Positions 1-38,336 of a stretch of 38,336 nucleotides of DNA are shown piece by piece (the first letter of the stretch is position 1; each line of letters opens with the position of its first letter). A program made the translations under genes and the position numbers. This DNA comes from a virus: IMG/VR virus record IMGVR_UViG_3300030333_007432, positions 1-38,336 of that record; one strand, 5' to 3'. Below the pieces are notes generated by a model. That model was not told where the DNA came from and did not search any database. It saw only the letters and a list, made by a program, of their open reading frames with translations.

Positions 1-1
1 G

Positions 2-64
2 ATTACAATTAATGCTGGAGTCACAGTTACGATTCCATCTGGCGAAAACTGGACAATTGTTTAA
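2..64 (+). CDS. C-terminal end of a structural (tail-fibre-like) protein, cut by window edge
   Basis: An open frame enters from the left edge and ends at TAA 62-64. The 20 visible residues finish with a valine/threonine-rich strand and the ending SGENWTIV. Cyanophage tail and fibre proteins often end in a similar V-x-V-P-x-G-x-x-W-x-I-V segment, so I infer a beta-rich structural protein. The next gene begins 3 bases later in the same direction, which fits a fibre operon. Too little is visible for a firm assignment. Confidence 0.5.
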   Translation: MTINAGVTVTIPSGENWTIV

Positions 65-67
65 ATT

Positions 68-619
68 ATGCCAATAATTATCAACGGATCAGGAACATTA
101 ACAGGAGTCTCAGTAGGAGGCTTACCTGATGCAATAGTCGATACAGATATGATTGCTTCTGAAGCAGTTACAAAAGGAAAGCAAGGACCAGGTTCAGTTA
201 TTCAATGGATTCAGGCTGCTAATTCTGATGTTAACGCTAGACATTCAGAAAGTGCAGGAAATTGGGAGAGTACAGGAATACATGTAGATATAACTCCTAC
301 TAATTCAAGTAATTTAATTGTGGTAGGTGGTTTTGTTGCCTGTCATTCTGATACTGCATCAAGATGGTTGGAGCTTGCAGTTCATAATGGTACTTCAAGG
401 GATGAAAATATGACAGGTGGATGCCAATTTGGATCGACAGCTGTTTGGAATACAATTCCTATAAAATATAGTCAAACAGCAGGTACAACAAGCCAGCTAA
501 CTTTTACACTTTATATGAAAAACGGATCAGGAAGCAATAACATTTATGTTGGTTGGGCTAGTAGTCCAGGCAGCACTAAAAACTGGAATGATTTCTGGGC
601 TGCGGAGGTAGTTGTATGA
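68..619 (+). CDS. Tail-fibre-like structural protein, 183 aa
   Basis: The protein is rich in Ser, Thr, Gly and Asn with alternating hydrophobic residues, as expected of a beta-sandwich fibre or receptor-binding tip. Residues 1-35 are a short glycine-rich entry with the phrase DAIVDTDMIA, a type of linker seen before fibre modules. The rest reads as a jelly-roll-like domain ending NDFWAAEVVV. It has no signal peptide or membrane segment. Its stop overlaps the next start (ATGA at 616-619), so it is translationally coupled to a small assembly-type protein. Family-level function is inferred from composition and neighbours. Confidence 0.6.
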   Translation: MPIIINGSGTLTGVSVGGLPDAIVDTDMIASEAVTKGKQGPGSVIQWIQAANSDVNARHSESAGNWESTGIHVDITPTNSSNLIVVGGFVACHSDTASRWLELAVHNGTSRDENMTGGCQFGSTAVWNTIPIKYSQTAGTTSQLTFTLYMKNGSGSNNIYVGWASSPGSTKNWNDFWAAEVVV

Positions 620-894
620 TTACTACACATACTATTATTCGACAACTTTATCCTACGGTGACATTTGTTACTGAAAGAGAAGAGAATAAATTTATCTGTA
701 GAGATAAGGATGGTAATTCAGTAACTGTAGATGCAGATGCAGTCGTAGCTGAATTTAAAAAACAAGAATACAAAAACAAAAGAGAAGTCGAATACCCTTC
801 GATAGCTGATCAGTTGGATGACATATACCATAATGGTATAGATGCTTGGAAAGCCACCATCAAAGCTACTAAAGATAAATATCCAAAACCATGA
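616..894 (+). CDS. Small XkdW-like tail-fibre-associated protein, 92 aa
   Basis: Residues 1-50 form a small acidic domain. The C-terminal part carries YPSIADQLDDIYHNGIDAW followed by a Lys-rich end (KATKDKYPKP). The pattern YPSI-x-DQLD-x-(I/L)(Y/F)-x-x-G with a trailing DKYPKP is the hallmark of the small XkdW-type proteins found beside tail-fibre genes, thought to act as fibre assembly partners. It sits between two fibre-like genes with ATGA overlaps at both ends. The role as a chaperone is inferred from position. Confidence 0.6.
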   Translation: MITTHTIIRQLYPTVTFVTEREENKFICRDKDGNSVTVDADAVVAEFKKQEYKNKREVEYPSIADQLDDIYHNGIDAWKATIKATKDKYPKP

Positions 895-1490
895 GTAAAT
901 TAAAGTTAAATGCTGCTTCAGGAGGAGGCTCAGTTTCTTTTGAAGGTCCAGCTTCACTTGGTACTGATAAAGTTATAAAATTTCCAACAGCGCCTGGAGT
1001 TATAGTTCAAGTTCAAAATACAACTGTAACTGCAACTTCTACAATTACATGCAGTAGTGCTTGGGTAGACAGTGCATTGACTTGTTCTCTGACTCCTACA
1101 AGTTCTGACAGTAAAATCTTAATTAGCATGTCAGCGACAGGAGAAGGAAATGCTGCTAACCAGCAGCGATTTGGTTATAGAATTAAAAAAGCAATATCTG
1201 GTGGTTCTACAACTTATTTAACGGGTGCAGCAGCAGGAAGTAGGACATTATTCACAGGCTATACAGGTGATTTAACTGACAATGCAACCACAACTGCCAG
1301 TAGCTTTTCGCTTTCTAATTATCTTGATTCACCATCAACTACAAGTGCAGTGACATACACAATTCAGGTTACATATGACAATGCTGGAGGAGCTGGAACT
1401 TATTATCTTAATCGACAAGTGACTGATACTGATGCATCTGCAAATGGCAGGTTTGTCAGTTGGATTACACTTATGGAGGTAGCAGGATGA
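891..1490 (+). CDS. Tail-fibre-like structural protein, 199 aa
   Basis: The N-terminus is an LKLNAASGGGSVSFEGPASLG segment followed by KVIKFPTAPG, an entry module common at the start of cyanophage fibre proteins. It continues as a Ser/Thr-rich beta domain. The C-terminal third contains TIQVTYDNAGGAGTYYLN, which resembles the core of small trimeric fibre domains. There is no membrane segment. Both ends use 4-base ATGA overlaps, so it belongs to one polycistronic unit with its neighbours. Confidence 0.6.
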   Translation: MSKLKLNAASGGGSVSFEGPASLGTDKVIKFPTAPGVIVQVQNTTVTATSTITCSSAWVDSALTCSLTPTSSDSKILISMSATGEGNAANQQRFGYRIKKAISGGSTTYLTGAAAGSRTLFTGYTGDLTDNATTTASSFSLSNYLDSPSTTSAVTYTIQVTYDNAGGAGTYYLNRQVTDTDASANGRFVSWITLMEVAG

Positions 1491-2572
1491 GCACATTAAA
1501 AGTCAACGCAATTAGACAAACGTCAGCAACAAGTGATGCTGTTACCTTGGCTAGTGATGGAACGTGTACGGCAAAGATTACTAATAATCTAAGCAACAGA
1601 AATTTGGTGGTGAACGGCAGTTGTCTTATAGCGCAAAGAGGCGTTTCATCTACAACAAATGGATACGGTTCGGTTGATAGATTTAAAGTAAATTTTGGTG
1701 GAACAGATGAAAACGTAACACATGAACAAGTTGCTGTAGCAAGTGGAACCACACCTTATACTTCTGGTTTTAGAAAAGCATTAAAACTTACCAATGGGAA
1801 TCAGACTAGCGGTGCTGGATCTGGAGATGATGTAAAAATTGAATATGCTATTGAAGCTCAAGACATAGCTAATTCTGGTTGGAATTACATATCTGCATCT
1901 AGTTATATAACACTTTCCTTTTGGGTTAAATCAAGTGTTGCACAAAATTTCTATGGCTACATACAAACATTTGATGGCACTGGACAAAGGTATGCGTTTG
2001 AAACTGGCTCATTGTCAGCAGATACTTGGACAAAAGTTACAAAAACAATTCCAGGTAATTCAAATATTACTGTTAATGATGACAACGGCGTAGGGCTAAA
2101 AATTGTTTTGTCGCAGTTCATCGGAACTGATATGACATCTAGCATTTCTTTGAATACTTGGGGGGCTTTTGCAAGTGGCGATAGAACTCCAGATCAAACA
2201 TCTACTTGGTACACAACCAATGATGCAACTTGGGAACTTACAGGTCTTCAGTTAGAAGTTTCAGACCATGCGACGGATTTTGAATTTAAATCGTATGGTG
2301 ATGAATTACTCAGGTGTCAGAGGTACTATTATGCAATAGATAAGAATAGTTTTTTATTTCAATACACTTCAACTCATAAAAGAATAGAACTTTATCTTCA
2401 ACCTTCAATGAGAGCTACACCTAGTTATGACCATACATATCCAACAGGAGCTAATATAACAATTGATGGTGCTAGTCATCAGAATGAAAAGTTCTTTTGT
2501 GCTTATTCCCCTAGTGCTTATGATGGAGCAAATAAGTTTTACGAATCTATGAAATTTAGTGCGGAGCTTTAA
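1487..2572 (+). CDS. Tail fibre protein with jelly-roll domain, paralogue of the fibre at 21586-23181
   Basis: I chose the ATG at 1487 because it overlaps the previous stop (ATGA) and gives a typical MSTLKVNAIRQ fibre start; a more upstream in-frame ATG at 1460 exists. Residues 39 to about 284 start NLVVNG-x-x-x-IAQRG, include ITLSFWVKSSVAQNFYGYI, and end with LQLEV...FEFKSYGDELLRCQRYY. This carbohydrate-binding-like jelly-roll module is common in cyanophage fibres and is probably a receptor-binding region. The same module occurs in the gene at 21586-23181 without net length change. The last ~75 residues are unrelated between the two. Confidence 0.75.
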   Translation: MSTLKVNAIRQTSATSDAVTLASDGTCTAKITNNLSNRNLVVNGSCLIAQRGVSSTTNGYGSVDRFKVNFGGTDENVTHEQVAVASGTTPYTSGFRKALKLTNGNQTSGAGSGDDVKIEYAIEAQDIANSGWNYISASSYITLSFWVKSSVAQNFYGYIQTFDGTGQRYAFETGSLSADTWTKVTKTIPGNSNITVNDDNGVGLKIVLSQFIGTDMTSSISLNTWGAFASGDRTPDQTSTWYTTNDATWELTGLQLEVSDHATDFEFKSYGDELLRCQRYYYAIDKNSFLFQYTSTHKRIELYLQPSMRATPSYDHTYPTGANITIDGASHQNEKFFCAYSPSAYDGANKFYESMKFSAEL

Positions 2573-2574
2573 CT

Positions 2575-2778
2575 ATGGCAAAATATAAATCAGCAGGTAA
2601 ATACCCTGCAAATTATCCTAACCCTGATGATGCAGGTAAAGATATACAAAATATAATTTTAAATCCATGCGATAAATATCCTAACGGTCTTGTGATCCCA
2701 TTTGATCCAGGAAACATAGACTACCAAGAGTTTCTCCAGTGGAAAGCCGATGGCGGAGTTCCAGACGCAGCTGATTGA
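2575..2778 (+). CDS. Small fibre-partner protein with YQEFLQWKADGGVPDAAD tail, 67 aa
   Basis: This gene starts 2 bases after the fibre gene stop. Its C-terminal motif, DYQEF-x-x-W-x-x-x-GGVPD, recurs in the 57-aa protein at 23197-23370, which follows the paralogous fibre. The N-terminal half is Tyr/Pro/Asn-rich. The same motif behind both fibre copies suggests a functional partner, perhaps for folding or attachment. I know no assigned function. Its TGA overlaps the ATG of the nuclease gene (TGATG at 2776-2780). Confidence 0.6.
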   Translation: MAKYKSAGKYPANYPNPDDAGKDIQNIILNPCDKYPNGLVIPFDPGNIDYQEFLQWKADGGVPDAAD

Positions 2779-3275
2779 TGAAACCACCTAGTACCAATAG
2801 TTGTTATAACTTTCGAGTTATCTCTGTTGATCGTATCGTAGATGGTGACACAATAGATGTAACTTTTGATTTAGGTTTTGGTATCTGTAAATCAGAAAGG
2901 ATCAGAGTAGCTGGTGTTGATACTCCAGAGAAAAGAACACGCAACCTTGAAGAAAAAGCATTAGGAATAGAAGCAAGTGAATGGCTTGAATGTCAATTAG
3001 AAGGAGCTATAGCAGGTGAAGAAGATTTAGTTATTAGAACTGAATTAGAAGGAGGTAAAGGTAAGTTTGGAAGACTTTTAGGTTGGCTTTATATTGGTTA
3101 TCCTAAATGTGAAGATAATGGTGACTGTACTTGTCTATGCCATAAACAAATATCTATTAATGAAGAGATGGTAGAGAAAGGATATGCATGGGAGTATGAT
3201 GGCGGTACAAAATCCAAAGATCTTGAAGAACTTAGACAAATTCGACGAGACTTGGGAATTTTAATTTCAGAATAA
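2778..3275 (+). CDS. Thermonuclease (staphylococcal nuclease-like), 165 aa
   Basis: This is a Ca2+-dependent nuclease of the SNase (TNase-like) fold, expected to cut DNA and RNA. From the ATG at 2778 the motifs are VDGDTIDV (residues 21-28, with Asp22 and Asp24), IRVAGVDTPE (42-51, giving the Arg, Asp and Glu of the active site with the SNase spacing) and GKFGRLLGWLY (96-105, with the second catalytic Arg99). The family C-terminal pattern NEEMVEKGYAW is also present. A four-cysteine insertion (C111, C117, C119, C121) lies between the second Arg and the last helix. No signal peptide is seen. Phage roles could be host DNA degradation or virion function. Confidence 0.85.
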   Translation: MKPPSTNSCYNFRVISVDRIVDGDTIDVTFDLGFGICKSERIRVAGVDTPEKRTRNLEEKALGIEASEWLECQLEGAIAGEEDLVIRTELEGGKGKFGRLLGWLYIGYPKCEDNGDCTCLCHKQISINEEMVEKGYAWEYDGGTKSKDLEELRQIRRDLGILISE

Positions 3276-3278
3276 ACC

Positions 3279-3548
3279 ATGTCTTGTAAAATTCAAAAAG
3301 TTGTCAACCTCATTGCTCTTGCGTCTGGTGCTGTATCTCTTGCCGTTGTCGGCAGTGGTTTATTTATATATGTCAACAGAGATAAACTTGTTGATAACGT
3401 CAAGTCTCAAGTTCTTAAATCAGTTAGTGGATCGCTTCCTAGCTTAGTAGATAGTAAACTTCCTGAGCTGCCTGCAATGACTGGAGGAGTCAATCCTTCT
3501 CCTGGGAAAGCAGCTGCTCAACAAGGTTTAGCTATACCAAAGTTCTAA
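3279..3548 (+). CDS. Small single-pass membrane protein, 89 aa
   Basis: One hydrophobic segment spans about residues 8-31 (LIALASGAVSLAVVGSG), followed by VNRDKLVDNVKSQVLKS, a charged amphipathic stretch. The C-terminus is Pro/Gly-rich (TGGVNPSPGKAAAQQG). Similar small proteins occur in cyanophages upstream of the proline-rich protein that follows here. It starts 3 bases after the nuclease stop and ends 3 bases before the next gene. Function unknown. Confidence 0.6.
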   Translation: MSCKIQKVVNLIALASGAVSLAVVGSGLFIYVNRDKLVDNVKSQVLKSVSGSLPSLVDSKLPELPAMTGGVNPSPGKAAAQQGLAIPKF

Positions 3549-3551
3549 AAG

Positions 3552-4313
3552 GTGGAACCGATACCTGATATTCAGGTGCAAAATGTTGGTGTACCTAATG
3601 TACAACCACACTATTTGAATATACCCTCAAATTTACCTTATACTATTCCAGTAACTTTAAGCATAGGTACGCCCATTATTGATGTACCTGGTTGTGTTGA
3701 ATATAATCCTGCAAATAAAAATTCTTTAGCTCTAAGTGAAGAAGATAGTGGAAAAAATGTAGTTCTTTGCGATGGAACCGTACCTAGTTTTACACCTATG
3801 GATTACACTCCAGAGAACCTTATTTATGTCGAAAAAAAAGAGCCACCACCTGTTAATAACACTCCTACAGATACGCCTGAGCCTACTTCACCTGGAGTAC
3901 CTGAAATACCAAATGAAGGAAAAAAAGAAGAAGATCCTCCTTGTCCAGGGCCTAATGATCAGCGCGTAGGGGATCTGAGAAATGCACAAGCAAAAGAAAA
4001 GGTAGTTGGTCACGAAATACGAGATGGTAAATGTATAACTCTCTACGAGGAGACAACCATAGTTGATCAATACGTACCTACTCCAGCTCAGGTAGTCAAT
4101 ACAGCTCAAATCGCTGTCGTAGCAGCTACTGTACCAATCTTAATTCAAATAGTAAAACCAGCTGTAGCTCAAATAATTAAACGCATTCCTAAATTACTTG
4201 GACGTAAAAACAAAGAAATATTATCTACTTCTCAGAAATTGGCTCGCCAACGCTTAGAGCTTCAAGACCAGAAGAAGAAGAATCAGATTGGTCAGAAGAG
4301 GAAGAAGAAGTAG
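3552..4313 (+). CDS. Proline-rich protein with C-terminal membrane segment, GTG start, 253 aa
   Basis: It starts at GTG with AAAAGG just upstream. Residues 30-90 contain TIPVTLSIGTPIIDVPGC and a VLCDGTVPSFTPMDYTPE segment. Residues 95-135 are a Pro/Glu/Lys linker. Around 160-175 lies GKCITLYEETTIVDQY. A likely membrane helix spans about 183-206, then a very basic tail ends in RKKK. I associate this arrangement with a conserved cyanophage protein, probably virion-linked, but its function is unknown. Its last 89 bases are antisense to the 3' end of the gene at 4225-5082. Confidence 0.6.
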   Translation: MEPIPDIQVQNVGVPNVQPHYLNIPSNLPYTIPVTLSIGTPIIDVPGCVEYNPANKNSLALSEEDSGKNVVLCDGTVPSFTPMDYTPENLIYVEKKEPPPVNNTPTDTPEPTSPGVPEIPNEGKKEEDPPCPGPNDQRVGDLRNAQAKEKVVGHEIRDGKCITLYEETTIVDQYVPTPAQVVNTAQIAVVAATVPILIQIVKPAVAQIIKRIPKLLGRKNKEILSTSQKLARQRLELQDQKKKNQIGQKRKKK

Positions 4314-5082
4314 TAGTTGTATTTGGGATTATGTGTTGATGATTTGGAATTACACCATGAGGATTTTGAACAACAATATCCGCACAGATTTGAAAAGCGG
4401 GTGATTTTGGATGAAAGCTAACTCCTAATCTTTTTTGCTCTGCACAATGTTTCATACGTGCAATTTCAAAATCTAATCTTTTATTAGCAATTAATTGATT
4501 TGTTAATTTAGTTTGTGCAGTAGCGGCTTCAATACATCCTTTATGCAGACTTCGGTCTAATGGGATAGATATAGTTGCTGATAGACCAAGATTAATATTG
4601 TTGTTAGCTTTTTGACCTGTTCTTGTTGGCATAGAATACAGGACATTTCCTGGGTTATCTAAAACTCCGTCATTGTTTAAATCAGAGGTGTCATAGACGG
4701 GGTCATACCAGTACGGCTCATAAGGATCTTGCCAAGAATTAGATCCTGTAATGAAGGGAGTGATATTTAGAGTAGGACCCTGACACGAGACTCCGTTCCC
4801 ATAGGTATTGGTAATGTACGGTCCCTGAAGGACTTGGATGGCTTGATTTGTAACGCTGCCAGAAGAATTAGCAACAGGATTAGCGGTAGCAGAGACGCCT
4901 CCAACAGTTTCAGCACGTACTCCTTGGGGGAATAATGATAACGCATTAATTAGGACTAATACTATATATTTTACTGACTGAACGTTGAAACGGTATCTGT
5001 TACTGATTGTATTTCTGTAGTTCTCTGTATTATTGTCTGTTGAGACAAACCTGGTTGGCTTAATGTAGTAGTCAGCTGCCAC
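4225..5082 (-). CDS. Exported protein, third gene of exported-protein cassette; start codon uncertain
   Basis: The only ATG in frame, at 5082, lies 112 bases inside the upstream gene. A clear signal peptide begins much later: KYIVLVLINALSLFPQGVRA, followed by AETVGG. At the expected start the codon is GTA (4974-4972), overlapping the upstream TAA as GTAA. The mature part contains QAIQVLQGPYITNTYGNG, SCQGPTLNITPF, PTRTGQK and RLDFEIARMKHC, a pattern I link to exported proteins of T4-like cyanophages. The C-terminus is Ser/Thr-rich and ends SVGEPISEK. Function unknown. It is either secreted to the periplasm or placed in the virion. Confidence 0.6.
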   Translation of the reverse strand: MAADYYIKPTRFVSTDNNTENYRNTISNRYRFNVQSVKYIVLVLINALSLFPQGVRAETVGGVSATANPVANSSGSVTNQAIQVLQGPYITNTYGNGVSCQGPTLNITPFITGSNSWQDPYEPYWYDPVYDTSDLNNDGVLDNPGNVLYSMPTRTGQKANNNINLGLSATISIPLDRSLHKGCIEAATAQTKLTNQLIANKRLDFEIARMKHCAEQKRLGVSFHPKSPAFQICADIVVQNPHGVIPNHQHIIPNTTTTSSSSSDQSDSSSSGLEALSVGEPISEK

Positions 5083-5396
5083 GGTTTACTCTCGTCCTTT
5101 ATCGTGAAGTTGGGCATATTCGTGGCATCTAAATTTGTCCACGAAGATTGAACTCCATTTAGTGTATTAGATGTTGTCCCTGCAGGGGGTACAAGGCTAC
5201 TAGCATCTGTAGTAATGTTATTACCTGTGACGGAATATTGCCACCCTGTTTGATAGTCGATTACATTTATAGTTTCTGTTACTTTACTTGTAGTTTCTGT
5301 ATGGGAAGTGAGTGATCCTTGCTGAAAATTAGGGACTACGGGAACTGCAAATGCAGCTTGTGGATATAATAAAAACAGCAGTAAAAGCCGTTTCAT
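4971..5396 (-). CDS. Exported protein with signal peptide, second gene of cassette, 141 aa
   Basis: The signal peptide is MKRLLLLFLLYPQAAFA with likely cleavage after residue 17. The mature protein is Thr/Ser/Gln-rich with VIDYQTGWQYSVTGNNI and ends in a run of polar residues (TEIQSVTDTVSTFSQ). It starts 4 bases after the stop of the gene at 5401-5910. I know it only as part of a cyanophage exported-protein trio of unknown function. The beta-prone, Thr-rich composition would suit an adhesive or fibre-like polymer, which is speculation. Confidence 0.6.
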   Translation of the reverse strand: MKRLLLLFLLYPQAAFAVPVVPNFQQGSLTSHTETTSKVTETINVIDYQTGWQYSVTGNNITTDASSLVPPAGTTSNTLNGVQSSWTNLDATNMPNFTIKDESKPWQLTTTLSQPGLSQQTIIQRTTEIQSVTDTVSTFSQ

Positions 5397-5400
5397 AACT

Positions 5401-5910
5401 CTAATCTACGGTGATTTCACTAACAAATTGTCCAGTGGCAGTTGTCCCGGCTCCACCGGCGGTAATTGTCATTACACCAGAACTTAAAATGGTACCTGCC
5501 AAAGTACCTGCAACACCACCAGATTGCGTTGTAGTTGATCCAAATGCTGGCATATCTGCCACCACCCCTGCAGTCACGTCTACACCTGCACCCATTGCTG
5601 CTATAGCGTCTCCTTGTACGAATCCTTCCGAGAACGAAAATGCACTTCCGACAGTATTTATATCGTAAGTACCTGCTTTCATAGTTGGAGCAGCTGTAGC
5701 GCTTCCTGCGGTCAAACCTCCAAAAACATCACTGTTTCCTGTACCAACTTTTATATTCGAACCTGAAACACTATATGTACTTCCTATTCGAGTTGCACTT
5801 GTTGCAGCACCATTAACTGAGAGCTGAGTACTAGTAGATAAACGATGTACAAGATCAGCTTTTGCATTAGGCGCAATAAGTACAAACAATAATGGAATTA
5901 ATTTCCACAT
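5401..5910 (-). CDS. Exported Gly/Ala/Thr-rich protein, first gene of cassette, 169 aa
   Basis: I chose the ATG at 5910 (MWKLIPLLFV) because the longer reading begins at TTG (5922). A signal peptide covers residues 1-18 with likely cleavage after AKA. The mature chain is almost all Gly, Ala, Thr, Ser and Val in beta-prone stretches, without cysteine, ending TGQFVSEITVD. It is the promoter-proximal gene of the minus-strand trio. It diverges from the gene at 5982 across a short spacer with a perfect dyad. Function unknown. Confidence 0.6.
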   Translation of the reverse strand: MWKLIPLLFVLIAPNAKADLVHRLSTSTQLSVNGAATSATRIGSTYSVSGSNIKVGTGNSDVFGGLTAGSATAAPTMKAGTYDINTVGSAFSFSEGFVQGDAIAAMGAGVDVTAGVVADMPAFGSTTTQSGGVAGTLAGTILSSGVMTITAGGAGTTATGQFVSEITVD

Positions 5911-5937
5911 TTTTCTTAACAATTTGATCTCATAATG

Positions 5938-5961
5938 TAAGTTTACATGAGGGTAAACTTA
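5938..5961. promoter_or_regulatory. Perfect 9-bp dyad in the divergent spacer
   Basis: TAAGTTTAC (5938-5946) and GTAAACTTA (5953-5961) are exact inverted copies with a 6-base centre. They lie in the 71-base spacer between the minus-strand exported cassette and the plus-strand gene at 5982. The placement suggests an operator serving both directions. No uridine tract follows, so it is not a classic terminator. Confidence 0.45.
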
Positions 5962-5981
5962 GTAGGTAATGCAACTATACA

Positions 5982-6452
5982 ATGACTGAAAATTCGGAAA
6001 AATCTTCTAAATTATCAGAAGAAGATGCAAAGAAGAAAGGTTTACTTTCTAAGTTAAAAGAAGGTTTGGATGATAAAGAAGAGCAAATCGCAATTCTATC
6101 AACATTTGTCAGACTCGGAGTAGTAGTTTGGTCTGGTTTTATAATCTCATTAAATTACATTGAAATTCCAGGGATGGGAGCTCAGGCACCTAAAGATATA
6201 ACCTTTGTAGCCTCAGTGTTTACAGGAGCTTTGGCGAGTTTTGGCCTCCAGACAGCATCTAAAAAAGGCGATGGAACTATGAAGATGGATGGAACTAAAG
6301 CTAATGGTTCTTTAAGTCAAATTACTAAGGAAGATTTAGAAAGATTAATTGACAAGGTTTCTCAAACAGGTCCAACTCAGACGTTGCGTATTGAGCAGGC
6401 TCCTATTAAAATTACTACTACTGATGATTCAGAAATTAAACCTACTGTTTAG
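5982..6452 (+). CDS. Two-TM membrane protein, 156 aa, holin-like by context
   Basis: A charged, Lys/Glu-rich N-terminus (residues 1-36) is followed by two hydrophobic segments, about 40-60 (FVRLGVVVWSGFIISLNYIEIPG) and 74-92 (FVASVFTGALASFG). The polar C-terminus contains ITKEDLERLIDKV. Size and topology would fit a holin or antiholin, and the next gene encodes a C39-like peptidase, but I see no family motif that proves it. Related two-TM proteins with an SYIEIPG motif occur in cyanophages. Confidence 0.55.
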   Translation: MTENSEKSSKLSEEDAKKKGLLSKLKEGLDDKEEQIAILSTFVRLGVVVWSGFIISLNYIEIPGMGAQAPKDITFVASVFTGALASFGLQTASKKGDGTMKMDGTKANGSLSQITKEDLERLIDKVSQTGPTQTLRIEQAPIKITTTDDSEIKPTV

Positions 6453-6463
6453 CTTCTTTAGTG

Positions 6464-7240
6464 ATGCCTTGGGTACACATCACATCAATTTCAAATACTT
6501 GGTTGAAGAGGCGTCCTGAACCTCTGGAGGAGCTAGATTCTAAGGACAAAGCTCAAATTTTATCTTCTCGTACAATTAACCGTTGTCAGATATTAGAACG
6601 TACTAAGGATCACTCCTATTTGGAATTAGGTTTTGGTTTAGGAGACTGGTGGGTAGTAAATAAAGATTGGAAGGGTTTAGATGGTGAGGTTACTAAACCT
6701 AAAGAGAAATCTCTTTCTAAATTCCCGTATTTTTATAGGGTGATGGACGATGAGGGTTGGGAGCAGTCTCAATCTGCTTCTATTGCTATGTGTTTAAAAT
6801 ATTGCAATACACCTAATATTAATAGCCATAATAACTACTTATCTATACTTAATAAGTATGGTAAAGCTCCTTCTCGCTATGCAAATACTAAAGCTTTAAG
6901 AGAATTAGATACGGATGTTACTTTTTCGCTATCTTCTGATGATGTAGACGTAAAAAAAATTGTAGATAAAGGGTTACCTGCTGTCGTAGGTCTTCTTGTT
7001 AGAGGACCGCTTTCCAAACCCGTAGGGGTACCTCACTATGTAGCAATTACAGGTTATGGCAGTAACTACTGGATAGCTCAAGACCCATTTGGATGTCTTG
7101 ATCTAATTAATGGTTTATGGCTTCATAAAGAGCCAAATTCAGGAAAGAATGTACATTATGACTTTACTAATTTTAATAGGAGATTTATGAATGAAGGAGG
7201 TGCCTCTGGGCGTGTTTGGTCGAATTTTCGTATTATTTAA
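6464..7240 (+). CDS. C39-like cysteine peptidase with N-terminal SH3-like domain, catalytic Cys not evident
   Basis: Residues 8-72 resemble an SH3-like module (NTWLKRRPE... LGDWWVVNKDW). Residues 95-255 follow the C39-like papain fold: Gln101 for the oxyanion hole, GLLVRGPLSKPVGVPHYVAITGYG (177-199) with His191, and DPFGCLDL (207-214) with Asp207. At the place where a catalytic Cys normally follows the Gln, the sequence reads SQSASIAMC, so Ser replaces it unless Cys110 serves. The usual role would be cell-wall or protein cleavage. I used the ATG at 6464; a GTG at 6461 is also possible. Confidence 0.65.
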   Translation: MPWVHITSISNTWLKRRPEPLEELDSKDKAQILSSRTINRCQILERTKDHSYLELGFGLGDWWVVNKDWKGLDGEVTKPKEKSLSKFPYFYRVMDDEGWEQSQSASIAMCLKYCNTPNINSHNNYLSILNKYGKAPSRYANTKALRELDTDVTFSLSSDDVDVKKIVDKGLPAVVGLLVRGPLSKPVGVPHYVAITGYGSNYWIAQDPFGCLDLINGLWLHKEPNSGKNVHYDFTNFNRRFMNEGGASGRVWSNFRII

Positions 7241-7293
7241 TTATTTTCAAACAAAGTATTAGACGCTATACTTAACTCAAGTAGTTACTTATC

Positions 7294-7482
7294 ATGCTTG
7301 AAGATTTAGAAAAGCAGTTACAAGACCAGCAGGCTACTGTAGCTAATGATATAAGGTCTCATGAAGCTGCCCTTAAAACTTTACAAGATACTTATTTAAA
7401 AGTTCTAGGTGCTTTAGAGCTTATACAAGTTCAAAAACAGCAGTCTGAACAACAAAAAGAGGAGATAGTGCAAGAGTCGTAG
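7294..7482 (+). CDS. Small coiled-coil protein, 62 aa
   Basis: Almost the whole protein is predicted coiled coil: LEDLEKQLQDQQATV, EAALKTLQDTYLKVL and LIQVQKQQSEQQKEE show heptad-spaced hydrophobics with a Gln/Glu-rich surface. It has no membrane segment or cysteine. It is followed after 2 bases by the next gene. Function unknown; small coiled-coil proteins of this sort are common in cyanophages. Confidence 0.55.
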   Translation: MLEDLEKQLQDQQATVANDIRSHEAALKTLQDTYLKVLGALELIQVQKQQSEQQKEEIVQES

Positions 7483-7484
7483 CC

Positions 7485-7718
7485 ATGTTTCCTGAACTCA
7501 CAAAAGATAGATATAAAGCTTTAGAGTTATTAGCGGAACATATTCGTTATCCTTCGAAGGATTTAATTTTAAGTTCTATTCTTCACGATGTACAGGAGGA
7601 CGATCTTAAATGGGTAACAGGCAAAATACACTATTATTTACTAAGACTCCTTGAAGAAGTTAAATATGACTGTTCTGAAGACGAGTTGTTACTTGAATTA
7701 GAATCGGATGGAATATAA
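7485..7718 (+). CDS. Small acidic helical protein, 77 aa, unknown function
   Basis: The protein is acidic and leucine-rich with helices LTKDRYKALELLAEHI, LILSSILHDVQEDDL and LLRLLEEVKYD. It has no recognised motif. It lies 2 bases downstream of the coiled-coil gene and upstream of another small gene, in a same-strand run ending with Dps. I do not recognise a family. Confidence 0.5.
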   Translation: MFPELTKDRYKALELLAEHIRYPSKDLILSSILHDVQEDDLKWVTGKIHYYLLRLLEEVKYDCSEDELLLELESDGI

Positions 7719-7745
7719 ATCTATTTTTATAAAAATATACTGATT

Positions 7746-7916
7746 ATGGACCCTCAAGCTAATCCTACTCCTAAAGAATTTTTAGATACAAAAGTTGCTT
7801 TAATGATCGAAGATTTGAAGCGTGAAAGGACACCTAGTGCTGGTGATGTTGCTTTAAAAGGTGTAGAAGGACAGTCTATACAGGATAAAGTAAGGGCTGG
7901 AATTCTTAAAATCTAA
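7746..7916 (+). CDS. Small protein, 56 aa, unknown
   Basis: The frame from ATG 7746 to TAA 7916 encodes MDPQANPTPKEF, then a charged helix (TKVALMIEDLKRERT) and the end DKVRAGILKI. It fills the spacer between the 77-aa gene and Dps, which otherwise would be an odd gap in such packed DNA. It begins 27 bases after one gene and stops 5 bases before the next. No family recognised. Confidence 0.55.
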   Translation: MDPQANPTPKEFLDTKVALMIEDLKRERTPSAGDVALKGVEGQSIQDKVRAGILKI

Positions 7917-7921
7917 TCACT

Positions 7922-8392
7922 ATGAGCGAATCAGGTACTTCTGACGTGCAGATCACGCACGATCATTTAGTCCAGTGTTTAAGAGATTCAGTTCATGTAT
8001 ATCTTCAAACTCAGCTTGTACATTGGGGTCTAGTCGGCTCTAAATTTTTTCCTCTTCATCAATTAACAAATGATATTCAATCAGAAATGATTGACGGTAT
8101 AGACGAAGTAGCAGAACATATTCGTTCAATTAATTGCATGACTCCTTTACATGTAGGAGATTTGGTCTCTTCCCGTATAAGACCAGTAGATATGAGTGAT
8201 GTTTTTGATCAAGAAAGAATAATTCTAGATTTAAGTAATGCTCATGACGATTTAGCTAGTTACTTTGAGGATTTAGCAAAGATGTCTGGCATTATAGGTG
8301 ATGAGCTTACTCAAGATTTAGCTGCTGATCGTGGACGCGTACATAAAAAGAACCAATGGCATTTAAGAGCCTCTATGGACTACACTGGTTGA
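7922..8392 (+). CDS. dps: Dps-family ferritin-like protein, 156 aa
   Basis: Dps proteins form 12-subunit shells that oxidise and store iron with hydrogen peroxide, protecting DNA. The ferroxidase residues are all present: His34 (QLVHWGLVG), His46 (FFPLHQL), Asp61 and Glu65 (GIDEVAEHIR). Their spacing (12, 15, 4) equals that of E. coli Dps His51, His63, Asp78 and Glu82. The C-terminal helix DELTQDLAADRG...NQWHLRASMD also matches the family, and the 156-aa length is typical. There is no long Lys-rich N-terminal tail, so DNA binding is uncertain. It is the last of a run of small plus-strand genes before an unknown 66-aa gene. Confidence 0.85.
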   Translation: MSESGTSDVQITHDHLVQCLRDSVHVYLQTQLVHWGLVGSKFFPLHQLTNDIQSEMIDGIDEVAEHIRSINCMTPLHVGDLVSSRIRPVDMSDVFDQERIILDLSNAHDDLASYFEDLAKMSGIIGDELTQDLAADRGRVHKKNQWHLRASMDYTG

Positions 8393-8401
8393 TTATAACT
8401 A

Positions 8402-8602
8402 ATGGTAGTTAGGGTACGTCTTTTCAAGCAAAAAACAGGTTATATTGATTTTCTTAATAGAGAAGAATATGAAGAATGGAGGAATAAAGGAACATGGGAT
8501 TTAGAAAAAGCTATACAAGAAACAAATTCGTTTAGGATGGAGCTACCAGATGGAGAGTCAGCAGCAGATTATTCAGAAGAACATATTAAATGGTTAGATT
8601 AA
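8402..8602 (+). CDS. Small charged protein, 66 aa, unknown
   Basis: It begins MVVRVRLFKQKTGYIDFLNREEYEEWRN and is rich in Glu and aromatic residues. There is no membrane segment. It starts 9 bases after the Dps stop and its last 9 bases overlap the 3' end of the convergent oxygenase gene. No family recognised. Confidence 0.5.
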   Translation: MVVRVRLFKQKTGYIDFLNREEYEEWRNKGTWDLEKAIQETNSFRMELPDGESAADYSEEHIKWLD

Positions 8603-9388
8603 ACTCCAACTCCTCCACCATTTTGTTATTACATATTTAGTACCTTTTATAGGAGGGAGTGCTTCGTGAAGAGTTTTATAATTTGGTAAACCATTTGCAT
8701 ATAAGTTATTCCATGCAAGTAATAGTCCTTTTTTTGGTTTAATTTTTAAATTAAGAAACCTAAAATAAGTTTCTCCTCCTTCCTCTACATCATTTAAGTA
8801 AACCATTGTTGTCCATGTTCTTTGTCCCATCCATTCGCAATAAACTTTAAATTCGTTTTTTCTGCCAAAATAGAAATCCCAGTGTTCTTTATAGTATTGA
8901 CCAATTTCATATTTTTGAGATTGCATCGTTTCTCCTTGGAATGGACTTAATTCTGTTAAAGCCTGTATTTTTTTATCAATTTTTAAGTAAATAGGGTTAT
9001 TAAAGTAGAATAAATCAGCTGTTTGGCTTGTTCTGTAATCTGAAGTTAAGTTGCTGTCTTCTTCGTCTGAAACAGTTGAAGGTCTAAGATTTTTATCAAT
9101 TAGCTCTATTAATTCATCACACTCATTATCATTTAAAAAATTATCAATATAATGAACTTGTGTGAACGGGTATTTAAATTTTTTACTTTTATTGGTTATA
9201 GGGTTATTATAAAAATCTTTATAATTAATCTTTTTTGGTTTTGATTTGAATCCACATATTCTAATTATTTCGTTCATTTCATCATCTGTCAGTTCATAAT
9301 ATTTTTTAAAAGCCCTTATAAGTTGAGTCTTACTTGCTCCCGTTACTGCTGCATTTAAAAATCTCTTTATTAATTCCTCCGTAATCAT
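8594..9388 (-). CDS. 2-oxoglutarate/Fe(II) oxygenase, prolyl 4-hydroxylase-like, 264 aa
   Basis: The C-terminal ~190 residues form a P4H-type dioxygenase. The iron ligands are His169 and Asp171 (EHWDFYFG) and His241 (KTLHEALPP). Lys251 (KGTKYVITKWWR) is placed to bind the 2-oxoglutarate carboxylate. HYIDNFLNDNECDELIELI at 79-97 is the usual entry helix, and EEGGETYF at 202-209 the usual strand. Residues 1-50 form a separate helical segment. Such oxygenases are common in cyanophages, but the substrate is unknown. It stands alone on the minus strand, convergent with the 66-aa gene and divergent from nblA. Confidence 0.85.
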   Translation of the reverse strand: MITEELIKRFLNAAVTGASKTQLIRAFKKYYELTDDEMNEIIRICGFKSKPKKINYKDFYNNPITNKSKKFKYPFTQVHYIDNFLNDNECDELIELIDKNLRPSTVSDEEDSNLTSDYRTSQTADLFYFNNPIYLKIDKKIQALTELSPFQGETMQSQKYEIGQYYKEHWDFYFGRKNEFKVYCEWMGQRTWTTMVYLNDVEEGGETYFRFLNLKIKPKKGLLLAWNNLYANGLPNYKTLHEALPPIKGTKYVITKWWRSWSLI

Positions 9389-9408
9389 TTTTATGACTCA
9401 GTAGACTT

Positions 9409-9434
9409 ACAATATAAGTGTTACACAATATTGT
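9409..9434. promoter_or_regulatory. Palindrome ACAATATTGT and outlying half-site between oxygenase and nblA
   Basis: ACAATATTGT (9425-9434) is a perfect 10-base palindrome, and ACAATAT at 9409-9415 is a further half-site. They lie in the 193-base divergent spacer between the minus-strand oxygenase and plus-strand nblA. The rest of the spacer (9435-9581) shows only very short frames. An operator role is inferred from position. Confidence 0.35.
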
Positions 9435-9581
9435 TCAAGTGGAAGTTGCTGCTTTAAGTTTTGTTCTGATGTATAGTTTTAGCCATGGTTTCGGCACTAT
9501 GATGCTAGGACGTCGAAAATTCTAGGTTTTATTGCCTCTCAGTTCAGAGTTGGTAAGATATGTATAAGGTTATAGCTATTT

Positions 9582-9797
9582 ATGGATGCAATAGAGCTTC
9601 CAGTTGACGTAGAATTTTCAATTCACGCAGCTTCTTTAGCAATTCAAACTCTTGATCGAGATGAATTGGAGGAAGCTTACATTGAGATGCTACATCAAAA
9701 GGCACTTGATAAACAAATGTTCTTTGGAATTCTTAAAGATCATGGTATCGATGCAAACATAAAATTCAACCTCTCCACTGTCGGTCAGATTTCTTAA
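9582..9797 (+). CDS. nblA: NblA-like phycobilisome degradation adaptor, 71 aa
   Basis: NblA is a small helical adaptor that brings Clp protease to phycobilisomes. The protein shows the family layout: IELPVDVEFSIHAASLAIQ (residues 4-22) matches the conserved LxLEQEFSI-type start, and LEEAYIEMLHQKALDKQMFFGILKDHGI (29-56) matches the two-helix body ending in LLK. Length is near the usual 55-65 aa, with a short extra tail. NblA is known from freshwater cyanophages and from an uncultured marine cyanophage lineage. It has its own leader and is followed after 5 bases by a structural-type gene. Assignment is by pattern, without alignment. Confidence 0.7.
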   Translation: MDAIELPVDVEFSIHAASLAIQTLDRDELEEAYIEMLHQKALDKQMFFGILKDHGIDANIKFNLSTVGQIS

Positions 9798-9802
9798 TTC
9801 CC

Positions 9803-10189
9803 ATGGCTACCCGCACTTTTTCAGGCACTCTAGATACTTTTGAGAAGGATTCTGCTGCTTCCGAACTTACTTATTTAGGACCCACTTCTACTTCTAATGG
9901 AGGAGAAGCAGTTAGGGCTTTTCGTATAAATCCTGCTGGTACTGGTAATCATATAGTTAATATTGATCGTTCTAATTCAGTACTCTCAGTAGAGATTTTC
10001 CAAGAAGACTCTTATACGGGAACTAGTGCCCCTGCTGGTTATAAAAAATTCTGCAATATTGCTGAAGCTGGTAAAGGTAAGGGAGCTGTAGCTGTCAATG
10101 TTACAAACGCTGCTAAAAATTACGTTGTAATGCTTAAATTAGATGGTTATTCTGAAGTAAGCTACGGCGGTAACGTTGTCGTCCCATAA
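9803..10189 (+). CDS. Small beta-rich protein, probably virion component, 128 aa
   Basis: The sequence is beta-prone and Gly/Thr/Asn-rich (FSGTLDTFEKDSAASELT, HIVNIDRSNSVLSVEIF, GKGAVAVNV, VMLKLDGYSEVSY). It contains one Cys and no signal or membrane segment. The last 14 bases overlap the lysozyme-like gene, which starts at TTG. A structural or tail-decoration role is a guess from composition and neighbours. Confidence 0.5.
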   Translation: MATRTFSGTLDTFEKDSAASELTYLGPTSTSNGGEAVRAFRINPAGTGNHIVNIDRSNSVLSVEIFQEDSYTGTSAPAGYKKFCNIAEAGKGKGAVAVNVTNAAKNYVVMLKLDGYSEVSYGGNVVVP

Positions 10190-10901
10190 GGAAACTGAAT
10201 ATCCTTTTTTTACTGATAAAGCTTTAGTATTAGCTCGTTTATATACTGTTCCACGTACCTCTATTGGTCTTGATCGTTATGCAACGTATAAAGACTATGG
10301 TGAGAACACATGGAAAATAGGTTATGGCAGTACGAAATTAAATGGTAGATGGTTAAAAGCTACGGATAAATTTACTAGAGAAGAGATCGATGAACAGTTT
10401 GCTAAAGATTTAAGAGAATTTTCTAATTCAGTAAAGGCTTACATATTTGTGCCATTAAACCCTAATAAGAGAGCTGCAGTTATTAGTTTTGCTCATAGTG
10501 TTGGTATTCAATCTTTTAAGACATGCCGTCTAAGGGATCTTATAAACAGTCACGCATCTAAATCAAAAATAATAAGAGAATGGAGTCCATATATCAACCC
10601 AATATGGCGTTGTGGTGGCGACAGTATGGTTGATAGGCGTAGAGTTGAATTAGATACTTATCTTGCTGCAGACAAAGAGATACCTACTTTTTATAAGCAT
10701 CGTTGTCAGGGTAAGAGATGCTTATTAAATCTCCCTGAGACTTATACTGGGGCTCCCAATCAGGTGAAAGCAGTTGAATATCTTGAGAAAAAGATTCTGA
10801 ATTGGGACCCTTCTGGGGAGGTTCTACGGAGATTTTTTCGTTACTGGAATGAGAAGCCAAGCGGTCTAGGATCTCCGCCGCGTCCCAAGGTCGATCTCTG
10901 A
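10176..10901 (+). CDS. GH24 (T4 lysozyme-like) protein with altered catalytic residues, TTG start, 241 aa
   Basis: The fold signature of GH24 lysozymes is clear: YKDYGENTWKIGYGS (residues 38-52), FTREEIDEQFAKDL (66-79), VPLNPNKRAAVISFAHSVG (92-110) and RRRVELDTYL (154-163). Asp40 aligns with T4 lysozyme Asp20. The segment where the general-acid Glu should stand (TSIGLDRYATYKD) has none, and Lys47 replaces the catalytic Thr. Residues 170-241 are a C-terminal extension with CQGKRCLLNLPETYTGAPNQ and DPSGEVLRRFFRYW. Similar extended lysozymes occur in cyanophages. It may be an endolysin using other residues, or a virion protein that only binds peptidoglycan. Confidence 0.75.
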   Translation: MSSHKETEYPFFTDKALVLARLYTVPRTSIGLDRYATYKDYGENTWKIGYGSTKLNGRWLKATDKFTREEIDEQFAKDLREFSNSVKAYIFVPLNPNKRAAVISFAHSVGIQSFKTCRLRDLINSHASKSKIIREWSPYINPIWRCGGDSMVDRRRVELDTYLAADKEIPTFYKHRCQGKRCLLNLPETYTGAPNQVKAVEYLEKKILNWDPSGEVLRRFFRYWNEKPSGLGSPPRPKVDL

Positions 10902-10968
10902 GATAGTCCAAAGCATCCATTAACTGCATTTCAGGAGTGTAGTGTTTTATGATTTCTTCGTAATCCAT
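10684..10968 (-). CDS. Small protein, 94 aa, mostly antisense to the lysozyme-like gene
   Basis: The N-terminal part reads like a genuine protein: MDYEEIIKHYTPEMQLMDALDYL then RDRPWDAAEILDRLA. The start codon overlaps the stop of the upstream gene (TAATG at 10968), as expected in an operon. However, 218 of its 285 bases are antisense to the C-terminal coding region of the GH24 gene, which itself looks genuine. Either both frames are used or the minus protein is read mainly for its first ~30 residues. Function unknown. Confidence 0.45.
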   Translation of the reverse strand: MDYEEIIKHYTPEMQLMDALDYLRDRPWDAAEILDRLASHSSNEKISVEPPQKGPNSESFSQDIQLLSPDWEPQYKSQGDLISISYPDNDAYKK

Positions 10969-11270
10969 TACTTTGTTCTGCCTCTTTCATTACCTAATCC
11001 TATTTTAAGCAATACTAAATATCCGATTAGATCTACTATGACATCTTCATCATGATCAATAAGCCCTACACCTTTCATTACTCTATTTATTTTATCGTCG
11101 ATGCGGACTAATAATTGCTCTACAGGGGTAGATTTGCTAAATATTCGACACGGTCTTAACGCTGAATCACCATATTTTTCATTTTTATAAAGCAATAATT
11201 CTTTAACGTCATCGCATGCTGCTGCAATTGCTTTCTGCGTTTCTGTCATTTCTGTATCAGTGGTATTCAT
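10968..11270 (-). CDS. DUF1599/Nmad1-like protein, 100 aa
   Basis: The core YKNEKYGDSALRPCRIFSKS followed by LLVRIDDKINRVMKG and DEDVIVDLIGYLVLLKIG matches the DUF1599 (nucleotide-modification-associated domain 1) pattern of KxxxYG-x-SAL...IFS...RxDDK...DLxGYxxLL. This group is distantly related to MazG-type nucleotide pyrophosphohydrolases, with acidic residues likely to bind metal. In phages it is found near nucleotide-metabolism genes. It forms a two-gene minus unit with the 94-aa gene and diverges from the gene at 11289 across 18 bases. Confidence 0.65.
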   Translation of the reverse strand: MNTTDTEMTETQKAIAAACDDVKELLLYKNEKYGDSALRPCRIFSKSTPVEQLLVRIDDKINRVMKGVGLIDHDEDVIVDLIGYLVLLKIGLGNERGRTK

Positions 11271-11288
11271 TTCTAATAGAATAACTGT

Positions 11289-11519
11289 ATGCGACTACAA
11301 TTTAACCGAGGATATGAGATTGACAATCGCTACGCGAATGTTCGACGTGCGGTAGACAACCCTACTGGAAAAAGGTTTGTAAAAGAATATATTTCAAGAA
11401 GAAGGAAACGTCCTAATATGTCTGGTGAGCTTGCTTCAGAAGACAGAGTTATTGTTGCTCCTACAGGTTCATTTCCAAGTGGTCAAGCCCGTGTCTCTAA
11501 TCCTTATACAGCTACTTGA
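11289..11519 (+). CDS. Small basic protein, 76 aa, unknown
   Basis: The N-terminal half is strongly basic (NVRRAVDNPTGKRFVKEYISRRRKRP), and the C-terminal half is neutral with a Pro/Ser/Gly run. A nucleic-acid or virion-interior role is possible. No family recognised. It is divergent from the DUF1599-like gene and convergent with the methyltransferase gene (8-base overlap). Confidence 0.5.
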   Translation: MRLQFNRGYEIDNRYANVRRAVDNPTGKRFVKEYISRRRKRPNMSGELASEDRVIVAPTGSFPSGQARVSNPYTAT

Positions 11520-12138
11520 TAATTTTTCCTATATTTGAAAATATGGATTCAAATTGGTTTATCTGGTCGAAGCCATAATCTAATCTTGGTAAATAAATAA
11601 AAAATCCCCAGAATATAGGTGTTTTTAAAGTGAATAGACCTTCTCCATGTATTGCATTTACCTTTTCATAGGGTATGCATACTGGAAAATCCCACATATT
11701 AGGACAGATTCTCATCATTTCTGGGTACGTGGAGAAGAACAGAGCTTCTGGTATGTTTCTTAATTTCCATTCTCTTACTAATCTTTGAAACCATATAATT
11801 GAAGGTGCTTTAGCTCCTGCCCCTGCTTTAGGACTCCATCTCCAAGTTCCCCTATCTTTACTAAAAGAGCATCTTCCATATGTTGGTGGAAATAGGTATA
11901 TTTTTCCTGTCCAAGGGTCTTCGACGTTTAAACCATCTTCTTCTAATGTATATATTTTCCTAGCTCTCAAAAATTGAGCATTTGCATTGTGTGTTGAACA
12001 AGGATCTAAATCTATTTCGCCTAATAATGCGGATATATAAGGTATATATTCAGCAGGAGTTAACCAATCATGAGTTAAATGAGATACTCGTCCTAATATT
12101 TCTTTATATTCTGACCAGTATCTTTTTCTTTTTTTCAC
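11512..12138 (-). CDS. Dam-like phage N6-adenine methyltransferase, variant catalytic motif, GTG start, 208 aa
   Basis: The phage N6-adenine methyltransferase (PF05869-type) pattern is visible: DWLTPAEYI (24-32), IDLDPCS (42-48), NANAQFLRARKIYT (51-64) and DGLNVEDPW (68-76). At the place of the usual (D/N)PPY catalytic tetrad the sequence is FPPTYG (83-88), so the leading Asn or Asp is missing. A later aromatic-rich region (FWGFFIYLP) fits the family end. It may methylate phage DNA with altered chemistry or be inactive. It starts at GTG overlapping the previous TGA (GTGA). Confidence 0.65.
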   Translation of the reverse strand: MKKRKRYWSEYKEILGRVSHLTHDWLTPAEYIPYISALLGEIDLDPCSTHNANAQFLRARKIYTLEEDGLNVEDPWTGKIYLFPPTYGRCSFSKDRGTWRWSPKAGAGAKAPSIIWFQRLVREWKLRNIPEALFFSTYPEMMRICPNMWDFPVCIPYEKVNAIHGEGLFTLKTPIFWGFFIYLPRLDYGFDQINQFESIFSNIGKIIK

Positions 12139-12542
12139 ATTTTTACAAAGTTTGCACCCTCACAATCATGTTTGTAGTGGACAAGTGACATATTCTCCTT
12201 ATCTTGAATAATAAATAGCGACTCTTTATCAGGATCTATAGATTCTGCTCTTGCAATTGCTTTTTTCATTACATCTGCAACTCCATCCATATCTCTTTTA
12301 TTAAAATCGTCTAAGGCATTTATCATGTGATCTACAGTTAAATAAAACATACTTTTTTTCTGATCTTCAGCGTCTGGAACATACACCATTGCTCCTGGGC
12401 CTTCATTTGCATAGAATTTAAAATAATATTCGCACATGTCGGCGCATATACGTTCCATTGTTAACTTCAAGAGTTTAGTTTCAGTATCCCCCTTTGCTTC
12501 TTTCATTAATTGCTTTAAAAGCTTGTTGCGTCGATTTGTCAT
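12135..12542 (-). CDS. Protein of unknown function, 135 aa
   Basis: I chose the ATG at 12542 (MTNRRNKLLKQ) because an earlier in-frame start would run into the upstream gene. The N-terminus is basic and helical. The middle reads LTMERICADMCEYYFKFY, and later LTVDHMINALDDFNKRDMD and ARAESIDPDKESLFII. It has no family I can name. It overlaps the methyltransferase gene by 4 bases and lies 25 bases after the gene at 12568. Confidence 0.5.
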   Translation of the reverse strand: MTNRRNKLLKQLMKEAKGDTETKLLKLTMERICADMCEYYFKFYANEGPGAMVYVPDAEDQKKSMFYLTVDHMINALDDFNKRDMDGVADVMKKAIARAESIDPDKESLFIIQDKENMSLVHYKHDCEGANFVKM

Positions 12543-12567
12543 GATAATTTGCTTCTGTTTAAGTTTA

Positions 12568-13161
12568 TCAAGATTTACCTTTCTCAGCAGCTTTCTTTTT
12601 CTTATCAATTTTTACGAGATTTCCTAAGCCTGATTTTCTTAAAGTCTCTAATAATTTAGGTAAAGGTCTATATAAGACTACAGCTTTCTGCATATTCCCG
12701 ATTTTTTTAATTAATTTTCCATTTTCATCTCTTAGTTTTGTTAATTCCCCCTGTCTTATCAAGTATTCTGCGACGCAGCGGTACCTACGCTTCTCCGCTA
12801 AATTTATCTCTGGGTATCTATCGCATATGGTACTAGTTTTCATATCACTGAATGTTAGTCGAATCTGATCTGCCAGTGATAAACCTAGTACTAAGTCTGT
12901 TGTACTAGTTTCGTAACTGCAAATTAATTCTAAATAACGTCTAAGATCTGGTGTTTCAAAACTTCCAGAAGGTGGTATAAACATAGAAGTTTGTTCAATT
13001 AGAGAAGGACATAGCATCTCCTCATAGTTTTCTATAGTTATTGATTTAATATCTAATTCGGAAAACCGATAACTTACGTAGACATTAGATTCATCTTCAT
13101 CTAATTCAAAATTTGTATGATCTAAAACATCCACCCAGTCCTCTTTATTTTCTACTTTCAT
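12568..13161 (-). CDS. Protein of unknown function, 197 aa
   Basis: The acidic N-terminal domain (residues 1-60, DWVDVLDHTNFELDEDESNVYVSYRF) is followed by a helical region with RRYLELICSYETSTTDLVLGLSLADQIRLTF and a basic C-terminus (KKKKAAEKGKS). The acidic-to-basic layout resembles small packaging or scaffolding proteins, but I recognise no motif. It overlaps the upstream gene stop (TAATG) and is in one minus run with its neighbours. Confidence 0.5.
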   Translation of the reverse strand: MKVENKEDWVDVLDHTNFELDEDESNVYVSYRFSELDIKSITIENYEEMLCPSLIEQTSMFIPPSGSFETPDLRRYLELICSYETSTTDLVLGLSLADQIRLTFSDMKTSTICDRYPEINLAEKRRYRCVAEYLIRQGELTKLRDENGKLIKKIGNMQKAVVLYRPLPKLLETLRKSGLGNLVKIDKKKKAAEKGKS

Positions 13162-13559
13162 TAGAGAACTTTATCTTCCGTAATATTACCCCAAAATCTA
13201 TGATCGTCCCACTGTTTTTTATGATCAATTCTTAAAACCAGCTCATAATACCCTCTAATACTTGCCATATGTTCTTTAATAGAGGTTATTTCTCTCCATT
13301 TTGAGCCATATATTTCTTCAAGTCGCTTTTTACATTTTTCTTTTGAGCCTCCGTAATTCTCTGCTTCCCATAGTGCTTTGGCAAAGGATATTTGTTGAGT
13401 TCTCATTAGTTCTTTTAAATCTTTCATTGGCAAATCGGATATAAGTTCGCTAAACTCCTTAAGGAAAGGATATTGTTGATCATGCGTAGACCCATCACTT
13501 ATGCTGAGTTGTTGTTGATCTTGATTCTTATGCCTCCTGTTTTTATTGGTGGTCAGCAT
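13161..13559 (-). CDS. Helical protein of unknown function, 132 aa
   Basis: After a polar, Gln-rich N-terminus (about 30 residues) comes a helical, charged domain: FLKEFSELISDLPMKDLKELM, ISFAKALWEAENYGG, KKRLEEIYGSKWREI and YYELVLRID. No family recognised. It is the first gene of a four-gene minus run (13161, 12568, 12135, 11512). Its promoter must lie in the 55-base spacer to the gene at 13615. Confidence 0.5.
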   Translation of the reverse strand: MLTTNKNRRHKNQDQQQLSISDGSTHDQQYPFLKEFSELISDLPMKDLKELMRTQQISFAKALWEAENYGGSKEKCKKRLEEIYGSKWREITSIKEHMASIRGYYELVLRIDHKKQWDDHRFWGNITEDKVL

Positions 13560-13614
13560 TTATACGGGTTTGTGACAGATAGAATCAGTATAGAAGTTAA
13601 ATTAAAGTAATACC

Positions 13615-14196
13615 ATGGGTCGGCCTCCAGCTCCACCAGCTCCTACAGTAGTGATGCCTGATAAGACGCAGCCACAGACATTTCAGACTTTAGCGCCTCA
13701 AGAAAGTTATCAAGATATGGCTGAGTCGATGAAGAGAATTGAAACAGAGACAGCTAAAATTCAACAACAGAGATACGACGAAGTAGGTACTCCAGCTGAA
13801 ATCGGGGCTAGGCAAAAAGGTCGTGATTGGCAAACTGCTGCATCATATTTCTCTTCTTTACCTACTAAAGATCCTGACCAGAGATTTAGACCTACACCAG
13901 ATGCTTTTGCAAGAACTCAAAAAGGAGAGCATTCTGCTAAGTGGGGCGGTGGTCCAATAAGAGCATTACCTGTAGACCGAACAGTTTCAGGATCTGCATC
14001 TTCTTCTCCAAGAGGATCAAAATATGATGTTGCAAGATTTGCTGCTGCTGAAAGAGTAAGTAATGCAAGGGAGGCATATAAGGCTGCTTTAGAACATGCT
14101 AAGAAGACTGGTAGACCTACAGGAACTATTAGCGATACACCTTCTTGGGCTAAGAGAAGTACTGATATATTTAAGCCAGAAACTCCTAAATCGTAA
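13615..14196 (+). CDS. Pro/Ala-rich protein, probably virion component, 193 aa
   Basis: The N-terminus is proline-rich (GRPPAPPAPTVVMPDK), followed by QESYQDMAESMKRIETETAKIQQQRYDEVGTPAEIGARQKGRD, a polar helical region, and a Ser/Gly/Thr-rich end. This low-complexity, Ala/Gln-rich build resembles internal virion or connector-linked proteins of cyanophages. Its 3' end overlaps the convergent gene at 14186 by 11 bases. Function unknown. Confidence 0.5.
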   Translation: MGRPPAPPAPTVVMPDKTQPQTFQTLAPQESYQDMAESMKRIETETAKIQQQRYDEVGTPAEIGARQKGRDWQTAASYFSSLPTKDPDQRFRPTPDAFARTQKGEHSAKWGGGPIRALPVDRTVSGSASSSPRGSKYDVARFAAAERVSNAREAYKAALEHAKKTGRPTGTISDTPSWAKRSTDIFKPETPKS

Positions 14197-14872
14197 TAGA
14201 TCCAAAGTCCAAAGTTTCTTCTACGGTTTTAGTTACAGAATCTGCTCCACCGAATGACAAAGATTCGTCTACAGATTCTGCTGTAAATCTCCAATCCAAA
14301 CTAGAAACGTTAAGACCTATTGAGTAATTAGTTTCTAAATATCTAATATCATTAGTGATTAAAAATAAGTATTGTCCAGGATTAAGATTAAGTACTGGGT
14401 AATCGTCTGTTTTAAGATCCCCCTCTTCATCTTCATAATCTATAGCTCCTTCCCTAAATACATAACCTAAATCATTTATTGGTAATTCTTCTCTTCTTCC
14501 ATCTTCTGTGATTTGATAGAAAGCTAATAAGGTATTTTTATTTGTGTTTTCCTCATAAGAAAACTGTGAATTTAGCTGTGTAAATTGTATAGTTCTTCTT
14601 TTTTCTAAGCGTAATTTATAAAAAGTAGTTTGTTTTCTCGTTAGTCCACCATGTGTATTTTTTATTTCAAGTGAACGGAATATAGACGAGAAATCTCCTA
14701 AATCTATTGGATCATTTAGGTTATCACCTTGTTCAGCTGGTCTAGGATCTGAACCAAAGTAGGAAGTTGGTCCATATGCTGTAGGACCTGACCCTCCTGT
14801 TGGATAGGATTCAACAGTACCTAGGTTAAAAAAACCTAAGTTATTCGGTATTGTTGTCAGGAATCTTGCCAT
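14186..14872 (-). CDS. Beta-rich structural protein, 228 aa
   Basis: It contains IFRSLEIKNTHGGLTRKQTTFYKLRL, RRTIQFTQLNSQ, NTLLAFYQITEDG and LNPGQYLFLITNDIRYLETNYSIGLNV, a pattern of beta strands like pre-peptidase C-terminal or fibre-type sandwiches. The last residues repeat an SFGG...DFG motif. Proteins of this type occur in cyanophages, probably as tail or fibre parts. The start lies 32 bases inside the upstream gene end. Confidence in the structural role is moderate. Confidence 0.55.
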   Translation of the reverse strand: MARFLTTIPNNLGFFNLGTVESYPTGGSGPTAYGPTSYFGSDPRPAEQGDNLNDPIDLGDFSSIFRSLEIKNTHGGLTRKQTTFYKLRLEKRRTIQFTQLNSQFSYEENTNKNTLLAFYQITEDGRREELPINDLGYVFREGAIDYEDEEGDLKTDDYPVLNLNPGQYLFLITNDIRYLETNYSIGLNVSSLDWRFTAESVDESLSFGGADSVTKTVEETLDFGSITI

Positions 14873-15209
14873 ATTCTTTTGCTAATCCAGTGAATAAACC
14901 ATGCATAGGATGATCTTTCGAATCTCTGCCTGATTTTTGATATAACTCTTCCATTATTATAGCTCGTTCAGGATACATACCTTCTCCCTCCATTGTTTGA
15001 TAAGAGTCGTAATCGAGAGCAATTTTTAGAAATTCTAAACGATTTTTTGCCTCTGATTCCCCATTAAACCAAGCTGTATAGGTTGAGTTACCTCCTAGTG
15101 TAATAATTCCTGCGTATTGTTTTTCGTTCAGATGATAATTACTTGGAATTACATCAGCTCTTTTCGTTACTAATTTTTCTCTTTTTATAGTATTCGAAGA
15201 TGTTGTCAT
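14841..15209 (-). CDS. Protein of unknown function, 122 aa
   Basis: It has a polar N-terminus, then IPSNYHLNEKQYAGIITLGG, AWFNGESEAKNRLEFLKIALDYDS and the helix ERAIIMEELYQKSG. There is no membrane segment or cysteine. It overlaps both neighbours (56 bases with the HNH-like gene, 32 bases with the structural gene), so the three form a coupled minus run. No family recognised. Confidence 0.5.
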   Translation of the reverse strand: MTTSSNTIKREKLVTKRADVIPSNYHLNEKQYAGIITLGGNSTYTAWFNGESEAKNRLEFLKIALDYDSYQTMEGEGMYPERAIIMEELYQKSGRDSKDHPMHGLFTGLAKEYGKIPDNNTE

Positions 15210-16248
15210 GGCTTAAATGAATGTCCTTTTTTAATTTTGGAGTGGGGCTACATTTTAGTTCTTTTATTGTAAGGTGTTCTGGGTTACAACAAAAGGGTTT
15301 ACATGTAGATTTACTAAAGATTCTGTATTTACCTGTATAGCCACGACTTAACCAAAAAGCCACCCTTGGTGCAGATTGAGTCTTAGCAGCGTGAAAAGGA
15401 GATGGGAAATATGCAGTTGACTCGGTATTGTTTTTTCTTGTAGATCCTTGCCATACCCAACATTCATTAGGTTTTCCTATTTTTACTTGATCCCAGAATC
15501 TTTTTACTTGCCAATACCATCTAAAAGGAAATTCTCTTAAATCTATAAGGCATCTACCTTTTTTAATTTCCTCCATACAAGTTAGACACTCACCCATTGC
15601 ACCAAATTCTCCTTTATGTCCCCAAGGGCATTCGAGTTCGTTAGTCACGTAATGATTTAAATTAAATTGTTTTGCTTCGCTTTTGTGAGAAGTTATTATC
15701 TTTCTACAAGTTGCGAAGATTGTATTCCAAATTTTACTCGTATTTACTTTGTTTTGATTCTCTTCATATGTTTCTTTATTACATATTCTTCTTGTTGTGT
15801 GATAAGGCAATTTATAGATTTTAGACAGATTCTTTTTAGTTATTCCTTCTTTATTTTTCTTCCTTAACTCATCTATTAACTTCTTATTAATACCATTGTT
15901 ACTACGTTTTGCATTTTCATAAGCTACGTCTGCTCTTGTCCCCCAATAATAGTGAGCAGGGTTTAGGCAGTAAGGAGAATTGCATTCTGCTCGTCTTACA
16001 ATTATTGATTTTTCTTCTGTAGTACTATCTCCAGCTATTGCTAATAGGATTGGTCGAACATCTTTTGTTTTATATAAAAGCTTATTTTCTTTGCTTGTGT
16101 TAAAACCTTGAAATATCTTATGGTTGCATAATTTCATACACCAACATCGTTCTTTACCTAGTAACTGTGTTCCAAATTGAATAGCTTTTGCAAATACTAT
16201 CTCGTCATAAACAGTTAGCTCTTCATATAAAAACGCATCTTTATACAT
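15154..16248 (-). CDS. HNH-type endonuclease-like protein with two HNH-like units, 364 aa
   Basis: Two separated regions look like HNH homing-type units. The first, residues 85-118, has CNSPYCLNPAHYYWGTRADV followed by ENAKRSNNG. The second, 261-328, has ECWVWQGST then ...PRVAFWLSRG... and CKPFCCNPEHL. Between them are a helix-turn-helix-like stretch (LIDELRKKNKEGITKKNLSKIYKL, then PYHTTRR, 124-154) and a Cys/His cluster (CPWGH...CLTC, 207-224) that could bind zinc. It could be a free-standing homing endonuclease. The first gene of its minus run, it faces the large non-coding region at 16249. Confidence 0.7.
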   Translation of the reverse strand: MYKDAFLYEELTVYDEIVFAKAIQFGTQLLGKERCWCMKLCNHKIFQGFNTSKENKLLYKTKDVRPILLAIAGDSTTEEKSIIVRRAECNSPYCLNPAHYYWGTRADVAYENAKRSNNGINKKLIDELRKKNKEGITKKNLSKIYKLPYHTTRRICNKETYEENQNKVNTSKIWNTIFATCRKIITSHKSEAKQFNLNHYVTNELECPWGHKGEFGAMGECLTCMEEIKKGRCLIDLREFPFRWYWQVKRFWDQVKIGKPNECWVWQGSTRKNNTESTAYFPSPFHAAKTQSAPRVAFWLSRGYTGKYRIFSKSTCKPFCCNPEHLTIKELKCSPTPKLKKDIHLSHDNIFEYYKKRKISNEKS

Positions 16249-16360
16249 GTTTTGAGTAGGGGTTGTAAGTACCTAGGCTGAAATGGTAGTCGTGGATTGG
16301 ATATTTCGTCAACACCCAAATATTAATTTTTTTAGCCTATTTTATTTACTTCTAAGAAAC

Positions 16361-16414
16361 TTGAGGTTAGCACTGTGTCTGTACATTTATATACTTTTAT
16401 ATACCTAACCTCAA
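16361..16414. repeat. Perfect 10-bp inverted repeat enclosing phased TTATATAC copies
   Basis: TTGAGGTTAG (16361-16370) and CTAACCTCAA (16405-16414) are exact inverted copies 34 bases apart. Inside them TTATATAC occurs twice (16387-16394 and 16397-16404), exactly 10 bases apart, one helical turn. They lie in the 293-base gene-free stretch 16249-16541 between the minus HNH-type gene and the small gene at 16542. This could be a regulator site, a replication element or a recombination site. Confidence 0.5.
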
Positions 16415-16430
16415 CATACACTTACCTGAG

Positions 16431-16472
16431 TAAAAATCAAAAAAAATACTAGGTTTTGGCTGTTGATTTTTA
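16431..16472. repeat. Second perfect 10-bp inverted repeat in the non-coding region
   Basis: TAAAAATCAA (16431-16440) and TTGATTTTTA (16463-16472) are exact inverted copies separated by 22 bases. The stem is AT-only apart from one pair. It lies 16 bases right of the first inverted repeat. It could be a weak terminator or a further regulatory dyad. The rest of 16249-16541 shows no frame I would call a gene. Confidence 0.45.
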
Positions 16473-16541
16473 AATTTATTGCAGCGCAAAAGGTTTGATG
16501 GTTAAATTTACAGTTTTTTAATCAACCCCTACCCTTATTTA

Positions 16542-16700
16542 TTAGCAATAGCATTCTTCGAAAGTTCTAGCATATTCTTCGGCAACATAATCGTGTTCGG
16601 CATATCTGCACATAGCACCGTTTTTAGAACAAATAAGATAAGTCTTGCTGTTATTGTGATTTTGCTCTTCAATTGTTGTACCGTGAGGGAATTTTTTCAC
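16542..16700 (-). CDS. Small Cys-containing protein, GTG start, 52 aa
   Basis: The frame opens at GTG (16700), directly after an in-frame TAA, and ends at TAA (16542-16544). The sequence KKFPHGTTIEEQNHNNSK, then YLICSKNGAMCRYAEHDYVAEEY and FEECYC, has four cysteines and compact charge patterns that look like a folded micro-protein. It lies in an otherwise empty region. No family recognised. Confidence 0.5.
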   Translation of the reverse strand: MKKFPHGTTIEEQNHNNSKTYLICSKNGAMCRYAEHDYVAEEYARTFEECYC

Positions 16701-16758
16701 TTATCTATTGGTTTCTCGATGTTAATATTATAAAAACTGTCTAATAAAATAAAAAAAA

Positions 16759-17424
16759 ATGTCAATATTACCAGTATTAGGTACAGCGGTAGCCGGAGGA
16801 CTAGGTGGTGTTTTAGGTGCTAAGGAAAACAAAGGTAGGAATTTTGCAAAAGGCTTTATAAACGCATTACCAGCAGCTGTTGGTGGGCTTTTAGGTAGAA
16901 AAGTAATAGGAGGTTCGCCTGGTGCAGCTTTAGGTACTGTTATAGGAGGTGCTTTAGGTACTAAAGAAGCTCAAGAAGCGAGAAGAAGCACAAACCCATT
17001 TGAATTTGGTTTAAGTGAAGGATTAGGATCTATTTGGAACGCAGGTGCTGACGCTAGGAAGGGAGGAGCAAAGTATGGGTCTTGGCCTGAACTTGGAGTA
17101 TCAGAGATGATTGGTAAAACTTTAGGTACGGATAGAACAAATAAGTATAGGAATATAGGAGAGGCAGCAGGCTCAGCAGGAGTAAAAGCATTACCAGGAG
17201 CAGCATCATTAGGATCAGCAGCATATGGAGCATCAGCTTCTGATAGGGCTAATAATTTTTTAGGTCTCTATGATGATTGGACTTCTTCAACAGCTAATAG
17301 TCCAGCTGCAAGATCAGGAGCCTTTAGTGATCCAGAAAGATTTGGTCAGCAGATGAAGCATCAGCAATGGTTGAAAGATAATAATCGCAAGTATGATTCA
17401 CGTTTTGAAAGCTATCTCCGGTAG
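16759..17424 (+). CDS. Glycine-zipper-rich protein, probable virion component, 221 aa
   Basis: Residues 1-70 hold dense glycine-zipper patterns (LGTAVAGGLGGVLGAKENKG, GGLLGRKVIGG, GAALGTVIGGALG), able to insert into or pack in membranes. The rest is Ala/Gly-rich with DRANNFLGLYDDW and a polar C-terminus. Such proteins often serve as DNA-ejection or internal virion proteins in phages. First gene of the right-hand plus operon; its leader is an A-rich run without a clear Shine-Dalgarno. Confidence 0.55.
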   Translation: MSILPVLGTAVAGGLGGVLGAKENKGRNFAKGFINALPAAVGGLLGRKVIGGSPGAALGTVIGGALGTKEAQEARRSTNPFEFGLSEGLGSIWNAGADARKGGAKYGSWPELGVSEMIGKTLGTDRTNKYRNIGEAAGSAGVKALPGAASLGSAAYGASASDRANNFLGLYDDWTSSTANSPAARSGAFSDPERFGQQMKHQQWLKDNNRKYDSRFESYLR

Positions 17425-17462
17425 TTATAGCTTTATAATTAATATAAATAATCATTAGATTA

Positions 17463-17687
17463 ATGAATAATGCGGGATTTGATCCGTCGGGTTTAGAAGA
17501 TTCGATTGACCCTACCAGACAATCTAGATTACCTGGCGGCTATGCCACTCAAGGTCAGTCTGTTAGCGCACCTTATGCGGAAGCAAATATAAAGGCTGCA
17601 GAAAAAACTAACCCTATGAACGCACGTTCTCAGGAACCAGGTATCGGTGCAAGGGTAGACGATTTCTTAAACAAAGTTGGAGCTTAA
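17463..17687 (+). CDS. Small polar protein, 74 aa, probable virion-associated
   Basis: The protein is Gly/Asn/Ala-rich without hydrophobic core: MNNAGFDPSGLEDSIDPT, GGYATQGQSVSAPYAEANIK, then EPGIGARVDDFLNKVGA. It ends 2 bases before the next gene. It belongs to a run of small glycine-rich proteins between the zipper protein and the fibres. No family recognised. Confidence 0.5.
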   Translation: MNNAGFDPSGLEDSIDPTRQSRLPGGYATQGQSVSAPYAEANIKAAEKTNPMNARSQEPGIGARVDDFLNKVGA

Positions 17688-17689
17688 TT

Positions 17690-17920
17690 ATGACTGGTAA
17701 AGGTTTTCTTGATAGTTGGCTAAAAGGTGGACTTGTTGGAGCTACTTCTAAGACAGGAGGTATTACAGGTTTAGGACCTAAATTTGGATACGACTCTAGA
17801 AAAGGGTTTATAGGTTCAAATAAACCTTTTAGCGGCTATCTTGGTGAAAAAGAACAAGGTGGTTTAGGCGCTAGGGATTTAACTGGTAAAAGTGCTTTAG
17901 GTGGTATTTTTCAAATTTAG
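17690..17920 (+). CDS. Small glycine-rich protein, 76 aa, probable virion-associated
   Basis: About a fifth or more of the residues are glycine (MTGKGFLDSWLKGGLVGATS, KTGGITGLGPKFGYDSRKGF, GYLGEKEQGGLGARDL). It starts 2 bases after the previous stop and stops 2 bases before the next start. Unknown function; composition like the neighbouring small proteins. Confidence 0.5.
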   Translation: MTGKGFLDSWLKGGLVGATSKTGGITGLGPKFGYDSRKGFIGSNKPFSGYLGEKEQGGLGARDLTGKSALGGIFQI

Positions 17921-17922
17921 AG

Positions 17923-18129
17923 ATGGGTGATACTGATTTTCCAGCAGTAATGGCTAATTGGGGTGAGGCCAAAGATAAAGCTGCTTTATGGCGTTCTAAC
18001 TATTCTGGCAAAGAAGAATATAGTCAATTTGGAACAGATATTCCAGAAGAAGGTTATGAAAGAGAGTACTCAGGGGGTGAAGGTTCGGATATAGATCCTT
18101 ACTTTAGAGAGAGGGTTAGATACAAGTAA
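17923..18129 (+). CDS. Small Tyr/Glu/Gly-rich protein, 68 aa
   Basis: The protein is rich in Tyr, Glu, Ser and Gly (EEYSQFGTDIPEEGYERE then GGEGSDIDPYF) with a short helical start (FPAVMANWGEAKDKAALW). It lies 2 bases after the preceding gene. It is probably another minor virion or assembly protein by context only. Confidence 0.5.
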   Translation: MGDTDFPAVMANWGEAKDKAALWRSNYSGKEEYSQFGTDIPEEGYEREYSGGEGSDIDPYFRERVRYK

Positions 18130-18163
18130 AATAGTTTATAAGCAGGGTCAAAATTCTAAGTAG

Positions 18164-18661
18164 ATGTCACAAACCAAAGCAGAGTTAGTAGATTTCACAA
18201 TTGCCGCACCAGATAAAATATCTGAAGGTAATAGTAAAGTCGAAGTAGTAGATGCAGGAACTGGGTATGTCACTGCAGAAGCCGATGGAGCAGAAAAACT
18301 GCGTGTTCTAGCTGCTGGAGTTAAATTGACAGGTTCAACTGAAACTAATATTGTCACACAAGCAGCAACAGCAGGAGGTACAACAACACTTGATTTAAAT
18401 TCAGCTGATAATTGGATCGTAACGATGGGTGGAAATACAACAGTAGGAGATCCAAGTAATGAAAAGTTAGGGCAGACTGGATCTATATGGATGGTTCAAG
18501 ATGGAACAGGTTCTAGAACGGCTGCATGGAACTCAGCATTTAAATGGGCAGGGGGAACTGCACCTACGCTAACAACAACAGCTTCAGCTATTGATCGTAT
18601 TGATTATATTGTTAAGGCAGCAGGTGAGATTAATGCAGTAGCTTCTCTCGATGTTAAATAG
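18164..18661 (+). CDS. Beta-rich fibre or decoration-type protein, 165 aa
   Basis: It contains a phage-fibre-like repeated beta pattern: VEVVDAGTGYVTAEADGAEKLRVLAAGVKLTGSTETNI, then TTTLDLNSADNWIVTMGGNT. The WNSAFKWAGGTAPTLTTT and IDYIVKAAGEINAVASLDVK endings resemble a C-terminal module seen on phage tail-spike and fibre proteins. It ends 2 bases before the large fibre gene. Confidence 0.6.
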   Translation: MSQTKAELVDFTIAAPDKISEGNSKVEVVDAGTGYVTAEADGAEKLRVLAAGVKLTGSTETNIVTQAATAGGTTTLDLNSADNWIVTMGGNTTVGDPSNEKLGQTGSIWMVQDGTGSRTAAWNSAFKWAGGTAPTLTTTASAIDRIDYIVKAAGEINAVASLDVK

Positions 18662-18663
18662 TC

Positions 18664-21087
18664 ATGGGATTATTTGGAAATCACGCTAGGGTAGGAGCCA
18701 GTGCTGCTGGCGACTACGAAATTGAGAGGTCTTTAAGGTTTAATCCAGCAGATGATACATATCTCCACCGAACTCCTAGTGGTGCAGGTAATAGAAAAAC
18801 TTGGACTTGGAGTGGTTGGGTAAAACGAGGAAGTACATTCACTCGTGGGGTTTTCTTTAGTTGTGGAACAAGTCTAGGGAGCAATGAAGATGGTATTGAA
18901 TTTGATGGGCTTGTAATAAGGGTCTATTCATATACAGGTTCTTTTGGTTTCCAATTTACTACTAATGCCCAATATCGTGATCCTTCAGCATGGATGCATA
19001 TTGTTTTCTCCTTAGATACCACTCAAGCGTCATCAGGAGAACGAGGAAGACTTTATGTGAATGGTGAACGTGTTACATCTTTAGCTACTGAAACTCAACC
19101 TTCTCTAAATGCTGACTGTGCACACATTAATACAACGTCGGAGCACAAAATAGGGAACCAACTAGGTAGTCATGAGTACGATGGATACCTTGCAGACGTT
19201 AATTTTATAGATGGAACCCGCTTAGATGCTTCTTCCTTTGGTGAAACAAATATAGAGACAGGTCAATGGATTCCTAAGAAATATGGAGGATCATATGGAA
19301 CAAATGGTTTCCACTTAAATTTCTCAGACAATTCAGGTACTACAGCAACAACATTAGGAAAAGATTCAGCAGGAAGTAATAATTGGACTCCTAGTGGTTT
19401 TTCTGTTGCGGCAGGTGTTGGTAATGATTCAATGACGGATACGCCTACAAATAATTTTTGCACTTGGAATCCTCTTACTGACGTAAGTGATCTAGTCTTA
19501 GCAAATGGAAATTTAAACGTATCAAGCGGAACTGATAGCTGGCCTACAGTTTACGGAACAATGGGTGCAAGTTCTGGAAAGTTTTACTTTGAAGCCACCA
19601 ACACAGACCAAACAAGATGGGGTTTAGGTTGGTCTTCTACAGCGTTTAAAGCGGGTGTTTCTGATTCGTTTAATGACGGATATTTTGCATATTCTCAAGA
19701 TCCTTTAACCCGTTATGAAACAGGAACAAACTCGTCTATTAATGGAAGCCCTGCTTTTGATACAAGTAAAACTTTACAAGTTGCTATTGATATTACTGCT
19801 GGAAAAATTTGGTACGGAATAAATAATACTTGGGTTAATAATGACAGTGGTTCAGCAGGTGACCCAGCAAACGGTTCAAATCCAATAAGTACATTTACAG
19901 GTGGAACTACGATGTTCCCGAAAGTAATTAATAATTTAGGTAATGTTAGCGTTAATTGGGGTCAACAAGGTTTTACCTATACGCCTCCAACAGGGTTTGA
20001 GACTCTTTCTACATCAAACCTAGCTGATCCAACAATAAAGCTACCTAATGAACATTTTGGAACACTTGTTTATGCAGGGGATGGGTCAGCAAGTCGTACC
20101 ATATCAGATACTTCATCTGTGAATTTTACACCTGATTGGGTTTGGGTTAAAAACAGATCGCAAGCCGATTGGCACATTTTGTCTGATGTAGTAAGAGGTT
20201 TTGACGGAAAGACTTTATATAGTAATACAGCTGGTGCCGAACATGATGCTTCTGGAAGTGGAGAAAACGGCTATATTTCTGCTGCTGCAAATGGTGGTTT
20301 TACAGCAACAGATAGTGATGGTTCTGTTGGCGGTAATTTAAATGCAAATAGTGAAAATTATGTTGCTTGGAACTGGAAAGGGGGCGGAGCTGGCTCGGCT
20401 AATACAACTGGAGATATTGATTCAACAGTAAGTGCAAACGCATCCGCAGGTTTTTCAATCGTTAAATATACAGGTAATGGAACACTAGGACAATCAGTAG
20501 GGCATGGATTAGGAATAGCTCCTAAAATTGTCATATTTAAAAACAGATCTAGATCTAGTAGAAACTGGGAGATTAATTATGTACACCCTACTGATGGCAG
20601 TCTTGATTATATTTATTTAAATCTAGATGTTGGAAAGGGAGGAGGAAGTTTAGGAATATCAAACCCAACTTCTTCAGTTTTTTATGTGACTAATGGAAAT
20701 GATTCTAATCAAAGTGGTGACGACATTATTGCTTATTGTTTTGCCAATGTAGAAGGATATAGTAAATTTAGTTCATATGAAGGAATTGGAGGAACAGATG
20801 GTCCCTTTGTACATACAGGTTTTAGACCTGTTTATGTTTTAATAAAAAATGTTGATTCAGATTCTAGATGGTGGGTTATAAAAACAACTAAAATACCTGG
20901 ATATAATCCACATGCTCCAGCACTTTTTACTAATAATGCTAATGCAGAAACAAATGAAAGTAGTATTGATATACTTTCAAACGGTTTTAAAGTTAGAAAT
21001 AATGGGAGCTATACGAATGAGAATGGTTCCACTCATATATATTTGGCTTTTGCCGAATTTCCATTTAAGTATGCTAATGCGAGGTAA
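18664..21087 (+). CDS. Large mosaic tail fibre (LamG-like, SPRY-like and repeat domains), 807 aa
   Basis: Residues ~20-215 look like a concanavalin/LamG-type sheet (SLRFNPADDTYLHRTPS, TWTWSGWVKRGS, GRLYVNGERV, YLADVNFIDGT). Residues ~255-440 look SPRY-like (KFYFEATNTDQTRWGLGWSS, LQVAIDITAGKIWYGINNTW). From ~455 three related repeats of about 120 residues begin with (F)xxYxG(D/N)G and contain the W/I-V-(W/I)-(V/F)-KN pattern (PDWVWVKNRS, PKIVIFKNRS, PVYVLIKNVD). I infer a receptor-binding fibre built by domain shuffling. No signal or membrane segment is present. Confidence 0.75.
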   Translation: MGLFGNHARVGASAAGDYEIERSLRFNPADDTYLHRTPSGAGNRKTWTWSGWVKRGSTFTRGVFFSCGTSLGSNEDGIEFDGLVIRVYSYTGSFGFQFTTNAQYRDPSAWMHIVFSLDTTQASSGERGRLYVNGERVTSLATETQPSLNADCAHINTTSEHKIGNQLGSHEYDGYLADVNFIDGTRLDASSFGETNIETGQWIPKKYGGSYGTNGFHLNFSDNSGTTATTLGKDSAGSNNWTPSGFSVAAGVGNDSMTDTPTNNFCTWNPLTDVSDLVLANGNLNVSSGTDSWPTVYGTMGASSGKFYFEATNTDQTRWGLGWSSTAFKAGVSDSFNDGYFAYSQDPLTRYETGTNSSINGSPAFDTSKTLQVAIDITAGKIWYGINNTWVNNDSGSAGDPANGSNPISTFTGGTTMFPKVINNLGNVSVNWGQQGFTYTPPTGFETLSTSNLADPTIKLPNEHFGTLVYAGDGSASRTISDTSSVNFTPDWVWVKNRSQADWHILSDVVRGFDGKTLYSNTAGAEHDASGSGENGYISAAANGGFTATDSDGSVGGNLNANSENYVAWNWKGGGAGSANTTGDIDSTVSANASAGFSIVKYTGNGTLGQSVGHGLGIAPKIVIFKNRSRSSRNWEINYVHPTDGSLDYIYLNLDVGKGGGSLGISNPTSSVFYVTNGNDSNQSGDDIIAYCFANVEGYSKFSSYEGIGGTDGPFVHTGFRPVYVLIKNVDSDSRWWVIKTTKIPGYNPHAPALFTNNANAETNESSIDILSNGFKVRNNGSYTNENGSTHIYLAFAEFPFKYANAR

Positions 21088-21096
21088 AATATAACT

Positions 21097-21540
21097 ATGG
21101 CATTTAAATTAGACAACAAAACACTTCCTGTTGACGTAGCTTTTACATCTAATGGAATTAATTATCCAGCTAACTGGTTAAGACTAACAACTCTTGATGA
21201 AAAGAAAGCTATTGGCATAACAGAAGTTGACGATGAACCTACATATGATCAACGTTTTTATTGGTCAACAACTAAAGCTAAAGATCTTACAGGTTTACAA
21301 AGAGAATGGATAGCTAAACAAAAAGAAACAGCAAGTTCTTTTTTAACTAAATATGATTGGTATGTAATTCGTAAATTAGAGGAATCAACAGATATTCCTG
21401 CGACAGTTTCTAAATATAGAGATGACGTAAGAACAGCTTGTGCAGCTCGTGAAACAGAAATTAAAAGTGTCACTGATGTAACTGCTTTGAAAGCATTAGT
21501 AGATGGGAAATTTACGGCTTGGCCTGAAGAACCTTCTTAA
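21097..21540 (+). CDS. Tail-fibre assembly chaperone-like protein, 147 aa
   Basis: The N-terminal part (PVDVAFTSNGINYPANWLRL, TTLDEKKAIGITEV) and C-terminal helices (TKYDWYVIRKLEESTDIPATVSKYRDDVRTACAARETEI, then ALKALVDGKFTAWPEEPS) fit small tail-fibre chaperones that sit next to fibre genes. It lies 9 bases after the large fibre and 45 before the second one. Assignment is by layout and the DWYVIRK...R-x-x-VR-x-A-C pattern. Confidence 0.55.
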   Translation: MAFKLDNKTLPVDVAFTSNGINYPANWLRLTTLDEKKAIGITEVDDEPTYDQRFYWSTTKAKDLTGLQREWIAKQKETASSFLTKYDWYVIRKLEESTDIPATVSKYRDDVRTACAARETEIKSVTDVTALKALVDGKFTAWPEEPS

Positions 21541-21585
21541 GAGTTGGTCAAACTAAACTAGAGATAAGTTATCTGTTAGAAAGAA

Positions 21586-23181
21586 ATGCCATACATAGGT
21601 AAAGAACCTGTTAGAGGTCAGAATCGTGAACTAGACGATATATCTGGGAGTTTTAATGGAGGTAATACTGCATTCACAATGCAAGTAGGAGGTGTTAATA
21701 CAAGTGCGGGTAGTGTAAATCAGCTATTTATAAGTGTTGGTGGAGTCATGCAAAATCCAGGAACGGATTTTACAGTATCTTCTAGTACGATTACGTTTAC
21801 AACACCGCCAGCAAGTGGTTTAGATTTCTGGGGATTAATTCAAGGAGATGCAGTCGATATAAATACTCCAGCAGATGGAAGTGTTACTAATGCAAAAATT
21901 GCTACAGGAGCAGCAATAGCAGGTAGCAAATTAGCCGATAATGCTGTTGGACTTGCTCAAATGGCAGGTGGTACAGATGGTAATTTAATCACATATGATG
22001 CTTCTGGAGATCCAGCACACGTTGCTACAGGAAGCAGCGGACAAGTCTTGACTTCTAATGGTGCAGGAGCAGCTCCGACTTTTCAAGATAGTTCATCTGC
22101 AGGTCAGGCACATAATTTAATAATCAACGGCGATTTTAAAATTGCTCAGAGAGGCACTTCAAGCACTGACAATAGTTATGCGACAGTTGATAGATGGAGA
22201 GCAGATTCTAATGGAACAGATGAAGCAACAACAAAAGAACAAGTGGATGTGGCAAGTGGAACAACACCATATACTTTAGGGTTTAGAAAAGCATTTAAAA
22301 TAACGAACGGAAATCAAACAGGTGGTGCTGGAGCCAGTGATGATTCTAGAATTACACATTACATTGAGGCTCAAGATCTAGCCCAAAGTGGTTGGAATTA
22401 TACGTCAGCTTCTAGTTATATAACCTTATCTTTTTGGGTGAAATCTAGTGTTGCTCAAAATTTTTATGGCTACATAAGAACATATTCTGGAACAGCACAA
22501 AGCTATCCTATTGAAACGGGTTCTTTATCTGCGGACACTTGGACAAAGATAACTAAAACAATTCCAGGACATGCCAACATTACTATTAATAATAGTAATG
22601 GTAAAGGATTAGGTATATTCCTAGATCAATTTAGAGGTACAGATGATACTGGCAGTGTTTCTCTGAATGCGTGGGGTGCTTATGCGAGTGCTACTAGAAC
22701 ACCAGACCAGACATCTACTTGGTGGACGACAAATGATGCAACATGGGAAATAACAGGTGTTCAATTAGAAGTTGGTTCTACAGCTACAACCTTTGAACAT
22801 AGATCTTATGCTGAAGAGCTTAAACTTTGTGAACGTTATTTTCAATTGCTATTGCATCCTGATGATGCTACAGAAGATATAGGAACAGGTTTTGCTTCTT
22901 CAGGAACTGAAGTTCAATTCCCTCTTGGGCAGTTTAGAACAACTATGAGAGCTAACCCTACTATTTATCAAGCAACTGGAAGTAATTATTTTCTTGTAGG
23001 AGGTGGATCTTATGGTGGAGATAAATACTTATCAAATTCTTGGAATATCAATAGTATTTCAAAAGTATCTGGATCTTTATATACGGCTCCAGACGCTAAT
23101 TTAAGTTCGCTTCTTTCTGCTCAAGGTTTGATTCAAGCTAAAAGCACTAGCGCTAAATTAGGCTTAATAGCTGAACTTTAA
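21586..23181 (+). CDS. Second tail fibre, shares jelly-roll module with fibre at 1487-2572, 531 aa
   Basis: The first ~65 residues (PYIGKEPVRGQNRELDDISG...) are a common cyanophage fibre entry. Residues ~70-170 hold short collar repeats (GSVTNAKIATGAAIAGSKLAD, GQVLTSNGAGAAPTF). Residues ~177-421 are the jelly-roll module, NLIINGDFKIAQRG to EELKLCERYFQLL, with LSFWVKSSVAQNFYGY in common with the left fibre. The last ~110 residues are unique. Likely receptor-binding. The next small gene carries the same GGVPD-type tail as the partner of the other fibre. Confidence 0.75.
   Translation: MPYIGKEPVRGQNRELDDISGSFNGGNTAFTMQVGGVNTSAGSVNQLFISVGGVMQNPGTDFTVSSSTITFTTPPASGLDFWGLIQGDAVDINTPADGSVTNAKIATGAAIAGSKLADNAVGLAQMAGGTDGNLITYDASGDPAHVATGSSGQVLTSNGAGAAPTFQDSSSAGQAHNLIINGDFKIAQRGTSSTDNSYATVDRWRADSNGTDEATTKEQVDVASGTTPYTLGFRKAFKITNGNQTGGAGASDDSRITHYIEAQDLAQSGWNYTSASSYITLSFWVKSSVAQNFYGYIRTYSGTAQSYPIETGSLSADTWTKITKTIPGHANITINNSNGKGLGIFLDQFRGTDDTGSVSLNAWGAYASATRTPDQTSTWWTTNDATWEITGVQLEVGSTATTFEHRSYAEELKLCERYFQLLLHPDDATEDIGTGFASSGTEVQFPLGQFRTTMRANPTIYQATGSNYFLVGGGSYGGDKYLSNSWNINSISKVSGSLYTAPDANLSSLLSAQGLIQAKSTSAKLGLIAEL
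22114..22848 (+). repeat. 735-base module duplicated from or to 1601-2335 (jelly-roll coding segment)
   Basis: This stretch and 1601-2335 have the same length with no net indel and remain in register over the whole module. About two thirds of residues are identical by eye, with long exact tracts such as SSYITLSFWVKSSVAQNFYG. Divergence is high enough to exclude a very recent duplication. Confidence 0.6.
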
Positions 23182-23196
23182 ACATCTTTTAAAAAC

Positions 23197-23370
23197 ATGG
23201 CAATCTACAAATTAAAAAAATCAGAATCACAATCTGAAGCAAGTTCCGTGCTGCTTGATACTGGAGGTGAAATAACTCTATCTATTCCTTTAAATGATCC
23301 TACTAATACAGACTACCAAGAGTATAAAGCTTGGTGTGATGCTGGCGGAGTACCTGATCCTGTTAGTTAA
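23197..23370 (+). CDS. Small fibre-partner protein with DYQEYKAWCDAGGVPDPVS tail, 57 aa
   Basis: The frame from ATG 23197 to TAA 23370 ends with DYQEYKAWCDAGGVPD, matching the tail DYQEFLQWKADGGVPD of the protein at 2575-2778. It lies 15 bases after the second fibre gene. The N-terminal half is unrelated and Ser-rich. The paired arrangement supports a functional link with the jelly-roll fibre. Function unknown. Confidence 0.65.
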   Translation: MAIYKLKKSESQSEASSVLLDTGGEITLSIPLNDPTNTDYQEYKAWCDAGGVPDPVS

Positions 23371-23538
23371 TTGATAATAGTCATTATTATTGGAGTTATT
23401 TTATTTGCTTTAGTAGCTTATGGAATATACGTAACGTTTGGATCTGGTGCTAAAGACTTAAGAGACAGTATTGACGAACATGCCAAGATGCATGAACTAG
23501 GAATAGCTCACGGACATAGAGGTAAGAGATCTATTTAA
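23371..23538 (+). CDS. psbN: PsbN-like photosystem II assembly protein, TTG start, 55 aa
   Basis: The frame opens directly after the preceding TAA. Its first codon is TTG (23371), the only conventional start before the hydrophobic segment IIVIIIGVILFALVAYGIYV. The PsbN hallmark follows: GIYVTFGSGAKDLRDSIDEH (residues 18-37), compare Y-x-x-FG-x-x-(S/A)K-x-L-x-D-x-x-(E/D)-(E/D)-H in cyanobacterial PsbN. Then comes an extra 18-residue His/Lys-rich tail. PsbN is a single-pass thylakoid protein needed for early assembly of the PSII reaction centre. It sits at the end of the plus fibre operon and converges with the hli operon. Confidence 0.7.
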   Translation: MIIVIIIGVILFALVAYGIYVTFGSGAKDLRDSIDEHAKMHELGIAHGHRGKRSI

Positions 23539-23665
23539 ATTTTCTTTTTGATGCGAAGTGGTAGTCGATTCTCGATTTACCGTAGTAAAGAATGCCGAGC
23601 CAAACGGAGAACATTACTCCATCAAACCAACTTAGGTTATGCCAAGCTTCTACTGCGCCTTCCAT
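23531..23665 (-). CDS. 44-aa single-pass membrane micro-protein in the hli cluster
   Basis: The frame from ATG 23665 to TAG 23531 encodes EGAVEAWHNLSWFDGV, a short hydrophobic stretch MFSVWLGILYYG, and a basic end SRIDYHFASKRKFK. It is the last gene of the minus run that begins with three hli genes. Its 3' end overlaps psbN by 8 bases. I do not recognise it; its place suggests a thylakoid or photosystem partner. Confidence 0.55.
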   Translation of the reverse strand: MEGAVEAWHNLSWFDGVMFSVWLGILYYGKSRIDYHFASKRKFK

Positions 23666-23721
23666 TTATTAAATACCGAGAATTAGTTATTCATTTACAA
23701 TATAGCCACTTAATATAGCGA

Positions 23722-23886
23722 CTAGGAAGTAGGAGCTGGTGCATAGACAGGTTGAAATATCCTTTTACCTCCTTGAAAATCATCATCATCGTCATCATCT
23801 ATATCTGCTCCAGATGCAAAATAGATGATGAGTAAGACGACAACGGGGAGATATGGGAAAAATAATGCTAACTGGACGTCTGACAT
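23722..23886 (-). CDS. 54-aa single-pass membrane micro-protein with seven-Asp run
   Basis: The frame from ATG 23886 to TAG 23722 encodes an N-terminal membrane helix (LALFFPYLPVVVLLIIYFASG), then IDDDDDDDF and a GGKRIFQPVYAPAPTS tail. It lies 24 bases downstream of the smallest hli gene. Similar micro-proteins with a FFPYL helix and acidic run occur in cyanophages. Function unknown. Confidence 0.55.
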   Translation of the reverse strand: MSDVQLALFFPYLPVVVLLIIYFASGADIDDDDDDDFQGGKRIFQPVYAPAPTS

Positions 23887-23910
23887 TTAGGTTTAATCAC
23901 GAATACGCGC

Positions 23911-24018
23911 TTATGTGAAGTATGTGAATTTAGTGTAGGCAGCGACGATAACCCAGAATGCCATCATTGCAAACCTGCCATTTGCTCTTGACCAAATAGC
24001 TGCGTTAGAGTTATCCAT
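23911..24018 (-). CDS. hli: Minimal Hli-like protein, 35 aa
   Basis: Hli proteins are one-helix relatives of chlorophyll a/b-binding proteins that protect photosystems. Residues ~10-27 read SRANGRFAMMAFWVIVAA, which keeps the NGRxAM-x-x-F core (Asn and Arg for chlorophyll binding) with Ser instead of Glu at the usual ExxNGR position. The family C-terminal TTGQ tail is missing. One base separates it from the hli gene upstream. Confidence 0.65.
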   Translation of the reverse strand: MDNSNAAIWSRANGRFAMMAFWVIVAAYTKFTYFT

Positions 24019-24019
24019 C

Positions 24020-24214
24020 TTAAAAAATACCTGGGATAACTTGACCAGTTGTCAGATATGCTCCTAATAAAGCAACAAATCCAATCATGGCCCAACGAGC
24101 ATTAGCTAGTTCTGCTTCTTTAACGTATCCTTTGTATTCTTCGCTTATCCTAGGCTGGACTTCTTTTGCGAAGATATTTTGTTTCCCGTATTCGGTTGTT
24201 ATATGAGAATCCAT
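24020..24214 (-). CDS. hli: High-light-inducible protein, 64 aa
   Basis: I chose the ATG at 24214 (MDSHITTEYGKQNIF), which begins 1 base after the upstream hli stop. A polar N-terminus (residues 1-33) is followed by the Hli helix AELANARWAMIGFVALLGAY (an ExxNxRxAM-x-G-F match, with Ala for Gly) and the tail LTTGQVIPGIF. It is the full-length member of the three. Expected to bind chlorophyll and carotenoid in the thylakoid and dissipate excess energy. Confidence 0.85.
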   Translation of the reverse strand: MDSHITTEYGKQNIFAKEVQPRISEEYKGYVKEAELANARWAMIGFVALLGAYLTTGQVIPGIF

Positions 24215-24215
24215 T

Positions 24216-24323
24216 TTAAAAGATTCCAGGAATAATTTGACCAGTTGTAGCATAGGCGCCTAATGCTGCTACTACACCGAGCATTGCTGCCCAGCCATTG
24301 AACTTTTCTGCTTCAGGAGTCAT
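24216..24323 (-). CDS. hli: Short high-light-inducible protein, 35 aa
   Basis: The frame from ATG 24323 to TAA 24216 gives MTPEAEKFNGWAAMLGVVAA then LGAYATTGQIIPGIF. It keeps ExxNGxxAMxG (Trp in place of Arg) and the TTGQ(I/V)IPG tail, and is almost nothing but the Hli helix. It is the first gene of the minus micro-gene run, ahead of the 64-aa Hli. Confidence 0.8.
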   Translation of the reverse strand: MTPEAEKFNGWAAMLGVVAALGAYATTGQIIPGIF

Positions 24324-24417
24324 GATAAAAATTAAAATTGTGTAAAATATTCACTTCTCTATAATACATTAAGTTTTATTACAACTAGGTATAAATACTC
24401 ACAATAAGTTACGGTTT

Positions 24418-24708
24418 TCACGAATTTATTGTATAAAATGTGTATTTCAAAAATAGTTCTTCTCCTAGTTCTATGTTTTTTATAGTTTTTATAAAATAAA
24501 AGCCATTTTCATAGTATTTAATGCAATTAGGTTCTTCAGAATGGTTTATAAAACCACCTAAAGGTGTTCTATATATTGCTTCGTCTATTACTATGTGAGA
24601 CATGCCTAGCTGAGTATCTATAGGAATACTTTCTTTTGCGAAAAGACCCTGTCCTGCAACAGGACTTTCTTGTATATGTAAACTTTTTGGTAATGCTTTA
24701 TAGCTCAT
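24418..24708 (-). CDS. Minimal SET-domain protein, 96 aa
   Basis: SET domains transfer methyl groups from S-adenosylmethionine to protein lysines. The family landmarks are present in order: GQGLFAKESI (residues 19-28, compare GxGLFA), LGMSHIV, GGFINHSEEPNC (51-62, compare NHSxxPN) and GEELFLKYTFY (82-92, compare GEEL-x-x-xY). At 96 residues it is shorter than most SET proteins and lacks the post-SET Cys region. The substrate could be a host or phage protein. It lies between the porin-like gene and the hli run. Its ATG follows immediately after a terminator-like hairpin. Confidence 0.8.
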   Translation of the reverse strand: MSYKALPKSLHIQESPVAGQGLFAKESIPIDTQLGMSHIVIDEAIYRTPLGGFINHSEEPNCIKYYENGFYFIKTIKNIELGEELFLKYTFYTINS

Positions 24709-24741
24709 AAAAATACCCCACTAAAAGAGATTAGCAGGGTA
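24709..24741 (-). terminator. Rho-independent terminator-like hairpin between porin-like and SET genes
   Basis: On the minus strand TACCCTGCTAA and TTAGTGGGGTA pair over 11 bases (two G-T wobbles) around a TCTCTT loop, followed by TTTTT. The U-run touches the SET gene ATG (24708). It would end transcripts of the porin-like gene, or act as an attenuator in the SET leader, as the GGGG that could serve as ribosome site lies inside the stem. Confidence 0.7.
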
Positions 24742-24764
24742 CCTTTTGTTTTCTGATTCTTTAA

Positions 24765-25136
24765 TTAGAACTTGTATTTGGCTCCTAACTTAGTTCCCCA
24801 AGAAGAGTCATCTGAAGTGTCTGAATCAGCAGTTAATAGGGATACCTCACCGTAGAAGTTCAACTTTTCAGTAGCATCTACATTGGCACCTACTTTACCA
24901 GAGAATCTCCAGTCGCTATCAACACCGTCAGCAGCAACGATTGCTGGACCACCTTGAACATAATATCCAAAACCATCATTACCACCTTCATACCCTACGT
25001 GTAGGTCGGTAGTTGTATTTGTGTAATTGCTACCTGTATATGAGGAGTTGGCTTCAGTATTAACATAAAGACCGCCTGCAAAAGCAGCTGGAGCAGCAAA
25101 AGAAGCAGCAGCTACAAGAAGTAAGGGTTTAATCAT
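24765..25136 (-). CDS. Exported porin-like (outer-membrane beta-barrel-like) protein, 123 aa
   Basis: A signal peptide covers residues 1-20 (MIKPLLLVAAASFAAPAAFA, then GGLYV). The mature protein alternates aromatic and polar residues in short strands (TTDLHVGYEGGNDGFGYYVQGG, FSGKVGANVDATEKLNFYGEVSL) and ends SSWGTKLGAKYKF. A C-terminal Phe after alternating hydrophobics is the outer-membrane assembly signal. Length suits a small 6-8-strand barrel. It may be of host origin. It is a single minus gene with its own terminator, downstream of the primase gene. Confidence 0.6.
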   Translation of the reverse strand: MIKPLLLVAAASFAAPAAFAGGLYVNTEANSSYTGSNYTNTTTDLHVGYEGGNDGFGYYVQGGPAIVAADGVDSDWRFSGKVGANVDATEKLNFYGEVSLLTADSDTSDDSSWGTKLGAKYKF

Positions 25137-25177
25137 TGTTTTTTTTGATCAAAAATATTTAAGACCTTCCTAAGCTA

Positions 25178-25197
25178 ACATCTAAAAACCTAGATGT
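25178..25197 (-). other. 7-bp hairpin after the primase-helicase gene
   Basis: ACATCTA and TAGATGT pair around a 6-base loop, 15 bases downstream of the primase-helicase stop on the minus strand. No U-run follows, so it would be a weak terminator or an RNA processing/stability element. Confidence 0.3.
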
Positions 25198-25211
25198 AGT
25201 AAGGGTTTTCA

Positions 25212-27791
25212 CTATGCCAATTTATTTTCTGGCAGTATAGTAACGGCATTATTATATTTTTGGTCAGAATTTCTGACAACTAAACCTTTAATAAATGGTC
25301 TTCCTTGTTTACTAAACTGCCTAACTTCTTTTAAATCTAGTTGATTTTTGCAGCAATCCAAAAGAAGGGAAATAAATCGTTTTTGTCCTACAGGTTTTGA
25401 TCCAGTATCTTCACAATAGGCACAATAACTAGCATAGAGGTGGTAATTACTATTACAATACCTCTCTTTCGCATCTTTGGCGGCGGGAACTTTCTTTCCA
25501 ACAGCTGCAACTGCTGATGGTTCATGAACTACTTCCGACTGTAGCCATTCAACTAGGTTATTACTATTAAGTAGAATTTCATTTCTTACTCTTTTTAATG
25601 AATGTACTTTTTCATAAGTATCTAAGAGGTATTCTCTCATTTCTTGTGTTTTCATAGCGAGAACCCAATTAACTAATCCAGGTAAATAATCCTTCCATAA
25701 GCCTCTTACAACTCCGTTTTCCATCTTTATCATTTCTTTTGCTTCAGAATTTTTATCCCAAAGAGGACGGTTAAATTCAACTGTTAAGCGTCGTCTAGTT
25801 AGTCCAGATGTATTGTCAGTGGTTTGAATTGGTTCATTAGCACAAACCATAACCATCCCTGTGTAGACAAAGGGCTCTCCTACATTTTTATTTTTTTCTT
25901 CGAAGCGTAAATTATCTCCTCCAGTTAGTGCTTTGAATATTTGAGCTGATCCTCCATATCTTTCTGAATCATTAATTAAAGTTAGACGTTTTCCTTTTAT
26001 TGAAGCAATTTCAAAGCGACTTTGCTCAAGTTGATTGAGTGTTGTGCTTGCATAGTTACCGTTTCCTACTAGAGCGCAGCATAAGTTTGCAAAAGTGGAT
26101 TTACCTCTACCACCAGGTCCTATTACTTCTAAGAAGCGTTGCAATTCGTGACCTTGACCAACTAAACATGCTTTAAGCCAAGCTCTTAAGACTTGTACCC
26201 TTTGCTTATCACCGTATTGTGTCTTTTCAAGCCATTTAAGTATGGGACCTGCATCGGCATTTGGAATGTATTCAAAATCTAAACCCCAAGTTAGATAATG
26301 TTCAGGACTATGCTCCATAAACTCGCCTGTACTCATCTCTAGTACGCCATTTTGGAAAGCGAGTCGATCTGGATCATCATCCCAGTATGTGTGAGTTATA
26401 TAGGCTTGTGTAAGGTTTACAACGTCCGATATGAGATGGGATGTAAAGCCACCTGGCGTAGGAATATTTTCCCTTAAAAAGAGGTCTTGAACGAAGTGTT
26501 TATATTCATGACGATAATCTTCTCTTCTCCATGTCCCTTTACTACGTTGGTAGAACATAAAGGTATCAAATTTTGGATCGTATCTCCATCCACACTCGAT
26601 CACCATTCCTGTTACATAATCGGCTAGTTCTGATGCAGGAGGGGTTTTAGGACGTCCTTTTCCTTGTATCTTTTCTTGGATGATTTCTCTGTCTTTTTTA
26701 TTCGGAGGTTCTATGAAATCTTTTAAAGCTTTACCTATTGCTTTAGTGGGTATTTCCATTTCGTCATCCTTAAATAATTTTTTAGCTTTTTCTGCCAAGT
26801 CTTTACTTGATTCAATTACAAAGCCTCCAAGATCCACATATCCATCTTCTTTAGCTTTTGCTCTCAAATGGTGTAGACCACAGCTTCCTTCAGGAGAAGG
26901 TCCACCTGGCAATCTTTCAAATGTCCCCCATTTCCTTTCACAGACTCCATCTTGGAAATTAGGAGCTTGAGATGACCATTCAACCCAATCAGTTAAAAGA
27001 GCATCATCTACTTGATGAAGTGACATCCCAATTGAGAGCCATTCTTCGTAGTCAACAGCTCTTTCTTCACTTAAATTATCGAGATATGTTTTAGCTTCTT
27101 CTACTGATTGTTCTTTTAAGTATTCAGAGCCTTCTTCATAACTAAGGTTTATTTGCTGAGTGACAACTCCAGAGGAAGGAGCTTTTCTATATTTGTGAGT
27201 TGGGAAAGCTTTAGCAATTGCTTGATATAACCATTCAGGTAGCTCAGGAGGATTCTTTGCATGCTCAAAACCACAGTTTGGAGTTGTGAAATAACCATCC
27301 GTATCTGGATGGCTTCCCATAATTGCACCTTGTCTTGCTCTAAATAGAATTTCAAATGAAGGTACTCCTATTTTTATTGTTGCTTTATCAGGTAATAGAG
27401 AAAGCTTCTTAGTAGGTATGCTGTATAGCATCCTTTTACGATCAGGCTTCCCAGATGAAATAGTTAAAGTAGGTGGAAATATTGAAGATAATGGGGCACC
27501 AGCTAATTTTTCTAGTTCTGGTATTGCATCAGGGCCATCAATATCTACCCAAATTAACCCACCTTCGTTAGACCATTGTCCAGTTATAAGACCTACTCCT
27601 GTTGCCCTTCCCTCATCAAACTCGCATTTTATTTGTTCAATACTATAGGGTTGCGATGTCCAGCCAGCTATATAGGCACGTTTATCCCTTAAAGGAGTTA
27701 AAGCCCAGTGTGGAGGTATTAGATCTAGGTTGACTTGGCCTGGCTTTAGTTGATAATTAGGCTTTTTTGGCTCAGTTGCTTCGGTTGTCAC
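25212..27791 (-). CDS. Primase-helicase: AEP PrimPol, PriCT-like linker and D5/SF3 helicase, GTG start, 859 aa
   Basis: The N-terminal archaeo-eukaryotic primase domain (about 20-195) has GVGLITG, LIWVDIDG (79-86, Asp83/Asp85 as metal ligands), an ISSGKPDRKRMLYSIP strand and GAIMGSHPDTDGYF (155-168). Residues ~235-310 fit a PriCT-type linker (YEEWLSIGMSLHQVDDALLTDWVEWS). The C-terminal D5-type SF3 helicase has Walker A GPGGRGKS (558-565), a Walker B-like LTLINDSE (603-610), sensor VMVCANE (647-653) and arginines at 666-668. It can prime and unwind at the fork. The GTG at 27791 is the first start after an in-frame TGA. Confidence 0.9.
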   Translation of the reverse strand: MTTEATEPKKPNYQLKPGQVNLDLIPPHWALTPLRDKRAYIAGWTSQPYSIEQIKCEFDEGRATGVGLITGQWSNEGGLIWVDIDGPDAIPELEKLAGAPLSSIFPPTLTISSGKPDRKRMLYSIPTKKLSLLPDKATIKIGVPSFEILFRARQGAIMGSHPDTDGYFTTPNCGFEHAKNPPELPEWLYQAIAKAFPTHKYRKAPSSGVVTQQINLSYEEGSEYLKEQSVEEAKTYLDNLSEERAVDYEEWLSIGMSLHQVDDALLTDWVEWSSQAPNFQDGVCERKWGTFERLPGGPSPEGSCGLHHLRAKAKEDGYVDLGGFVIESSKDLAEKAKKLFKDDEMEIPTKAIGKALKDFIEPPNKKDREIIQEKIQGKGRPKTPPASELADYVTGMVIECGWRYDPKFDTFMFYQRSKGTWRREDYRHEYKHFVQDLFLRENIPTPGGFTSHLISDVVNLTQAYITHTYWDDDPDRLAFQNGVLEMSTGEFMEHSPEHYLTWGLDFEYIPNADAGPILKWLEKTQYGDKQRVQVLRAWLKACLVGQGHELQRFLEVIGPGGRGKSTFANLCCALVGNGNYASTTLNQLEQSRFEIASIKGKRLTLINDSERYGGSAQIFKALTGGDNLRFEEKNKNVGEPFVYTGMVMVCANEPIQTTDNTSGLTRRRLTVEFNRPLWDKNSEAKEMIKMENGVVRGLWKDYLPGLVNWVLAMKTQEMREYLLDTYEKVHSLKRVRNEILLNSNNLVEWLQSEVVHEPSAVAAVGKKVPAAKDAKERYCNSNYHLYASYCAYCEDTGSKPVGQKRFISLLLDCCKNQLDLKEVRQFSKQGRPFIKGLVVRNSDQKYNNAVTILPENKLA

Positions 27792-27915
27792 GTTGGTTTT
27801 TGATGATCTTGTGAGGAGAGTCAGTCATTTTGAGAGTAACGATTTTTTAAGAAAACGCCACCCCTTATATTTTTCTTTCGAATCTTTCCCTATTCTACGG
27901 AACATGGAGTTGCAC

Positions 27916-28740
27916 TTAATTACTATCTCCATCTATTGCTTCCATTTCTACCTCTGCTGCTTTCTTTGCAGGAAGTATTTCTCCATAGTATTTAGCTACA
28001 GAATCCTTCCATTTTTGTTTATATTTGTCGATTGTCATACCTTGAATAACAAATACTTGTGTTGTCTCTCTAGTAGCAACAAAGGTCATTATTAATTCTG
28101 GAATAATTTTTACTGTATGTTCAAGAGCTAAAGCATATGCTGCCATTTGCATTTGACATTTTTGGTATTTCATAAAGCCTGCTCTTCTTTTCCCGTATTC
28201 GTTTTTAGGTGTTGAGGGTCCAGGCCATCGGGAGTAATAAGGGCCGTTGCTTGTTTTTAAGTCACCTAATACGACTTTCCCTTTATATTCTGCGACTATA
28301 TCTGGAGTTCCTGCCCATCCCCAGTTTTCATTACCATCTTCATTAAAACCTGGGTGCCAAACACGGGAAACCCCATCTCCTCCCATTGTCCAAGCATAGT
28401 CATCTGGATTAGCAGGATTTTCTGCCCAAACTATGTTTTCTAATTTTCCTAAATTTTCTGGTAAACCTTCCCAAAATTCGGCAATTTCAGGATTTTTTAT
28501 TTCTGGATTTCTGTCCGAGCCTAATAAAAAATGTTCCATTAGGGAGTGGACTTTTGTACCCCTTGCAGCAGCAGCTTCTTTTCCACCAGGATTCTTTTTT
28601 GCCCATCGTTCTAATGCGGCTTTGTTTCCTTGAGTTTCAGAAAGAATTGTTGTTACAGAAGGTAGAGCACCATATGGAGTTTTGTAGTGCCTCGATCCGT
28701 TAATTGTTAATCTTGTTTCACCTTTAGAGCGATAATCCAA
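27916..28740 (-). CDS. PD-(D/E)XK exonuclease of Cas4/RecB type, TTG start, 274 aa
   Basis: Motifs in order: ARGTKVHSLMEHFL (59-72, His65), GWAGTPDIV (141-149, Asp147), VVLGDLKTS (157-164, Asp160-x-Lys162) and YQKCQMQMAAYALALE (192-207, Gln198). This is the RecB-family nuclease signature found in phage recombination exonucleases and Cas4. In phages such enzymes process DNA ends together with an SSB or annealing protein, both candidates here being the SSB at 32559 and the Gp157-like gene at 30232. It starts at TTG 28740. No Cys cluster for Fe-S is seen, unlike Cas4. Confidence 0.85.
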   Translation of the reverse strand: MDYRSKGETRLTINGSRHYKTPYGALPSVTTILSETQGNKAALERWAKKNPGGKEAAAARGTKVHSLMEHFLLGSDRNPEIKNPEIAEFWEGLPENLGKLENIVWAENPANPDDYAWTMGGDGVSRVWHPGFNEDGNENWGWAGTPDIVAEYKGKVVLGDLKTSNGPYYSRWPGPSTPKNEYGKRRAGFMKYQKCQMQMAAYALALEHTVKIIPELIMTFVATRETTQVFVIQGMTIDKYKQKWKDSVAKYYGEILPAKKAAEVEMEAIDGDSN

Positions 28741-28786
28741 GAACAGTAAAATCGGTTCTTTGGAGAATAACCTCCCTAAACTTTGC

Positions 28787-28969
28787 TCAATCCTTAGACT
28801 CTACTTTTAATAGGTGTTTTTTAGCTCCTTCTATGCTATTAAAAAATTCACAATTACCTGTATAACAACTTAAATATTTTTCAAATGTCGTTTTTCCTCC
28901 TGTAAGGGGGTAAGTGTGTACGGTACCTCCTTTAGGAGTTGTGAGTACTAGCTTGGGTTTTGCATTCAT
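28787..28969 (-). CDS. Small protein, 60 aa, unknown
   Basis: It reads MNAKPKLVLTTPKGGTVHTYPL, then GGKTTFEKYLSCYTGNCEFF and EGAKKHLLKVESKD. The start overlaps the stop of the gene at 28969 (TAATG). Two cysteines lie five residues apart. No family recognised. Confidence 0.5.
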   Translation of the reverse strand: MNAKPKLVLTTPKGGTVHTYPLTGGKTTFEKYLSCYTGNCEFFNSIEGAKKHLLKVESKD

Positions 28970-29274
28970 TAGTCGTGTTCTATTTCAGGTGGTCTTTCTG
29001 TAAAACAATTTTCTATGTTTGCAGCAAATTGCATTGACTGAAATTGTCCTACGTGTGCTTGTATTCTCGCATGGATATCGAATGCTGATTTAATTGCATC
29101 ATCTGGACTTATTGCCAACTTGGAATTAGCCAATAAGCCTGCGGTTAATACTGAGACTGCTAGTTCCTGTGGATTTATATTGAAAGCTCTTAATGATTTA
29201 CCGTTATCGGTGAAAGACGATATAAGAAAATCTATGTGTTCCAGATTCGGGTCTGGTGTGGAGTGTTCGGGCAT
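28969..29274 (-). CDS. Protein of unknown function, 101 aa
   Basis: The protein is helical and fairly hydrophobic in the middle: INPQELAVSVLTAGLLANSKLAIS, then PDDAIKSAFDIHARIQAHVG. It has a polar C-terminus (TERPPEIEHD). No family recognised. It lies between the exonuclease side and a wHTH-like gene in the same minus run. Confidence 0.5.
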   Translation of the reverse strand: MPEHSTPDPNLEHIDFLISSFTDNGKSLRAFNINPQELAVSVLTAGLLANSKLAISPDDAIKSAFDIHARIQAHVGQFQSMQFAANIENCFTERPPEIEHD

Positions 29275-29276
29275 TT

Positions 29277-29540
29277 TTAATCCTCAGAGTTGATGATCTG
29301 ATACAACGTAATTGTATTTCTCTTTATTATTGGGACAAGTAGTCCTTCATCTTTTAATGCATTTATCCGGCGTTGAATTGTTCGATGATTGCGCTCGAAT
29401 TTTTTCACAACTTCAGTTATAGGAATTAAAACAAAGTGGTTACCTTTAAACTCTGTTGAAATATCTAATAAATGTTGATGGATACTTATTGCTAAGTCGT
29501 CCATCAGGCTTTTCATGACAGGTCTAGCCATGGTCAACAT
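29277..29540 (-). CDS. Winged-helix-like DNA-binding protein, 87 aa
   Basis: Residues 43-75 (ITEVVKKFERNHRTIQRRINALKDEGLLVPI) form a typical winged helix: a recognition-type helix with RTIQRRINAL and a following wing (RNTITLYQI). Such small proteins are phage transcription or replication regulators. Alternative start at 29531. It starts a minus run of small genes and precedes an unknown 101-aa gene. Target unknown. Confidence 0.6.
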   Translation of the reverse strand: MLTMARPVMKSLMDDLAISIHQHLLDISTEFKGNHFVLIPITEVVKKFERNHRTIQRRINALKDEGLLVPIIKRNTITLYQIINSED

Positions 29541-29575
29541 AATTAAGAATGCGTGGGGTCAATTTTAGTAGTAAA

Positions 29576-29812
29576 TCAGTCTTCTTCTTTATCTTGTTTT
29601 AAATGCTCCTGATATTTTAATACTCCACTTTTAGCTGATTGAAGGTCCATTGTCCAGCAGTTTTCCCAATCATGAGCCTTACTAGGGTAGCGATAAAGTA
29701 CATGACCAGTATTGCCATGCTTTAAGATTTTTATCTCGTAGTTTGAGAAAATAACCGAATCTAAAGGTTCAGATGGCTTTCCTTTGTAACGGATTTTCTT
29801 CTGAGTCCTCAT
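29576..29812 (-). CDS. Small basic/acidic protein, 78 aa, unknown
   Basis: It has a basic N-terminus (MRTQKKIRYKGKPSEPLD), then VIFSNYEIKILKHGNTGHVLYRY and an acidic C-terminus. No recognised motif. It lies in the minus run between the wHTH gene and a 46-aa gene. Confidence 0.45.
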   Translation of the reverse strand: MRTQKKIRYKGKPSEPLDSVIFSNYEIKILKHGNTGHVLYRYPSKAHDWENCWTMDLQSAKSGVLKYQEHLKQDKEED

Positions 29813-29862
29813 CCTAGTCCTCCAACAGTAAGACTAGATTATCTGACCTAACCCAAGAGGTA

Positions 29863-30003
29863 TTACCTGTCGTAAAGTCGGTAATTTTCTTCTGTACCTT
29901 TTTTTCTTTCTTTTAGAATTTCAAATATATTCCAATCTGTAGGTTCAGTTCTGCGCTTTGCGCTTTCCTCGATCAATATATTTAGCCTATCTCTGTTAGT
30001 CAT
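29863..30003 (-). CDS. Small charged protein, 46 aa
   Basis: The frame from ATG 30003 to TAA 29863 overlaps the stop of the AbrB-like gene by 8 bases. It encodes TNRDRLNILIEESAKRRT and then DWNIFEILKERKKGTEENY, a helical, charged product. The overlap pattern supports it as a real coupled gene. No family recognised. Confidence 0.5.
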   Translation of the reverse strand: MTNRDRLNILIEESAKRRTEPTDWNIFEILKERKKGTEENYRLYDR

Positions 30004-30235
30004 TAGTCTTTTTATTAATTTTAGTCAGAGTAAATGTACCGTTATTTTGATCAATCCACTCAACTTCGTCACCAATTCCCCAATTAAGTTTTTTTAATAG
30101 CTTTTTTGGAAACTCGAAAACACCTCTTTTACTGGTTCTAATACTCCAAGATTGGTTAATAACTTTATTCTCTTTTTCTATATGTGCAATTATTCTTGAG
30201 TCGGAAAAGCGTACACAGACGAGTTTTTTCATCAT
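29996..30235 (-). CDS. AbrB/SpoVT-like DNA-binding protein, 79 aa
   Basis: The C-terminal half, RGVFEFPKKLLKKLNWGIGDEV then EWIDQNNGTFTLTKI (residues 37-73), has the swapped-hairpin AbrB/MazE pattern: a G-x-x-x-(I/F)P-K-x-x-x-x-x-L-x-W-x-x-GD-x-V core. Such proteins dimerise to bind DNA as regulators or antitoxins. The N-terminal ~35 residues are a separate beta-like element. Two adjacent ATGs at 30235 and 30232; the second lies in the overlap with the Gp157-like stop. A partner toxin is not evident. Confidence 0.65.
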   Translation of the reverse strand: MMKKLVCVRFSDSRIIAHIEKENKVINQSWSIRTSKRGVFEFPKKLLKKLNWGIGDEVEWIDQNNGTFTLTKINKKTND

Positions 30236-30834
30236 ATTCCTGTTTTTATTCTTTTTCTTAGGTTGTAAGTAAGTGATACTTTTTTAATAAGTTTTGCGGA
30301 ACTAGGGGCTTCTTCAGGTGTGTTTTCTATAGCTTCTCTAAGTTGATTTTTATCTGGAATTTCTTCTTCTTTATTATCAATAACTTCATTATTTATTAAT
30401 CTTGTGATAACGGTTTTTCTTTTTAATCCAAAAATTCTTTTTTCATTATTTGTCCAAGATTTGAAATTGTCTTCAAGCTTTGCTTTTACTGTTCTGATGG
30501 TGGCTTGATACTTATTTCCTGTAGGCATAGAGCTTATTAACTTCTTTTCATATGCTTTTTTAATCAGGTTAATAATGTTTTTTCTCTTGTTTTTCCAGTG
30601 TTCGTGATTCTTTTTTAGATCTCTAATTTCTTTTTCTACTCTATCTATCTGTCTGTCACATTCTTTTATTACGCTTATTATTGCATCAAATTTTGATTCT
30701 TCTCTTGATTTAAGAGAGTTCCATATCAATTCAAGTTCTGATCTATCTTCTTCATCTAAATTTTCCAGCTCTAATAGAGCGTTTATCTCCTTACCTCTTT
30801 CTAGTAAGTGTAGATACGAAATAGGATCAGGCAT
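30232..30834 (-). CDS. Gp157-like coiled-coil protein, 200 aa
   Basis: I chose the ATG at 30834 (MPDPISYLHLLERG): it follows 1 base after the stop of the 46-aa gene, whereas the longer start at 30888 would overlap it. The first ~100 residues form coiled coil (LENLDEEDRSELELIWNSL, DAIISVIKECDRQIDRVEKEIRDLKK). The middle KKAYEKKLISSMPTGNKYQATIRTVKAKLED resembles the phage Gp157 family. Gp157 proteins lie beside SSB and recombination genes in phages; their exact role is not settled. Confidence 0.6.
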   Translation of the reverse strand: MPDPISYLHLLERGKEINALLELENLDEEDRSELELIWNSLKSREESKFDAIISVIKECDRQIDRVEKEIRDLKKNHEHWKNKRKNIINLIKKAYEKKLISSMPTGNKYQATIRTVKAKLEDNFKSWTNNEKRIFGLKRKTVITRLINNEVIDNKEEEIPDKNQLREAIENTPEEAPSSAKLIKKVSLTYNLRKRIKTGI

Positions 30835-30835
30835 T

Positions 30836-30976
30836 TTATTTACCTTGACCTCTATATTTTTTTTGACCTCGAACAGCATATGATCCACGCTTGCGCCTAC
30901 CGTGGCCTATAGAAGTTTTTTTAGGTATTGCACTTTCACTTTTATTATTGTCTGAAAGATTTATTTTTCTAGGCAT
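30836..30976 (-). CDS. Small basic micro-protein, 46 aa
   Basis: The frame from ATG 30976 to TAA 30836 encodes PRKINLSDNNKSESAIPKK, then GHGRRKRGSYAVRGQKKYRGQGK. It is strongly basic with an RGQ-rich C-terminus, like short nucleic-acid-binding peptides; a KKYRGQG ending is familiar from other cyanophage proteins. It is the first gene of the minus run that continues with the Gp157-like gene. No known function. Confidence 0.55.
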   Translation of the reverse strand: MPRKINLSDNNKSESAIPKKTSIGHGRRKRGSYAVRGQKKYRGQGK

Positions 30977-31035
30977 TAGTTAATTGGTTCTGGTTGAATT
31001 TTAAGGAGTGTTCGGTGTCTGTCAATACGTCAAGT

Positions 31036-31058
31036 AGACTAGGGAATATGCCTAGTCT
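31036..31058. promoter_or_regulatory. Perfect 8-bp dyad just before the ATG at 31061
   Basis: AGACTAGG (31036-31043) and CCTAGTCT (31051-31058) are exact inverted copies with a 7-base centre. The dyad ends 2 bases before the start codon, leaving no room for a normal Shine-Dalgarno. It also lies in the divergent spacer with the 46-aa gene. An autoregulatory operator or an RNA hairpin controlling translation is possible. Confidence 0.45.
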
Positions 31059-31060
31059 TT

Positions 31061-31312
31061 ATGGCGTCTTTTGAATTAGTAGAATTAGCTTTCGATCCTT
31101 CCGATTTAGCCCCAACATTGGAGGATGAATTTACTATGACAGCTGTTTCAAAAGAACTTGAATCATTAGAAAATATAGACCAAGTTAAAGTAGGTGCTGT
31201 TCAATTACTACATATTGCAATGCAGCGTCAAGCTATTATACGAGGTTTATGTAAGAGATTAGCCAAGTTAGAGACAGAGGGTGTTACTAGAAAACAAATA
31301 CCAAAAGGTTAA
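31061..31312 (+). CDS. Small acidic helical protein, 83 aa
   Basis: It contains ASFELVELAFDPSDLAPTLEDEF, then ELESLENIDQVKVGAVQLLHIAMQRQA and GLCKRLAKLETEGV. The helical, heptad-like middle suggests a dimeric protein. No family recognised. It is one of only a few plus-strand genes inside the minus replication block. Confidence 0.5.
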   Translation: MASFELVELAFDPSDLAPTLEDEFTMTAVSKELESLENIDQVKVGAVQLLHIAMQRQAIIRGLCKRLAKLETEGVTRKQIPKG

Positions 31313-31316
31313 TTAA

Positions 31317-31481
31317 TTGGTTAATCAAGTTAAACAGCACAAAAAATTACTTAAGTTTGCCGCTAAAGCGCAATTATGTACAAGTCGAAAAAAGGCACAA
31401 AAATTGATTAATAAGGCTGAAAGAGCTCAGGCTAAATTATCTACTGTTCCTCCTCAAGAGAGGATTGAAGGACAAGACTGA
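31317..31481 (+). CDS. Small basic protein with Ala/Lys-rich helices, TTG start, 54 aa
   Basis: The frame opens at TTG 31317, 4 bases after the previous stop, with AAAAGG 8 bases upstream. It encodes KQHKKLLKFAAKAQLCTSRK then KAQKLINKAERAQAKLS, two basic helices with regular Ala spacing, and an acidic tail. The regular pattern argues for a real product. Its 3' end overlaps the minus gene at 31441 by 41 bases. No family recognised. Confidence 0.45.
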   Translation: MVNQVKQHKKLLKFAAKAQLCTSRKKAQKLINKAERAQAKLSTVPPQERIEGQD

Positions 31482-31569
31482 GTAGATAAACGGGTATTAA
31501 TGCAAAAGCCCCTCCTGCAAAAAGGAAGAGGAGCTTTGACATTGCTAGGTATAAAAGAGAATCTTCCAT
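31441..31569 (-). CDS. Small membrane protein, 42 aa
   Basis: The frame from ATG 31569 to TAG 31441 encodes MEDSLLYLAMSKLLFLFAGGAF then ALIPVYLLSLVLQSSLEEEQ, a single long hydrophobic helix with acidic ends. It starts 11 bases after the stop of the gene at 31580, as an operon member would. The same DNA contains a terminator-like hairpin and overlaps the plus gene at 31317, so it may be a chance frame. Confidence 0.4.
   Translation of the reverse strand: MEDSLLYLAMSKLLFLFAGGAFALIPVYLLSLVLQSSLEEEQ
31505..31537. terminator. Bidirectional terminator-like hairpin between convergent units
   Basis: AAAGCCCCTC (31505-31514) and GAGGAGCTTT (31528-31537) pair over 10 bases with one wobble and a 13-base loop. 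A-rich and T-rich flanks suit termination on either strand. It lies between the plus pair at 31061-31481 and the minus genes from 31580. Confidence 0.45.
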
Positions 31570-31579
31570 ACCTATAACT

Positions 31580-32500
31580 TTACTTCAATCCGCCAGCTAA
31601 AGCACCAGCTTCATCACGTTCTCCTAAGCCTGAGTCAGCTGCTGGGAGAGCACAGTTTGTTATATCAACCCCTGGTTTTAGAGCATTGATACCAATTTCA
31701 GCTTCGCACTGCTTAAAGAATTTACTAGCGTAAACTTCTGGAGGGCAGCTATCGTAGACATCTTCTAGATGGTCTATATCAGCTTCTTTTTTAGGCCAGA
31801 ATTCAAGGATGTTGTCTTCTGTTGGAGTTACCCAAGATTTTGCAACACAAATGTCAGATTTCCTAACCTCGCCATATTTTTCACTACCAAAGGTAGGTGT
31901 CCATATGACAGATGCAGCCATTTTTCCTCCAAATCCTTGAGCAGCCTTATCTCCTGTGTGGTCGGCATAGGCAGATTCTAGTTGTTCTAAGAATTGTGCA
32001 TACTTTTGACAAAGTAGCTTTGCTGCTCCTCCATGAACAGAGAGTATTAAAGGTTTCTTGTGGGCTGGAACACCTTTAGCATCTACTAAATAGCAAAGAA
32101 CTAGACGTCTTCTTCTATATGGAGGATTTTTGTCGGGGTATTTTTCTTTCCATGTATCCCATAAGTGGTTTACATCGGTATAGAGTCCTTCGATAGCACC
32201 ATTTTCATTGCTATTTTCTACGAAGGTTGGATCATCTTTATATCCACCTCTAAGAATAATTAGTCGAGGAGTTCGGAATAGGATTCCTGATTCAATTTTT
32301 CCTTCACTACCGAATTCTTCTTCAGTGTGTTCAGCGTCAGGGAATTGAGAAGGCTTACCAGTCCAACCACAGCGGTCAGCGTGTACATCTTTTAAAAAGA
32401 TGCCTGGCTCACTTCTTCTATTGAGGATGATTAACATCCCTAGCTCACGCATTTGGCGTGGATACTTATTAGTATCTTTAAAGCGGTCTAGTACAGACAT
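31580..32500 (-). CDS. Protein of unknown function next to SSB, 306 aa
   Basis: The first ~150 residues look like a mixed alpha/beta domain (MRELGMLIILNRRSEPGIFL, IESGILFRTPRLIILRGG, YRRRRLVLCYLVDAKGVPA). HGGAAKLLCQKYAQFLEQLES follows, and a Gly/Ala-rich C-terminus. I cannot name the family with confidence; it may belong to a cyanobacterial/cyanophage group of uncharacterised DNA-linked proteins. It lies 58 bases downstream of the SSB gene in the replication block, so a replication or recombination accessory role is likely. Confidence 0.55.
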   Translation of the reverse strand: MSVLDRFKDTNKYPRQMRELGMLIILNRRSEPGIFLKDVHADRCGWTGKPSQFPDAEHTEEEFGSEGKIESGILFRTPRLIILRGGYKDDPTFVENSNENGAIEGLYTDVNHLWDTWKEKYPDKNPPYRRRRLVLCYLVDAKGVPAHKKPLILSVHGGAAKLLCQKYAQFLEQLESAYADHTGDKAAQGFGGKMAASVIWTPTFGSEKYGEVRKSDICVAKSWVTPTEDNILEFWPKKEADIDHLEDVYDSCPPEVYASKFFKQCEAEIGINALKPGVDITNCALPAADSGLGERDEAGALAGGLK

Positions 32501-32558
32501 AAAAAGTTTTAAAAAGTTTGAGAGTTTTTAGGTCGGATAAACCGACTTCATAAGGTTA

Positions 32559-33314
32559 TCAAAATGGTATCCCATCATCAACTGGTTCGCTAGGTTTTGC
32601 TATAGCTTGTTGATGAGGAGAGTCAAATACTTCTCGTTTATTAGAAGAGGGTTTAGGTGGTTCCTTCCCTATATCATTTTTTGCTACTAGATCTTTTACT
32701 TCATCTAGTTTTTCTGCTTTTCTTTGATCAATTGTGAATTGTTTAGATCTTACAGTTATGCGATACCCAGTTATCTCAACTCCTTCCTTATTTATATATT
32801 TATCAAATTTGAGAGATCCTCCTATAGCAACAAAGGATTTATCATATATATTTGCCTTTAAGTCTGCAGCGGTTGCTTTCCAACTCTCTACACGAAAACC
32901 AATAGTTGTAGTTGGATACTCACGATGTCCTAGTGGTTTTTGTGATACTACTCGGCACATCATTCCAAAACCAAATACGTTTGGATTTGAGCTCTCACGT
33001 TGCCATAGATGTGCAACACCAGCTAAGTCTATTTGATTGCAAATAGTACCTGCAGGAACTTTCTGCAATGGGCTAGATGGAACTATATAAGCTTTGTGAT
33101 CATCATGTAAGTAGATTCTCCCATTTATGAAAACTGTTTCTCCAAGTTCAATTGCTCCTAGGTCGTCAGTTCCTTTTGCTGCAAAACTGGGGATTAAATG
33201 GACTGGTATGGGAGGTCTTTCATTATTACTAGGTATTTCAAAATCTAATAGTCTGAGACCTTTCTCTGACTTAGAGTCACCTTTGTAGACAGCGCATGCA
33301 GTGATGTTGTTCAT
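32559..33314 (-). CDS. ssb: Single-stranded DNA-binding protein with two OB-like domains, 251 aa
   Basis: Residues ~1-95 and ~100-205 both look like OB-fold domains. The second has FGFGMMCRVVSQKPLGHREY, TIGFRVESWKATAADLK and FVAIGGSLKFDKYINKEGVEITGYRITVRSKQF, which matches the SSB order of strand, W-x-x-x-A, K-x-x-x-V-x-x-x-G-x-L and YRI-V. The C-terminus is a disordered linker ending DDGIPF, the acidic tip that recruits partner proteins. It protects single strands in replication and recombination beside the PrimPol-helicase, exonuclease and polymerase. Confidence 0.75.
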   Translation of the reverse strand: MNNITACAVYKGDSKSEKGLRLLDFEIPSNNERPPIPVHLIPSFAAKGTDDLGAIELGETVFINGRIYLHDDHKAYIVPSSPLQKVPAGTICNQIDLAGVAHLWQRESSNPNVFGFGMMCRVVSQKPLGHREYPTTTIGFRVESWKATAADLKANIYDKSFVAIGGSLKFDKYINKEGVEITGYRITVRSKQFTIDQRKAEKLDEVKDLVAKNDIGKEPPKPSSNKREVFDSPHQQAIAKPSEPVDDGIPF

Positions 33315-33316
33315 AA

Positions 33317-33481
33317 TTACTTAACAAGATTTTTTTCTAAGCGGTCATGCATAATAGCATGCAAATTAGATAGCCTTTGGTCTAGATAGCAGCGTACATC
33401 TATGATCCCACTTTGGAGAGTAAGAAGTTCCTCATTAGACATGTCTTCTAGTTTTTTTGGACTTGGCTTTTCAGGTGGCAT
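33317..33481 (-). CDS. Small helical protein, 54 aa
   Basis: The frame from ATG 33481 to TAA 33317 stops 2 bases before the SSB start. It encodes PPEKPSPKKLEDMSNEELLT, then LQSGIIDVRCYLDQRLSNLH, a short helical, acidic protein. Its tight coupling to the SSB gene supports it as real. No family recognised. Confidence 0.55.
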   Translation of the reverse strand: MPPEKPSPKKLEDMSNEELLTLQSGIIDVRCYLDQRLSNLHAIMHDRLEKNLVK

Positions 33482-33531
33482 ATTTTAGAGGCAAGCAAAT
33501 CAACTCTACAGAAATTATCCAGAATTACAAG

Positions 33532-33852
33532 TTAAATTCTTGGAATTTTATTTAGTACAGGAGCTAGGTCTTTTTCTACTATTTTTGTTGTCTTCTCTGC
33601 TATGTCATCCAGTATATTTACATCTAGTCCTGCGAAGGGAGGGATGATTCCAAGTATTCGTAATAGACCATCAACAAATAGTGCTAGGCATATGAAGCCA
33701 AGAATCATGCTGATGATAGTTGCCTTGAAATTATGTTCTGCCATGGAAGCTTCATCGATAGCTCTAGCCTCTTCAACAGCTGCAGCGACCATCGCATCTA
33801 CTTCTTTTTTGGTGTAGAAATCACCTAGAAATGGGATGTCATGTTTATCCAT
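33532..33852 (-). CDS. Single-pass membrane protein, 106 aa
   Basis: A soluble acidic N-terminus (TKKEVDAMVAAAVEEARAIDE) leads to a hydrophobic segment at about 44-66 (ATIISMILGFICLALFVDGLL) and a C-terminal amphipathic helix. No recognised family. It precedes the SSB unit in the minus direction. Confidence 0.5.
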   Translation of the reverse strand: MDKHDIPFLGDFYTKKEVDAMVAAAVEEARAIDEASMAEHNFKATIISMILGFICLALFVDGLLRILGIIPPFAGLDVNILDDIAEKTTKIVEKDLAPVLNKIPRI

Positions 33853-33911
33853 AAATTTTTTGAGGAGTTTTACTCATGACTTTTTTATGTCTCTTGGGTT
33901 AAAGTGTTGAA

Positions 33912-34067
33912 ATGAAAACACTAGATCCCGTTGATACTTATTTTGAATGCGTTTCTTCTTGTTATCTAGATGAGGATGAAGCGTCATGTCTTAATTCATG
34001 CGTTGATTGGCTAAAGAACGCAGATATTCCAAGTGCAGATGAGTCACGAGTTCACTTGTGTGCTTAA
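33912..34067 (+). CDS. Twin CX3C micro-protein, 51 aa
   Basis: The frame from ATG 33912 to TAA 34067 encodes KTLDPVDTYFECVSSCYLDE then DEASCLNSCVDWLKNADI. The two C-x3-C pairs (Cys13/17 and Cys26/30) on short helices resemble a helical hairpin held by disulfides or metal. Similar small acidic proteins with paired Cys occur in cyanophages. It lies on the plus strand inside a minus block. Its 3' half overlaps the convergent TM gene by 77 bases. Confidence 0.5.
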   Translation: MKTLDPVDTYFECVSSCYLDEDEASCLNSCVDWLKNADIPSADESRVHLCA

Positions 34068-34191
34068 GACTTTCTGACATCTCTCGATAGCCGGTACCAA
34101 CATAAAATTGTCCGACTACAACTGATGCCGACATGAGTCCCCAGAAAATGTAATACCAAGAACTCTTGATTTGATGTTTTTTGTTTTTCAT
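33991..34191 (-). CDS. Small single-pass membrane protein, 66 aa
   Basis: I chose the ATG at 34191, which overlaps the polymerase stop (TAATG). After a basic start comes SSWYYIFWGLMSASVVVGQFY then VGTGYREMSESL, a membrane helix followed by a polar tail (LVTHLHLEYLRSLANQRMN). The SWYYIFWG...GQ-x-YVG-x-GY pattern is familiar from other cyanophages. Function unknown. Confidence 0.6.
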   Translation of the reverse strand: MKNKKHQIKSSWYYIFWGLMSASVVVGQFYVGTGYREMSESLKHTSELVTHLHLEYLRSLANQRMN

Positions 34192-36026
34192 TAGTGGGTC
34201 TCCATCCAATTTTTTCCTTCTCTGGCTTCACCAGTTAAGGGACATTTTAGATCGTAGTATTCTCCTGCCTTACGGAAAGAGTCTATAGCTAAACTTTTAT
34301 AAAGTTCTGTTAACTGTGGCTTAACAAGTGACTGTATTTCGTCATGTATGTGAGCAACAAAAGCAAAGTGGCAACCCCATCTTAATCCTGCTTTGTGTAA
34401 ATCTTGGTAGAGGATACATGTAGCTTTCTTAACTGCAATAGCTCCTGTTGATTGTAAAAGTTGATTTAAAGCGCTATGTCTTGATCTTATTTGTAGATGT
34501 CTACCGTCTATACCTACTAAATATCCTCTTTTTACTACTCTTTCATCTACTTTATCTCGCAGTTCTTTGATAGCTGGCAAATTTTTGTAGAAAGTATTAA
34601 TAGTTTTTGATCCTATTTCTTTTTGTTCATATTCACTTAAATTTATATCCATTATTGAGCCTATGCGTTTTGCGCCCCCGCCATAAAGTACAGCATAAAT
34701 TAGAGTTTTGGCCTTTTCTCTTACTGCTTTTGTTATTTCACCTTTACCATCAAATATTCCAAATAGTTGTGCATTATATGTATGAATATCAAAGTCATCT
34801 GTACTAACTAATTTTGCATAATCTCCACCATCAAAATATGCTAATTGAGCACCAAGTGCTCTAAGTTCTAGACCACTAGCGTCGGCTCCACATAAGCGCC
34901 ATCCTCCATCAGCATAGAATAAAGCACGACATTCTGCACCGTAAGGTTGACCAACTCGTGGTACCTGTCCGACGTTGGGACCCCGGTGGGAGCATCGGCC
35001 CGACACACAGGCGTTTGTGATAATTGATCCATGTATTCTTCCATCTTTATATTTTTGACTATGCTTTAGCCAAGCTTCTTTTCCGTCTGAAATTTGTCCT
35101 AGTCTCTTATTGAGTAGTTGATATTCGGCTAAGAGAGAAGCTTCCTTATACTTTTTACCCAGAATTTCCAAGACGTCGTCATCCAGTTTAGTATTCCCTT
35201 TTTCCGTTTTGTTGAAGTTAATCTCAGGATAACGCTCTTGTAGCCTATCGGCAGTTTGTTTACGCGAAGCGGGGTTAAACGTAGTGACTTTGTCCTTAAG
35301 GGCTTTACCCGTTTTGGCAGAAATACGTTTTTCCGTGATGGGTGGGAAAACCTTTTGAAGTTGTTCATCAATTTCTGTCCTCCTTGTTTTTAAATTGTTG
35401 ACTAGTGCAAATGCAGCTTTCTCATCGAATGGGAAACCGAAGTCCTCTTGAAAGGACATAATTAGTGCAAATGTATGCTCTAGCTTGAAGCATCTGGGAT
35501 CAAGACCTTGAGTCTCAAAATACTTATATAGTTCTAGAGAAACAAGCGTATCCCCTTCACAGTATATTTGCATTGCTTCAGACCACTCATCCCATTTTTC
35601 TTCTGCTTCTTTTTCTTCGTTAAAATCTAGTTTTTTTACATTAAGACGCTCTCCCCATGCTCCTAATGAGTGGCGACCTACATATTTTTTAGGTATATGG
35701 GAGAATTTTTGAGCATCAACAGGTTCTAATTCAGGCCACATGACCCTACTAGTAACTAAGGTGTCATTAATTAAGCAGCTTTTTTTTCTTCTAAAAGATG
35801 GATAGACCTTTTTGATCGCTCTAAAATCAAAATTGATTATGTTATGACCAACTAATAGATCAGCACTTTCGAGAATATGTATTCCATTCCATATAGGTTC
35901 ATAACCTTCTTTATCTGCACAGCTAATAATGTCACCTGTATCTATATCTCTCAATACAAGGGAATGAATAGTATCTAGTTCATGAAGTAGACCGTTCGTT
36001 TCACAGTCAAATACATACCGATTCAT
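34191..36026 (-). CDS. Family A DNA polymerase with 3'-5' exonuclease, T7-like, 611 aa
   Basis: The exonuclease domain has FDCETNG (Asp7, Glu9), GHNIINFDF (60-68, Asp67) and YCEGD (155-159, Asp159). The polymerase domain has motif A DASGLELR (382-389), motif B REKAKTLIYAVLYGG (436-450) and motif C HDE (561-563). Tyr444 stands at the position of E. coli Pol I Phe762, as in T7 gp5 Tyr526. It is ~90 residues shorter than T7 gp5, so the thioredoxin-binding insertion is probably absent. It is the replicative polymerase for the block, overlapping the next upstream gene by 4 bases (ATGA). Confidence 0.95.
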   Translation of the reverse strand: MNRYVFDCETNGLLHELDTIHSLVLRDIDTGDIISCADKEGYEPIWNGIHILESADLLVGHNIINFDFRAIKKVYPSFRRKKSCLINDTLVTSRVMWPELEPVDAQKFSHIPKKYVGRHSLGAWGERLNVKKLDFNEEKEAEEKWDEWSEAMQIYCEGDTLVSLELYKYFETQGLDPRCFKLEHTFALIMSFQEDFGFPFDEKAAFALVNNLKTRRTEIDEQLQKVFPPITEKRISAKTGKALKDKVTTFNPASRKQTADRLQERYPEINFNKTEKGNTKLDDDVLEILGKKYKEASLLAEYQLLNKRLGQISDGKEAWLKHSQKYKDGRIHGSIITNACVSGRCSHRGPNVGQVPRVGQPYGAECRALFYADGGWRLCGADASGLELRALGAQLAYFDGGDYAKLVSTDDFDIHTYNAQLFGIFDGKGEITKAVREKAKTLIYAVLYGGGAKRIGSIMDINLSEYEQKEIGSKTINTFYKNLPAIKELRDKVDERVVKRGYLVGIDGRHLQIRSRHSALNQLLQSTGAIAVKKATCILYQDLHKAGLRWGCHFAFVAHIHDEIQSLVKPQLTELYKSLAIDSFRKAGEYYDLKCPLTGEAREGKNWMETH

Positions 36027-36247
36027 CTGTATAACTCTTGGATATCCACTATATCAAGTTCGTCAACTAATTTCTTTTCTTTAAAATTGTCATATATAGT
36101 TTTGAGGGAAGTTATGCTTTGTAGGCACAGAGCTTTGTCGAGATTTGTTCTAATCCCTGTATCTAAAAATTTAATTTTTGTAGATCCTTTTTCTATACAG
36201 AGCACTTTTTTCTTATCTGGCGTACACAAAGAATATCCGATCTGCAT
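36023..36247 (-). CDS. Small protein upstream of polymerase, 74 aa
   Basis: It reads MQIGYSLCTPDKKKVLCIEKG, STKIKFLDTGIRTNLDKALC and then SITSLKTIYDNFKEKKLVDELDIVDIQELYR. It is lysine-rich at first and acidic later. Its stop overlaps the polymerase start, implying coupled translation. No family recognised. Confidence 0.5.
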   Translation of the reverse strand: MQIGYSLCTPDKKKVLCIEKGSTKIKFLDTGIRTNLDKALCLQSITSLKTIYDNFKEKKLVDELDIVDIQELYR

Positions 36248-36249
36248 GA

Positions 36250-36534
36250 CTACTCCTTAATCGAATCATGGTTTGGAATTGCTCTCATCAAGAATATATC
36301 AAGTGCTATATGAAGTAGTAGAGGAACCATTTTAAATGCTGGTTCAGGAAGACCACCAAAAAGGGCTGCTAATTTGTCGTTTAAATCAGTTCTATGGAGT
36401 TCTTCCATTTCAACTGCGAGCATATTAGCTACATTTAAGAAGAAGTCAGCTGGCTCTTCTTCTGTTTGTTTTAGCTGTTCAACTATTTCCCATAGTTGAG
36501 GGTCAGATTGAATTAATCTTAAAAGTTCTTCCAC
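36250..36534 (-). CDS. Small acidic protein, GTG start, 94 aa
   Basis: The chain is leucine/glutamate-rich: EELLRLIQSDPQLWEIVEQLKQ, then EPADFFLNVANMLAVEMEELH and a hydrophobic middle ending PLLLHIALDIFLMRAIP. Its GTG (36534) is a single base from the ATG of the divergent gene at 36536. No family recognised. It begins the minus polymerase run (36250, 36023, polymerase). Confidence 0.5.
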   Translation of the reverse strand: MEELLRLIQSDPQLWEIVEQLKQTEEEPADFFLNVANMLAVEMEELHRTDLNDKLAALFGGLPEPAFKMVPLLLHIALDIFLMRAIPNHDSIKE

Positions 36535-36535
36535 A

Positions 36536-37138
36536 ATGAGTTATCGAGTACGCCGCAAGTTTACAAGCTCTAAATTTTATGTCGAGGGTCAAATTTGTAA
36601 AATTTTTATGGAACCTCATTACGAAATACGTCCAGGCTTCTGGATATGGAATGTCGGATTTGCTATTGGTAAGTCAAATCGACAGATAAATGATTGGTAT
36701 AACAAGAGAAATAATAAGCGTTGTCGATCTATGTATAAAAAAATGACAGGTCAGAGAGCAGGGTTTAAAGCGGTTAAAAAAGGATTTGAAAAAGTTCTTC
36801 GTATGAGATGGATGATAGAGCCAGGCGATATACTTTTGTTGGATTGCACATCTGGAGACCCTGGAAAGCAGTTTAAAGCTTGGAGTAGGTGGCATAGATA
36901 TCATCCAGAGTGGACCTACTCTGTAGAGAAATTAGAGTGGTATTGGCATAGACCTCCTTATATAGATGATCCAGTTAGGAAAGATTTCAATATCAGGGCA
37001 ATTACGCCAAAAGATCCTTTAGCTAATACAGATGGATCTCGTTACTTTGATTGTTTTCGTGTAGAGCCTAAAGTGAAAGGAAAAGATTTATCGATGAGTC
37101 AAATTTCAAATTTATTATCCCCTATCCTGACAAGTTAA
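36536..37138 (+). CDS. Protein of unknown function, basic, aromatic-rich, 200 aa
   Basis: The protein is rich in Trp, Tyr and Arg: YRVRRKFTSSKFYVEGQICK, FWIWNVGFAIGKSNRQINDW, MRWMIEPGDILLLDCTSGDPG and FKAWSRWHRYHPEWTYSVEKL. No family known to me. It diverges from the 94-aa minus gene with one base between starts. It is followed directly by the next plus gene. Confidence 0.55.
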   Translation: MSYRVRRKFTSSKFYVEGQICKIFMEPHYEIRPGFWIWNVGFAIGKSNRQINDWYNKRNNKRCRSMYKKMTGQRAGFKAVKKGFEKVLRMRWMIEPGDILLLDCTSGDPGKQFKAWSRWHRYHPEWTYSVEKLEWYWHRPPYIDDPVRKDFNIRAITPKDPLANTDGSRYFDCFRVEPKVKGKDLSMSQISNLLSPILTS

Positions 37139-37390
37139 ATGATGCATTCTTACAGATCCATCGATTTATATCCACATAAGTGTGGTGTTACTCCTATAGA
37201 AGTTGGTTTTGTAAATGAATTTAGTCCTTGGTACTATGATGGGCACACGGTTTGGTGGGGTAAGAGATGTAAGTTGCGTAGTGAGGCAGAAGAGGCAGCT
37301 TTAAACTTGAAAAGAGAAGTTTCAAAAGTTGGTGGATTTAATATACGTCAGGCCAAAGAAGAACAATGTCAGGCCAGGGGGAAGGCATAG
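37139..37390 (+). CDS. Protein of unknown function, 83 aa
   Basis: It starts directly after the stop of the upstream gene, with two ATGs (37139, 37142). The sequence MMHSYRSIDLYPHKCGVTPI, GFVNEFSPWYYDGHTVWWGKR and a charged helical end (EAEEAALNLKREVSKV) is not a recognised family. Its TAG is within the first stem arm of the hairpin pair that follows. Confidence 0.5.
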   Translation: MMHSYRSIDLYPHKCGVTPIEVGFVNEFSPWYYDGHTVWWGKRCKLRSEAEEAALNLKREVSKVGGFNIRQAKEEQCQARGKA

Positions 37391-37449
37391 TTTTTATTGT
37401 TTCCTATGCCTAGCGAACGAGAGTCTTGCCGAGAAGCAACGGTGAGACT
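37383..37449 (+). ncRNA. Two successive hairpins, possible structured RNA
   Basis: Hairpin 1 pairs AGGCATAG (37383-37390) with CTATGCCT (37404-37411), 8 bases with a 13-base loop. Hairpin 2 pairs AGTCTTGCC (37422-37430) with GGTGAGACT (37441-37449), 9 bases with two G-T wobbles and a 10-base loop. No U-run follows, so neither is a normal intrinsic terminator. They lie in the 178-base spacer before the gene at 37569 and could be a leader or processed RNA. Confidence 0.4.
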
Positions 37450-37520
37450 ACTCCTCCTTTCTACTTTATAAATCTTAACAATTTCTTTATAATTAATGTA
37501 TCCTCATAAACTGTATCATT

Positions 37521-37536
37521 TACTACAGAAGTAGTA
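37521..37536 (+). promoter_or_regulatory. 6-bp dyad with tetraloop upstream of the DUF4278-like gene
   Basis: TACTAC (37521-37526) and GTAGTA (37531-37536) are exact inverted copies around AGAA. They lie 33 bases before the ATG at 37569, whose ribosome site AAAAAGGG (37553-37560) is clear. It may be an operator or a short 5' hairpin. Confidence 0.35.
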
Positions 37537-37568
37537 TATTTATAGGTGAAATAAAAAGGGTAAAGCCC

Positions 37569-37727
37569 ATGACTTGCACAACACTTTCCTATCGTGGCAT
37601 CGTTTATAAGAAGCCAGAAAAAAGAGAAGAGAAATTAATCCGCGTTAGTGACTCTGCTTCACATACCTATCGTGGAACTGTTTACCATTATGAACAGAAA
37701 AATAAGAAGAATAAATTAGTTGCTTAA
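37569..37727 (+). CDS. DUF4278-like micro-protein with two YRG motifs, 52 aa
   Basis: The frame from ATG 37569 to TAA 37727 has a good ribosome site. It encodes MTCTTLSYRGIVYKKPEK and then SASHTYRGTVYHYEQKNK. The paired (L/T)YRG-x-x-Y motifs match the DUF4278 family of short cyanobacterial proteins of unknown role. It is the last plus gene before psbA and is followed by a strong terminator (37763). The two are therefore probably separate transcripts. Confidence 0.65.
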   Translation: MTCTTLSYRGIVYKKPEKREEKLIRVSDSASHTYRGTVYHYEQKNKKNKLVA

Positions 37728-37954
37728 GATTTTTTCTTTAACTCATCTATATGTTCTTTATTAACTCCTTCATTTAGAAGGAGTTTTTTTATGAGATCAT
37801 CTCTGTGATGTCTATTTTTAGGCAGGGCAAACCAAGGATCTTGATAGATGATCTTAATTACTGCCTCACTTTGTTCTTGAGTCATTTGAAAAGAGTGTAA
37901 ATTGTTTGAACTTGTCAGTAATATCGCTGCTGCTACTACAAAAATCTTTTTCAT
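37724..37954 (-). CDS. Small exported protein, 76 aa
   Basis: A signal peptide covers about residues 1-21 (MKKIFVVAAAILLTSSNNLH then SF). The mature part is helical, with EAVIKIIYQDPWFALPKNRHH and DDLIKKLLLNEGVNKEHID. It overlaps the 3' end of the plus gene at 37569 by 4 bases. The plus-strand terminator at 37763-37790 lies within its coding region. It diverges from psbA. No family recognised. Confidence 0.55.
   Translation of the reverse strand: MKKIFVVAAAILLTSSNNLHSFQMTQEQSEAVIKIIYQDPWFALPKNRHHRDDLIKKLLLNEGVNKEHIDELKKKS
37763..37790 (+). terminator. Strong rho-independent terminator downstream of the DUF4278-like gene
   Basis: AACTCCTTC (37763-37771) pairs perfectly with GAAGGAGTT (37777-37785) around an ATTTA loop, followed by further Ts. 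It ends plus-strand transcripts of the micro-gene before psbA. On the minus strand the same bases code for residues near the C-terminus of the exported protein. Confidence 0.8.
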
Positions 37955-37985
37955 AAGCTTTAGTTAAGCTTACGTATACTTATAT

Positions 37986-38003
37986 TAAGCCCTTTAAGGC
38001 TTA
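37986..38003 (+). promoter_or_regulatory. Hairpin in the psbA upstream region
   Basis: TAAGCC (37986-37991) pairs with GGCTTA (37998-38003) with a 6-base loop, 71 bases before the psbA ATG. A second pairing, TCCCC with GGGGA, can form in 38010-38032. The 120-base spacer must hold promoters for psbA and for the divergent exported protein; I cannot call the -10/-35 boxes with confidence. Confidence 0.35.
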
Positions 38004-38074
38004 TAAATATCCCCAAACCGAGACCAAGGGGACAAGTCTCTCATCATACAAGTCAATCGTACTCTTACTTTTAA

Positions 38075-38336
38075 ATGACAACTTCTTCTTTAAAGAGGAA
38101 CGGCAGTTTATTACAAGGATGGGACGAGTTATGCGAGTGGGTAACATCTACTAACAATCGCATTTATGTAGGTTGGTTTGGAGTCATTATGATTCCATGT
38201 CTACTTGCAGCAGCAACTTGTTTTATCGTTGCATTTATTGCAGCTCCTCCCGTTGACATCGACGGTATTCGTGAACCTGTAGCAGGTTCTTTTTTATATG
38301 GAAACAACATCATCTCAGGAGCTGTTGTTCCCAGCT
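38075..38336 (+). CDS. psbA: Photosystem II reaction-centre protein D1, 5' part cut by window edge
   Basis: The 87 visible residues match D1: [20 protein letters not shown], then [20 protein letters not shown], the first membrane helix (about 30-55) and [21 protein letters not shown]1 carries the QB site and manganese ligands in its later part, outside this window. Phage D1 replaces photodamaged host D1 during infection to keep PSII active. It probably has its own promoter, because a strong terminator lies upstream at 37763. Truncation is due only to the window end. Confidence 0.97.

Follow-up and report, generated by a model that had tools for sequence, protein, structure and literature searches.

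The 38,336-nucleotide stretch analysed here (the window) comes from a 38.3-kb virus record, and at positions 23371 to 24323 it carries six tiny genes, all of which encode membrane proteins. A psbN-like gene on the plus strand faces five genes on the minus strand, an arrangement that had been described in a first-pass annotation and that we confirm here (Table 1). The minus-strand genes follow one another closely, with 56 bases between p54 and p44, 24 bases between hliA and p54, and the single-base gaps previously noted among the three hli genes present at both hliB-hliA and hliC-hliB. On its other side p44 overlaps the psbN-like gene tail to tail by 8 bases. The psbN-like gene is the last on the tail-fibre strand, and its start codon comes right after the stop of the preceding gene; in a close relative (L013) the frame begins with GTG at the same point. 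For hliB, the ATG at 24214 gives the 64-residue protein listed, and the frame is open as far as an ATG at 24253.

Table 1. Genes of the cluster, with the matches and motifs by which they were recognised
Gene	Position	Strand	Matches and features
His-tailed PsbN paralogue, 55 aa	23371..23538	+	TTG start; PF02468, phrog_8051, tail EHAKMHELGIAHGH
p44, single-helix peptide, 44 aa	23531..23665	-	phrog_9048 (phage-only family), E 1.1e-13
p54, single-helix protein with acidic tail, 54 aa	23722..23886	-	phrog_7843 / T4-GC273, E 3.9e-10; hli linkage
hliA, 35 aa	23911..24018	-	phrog_178 E 0.0016; motif S..NGR (no Glu); without TGQIIPG end
hliB, 64 aa	24020..24214	-	motif E..NAR; PF00504 23 bits (cut-off 22.3); phrog_178 E 1.8e-24
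hliC, 35 aa	24216..24323	-	phrog_178 E 1.2e-19; motif E..NGW (no Arg)

Compared with relatives, all six genes are under purifying selection, with dN/dS of about 0 to 0.25 where dS was measurable, and third codon positions hold most of the differences in all six frames. For p44 against more distant relatives, dN was 0.12-0.19 and dS at least 1.3. The complete six-gene order is also present in contig IMGVR_3300030376_007335 (L002/L013), and the order hliC-hliB-hliA-p54-p44 is kept in L002-L005 and L011, all marine viral contigs. The cluster is not a chance arrangement, since the six frames are conserved under purifying selection and their order recurs in other contigs; an artefact of open reading frame calling is ruled out by the conserved frames, the low dN/dS and the third-position bias. 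The two frames then without assignment, p44 and p54, on whose conservation the earlier reading depended, are both conserved in relatives, and its remark that such genes are easily skipped by gene callers is illustrated by phage S-ShM2, where the annotation omits the p44 homologue. A scan of the cluster found no terminator-like site between hliC and p44, and promoter-like matches in it were no commoner than chance. The Rfam search gave no RNA element at gathering thresholds and chance matches only at loose ones, and searching PDB sequences with p44, p54 and the PsbN paralogue turned up nothing credible. Next to the hli operon, immediately upstream and on the same strand, lies a gene for a small SET-domain protein (24418-24708, minus strand; Pfam 39.7 bits), which is conserved in L003-L005 and L011.

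The hli calls hold for all three genes through their matches to phrog_178. Pfam PF00504 was passed by hliB only, hliA and hliC being recognised through phrog_178 only. The ExxNxR chlorophyll-binding motif is complete in hliB, lacks the arginine in hliC and lacks the glutamate in hliA. The three motif classes (E..NGW, E..NAR and S..NGR) recur in other arrays (L002, L009, L010 and L285), and on this ground it is conceivable that the Hli proteins form heterodimers sharing one Glu-Arg pair.

The psbN label given in the first-pass annotation proved right for the family but not for the gene. The protein meets Pfam PF02468 with 34.3 bits (cut-off 25), yet it falls below the NCBIfam PsbN equivalog (NF009650 / PRK13183), scoring 33.6 bits against a cut-off of 70, whereas four canonical host PsbNs scored 88-92 bits. 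It fails the equivalog because the C-terminus EHAKMHELGIAHGH stands where the short acidic end would be; the expected DP-[FW]-D-[DE]-H-[DE]-D after FGPP is absent, with DSIDEHAKMHELGIAHGHRGKRSI in its place. Like canonical PsbN of cyanobacteria and plastids, the protein has one N-terminal helix followed by GYGxYxxFGxxxxxLxD, but in addition to its different tail the gene sits outside the psbH-psbI slot. The predicted structure consists of a membrane helix and a second helix bearing the tail, at a mean pLDDT of 77 that is lower in the tail. In a tree of these proteins of about 50 residues the canonical forms occupied a long, fully supported branch, with little else resolved.

Relatives with the His-rich tail came from phages with Prochlorococcus as isolation host and from marine single-cell viruses; the isolated-phage search gave none among the records isolated on Synechococcus. 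This agrees with the report (PMC3037559) that only phages of Prochlorococcus have T4-GC163, which is a possible PsbN in the T4-like ones. T4-GC163 (phrog_8051) is the same His-tailed paralogue as the window gene, although the T4-like forms are extended at the N-terminus (SRPSVYNLPGTWEKQP...) and the window gene is not, and the genome position differs. A scan of genome collections placed the His-tailed gene in contigs with Prochlorococcus in their titles and in a few contigs from metagenome-assembled genomes (MAGs). Six of these MAG contigs (L093, L094, L096, L097, L122 and L126) bear the labels Euryarchaeota, Gammaproteobacteria or Actinomycetota; since several also hold a cyanophage outer-membrane protein, p54 or hli, they appear to be cyanophage contigs that were misbinned. 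The His tail formed part of the seed in both collection scans, and this accounts in part for its strict invariance there. The bias is smaller in the profile search of whole genomes described below, and among the host proteins that it found the tails vary by K/R, G/T and a few other changes. Taken together, these comparisons identify the gene, from its sequence, as a PsbN-family paralogue of Prochlorococcus and its phages and not as ordinary PsbN.

When 151 Cyanobiaceae genomes were searched with the profile, long matches at E<1e-14 were obtained in 18 genomes; a second class, matching over only about the first 36 positions at E 1e-8 to 1e-3 and found in most genomes, corresponds to canonical PsbN. 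In ten Prochlorococcus genomes (G001, G004, G005, G008, G060, G064, G090, G114, G134 and G150) the His-tailed gene is the only PsbN found by the canonical profile. Canonical PsbN was detected at E<1e-23 in 16 of the 17 other genomes searched, the exception being G098, which at 1.2 Mb is probably incomplete. The usual place of canonical psbN is between psbH and psbI. In G060, G090, G114, G134 and G008, each a single contig of 1.80-1.93 Mb, this interval contains no frame matching PsbN, its length being kept at 332-378 bases, and in six comparison genomes it holds PsbN at 84-102 bits. The simplest reading is an apparent replacement, in which the His-tailed paralogue took over and canonical psbN was lost in one Prochlorococcus branch. 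The alternative is plain loss of a dispensable gene. In plants PsbN is a photosystem II assembly factor, while in Synechocystis a mutant in both psbH and psbN fared no worse than the psbH mutant (PMC4823308); psbN may thus be dispensable in cyanobacteria, and its absence need not mean replacement.

Some host neighbourhoods of the His-tailed gene can be described here. In one host genome (G071, L259; compare L265 of G003) it lies just upstream of two hli genes, which parallels the phage layout, and in a related single-cell genome it likewise adjoins two hli genes. In one host group (L257, L258, L260, L263, L264 and L267) a gene lies only a few bases downstream of it that encodes a conserved membrane protein of 57-64 residues with the pattern M.YLN..YL.Q..E and no Pfam match.

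A canonical PsbN query gave no match in isolated phages. The idea drawn from that search, that no phage carries an ordinary PsbN, is contradicted by a scan of IMG/VR, in which 51 loci in viral contigs encode an ordinary-tailed PsbN, ending for example in FGPPNKNLTDPWDEHDD. An N-terminal extension of the LPGTW type is present in 42/51 ordinary-tailed loci and in 24/80 His-tailed loci, and 12 of the 51 ordinary-tailed loci have the same kind of primase as the window phage. In 13 of the 51 the ordinary-tailed PsbN faces p54 and two or three hli genes within 1.5 kb, as in the window. One slot therefore holds either tail, from which we argue that both tails do PsbN-like work. Because the His-tailed form is the sole PsbN found in ten host genomes and the ordinary tail occupies the same slot in phages, its most likely role is that of a photosystem II assembly factor of the PsbN type. 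Against this role stands the strong alteration of the tail; in PsbN it is the C-terminus that is thought to be functional.

The first-pass annotation had also proposed that the two unassigned peptides might be photosystem proteins; this idea gains support for p54 through its linkage to hli, but not for p44. Sequence comparison places p54 in an unannotated, host-derived family: phrog_7843 groups it with T4-GC273 and a Prochlorococcus protein (MSELQLVDSFPIWKAVLWCFYPMAALVLVELISRALPDDDDDFGGGKMIPAYQPVRAR), with an hhalign value of 97.6%. The acidic run inflates the family scores, and the N-terminal 29 residues of p54 alone gave no match. A single tblastn query of p54 found nothing in isolated phages, but the family profile and T4-GC273 did find members there. 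Among viral p54 loci with room for it, 60 of 65 have an hli gene within 600 bases upstream on the same strand, at a median gap of 53 bases. In hosts, hli lies within 2 kb of 22/31 copies of the family compared with 0/20 control regions, the related genomes among them not being independent. By reading the sequence, some host copies adjoin a PTOX-like gene (L268, L269) or a peroxiredoxin-like gene (L270), and in phages S-SSM7 and P-RSM6 the family occurs near psbA. It is chiefly this linkage in both phages and hosts that makes p54 plausibly a partner of Hli proteins.

The same composition is seen in the hli arrays with T4-GC273 of the T4-like phages P-SSM2, P-TIM68, S-SSM7 and P-RSM6, in which tandem hli genes are followed by a same-strand, single-helix, acidic-tailed protein of phrog_7843, and the window cluster is a variant of this known cyanophage hli cassette. 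The window phage nevertheless belongs to another lineage, with a D5-type primase and a family A DNA polymerase, and in it psbN faces the array at once, p44 is added, and no psbA is present in the region examined.

The family of p44 (phrog_9048) has 225 viral relatives, and homologues in T4-like phages match the same family. In 80 viral loci p44 homologues follow mazG in 48 and a gp32-type gene in 16. All 55 records matching p44 in isolated phages are Synechococcus phages or S-type cyanophages, bar one single-cell virus, and a search of 151 Cyanobiaceae genomes, run without a positive control, gave no match. The peptides of Synechococcus T4-like phages are thus homologous to p44 but stand in a replication-gene context, whereas here p44 is beside psbN and p54. 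Within the window lineage p44 adjoins psbN in two different orientations. A photosystem role for p44 is not supported; it is a phage-specific membrane peptide, and its place in the cluster may be incidental.

Five of the six genes seem to be connected with protecting or assembling photosystems. We consider it probable, at roughly two chances in three (0.68), that the cluster serves an uncultivated cyanophage lineage, one that has a D5-type primase, as a module for the protection and assembly of photosystem II, all biochemical roles being inferred. In such a module the three Hli proteins, judging from their family, would probably bind chlorophyll and shield new or damaged photosystem II, and p54, a single-helix protein of host origin found in company with hli genes, would probably work with them. 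The apparent gene replacement in hosts and the slot equivalence in phages suggest that the His-tailed PsbN would stand in for or add to host PsbN in assembly or repair of the photosystem II reaction centre, through which D1 turnover would continue during infection. It is also possible that there is no functional module, and that small genes have simply gathered at the junction of late tail and early genes with psbN, p44 and the hli-p54 block as unrelated passengers. The neighbours of p44 in T4-like phages would fit such a view, as would L136, in which p44 faces a tail gene without psbN or hli. The psbN gene is on the strand opposite to hli and the rest of the cluster, and in T4-like phages (P-SSM2, P-TIM68) it is far from the hli array, which also counts against a module. 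We regard unrelated passengers as unlikely, however, given that the facing layout of psbN and p54-hli recurs in the 13 ordinary-tailed contigs and in L013, and that the hli-p54 linkage holds in T4-like phages, in the window lineage and in hosts.

The histidines raise the question of metal binding, for which the tail sequence is suggestive. Four occur in every host and viral tail that was compared, in scans partly seeded on the tail, and another HxH is present in 41/55 viral tails. In the branch that lacks psbN, the neighbour of the His-tailed gene is sodT, a nickel-permease homologue proposed to supply nickel to SodN (PMC4284471), with sodN also there in G008 and G064, and by reading the sequence we observed genes for a zinc-type ABC transporter and a Fur-type regulator near it in G015. 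The protein could on these grounds be a membrane-anchored binder of nickel, zinc or another metal, serving Ni-superoxide dismutase or metal supply, its likeness to PsbN reflecting shared ancestry of the anchor and not function. We give this little credence: the sodT linkage is confined to one branch and so is perhaps one event, and in other genomes sodN and sodT stay together with the His-tailed gene elsewhere. The hli neighbours in G071 and the related single-cell genome, the ordinary-tailed PsbN in the same slot of related phages, and the status of the His-tailed gene as sole PsbN where psbN was lost all point away from it and towards a PsbN-type role. The two ideas could be combined in a metal-binding photosystem II assembly factor that would couple reaction-centre assembly to metal supply, on which one Prochlorococcus branch would depend alone, with phages carrying whichever of two exchangeable tails suits the host; we offer this as a speculation that is improbable as it stands. 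The genes sodN and sodT, according to PMC4284471 located together in every cyanobacterial genome possessing them, are hundreds of kilobases apart in G060, G090, G114 and G134 (L253, L254).

We believe the following points to be new: what the psbN gene is, that canonical psbN has apparently been replaced in one branch of Prochlorococcus, that phages have two kinds of tail, and that the p54 family is linked to hli. None of them was found in the literature searched, the coverage of which was incomplete. In some marine viromes psbN ranks among the most abundant photosynthesis genes (PMC8940887). Our results suggest that many of the viral psbN genes are members of a distinct paralogue whose C-terminus differs. 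The Prochlorococcus branch with the paralogue alone would be a natural test of PsbN function in cyanobacteria, and the unannotated p54/T4-GC273 family gains a likely partner, the Hli proteins, in phage and host alike.

Beyond the replication genes named above, the window phage encodes an exonuclease, tail fibres and a cyanophage outer-membrane-like protein, and no close isolate of it was found. The GC content of the window, 35-39%, is compatible with a phage of Prochlorococcus, which is a candidate host. Host patterns in isolated phages are opposite for two of the genes, His-tailed PsbN occurring only with Prochlorococcus phages and the p44 family only with Synechococcus T4-like phages, and the window has both. 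The phage also encodes a Dps/ferritin-like protein at 7922-8392 on the plus strand (Pfam Ferritin 30.6 bits, phrog_3636).
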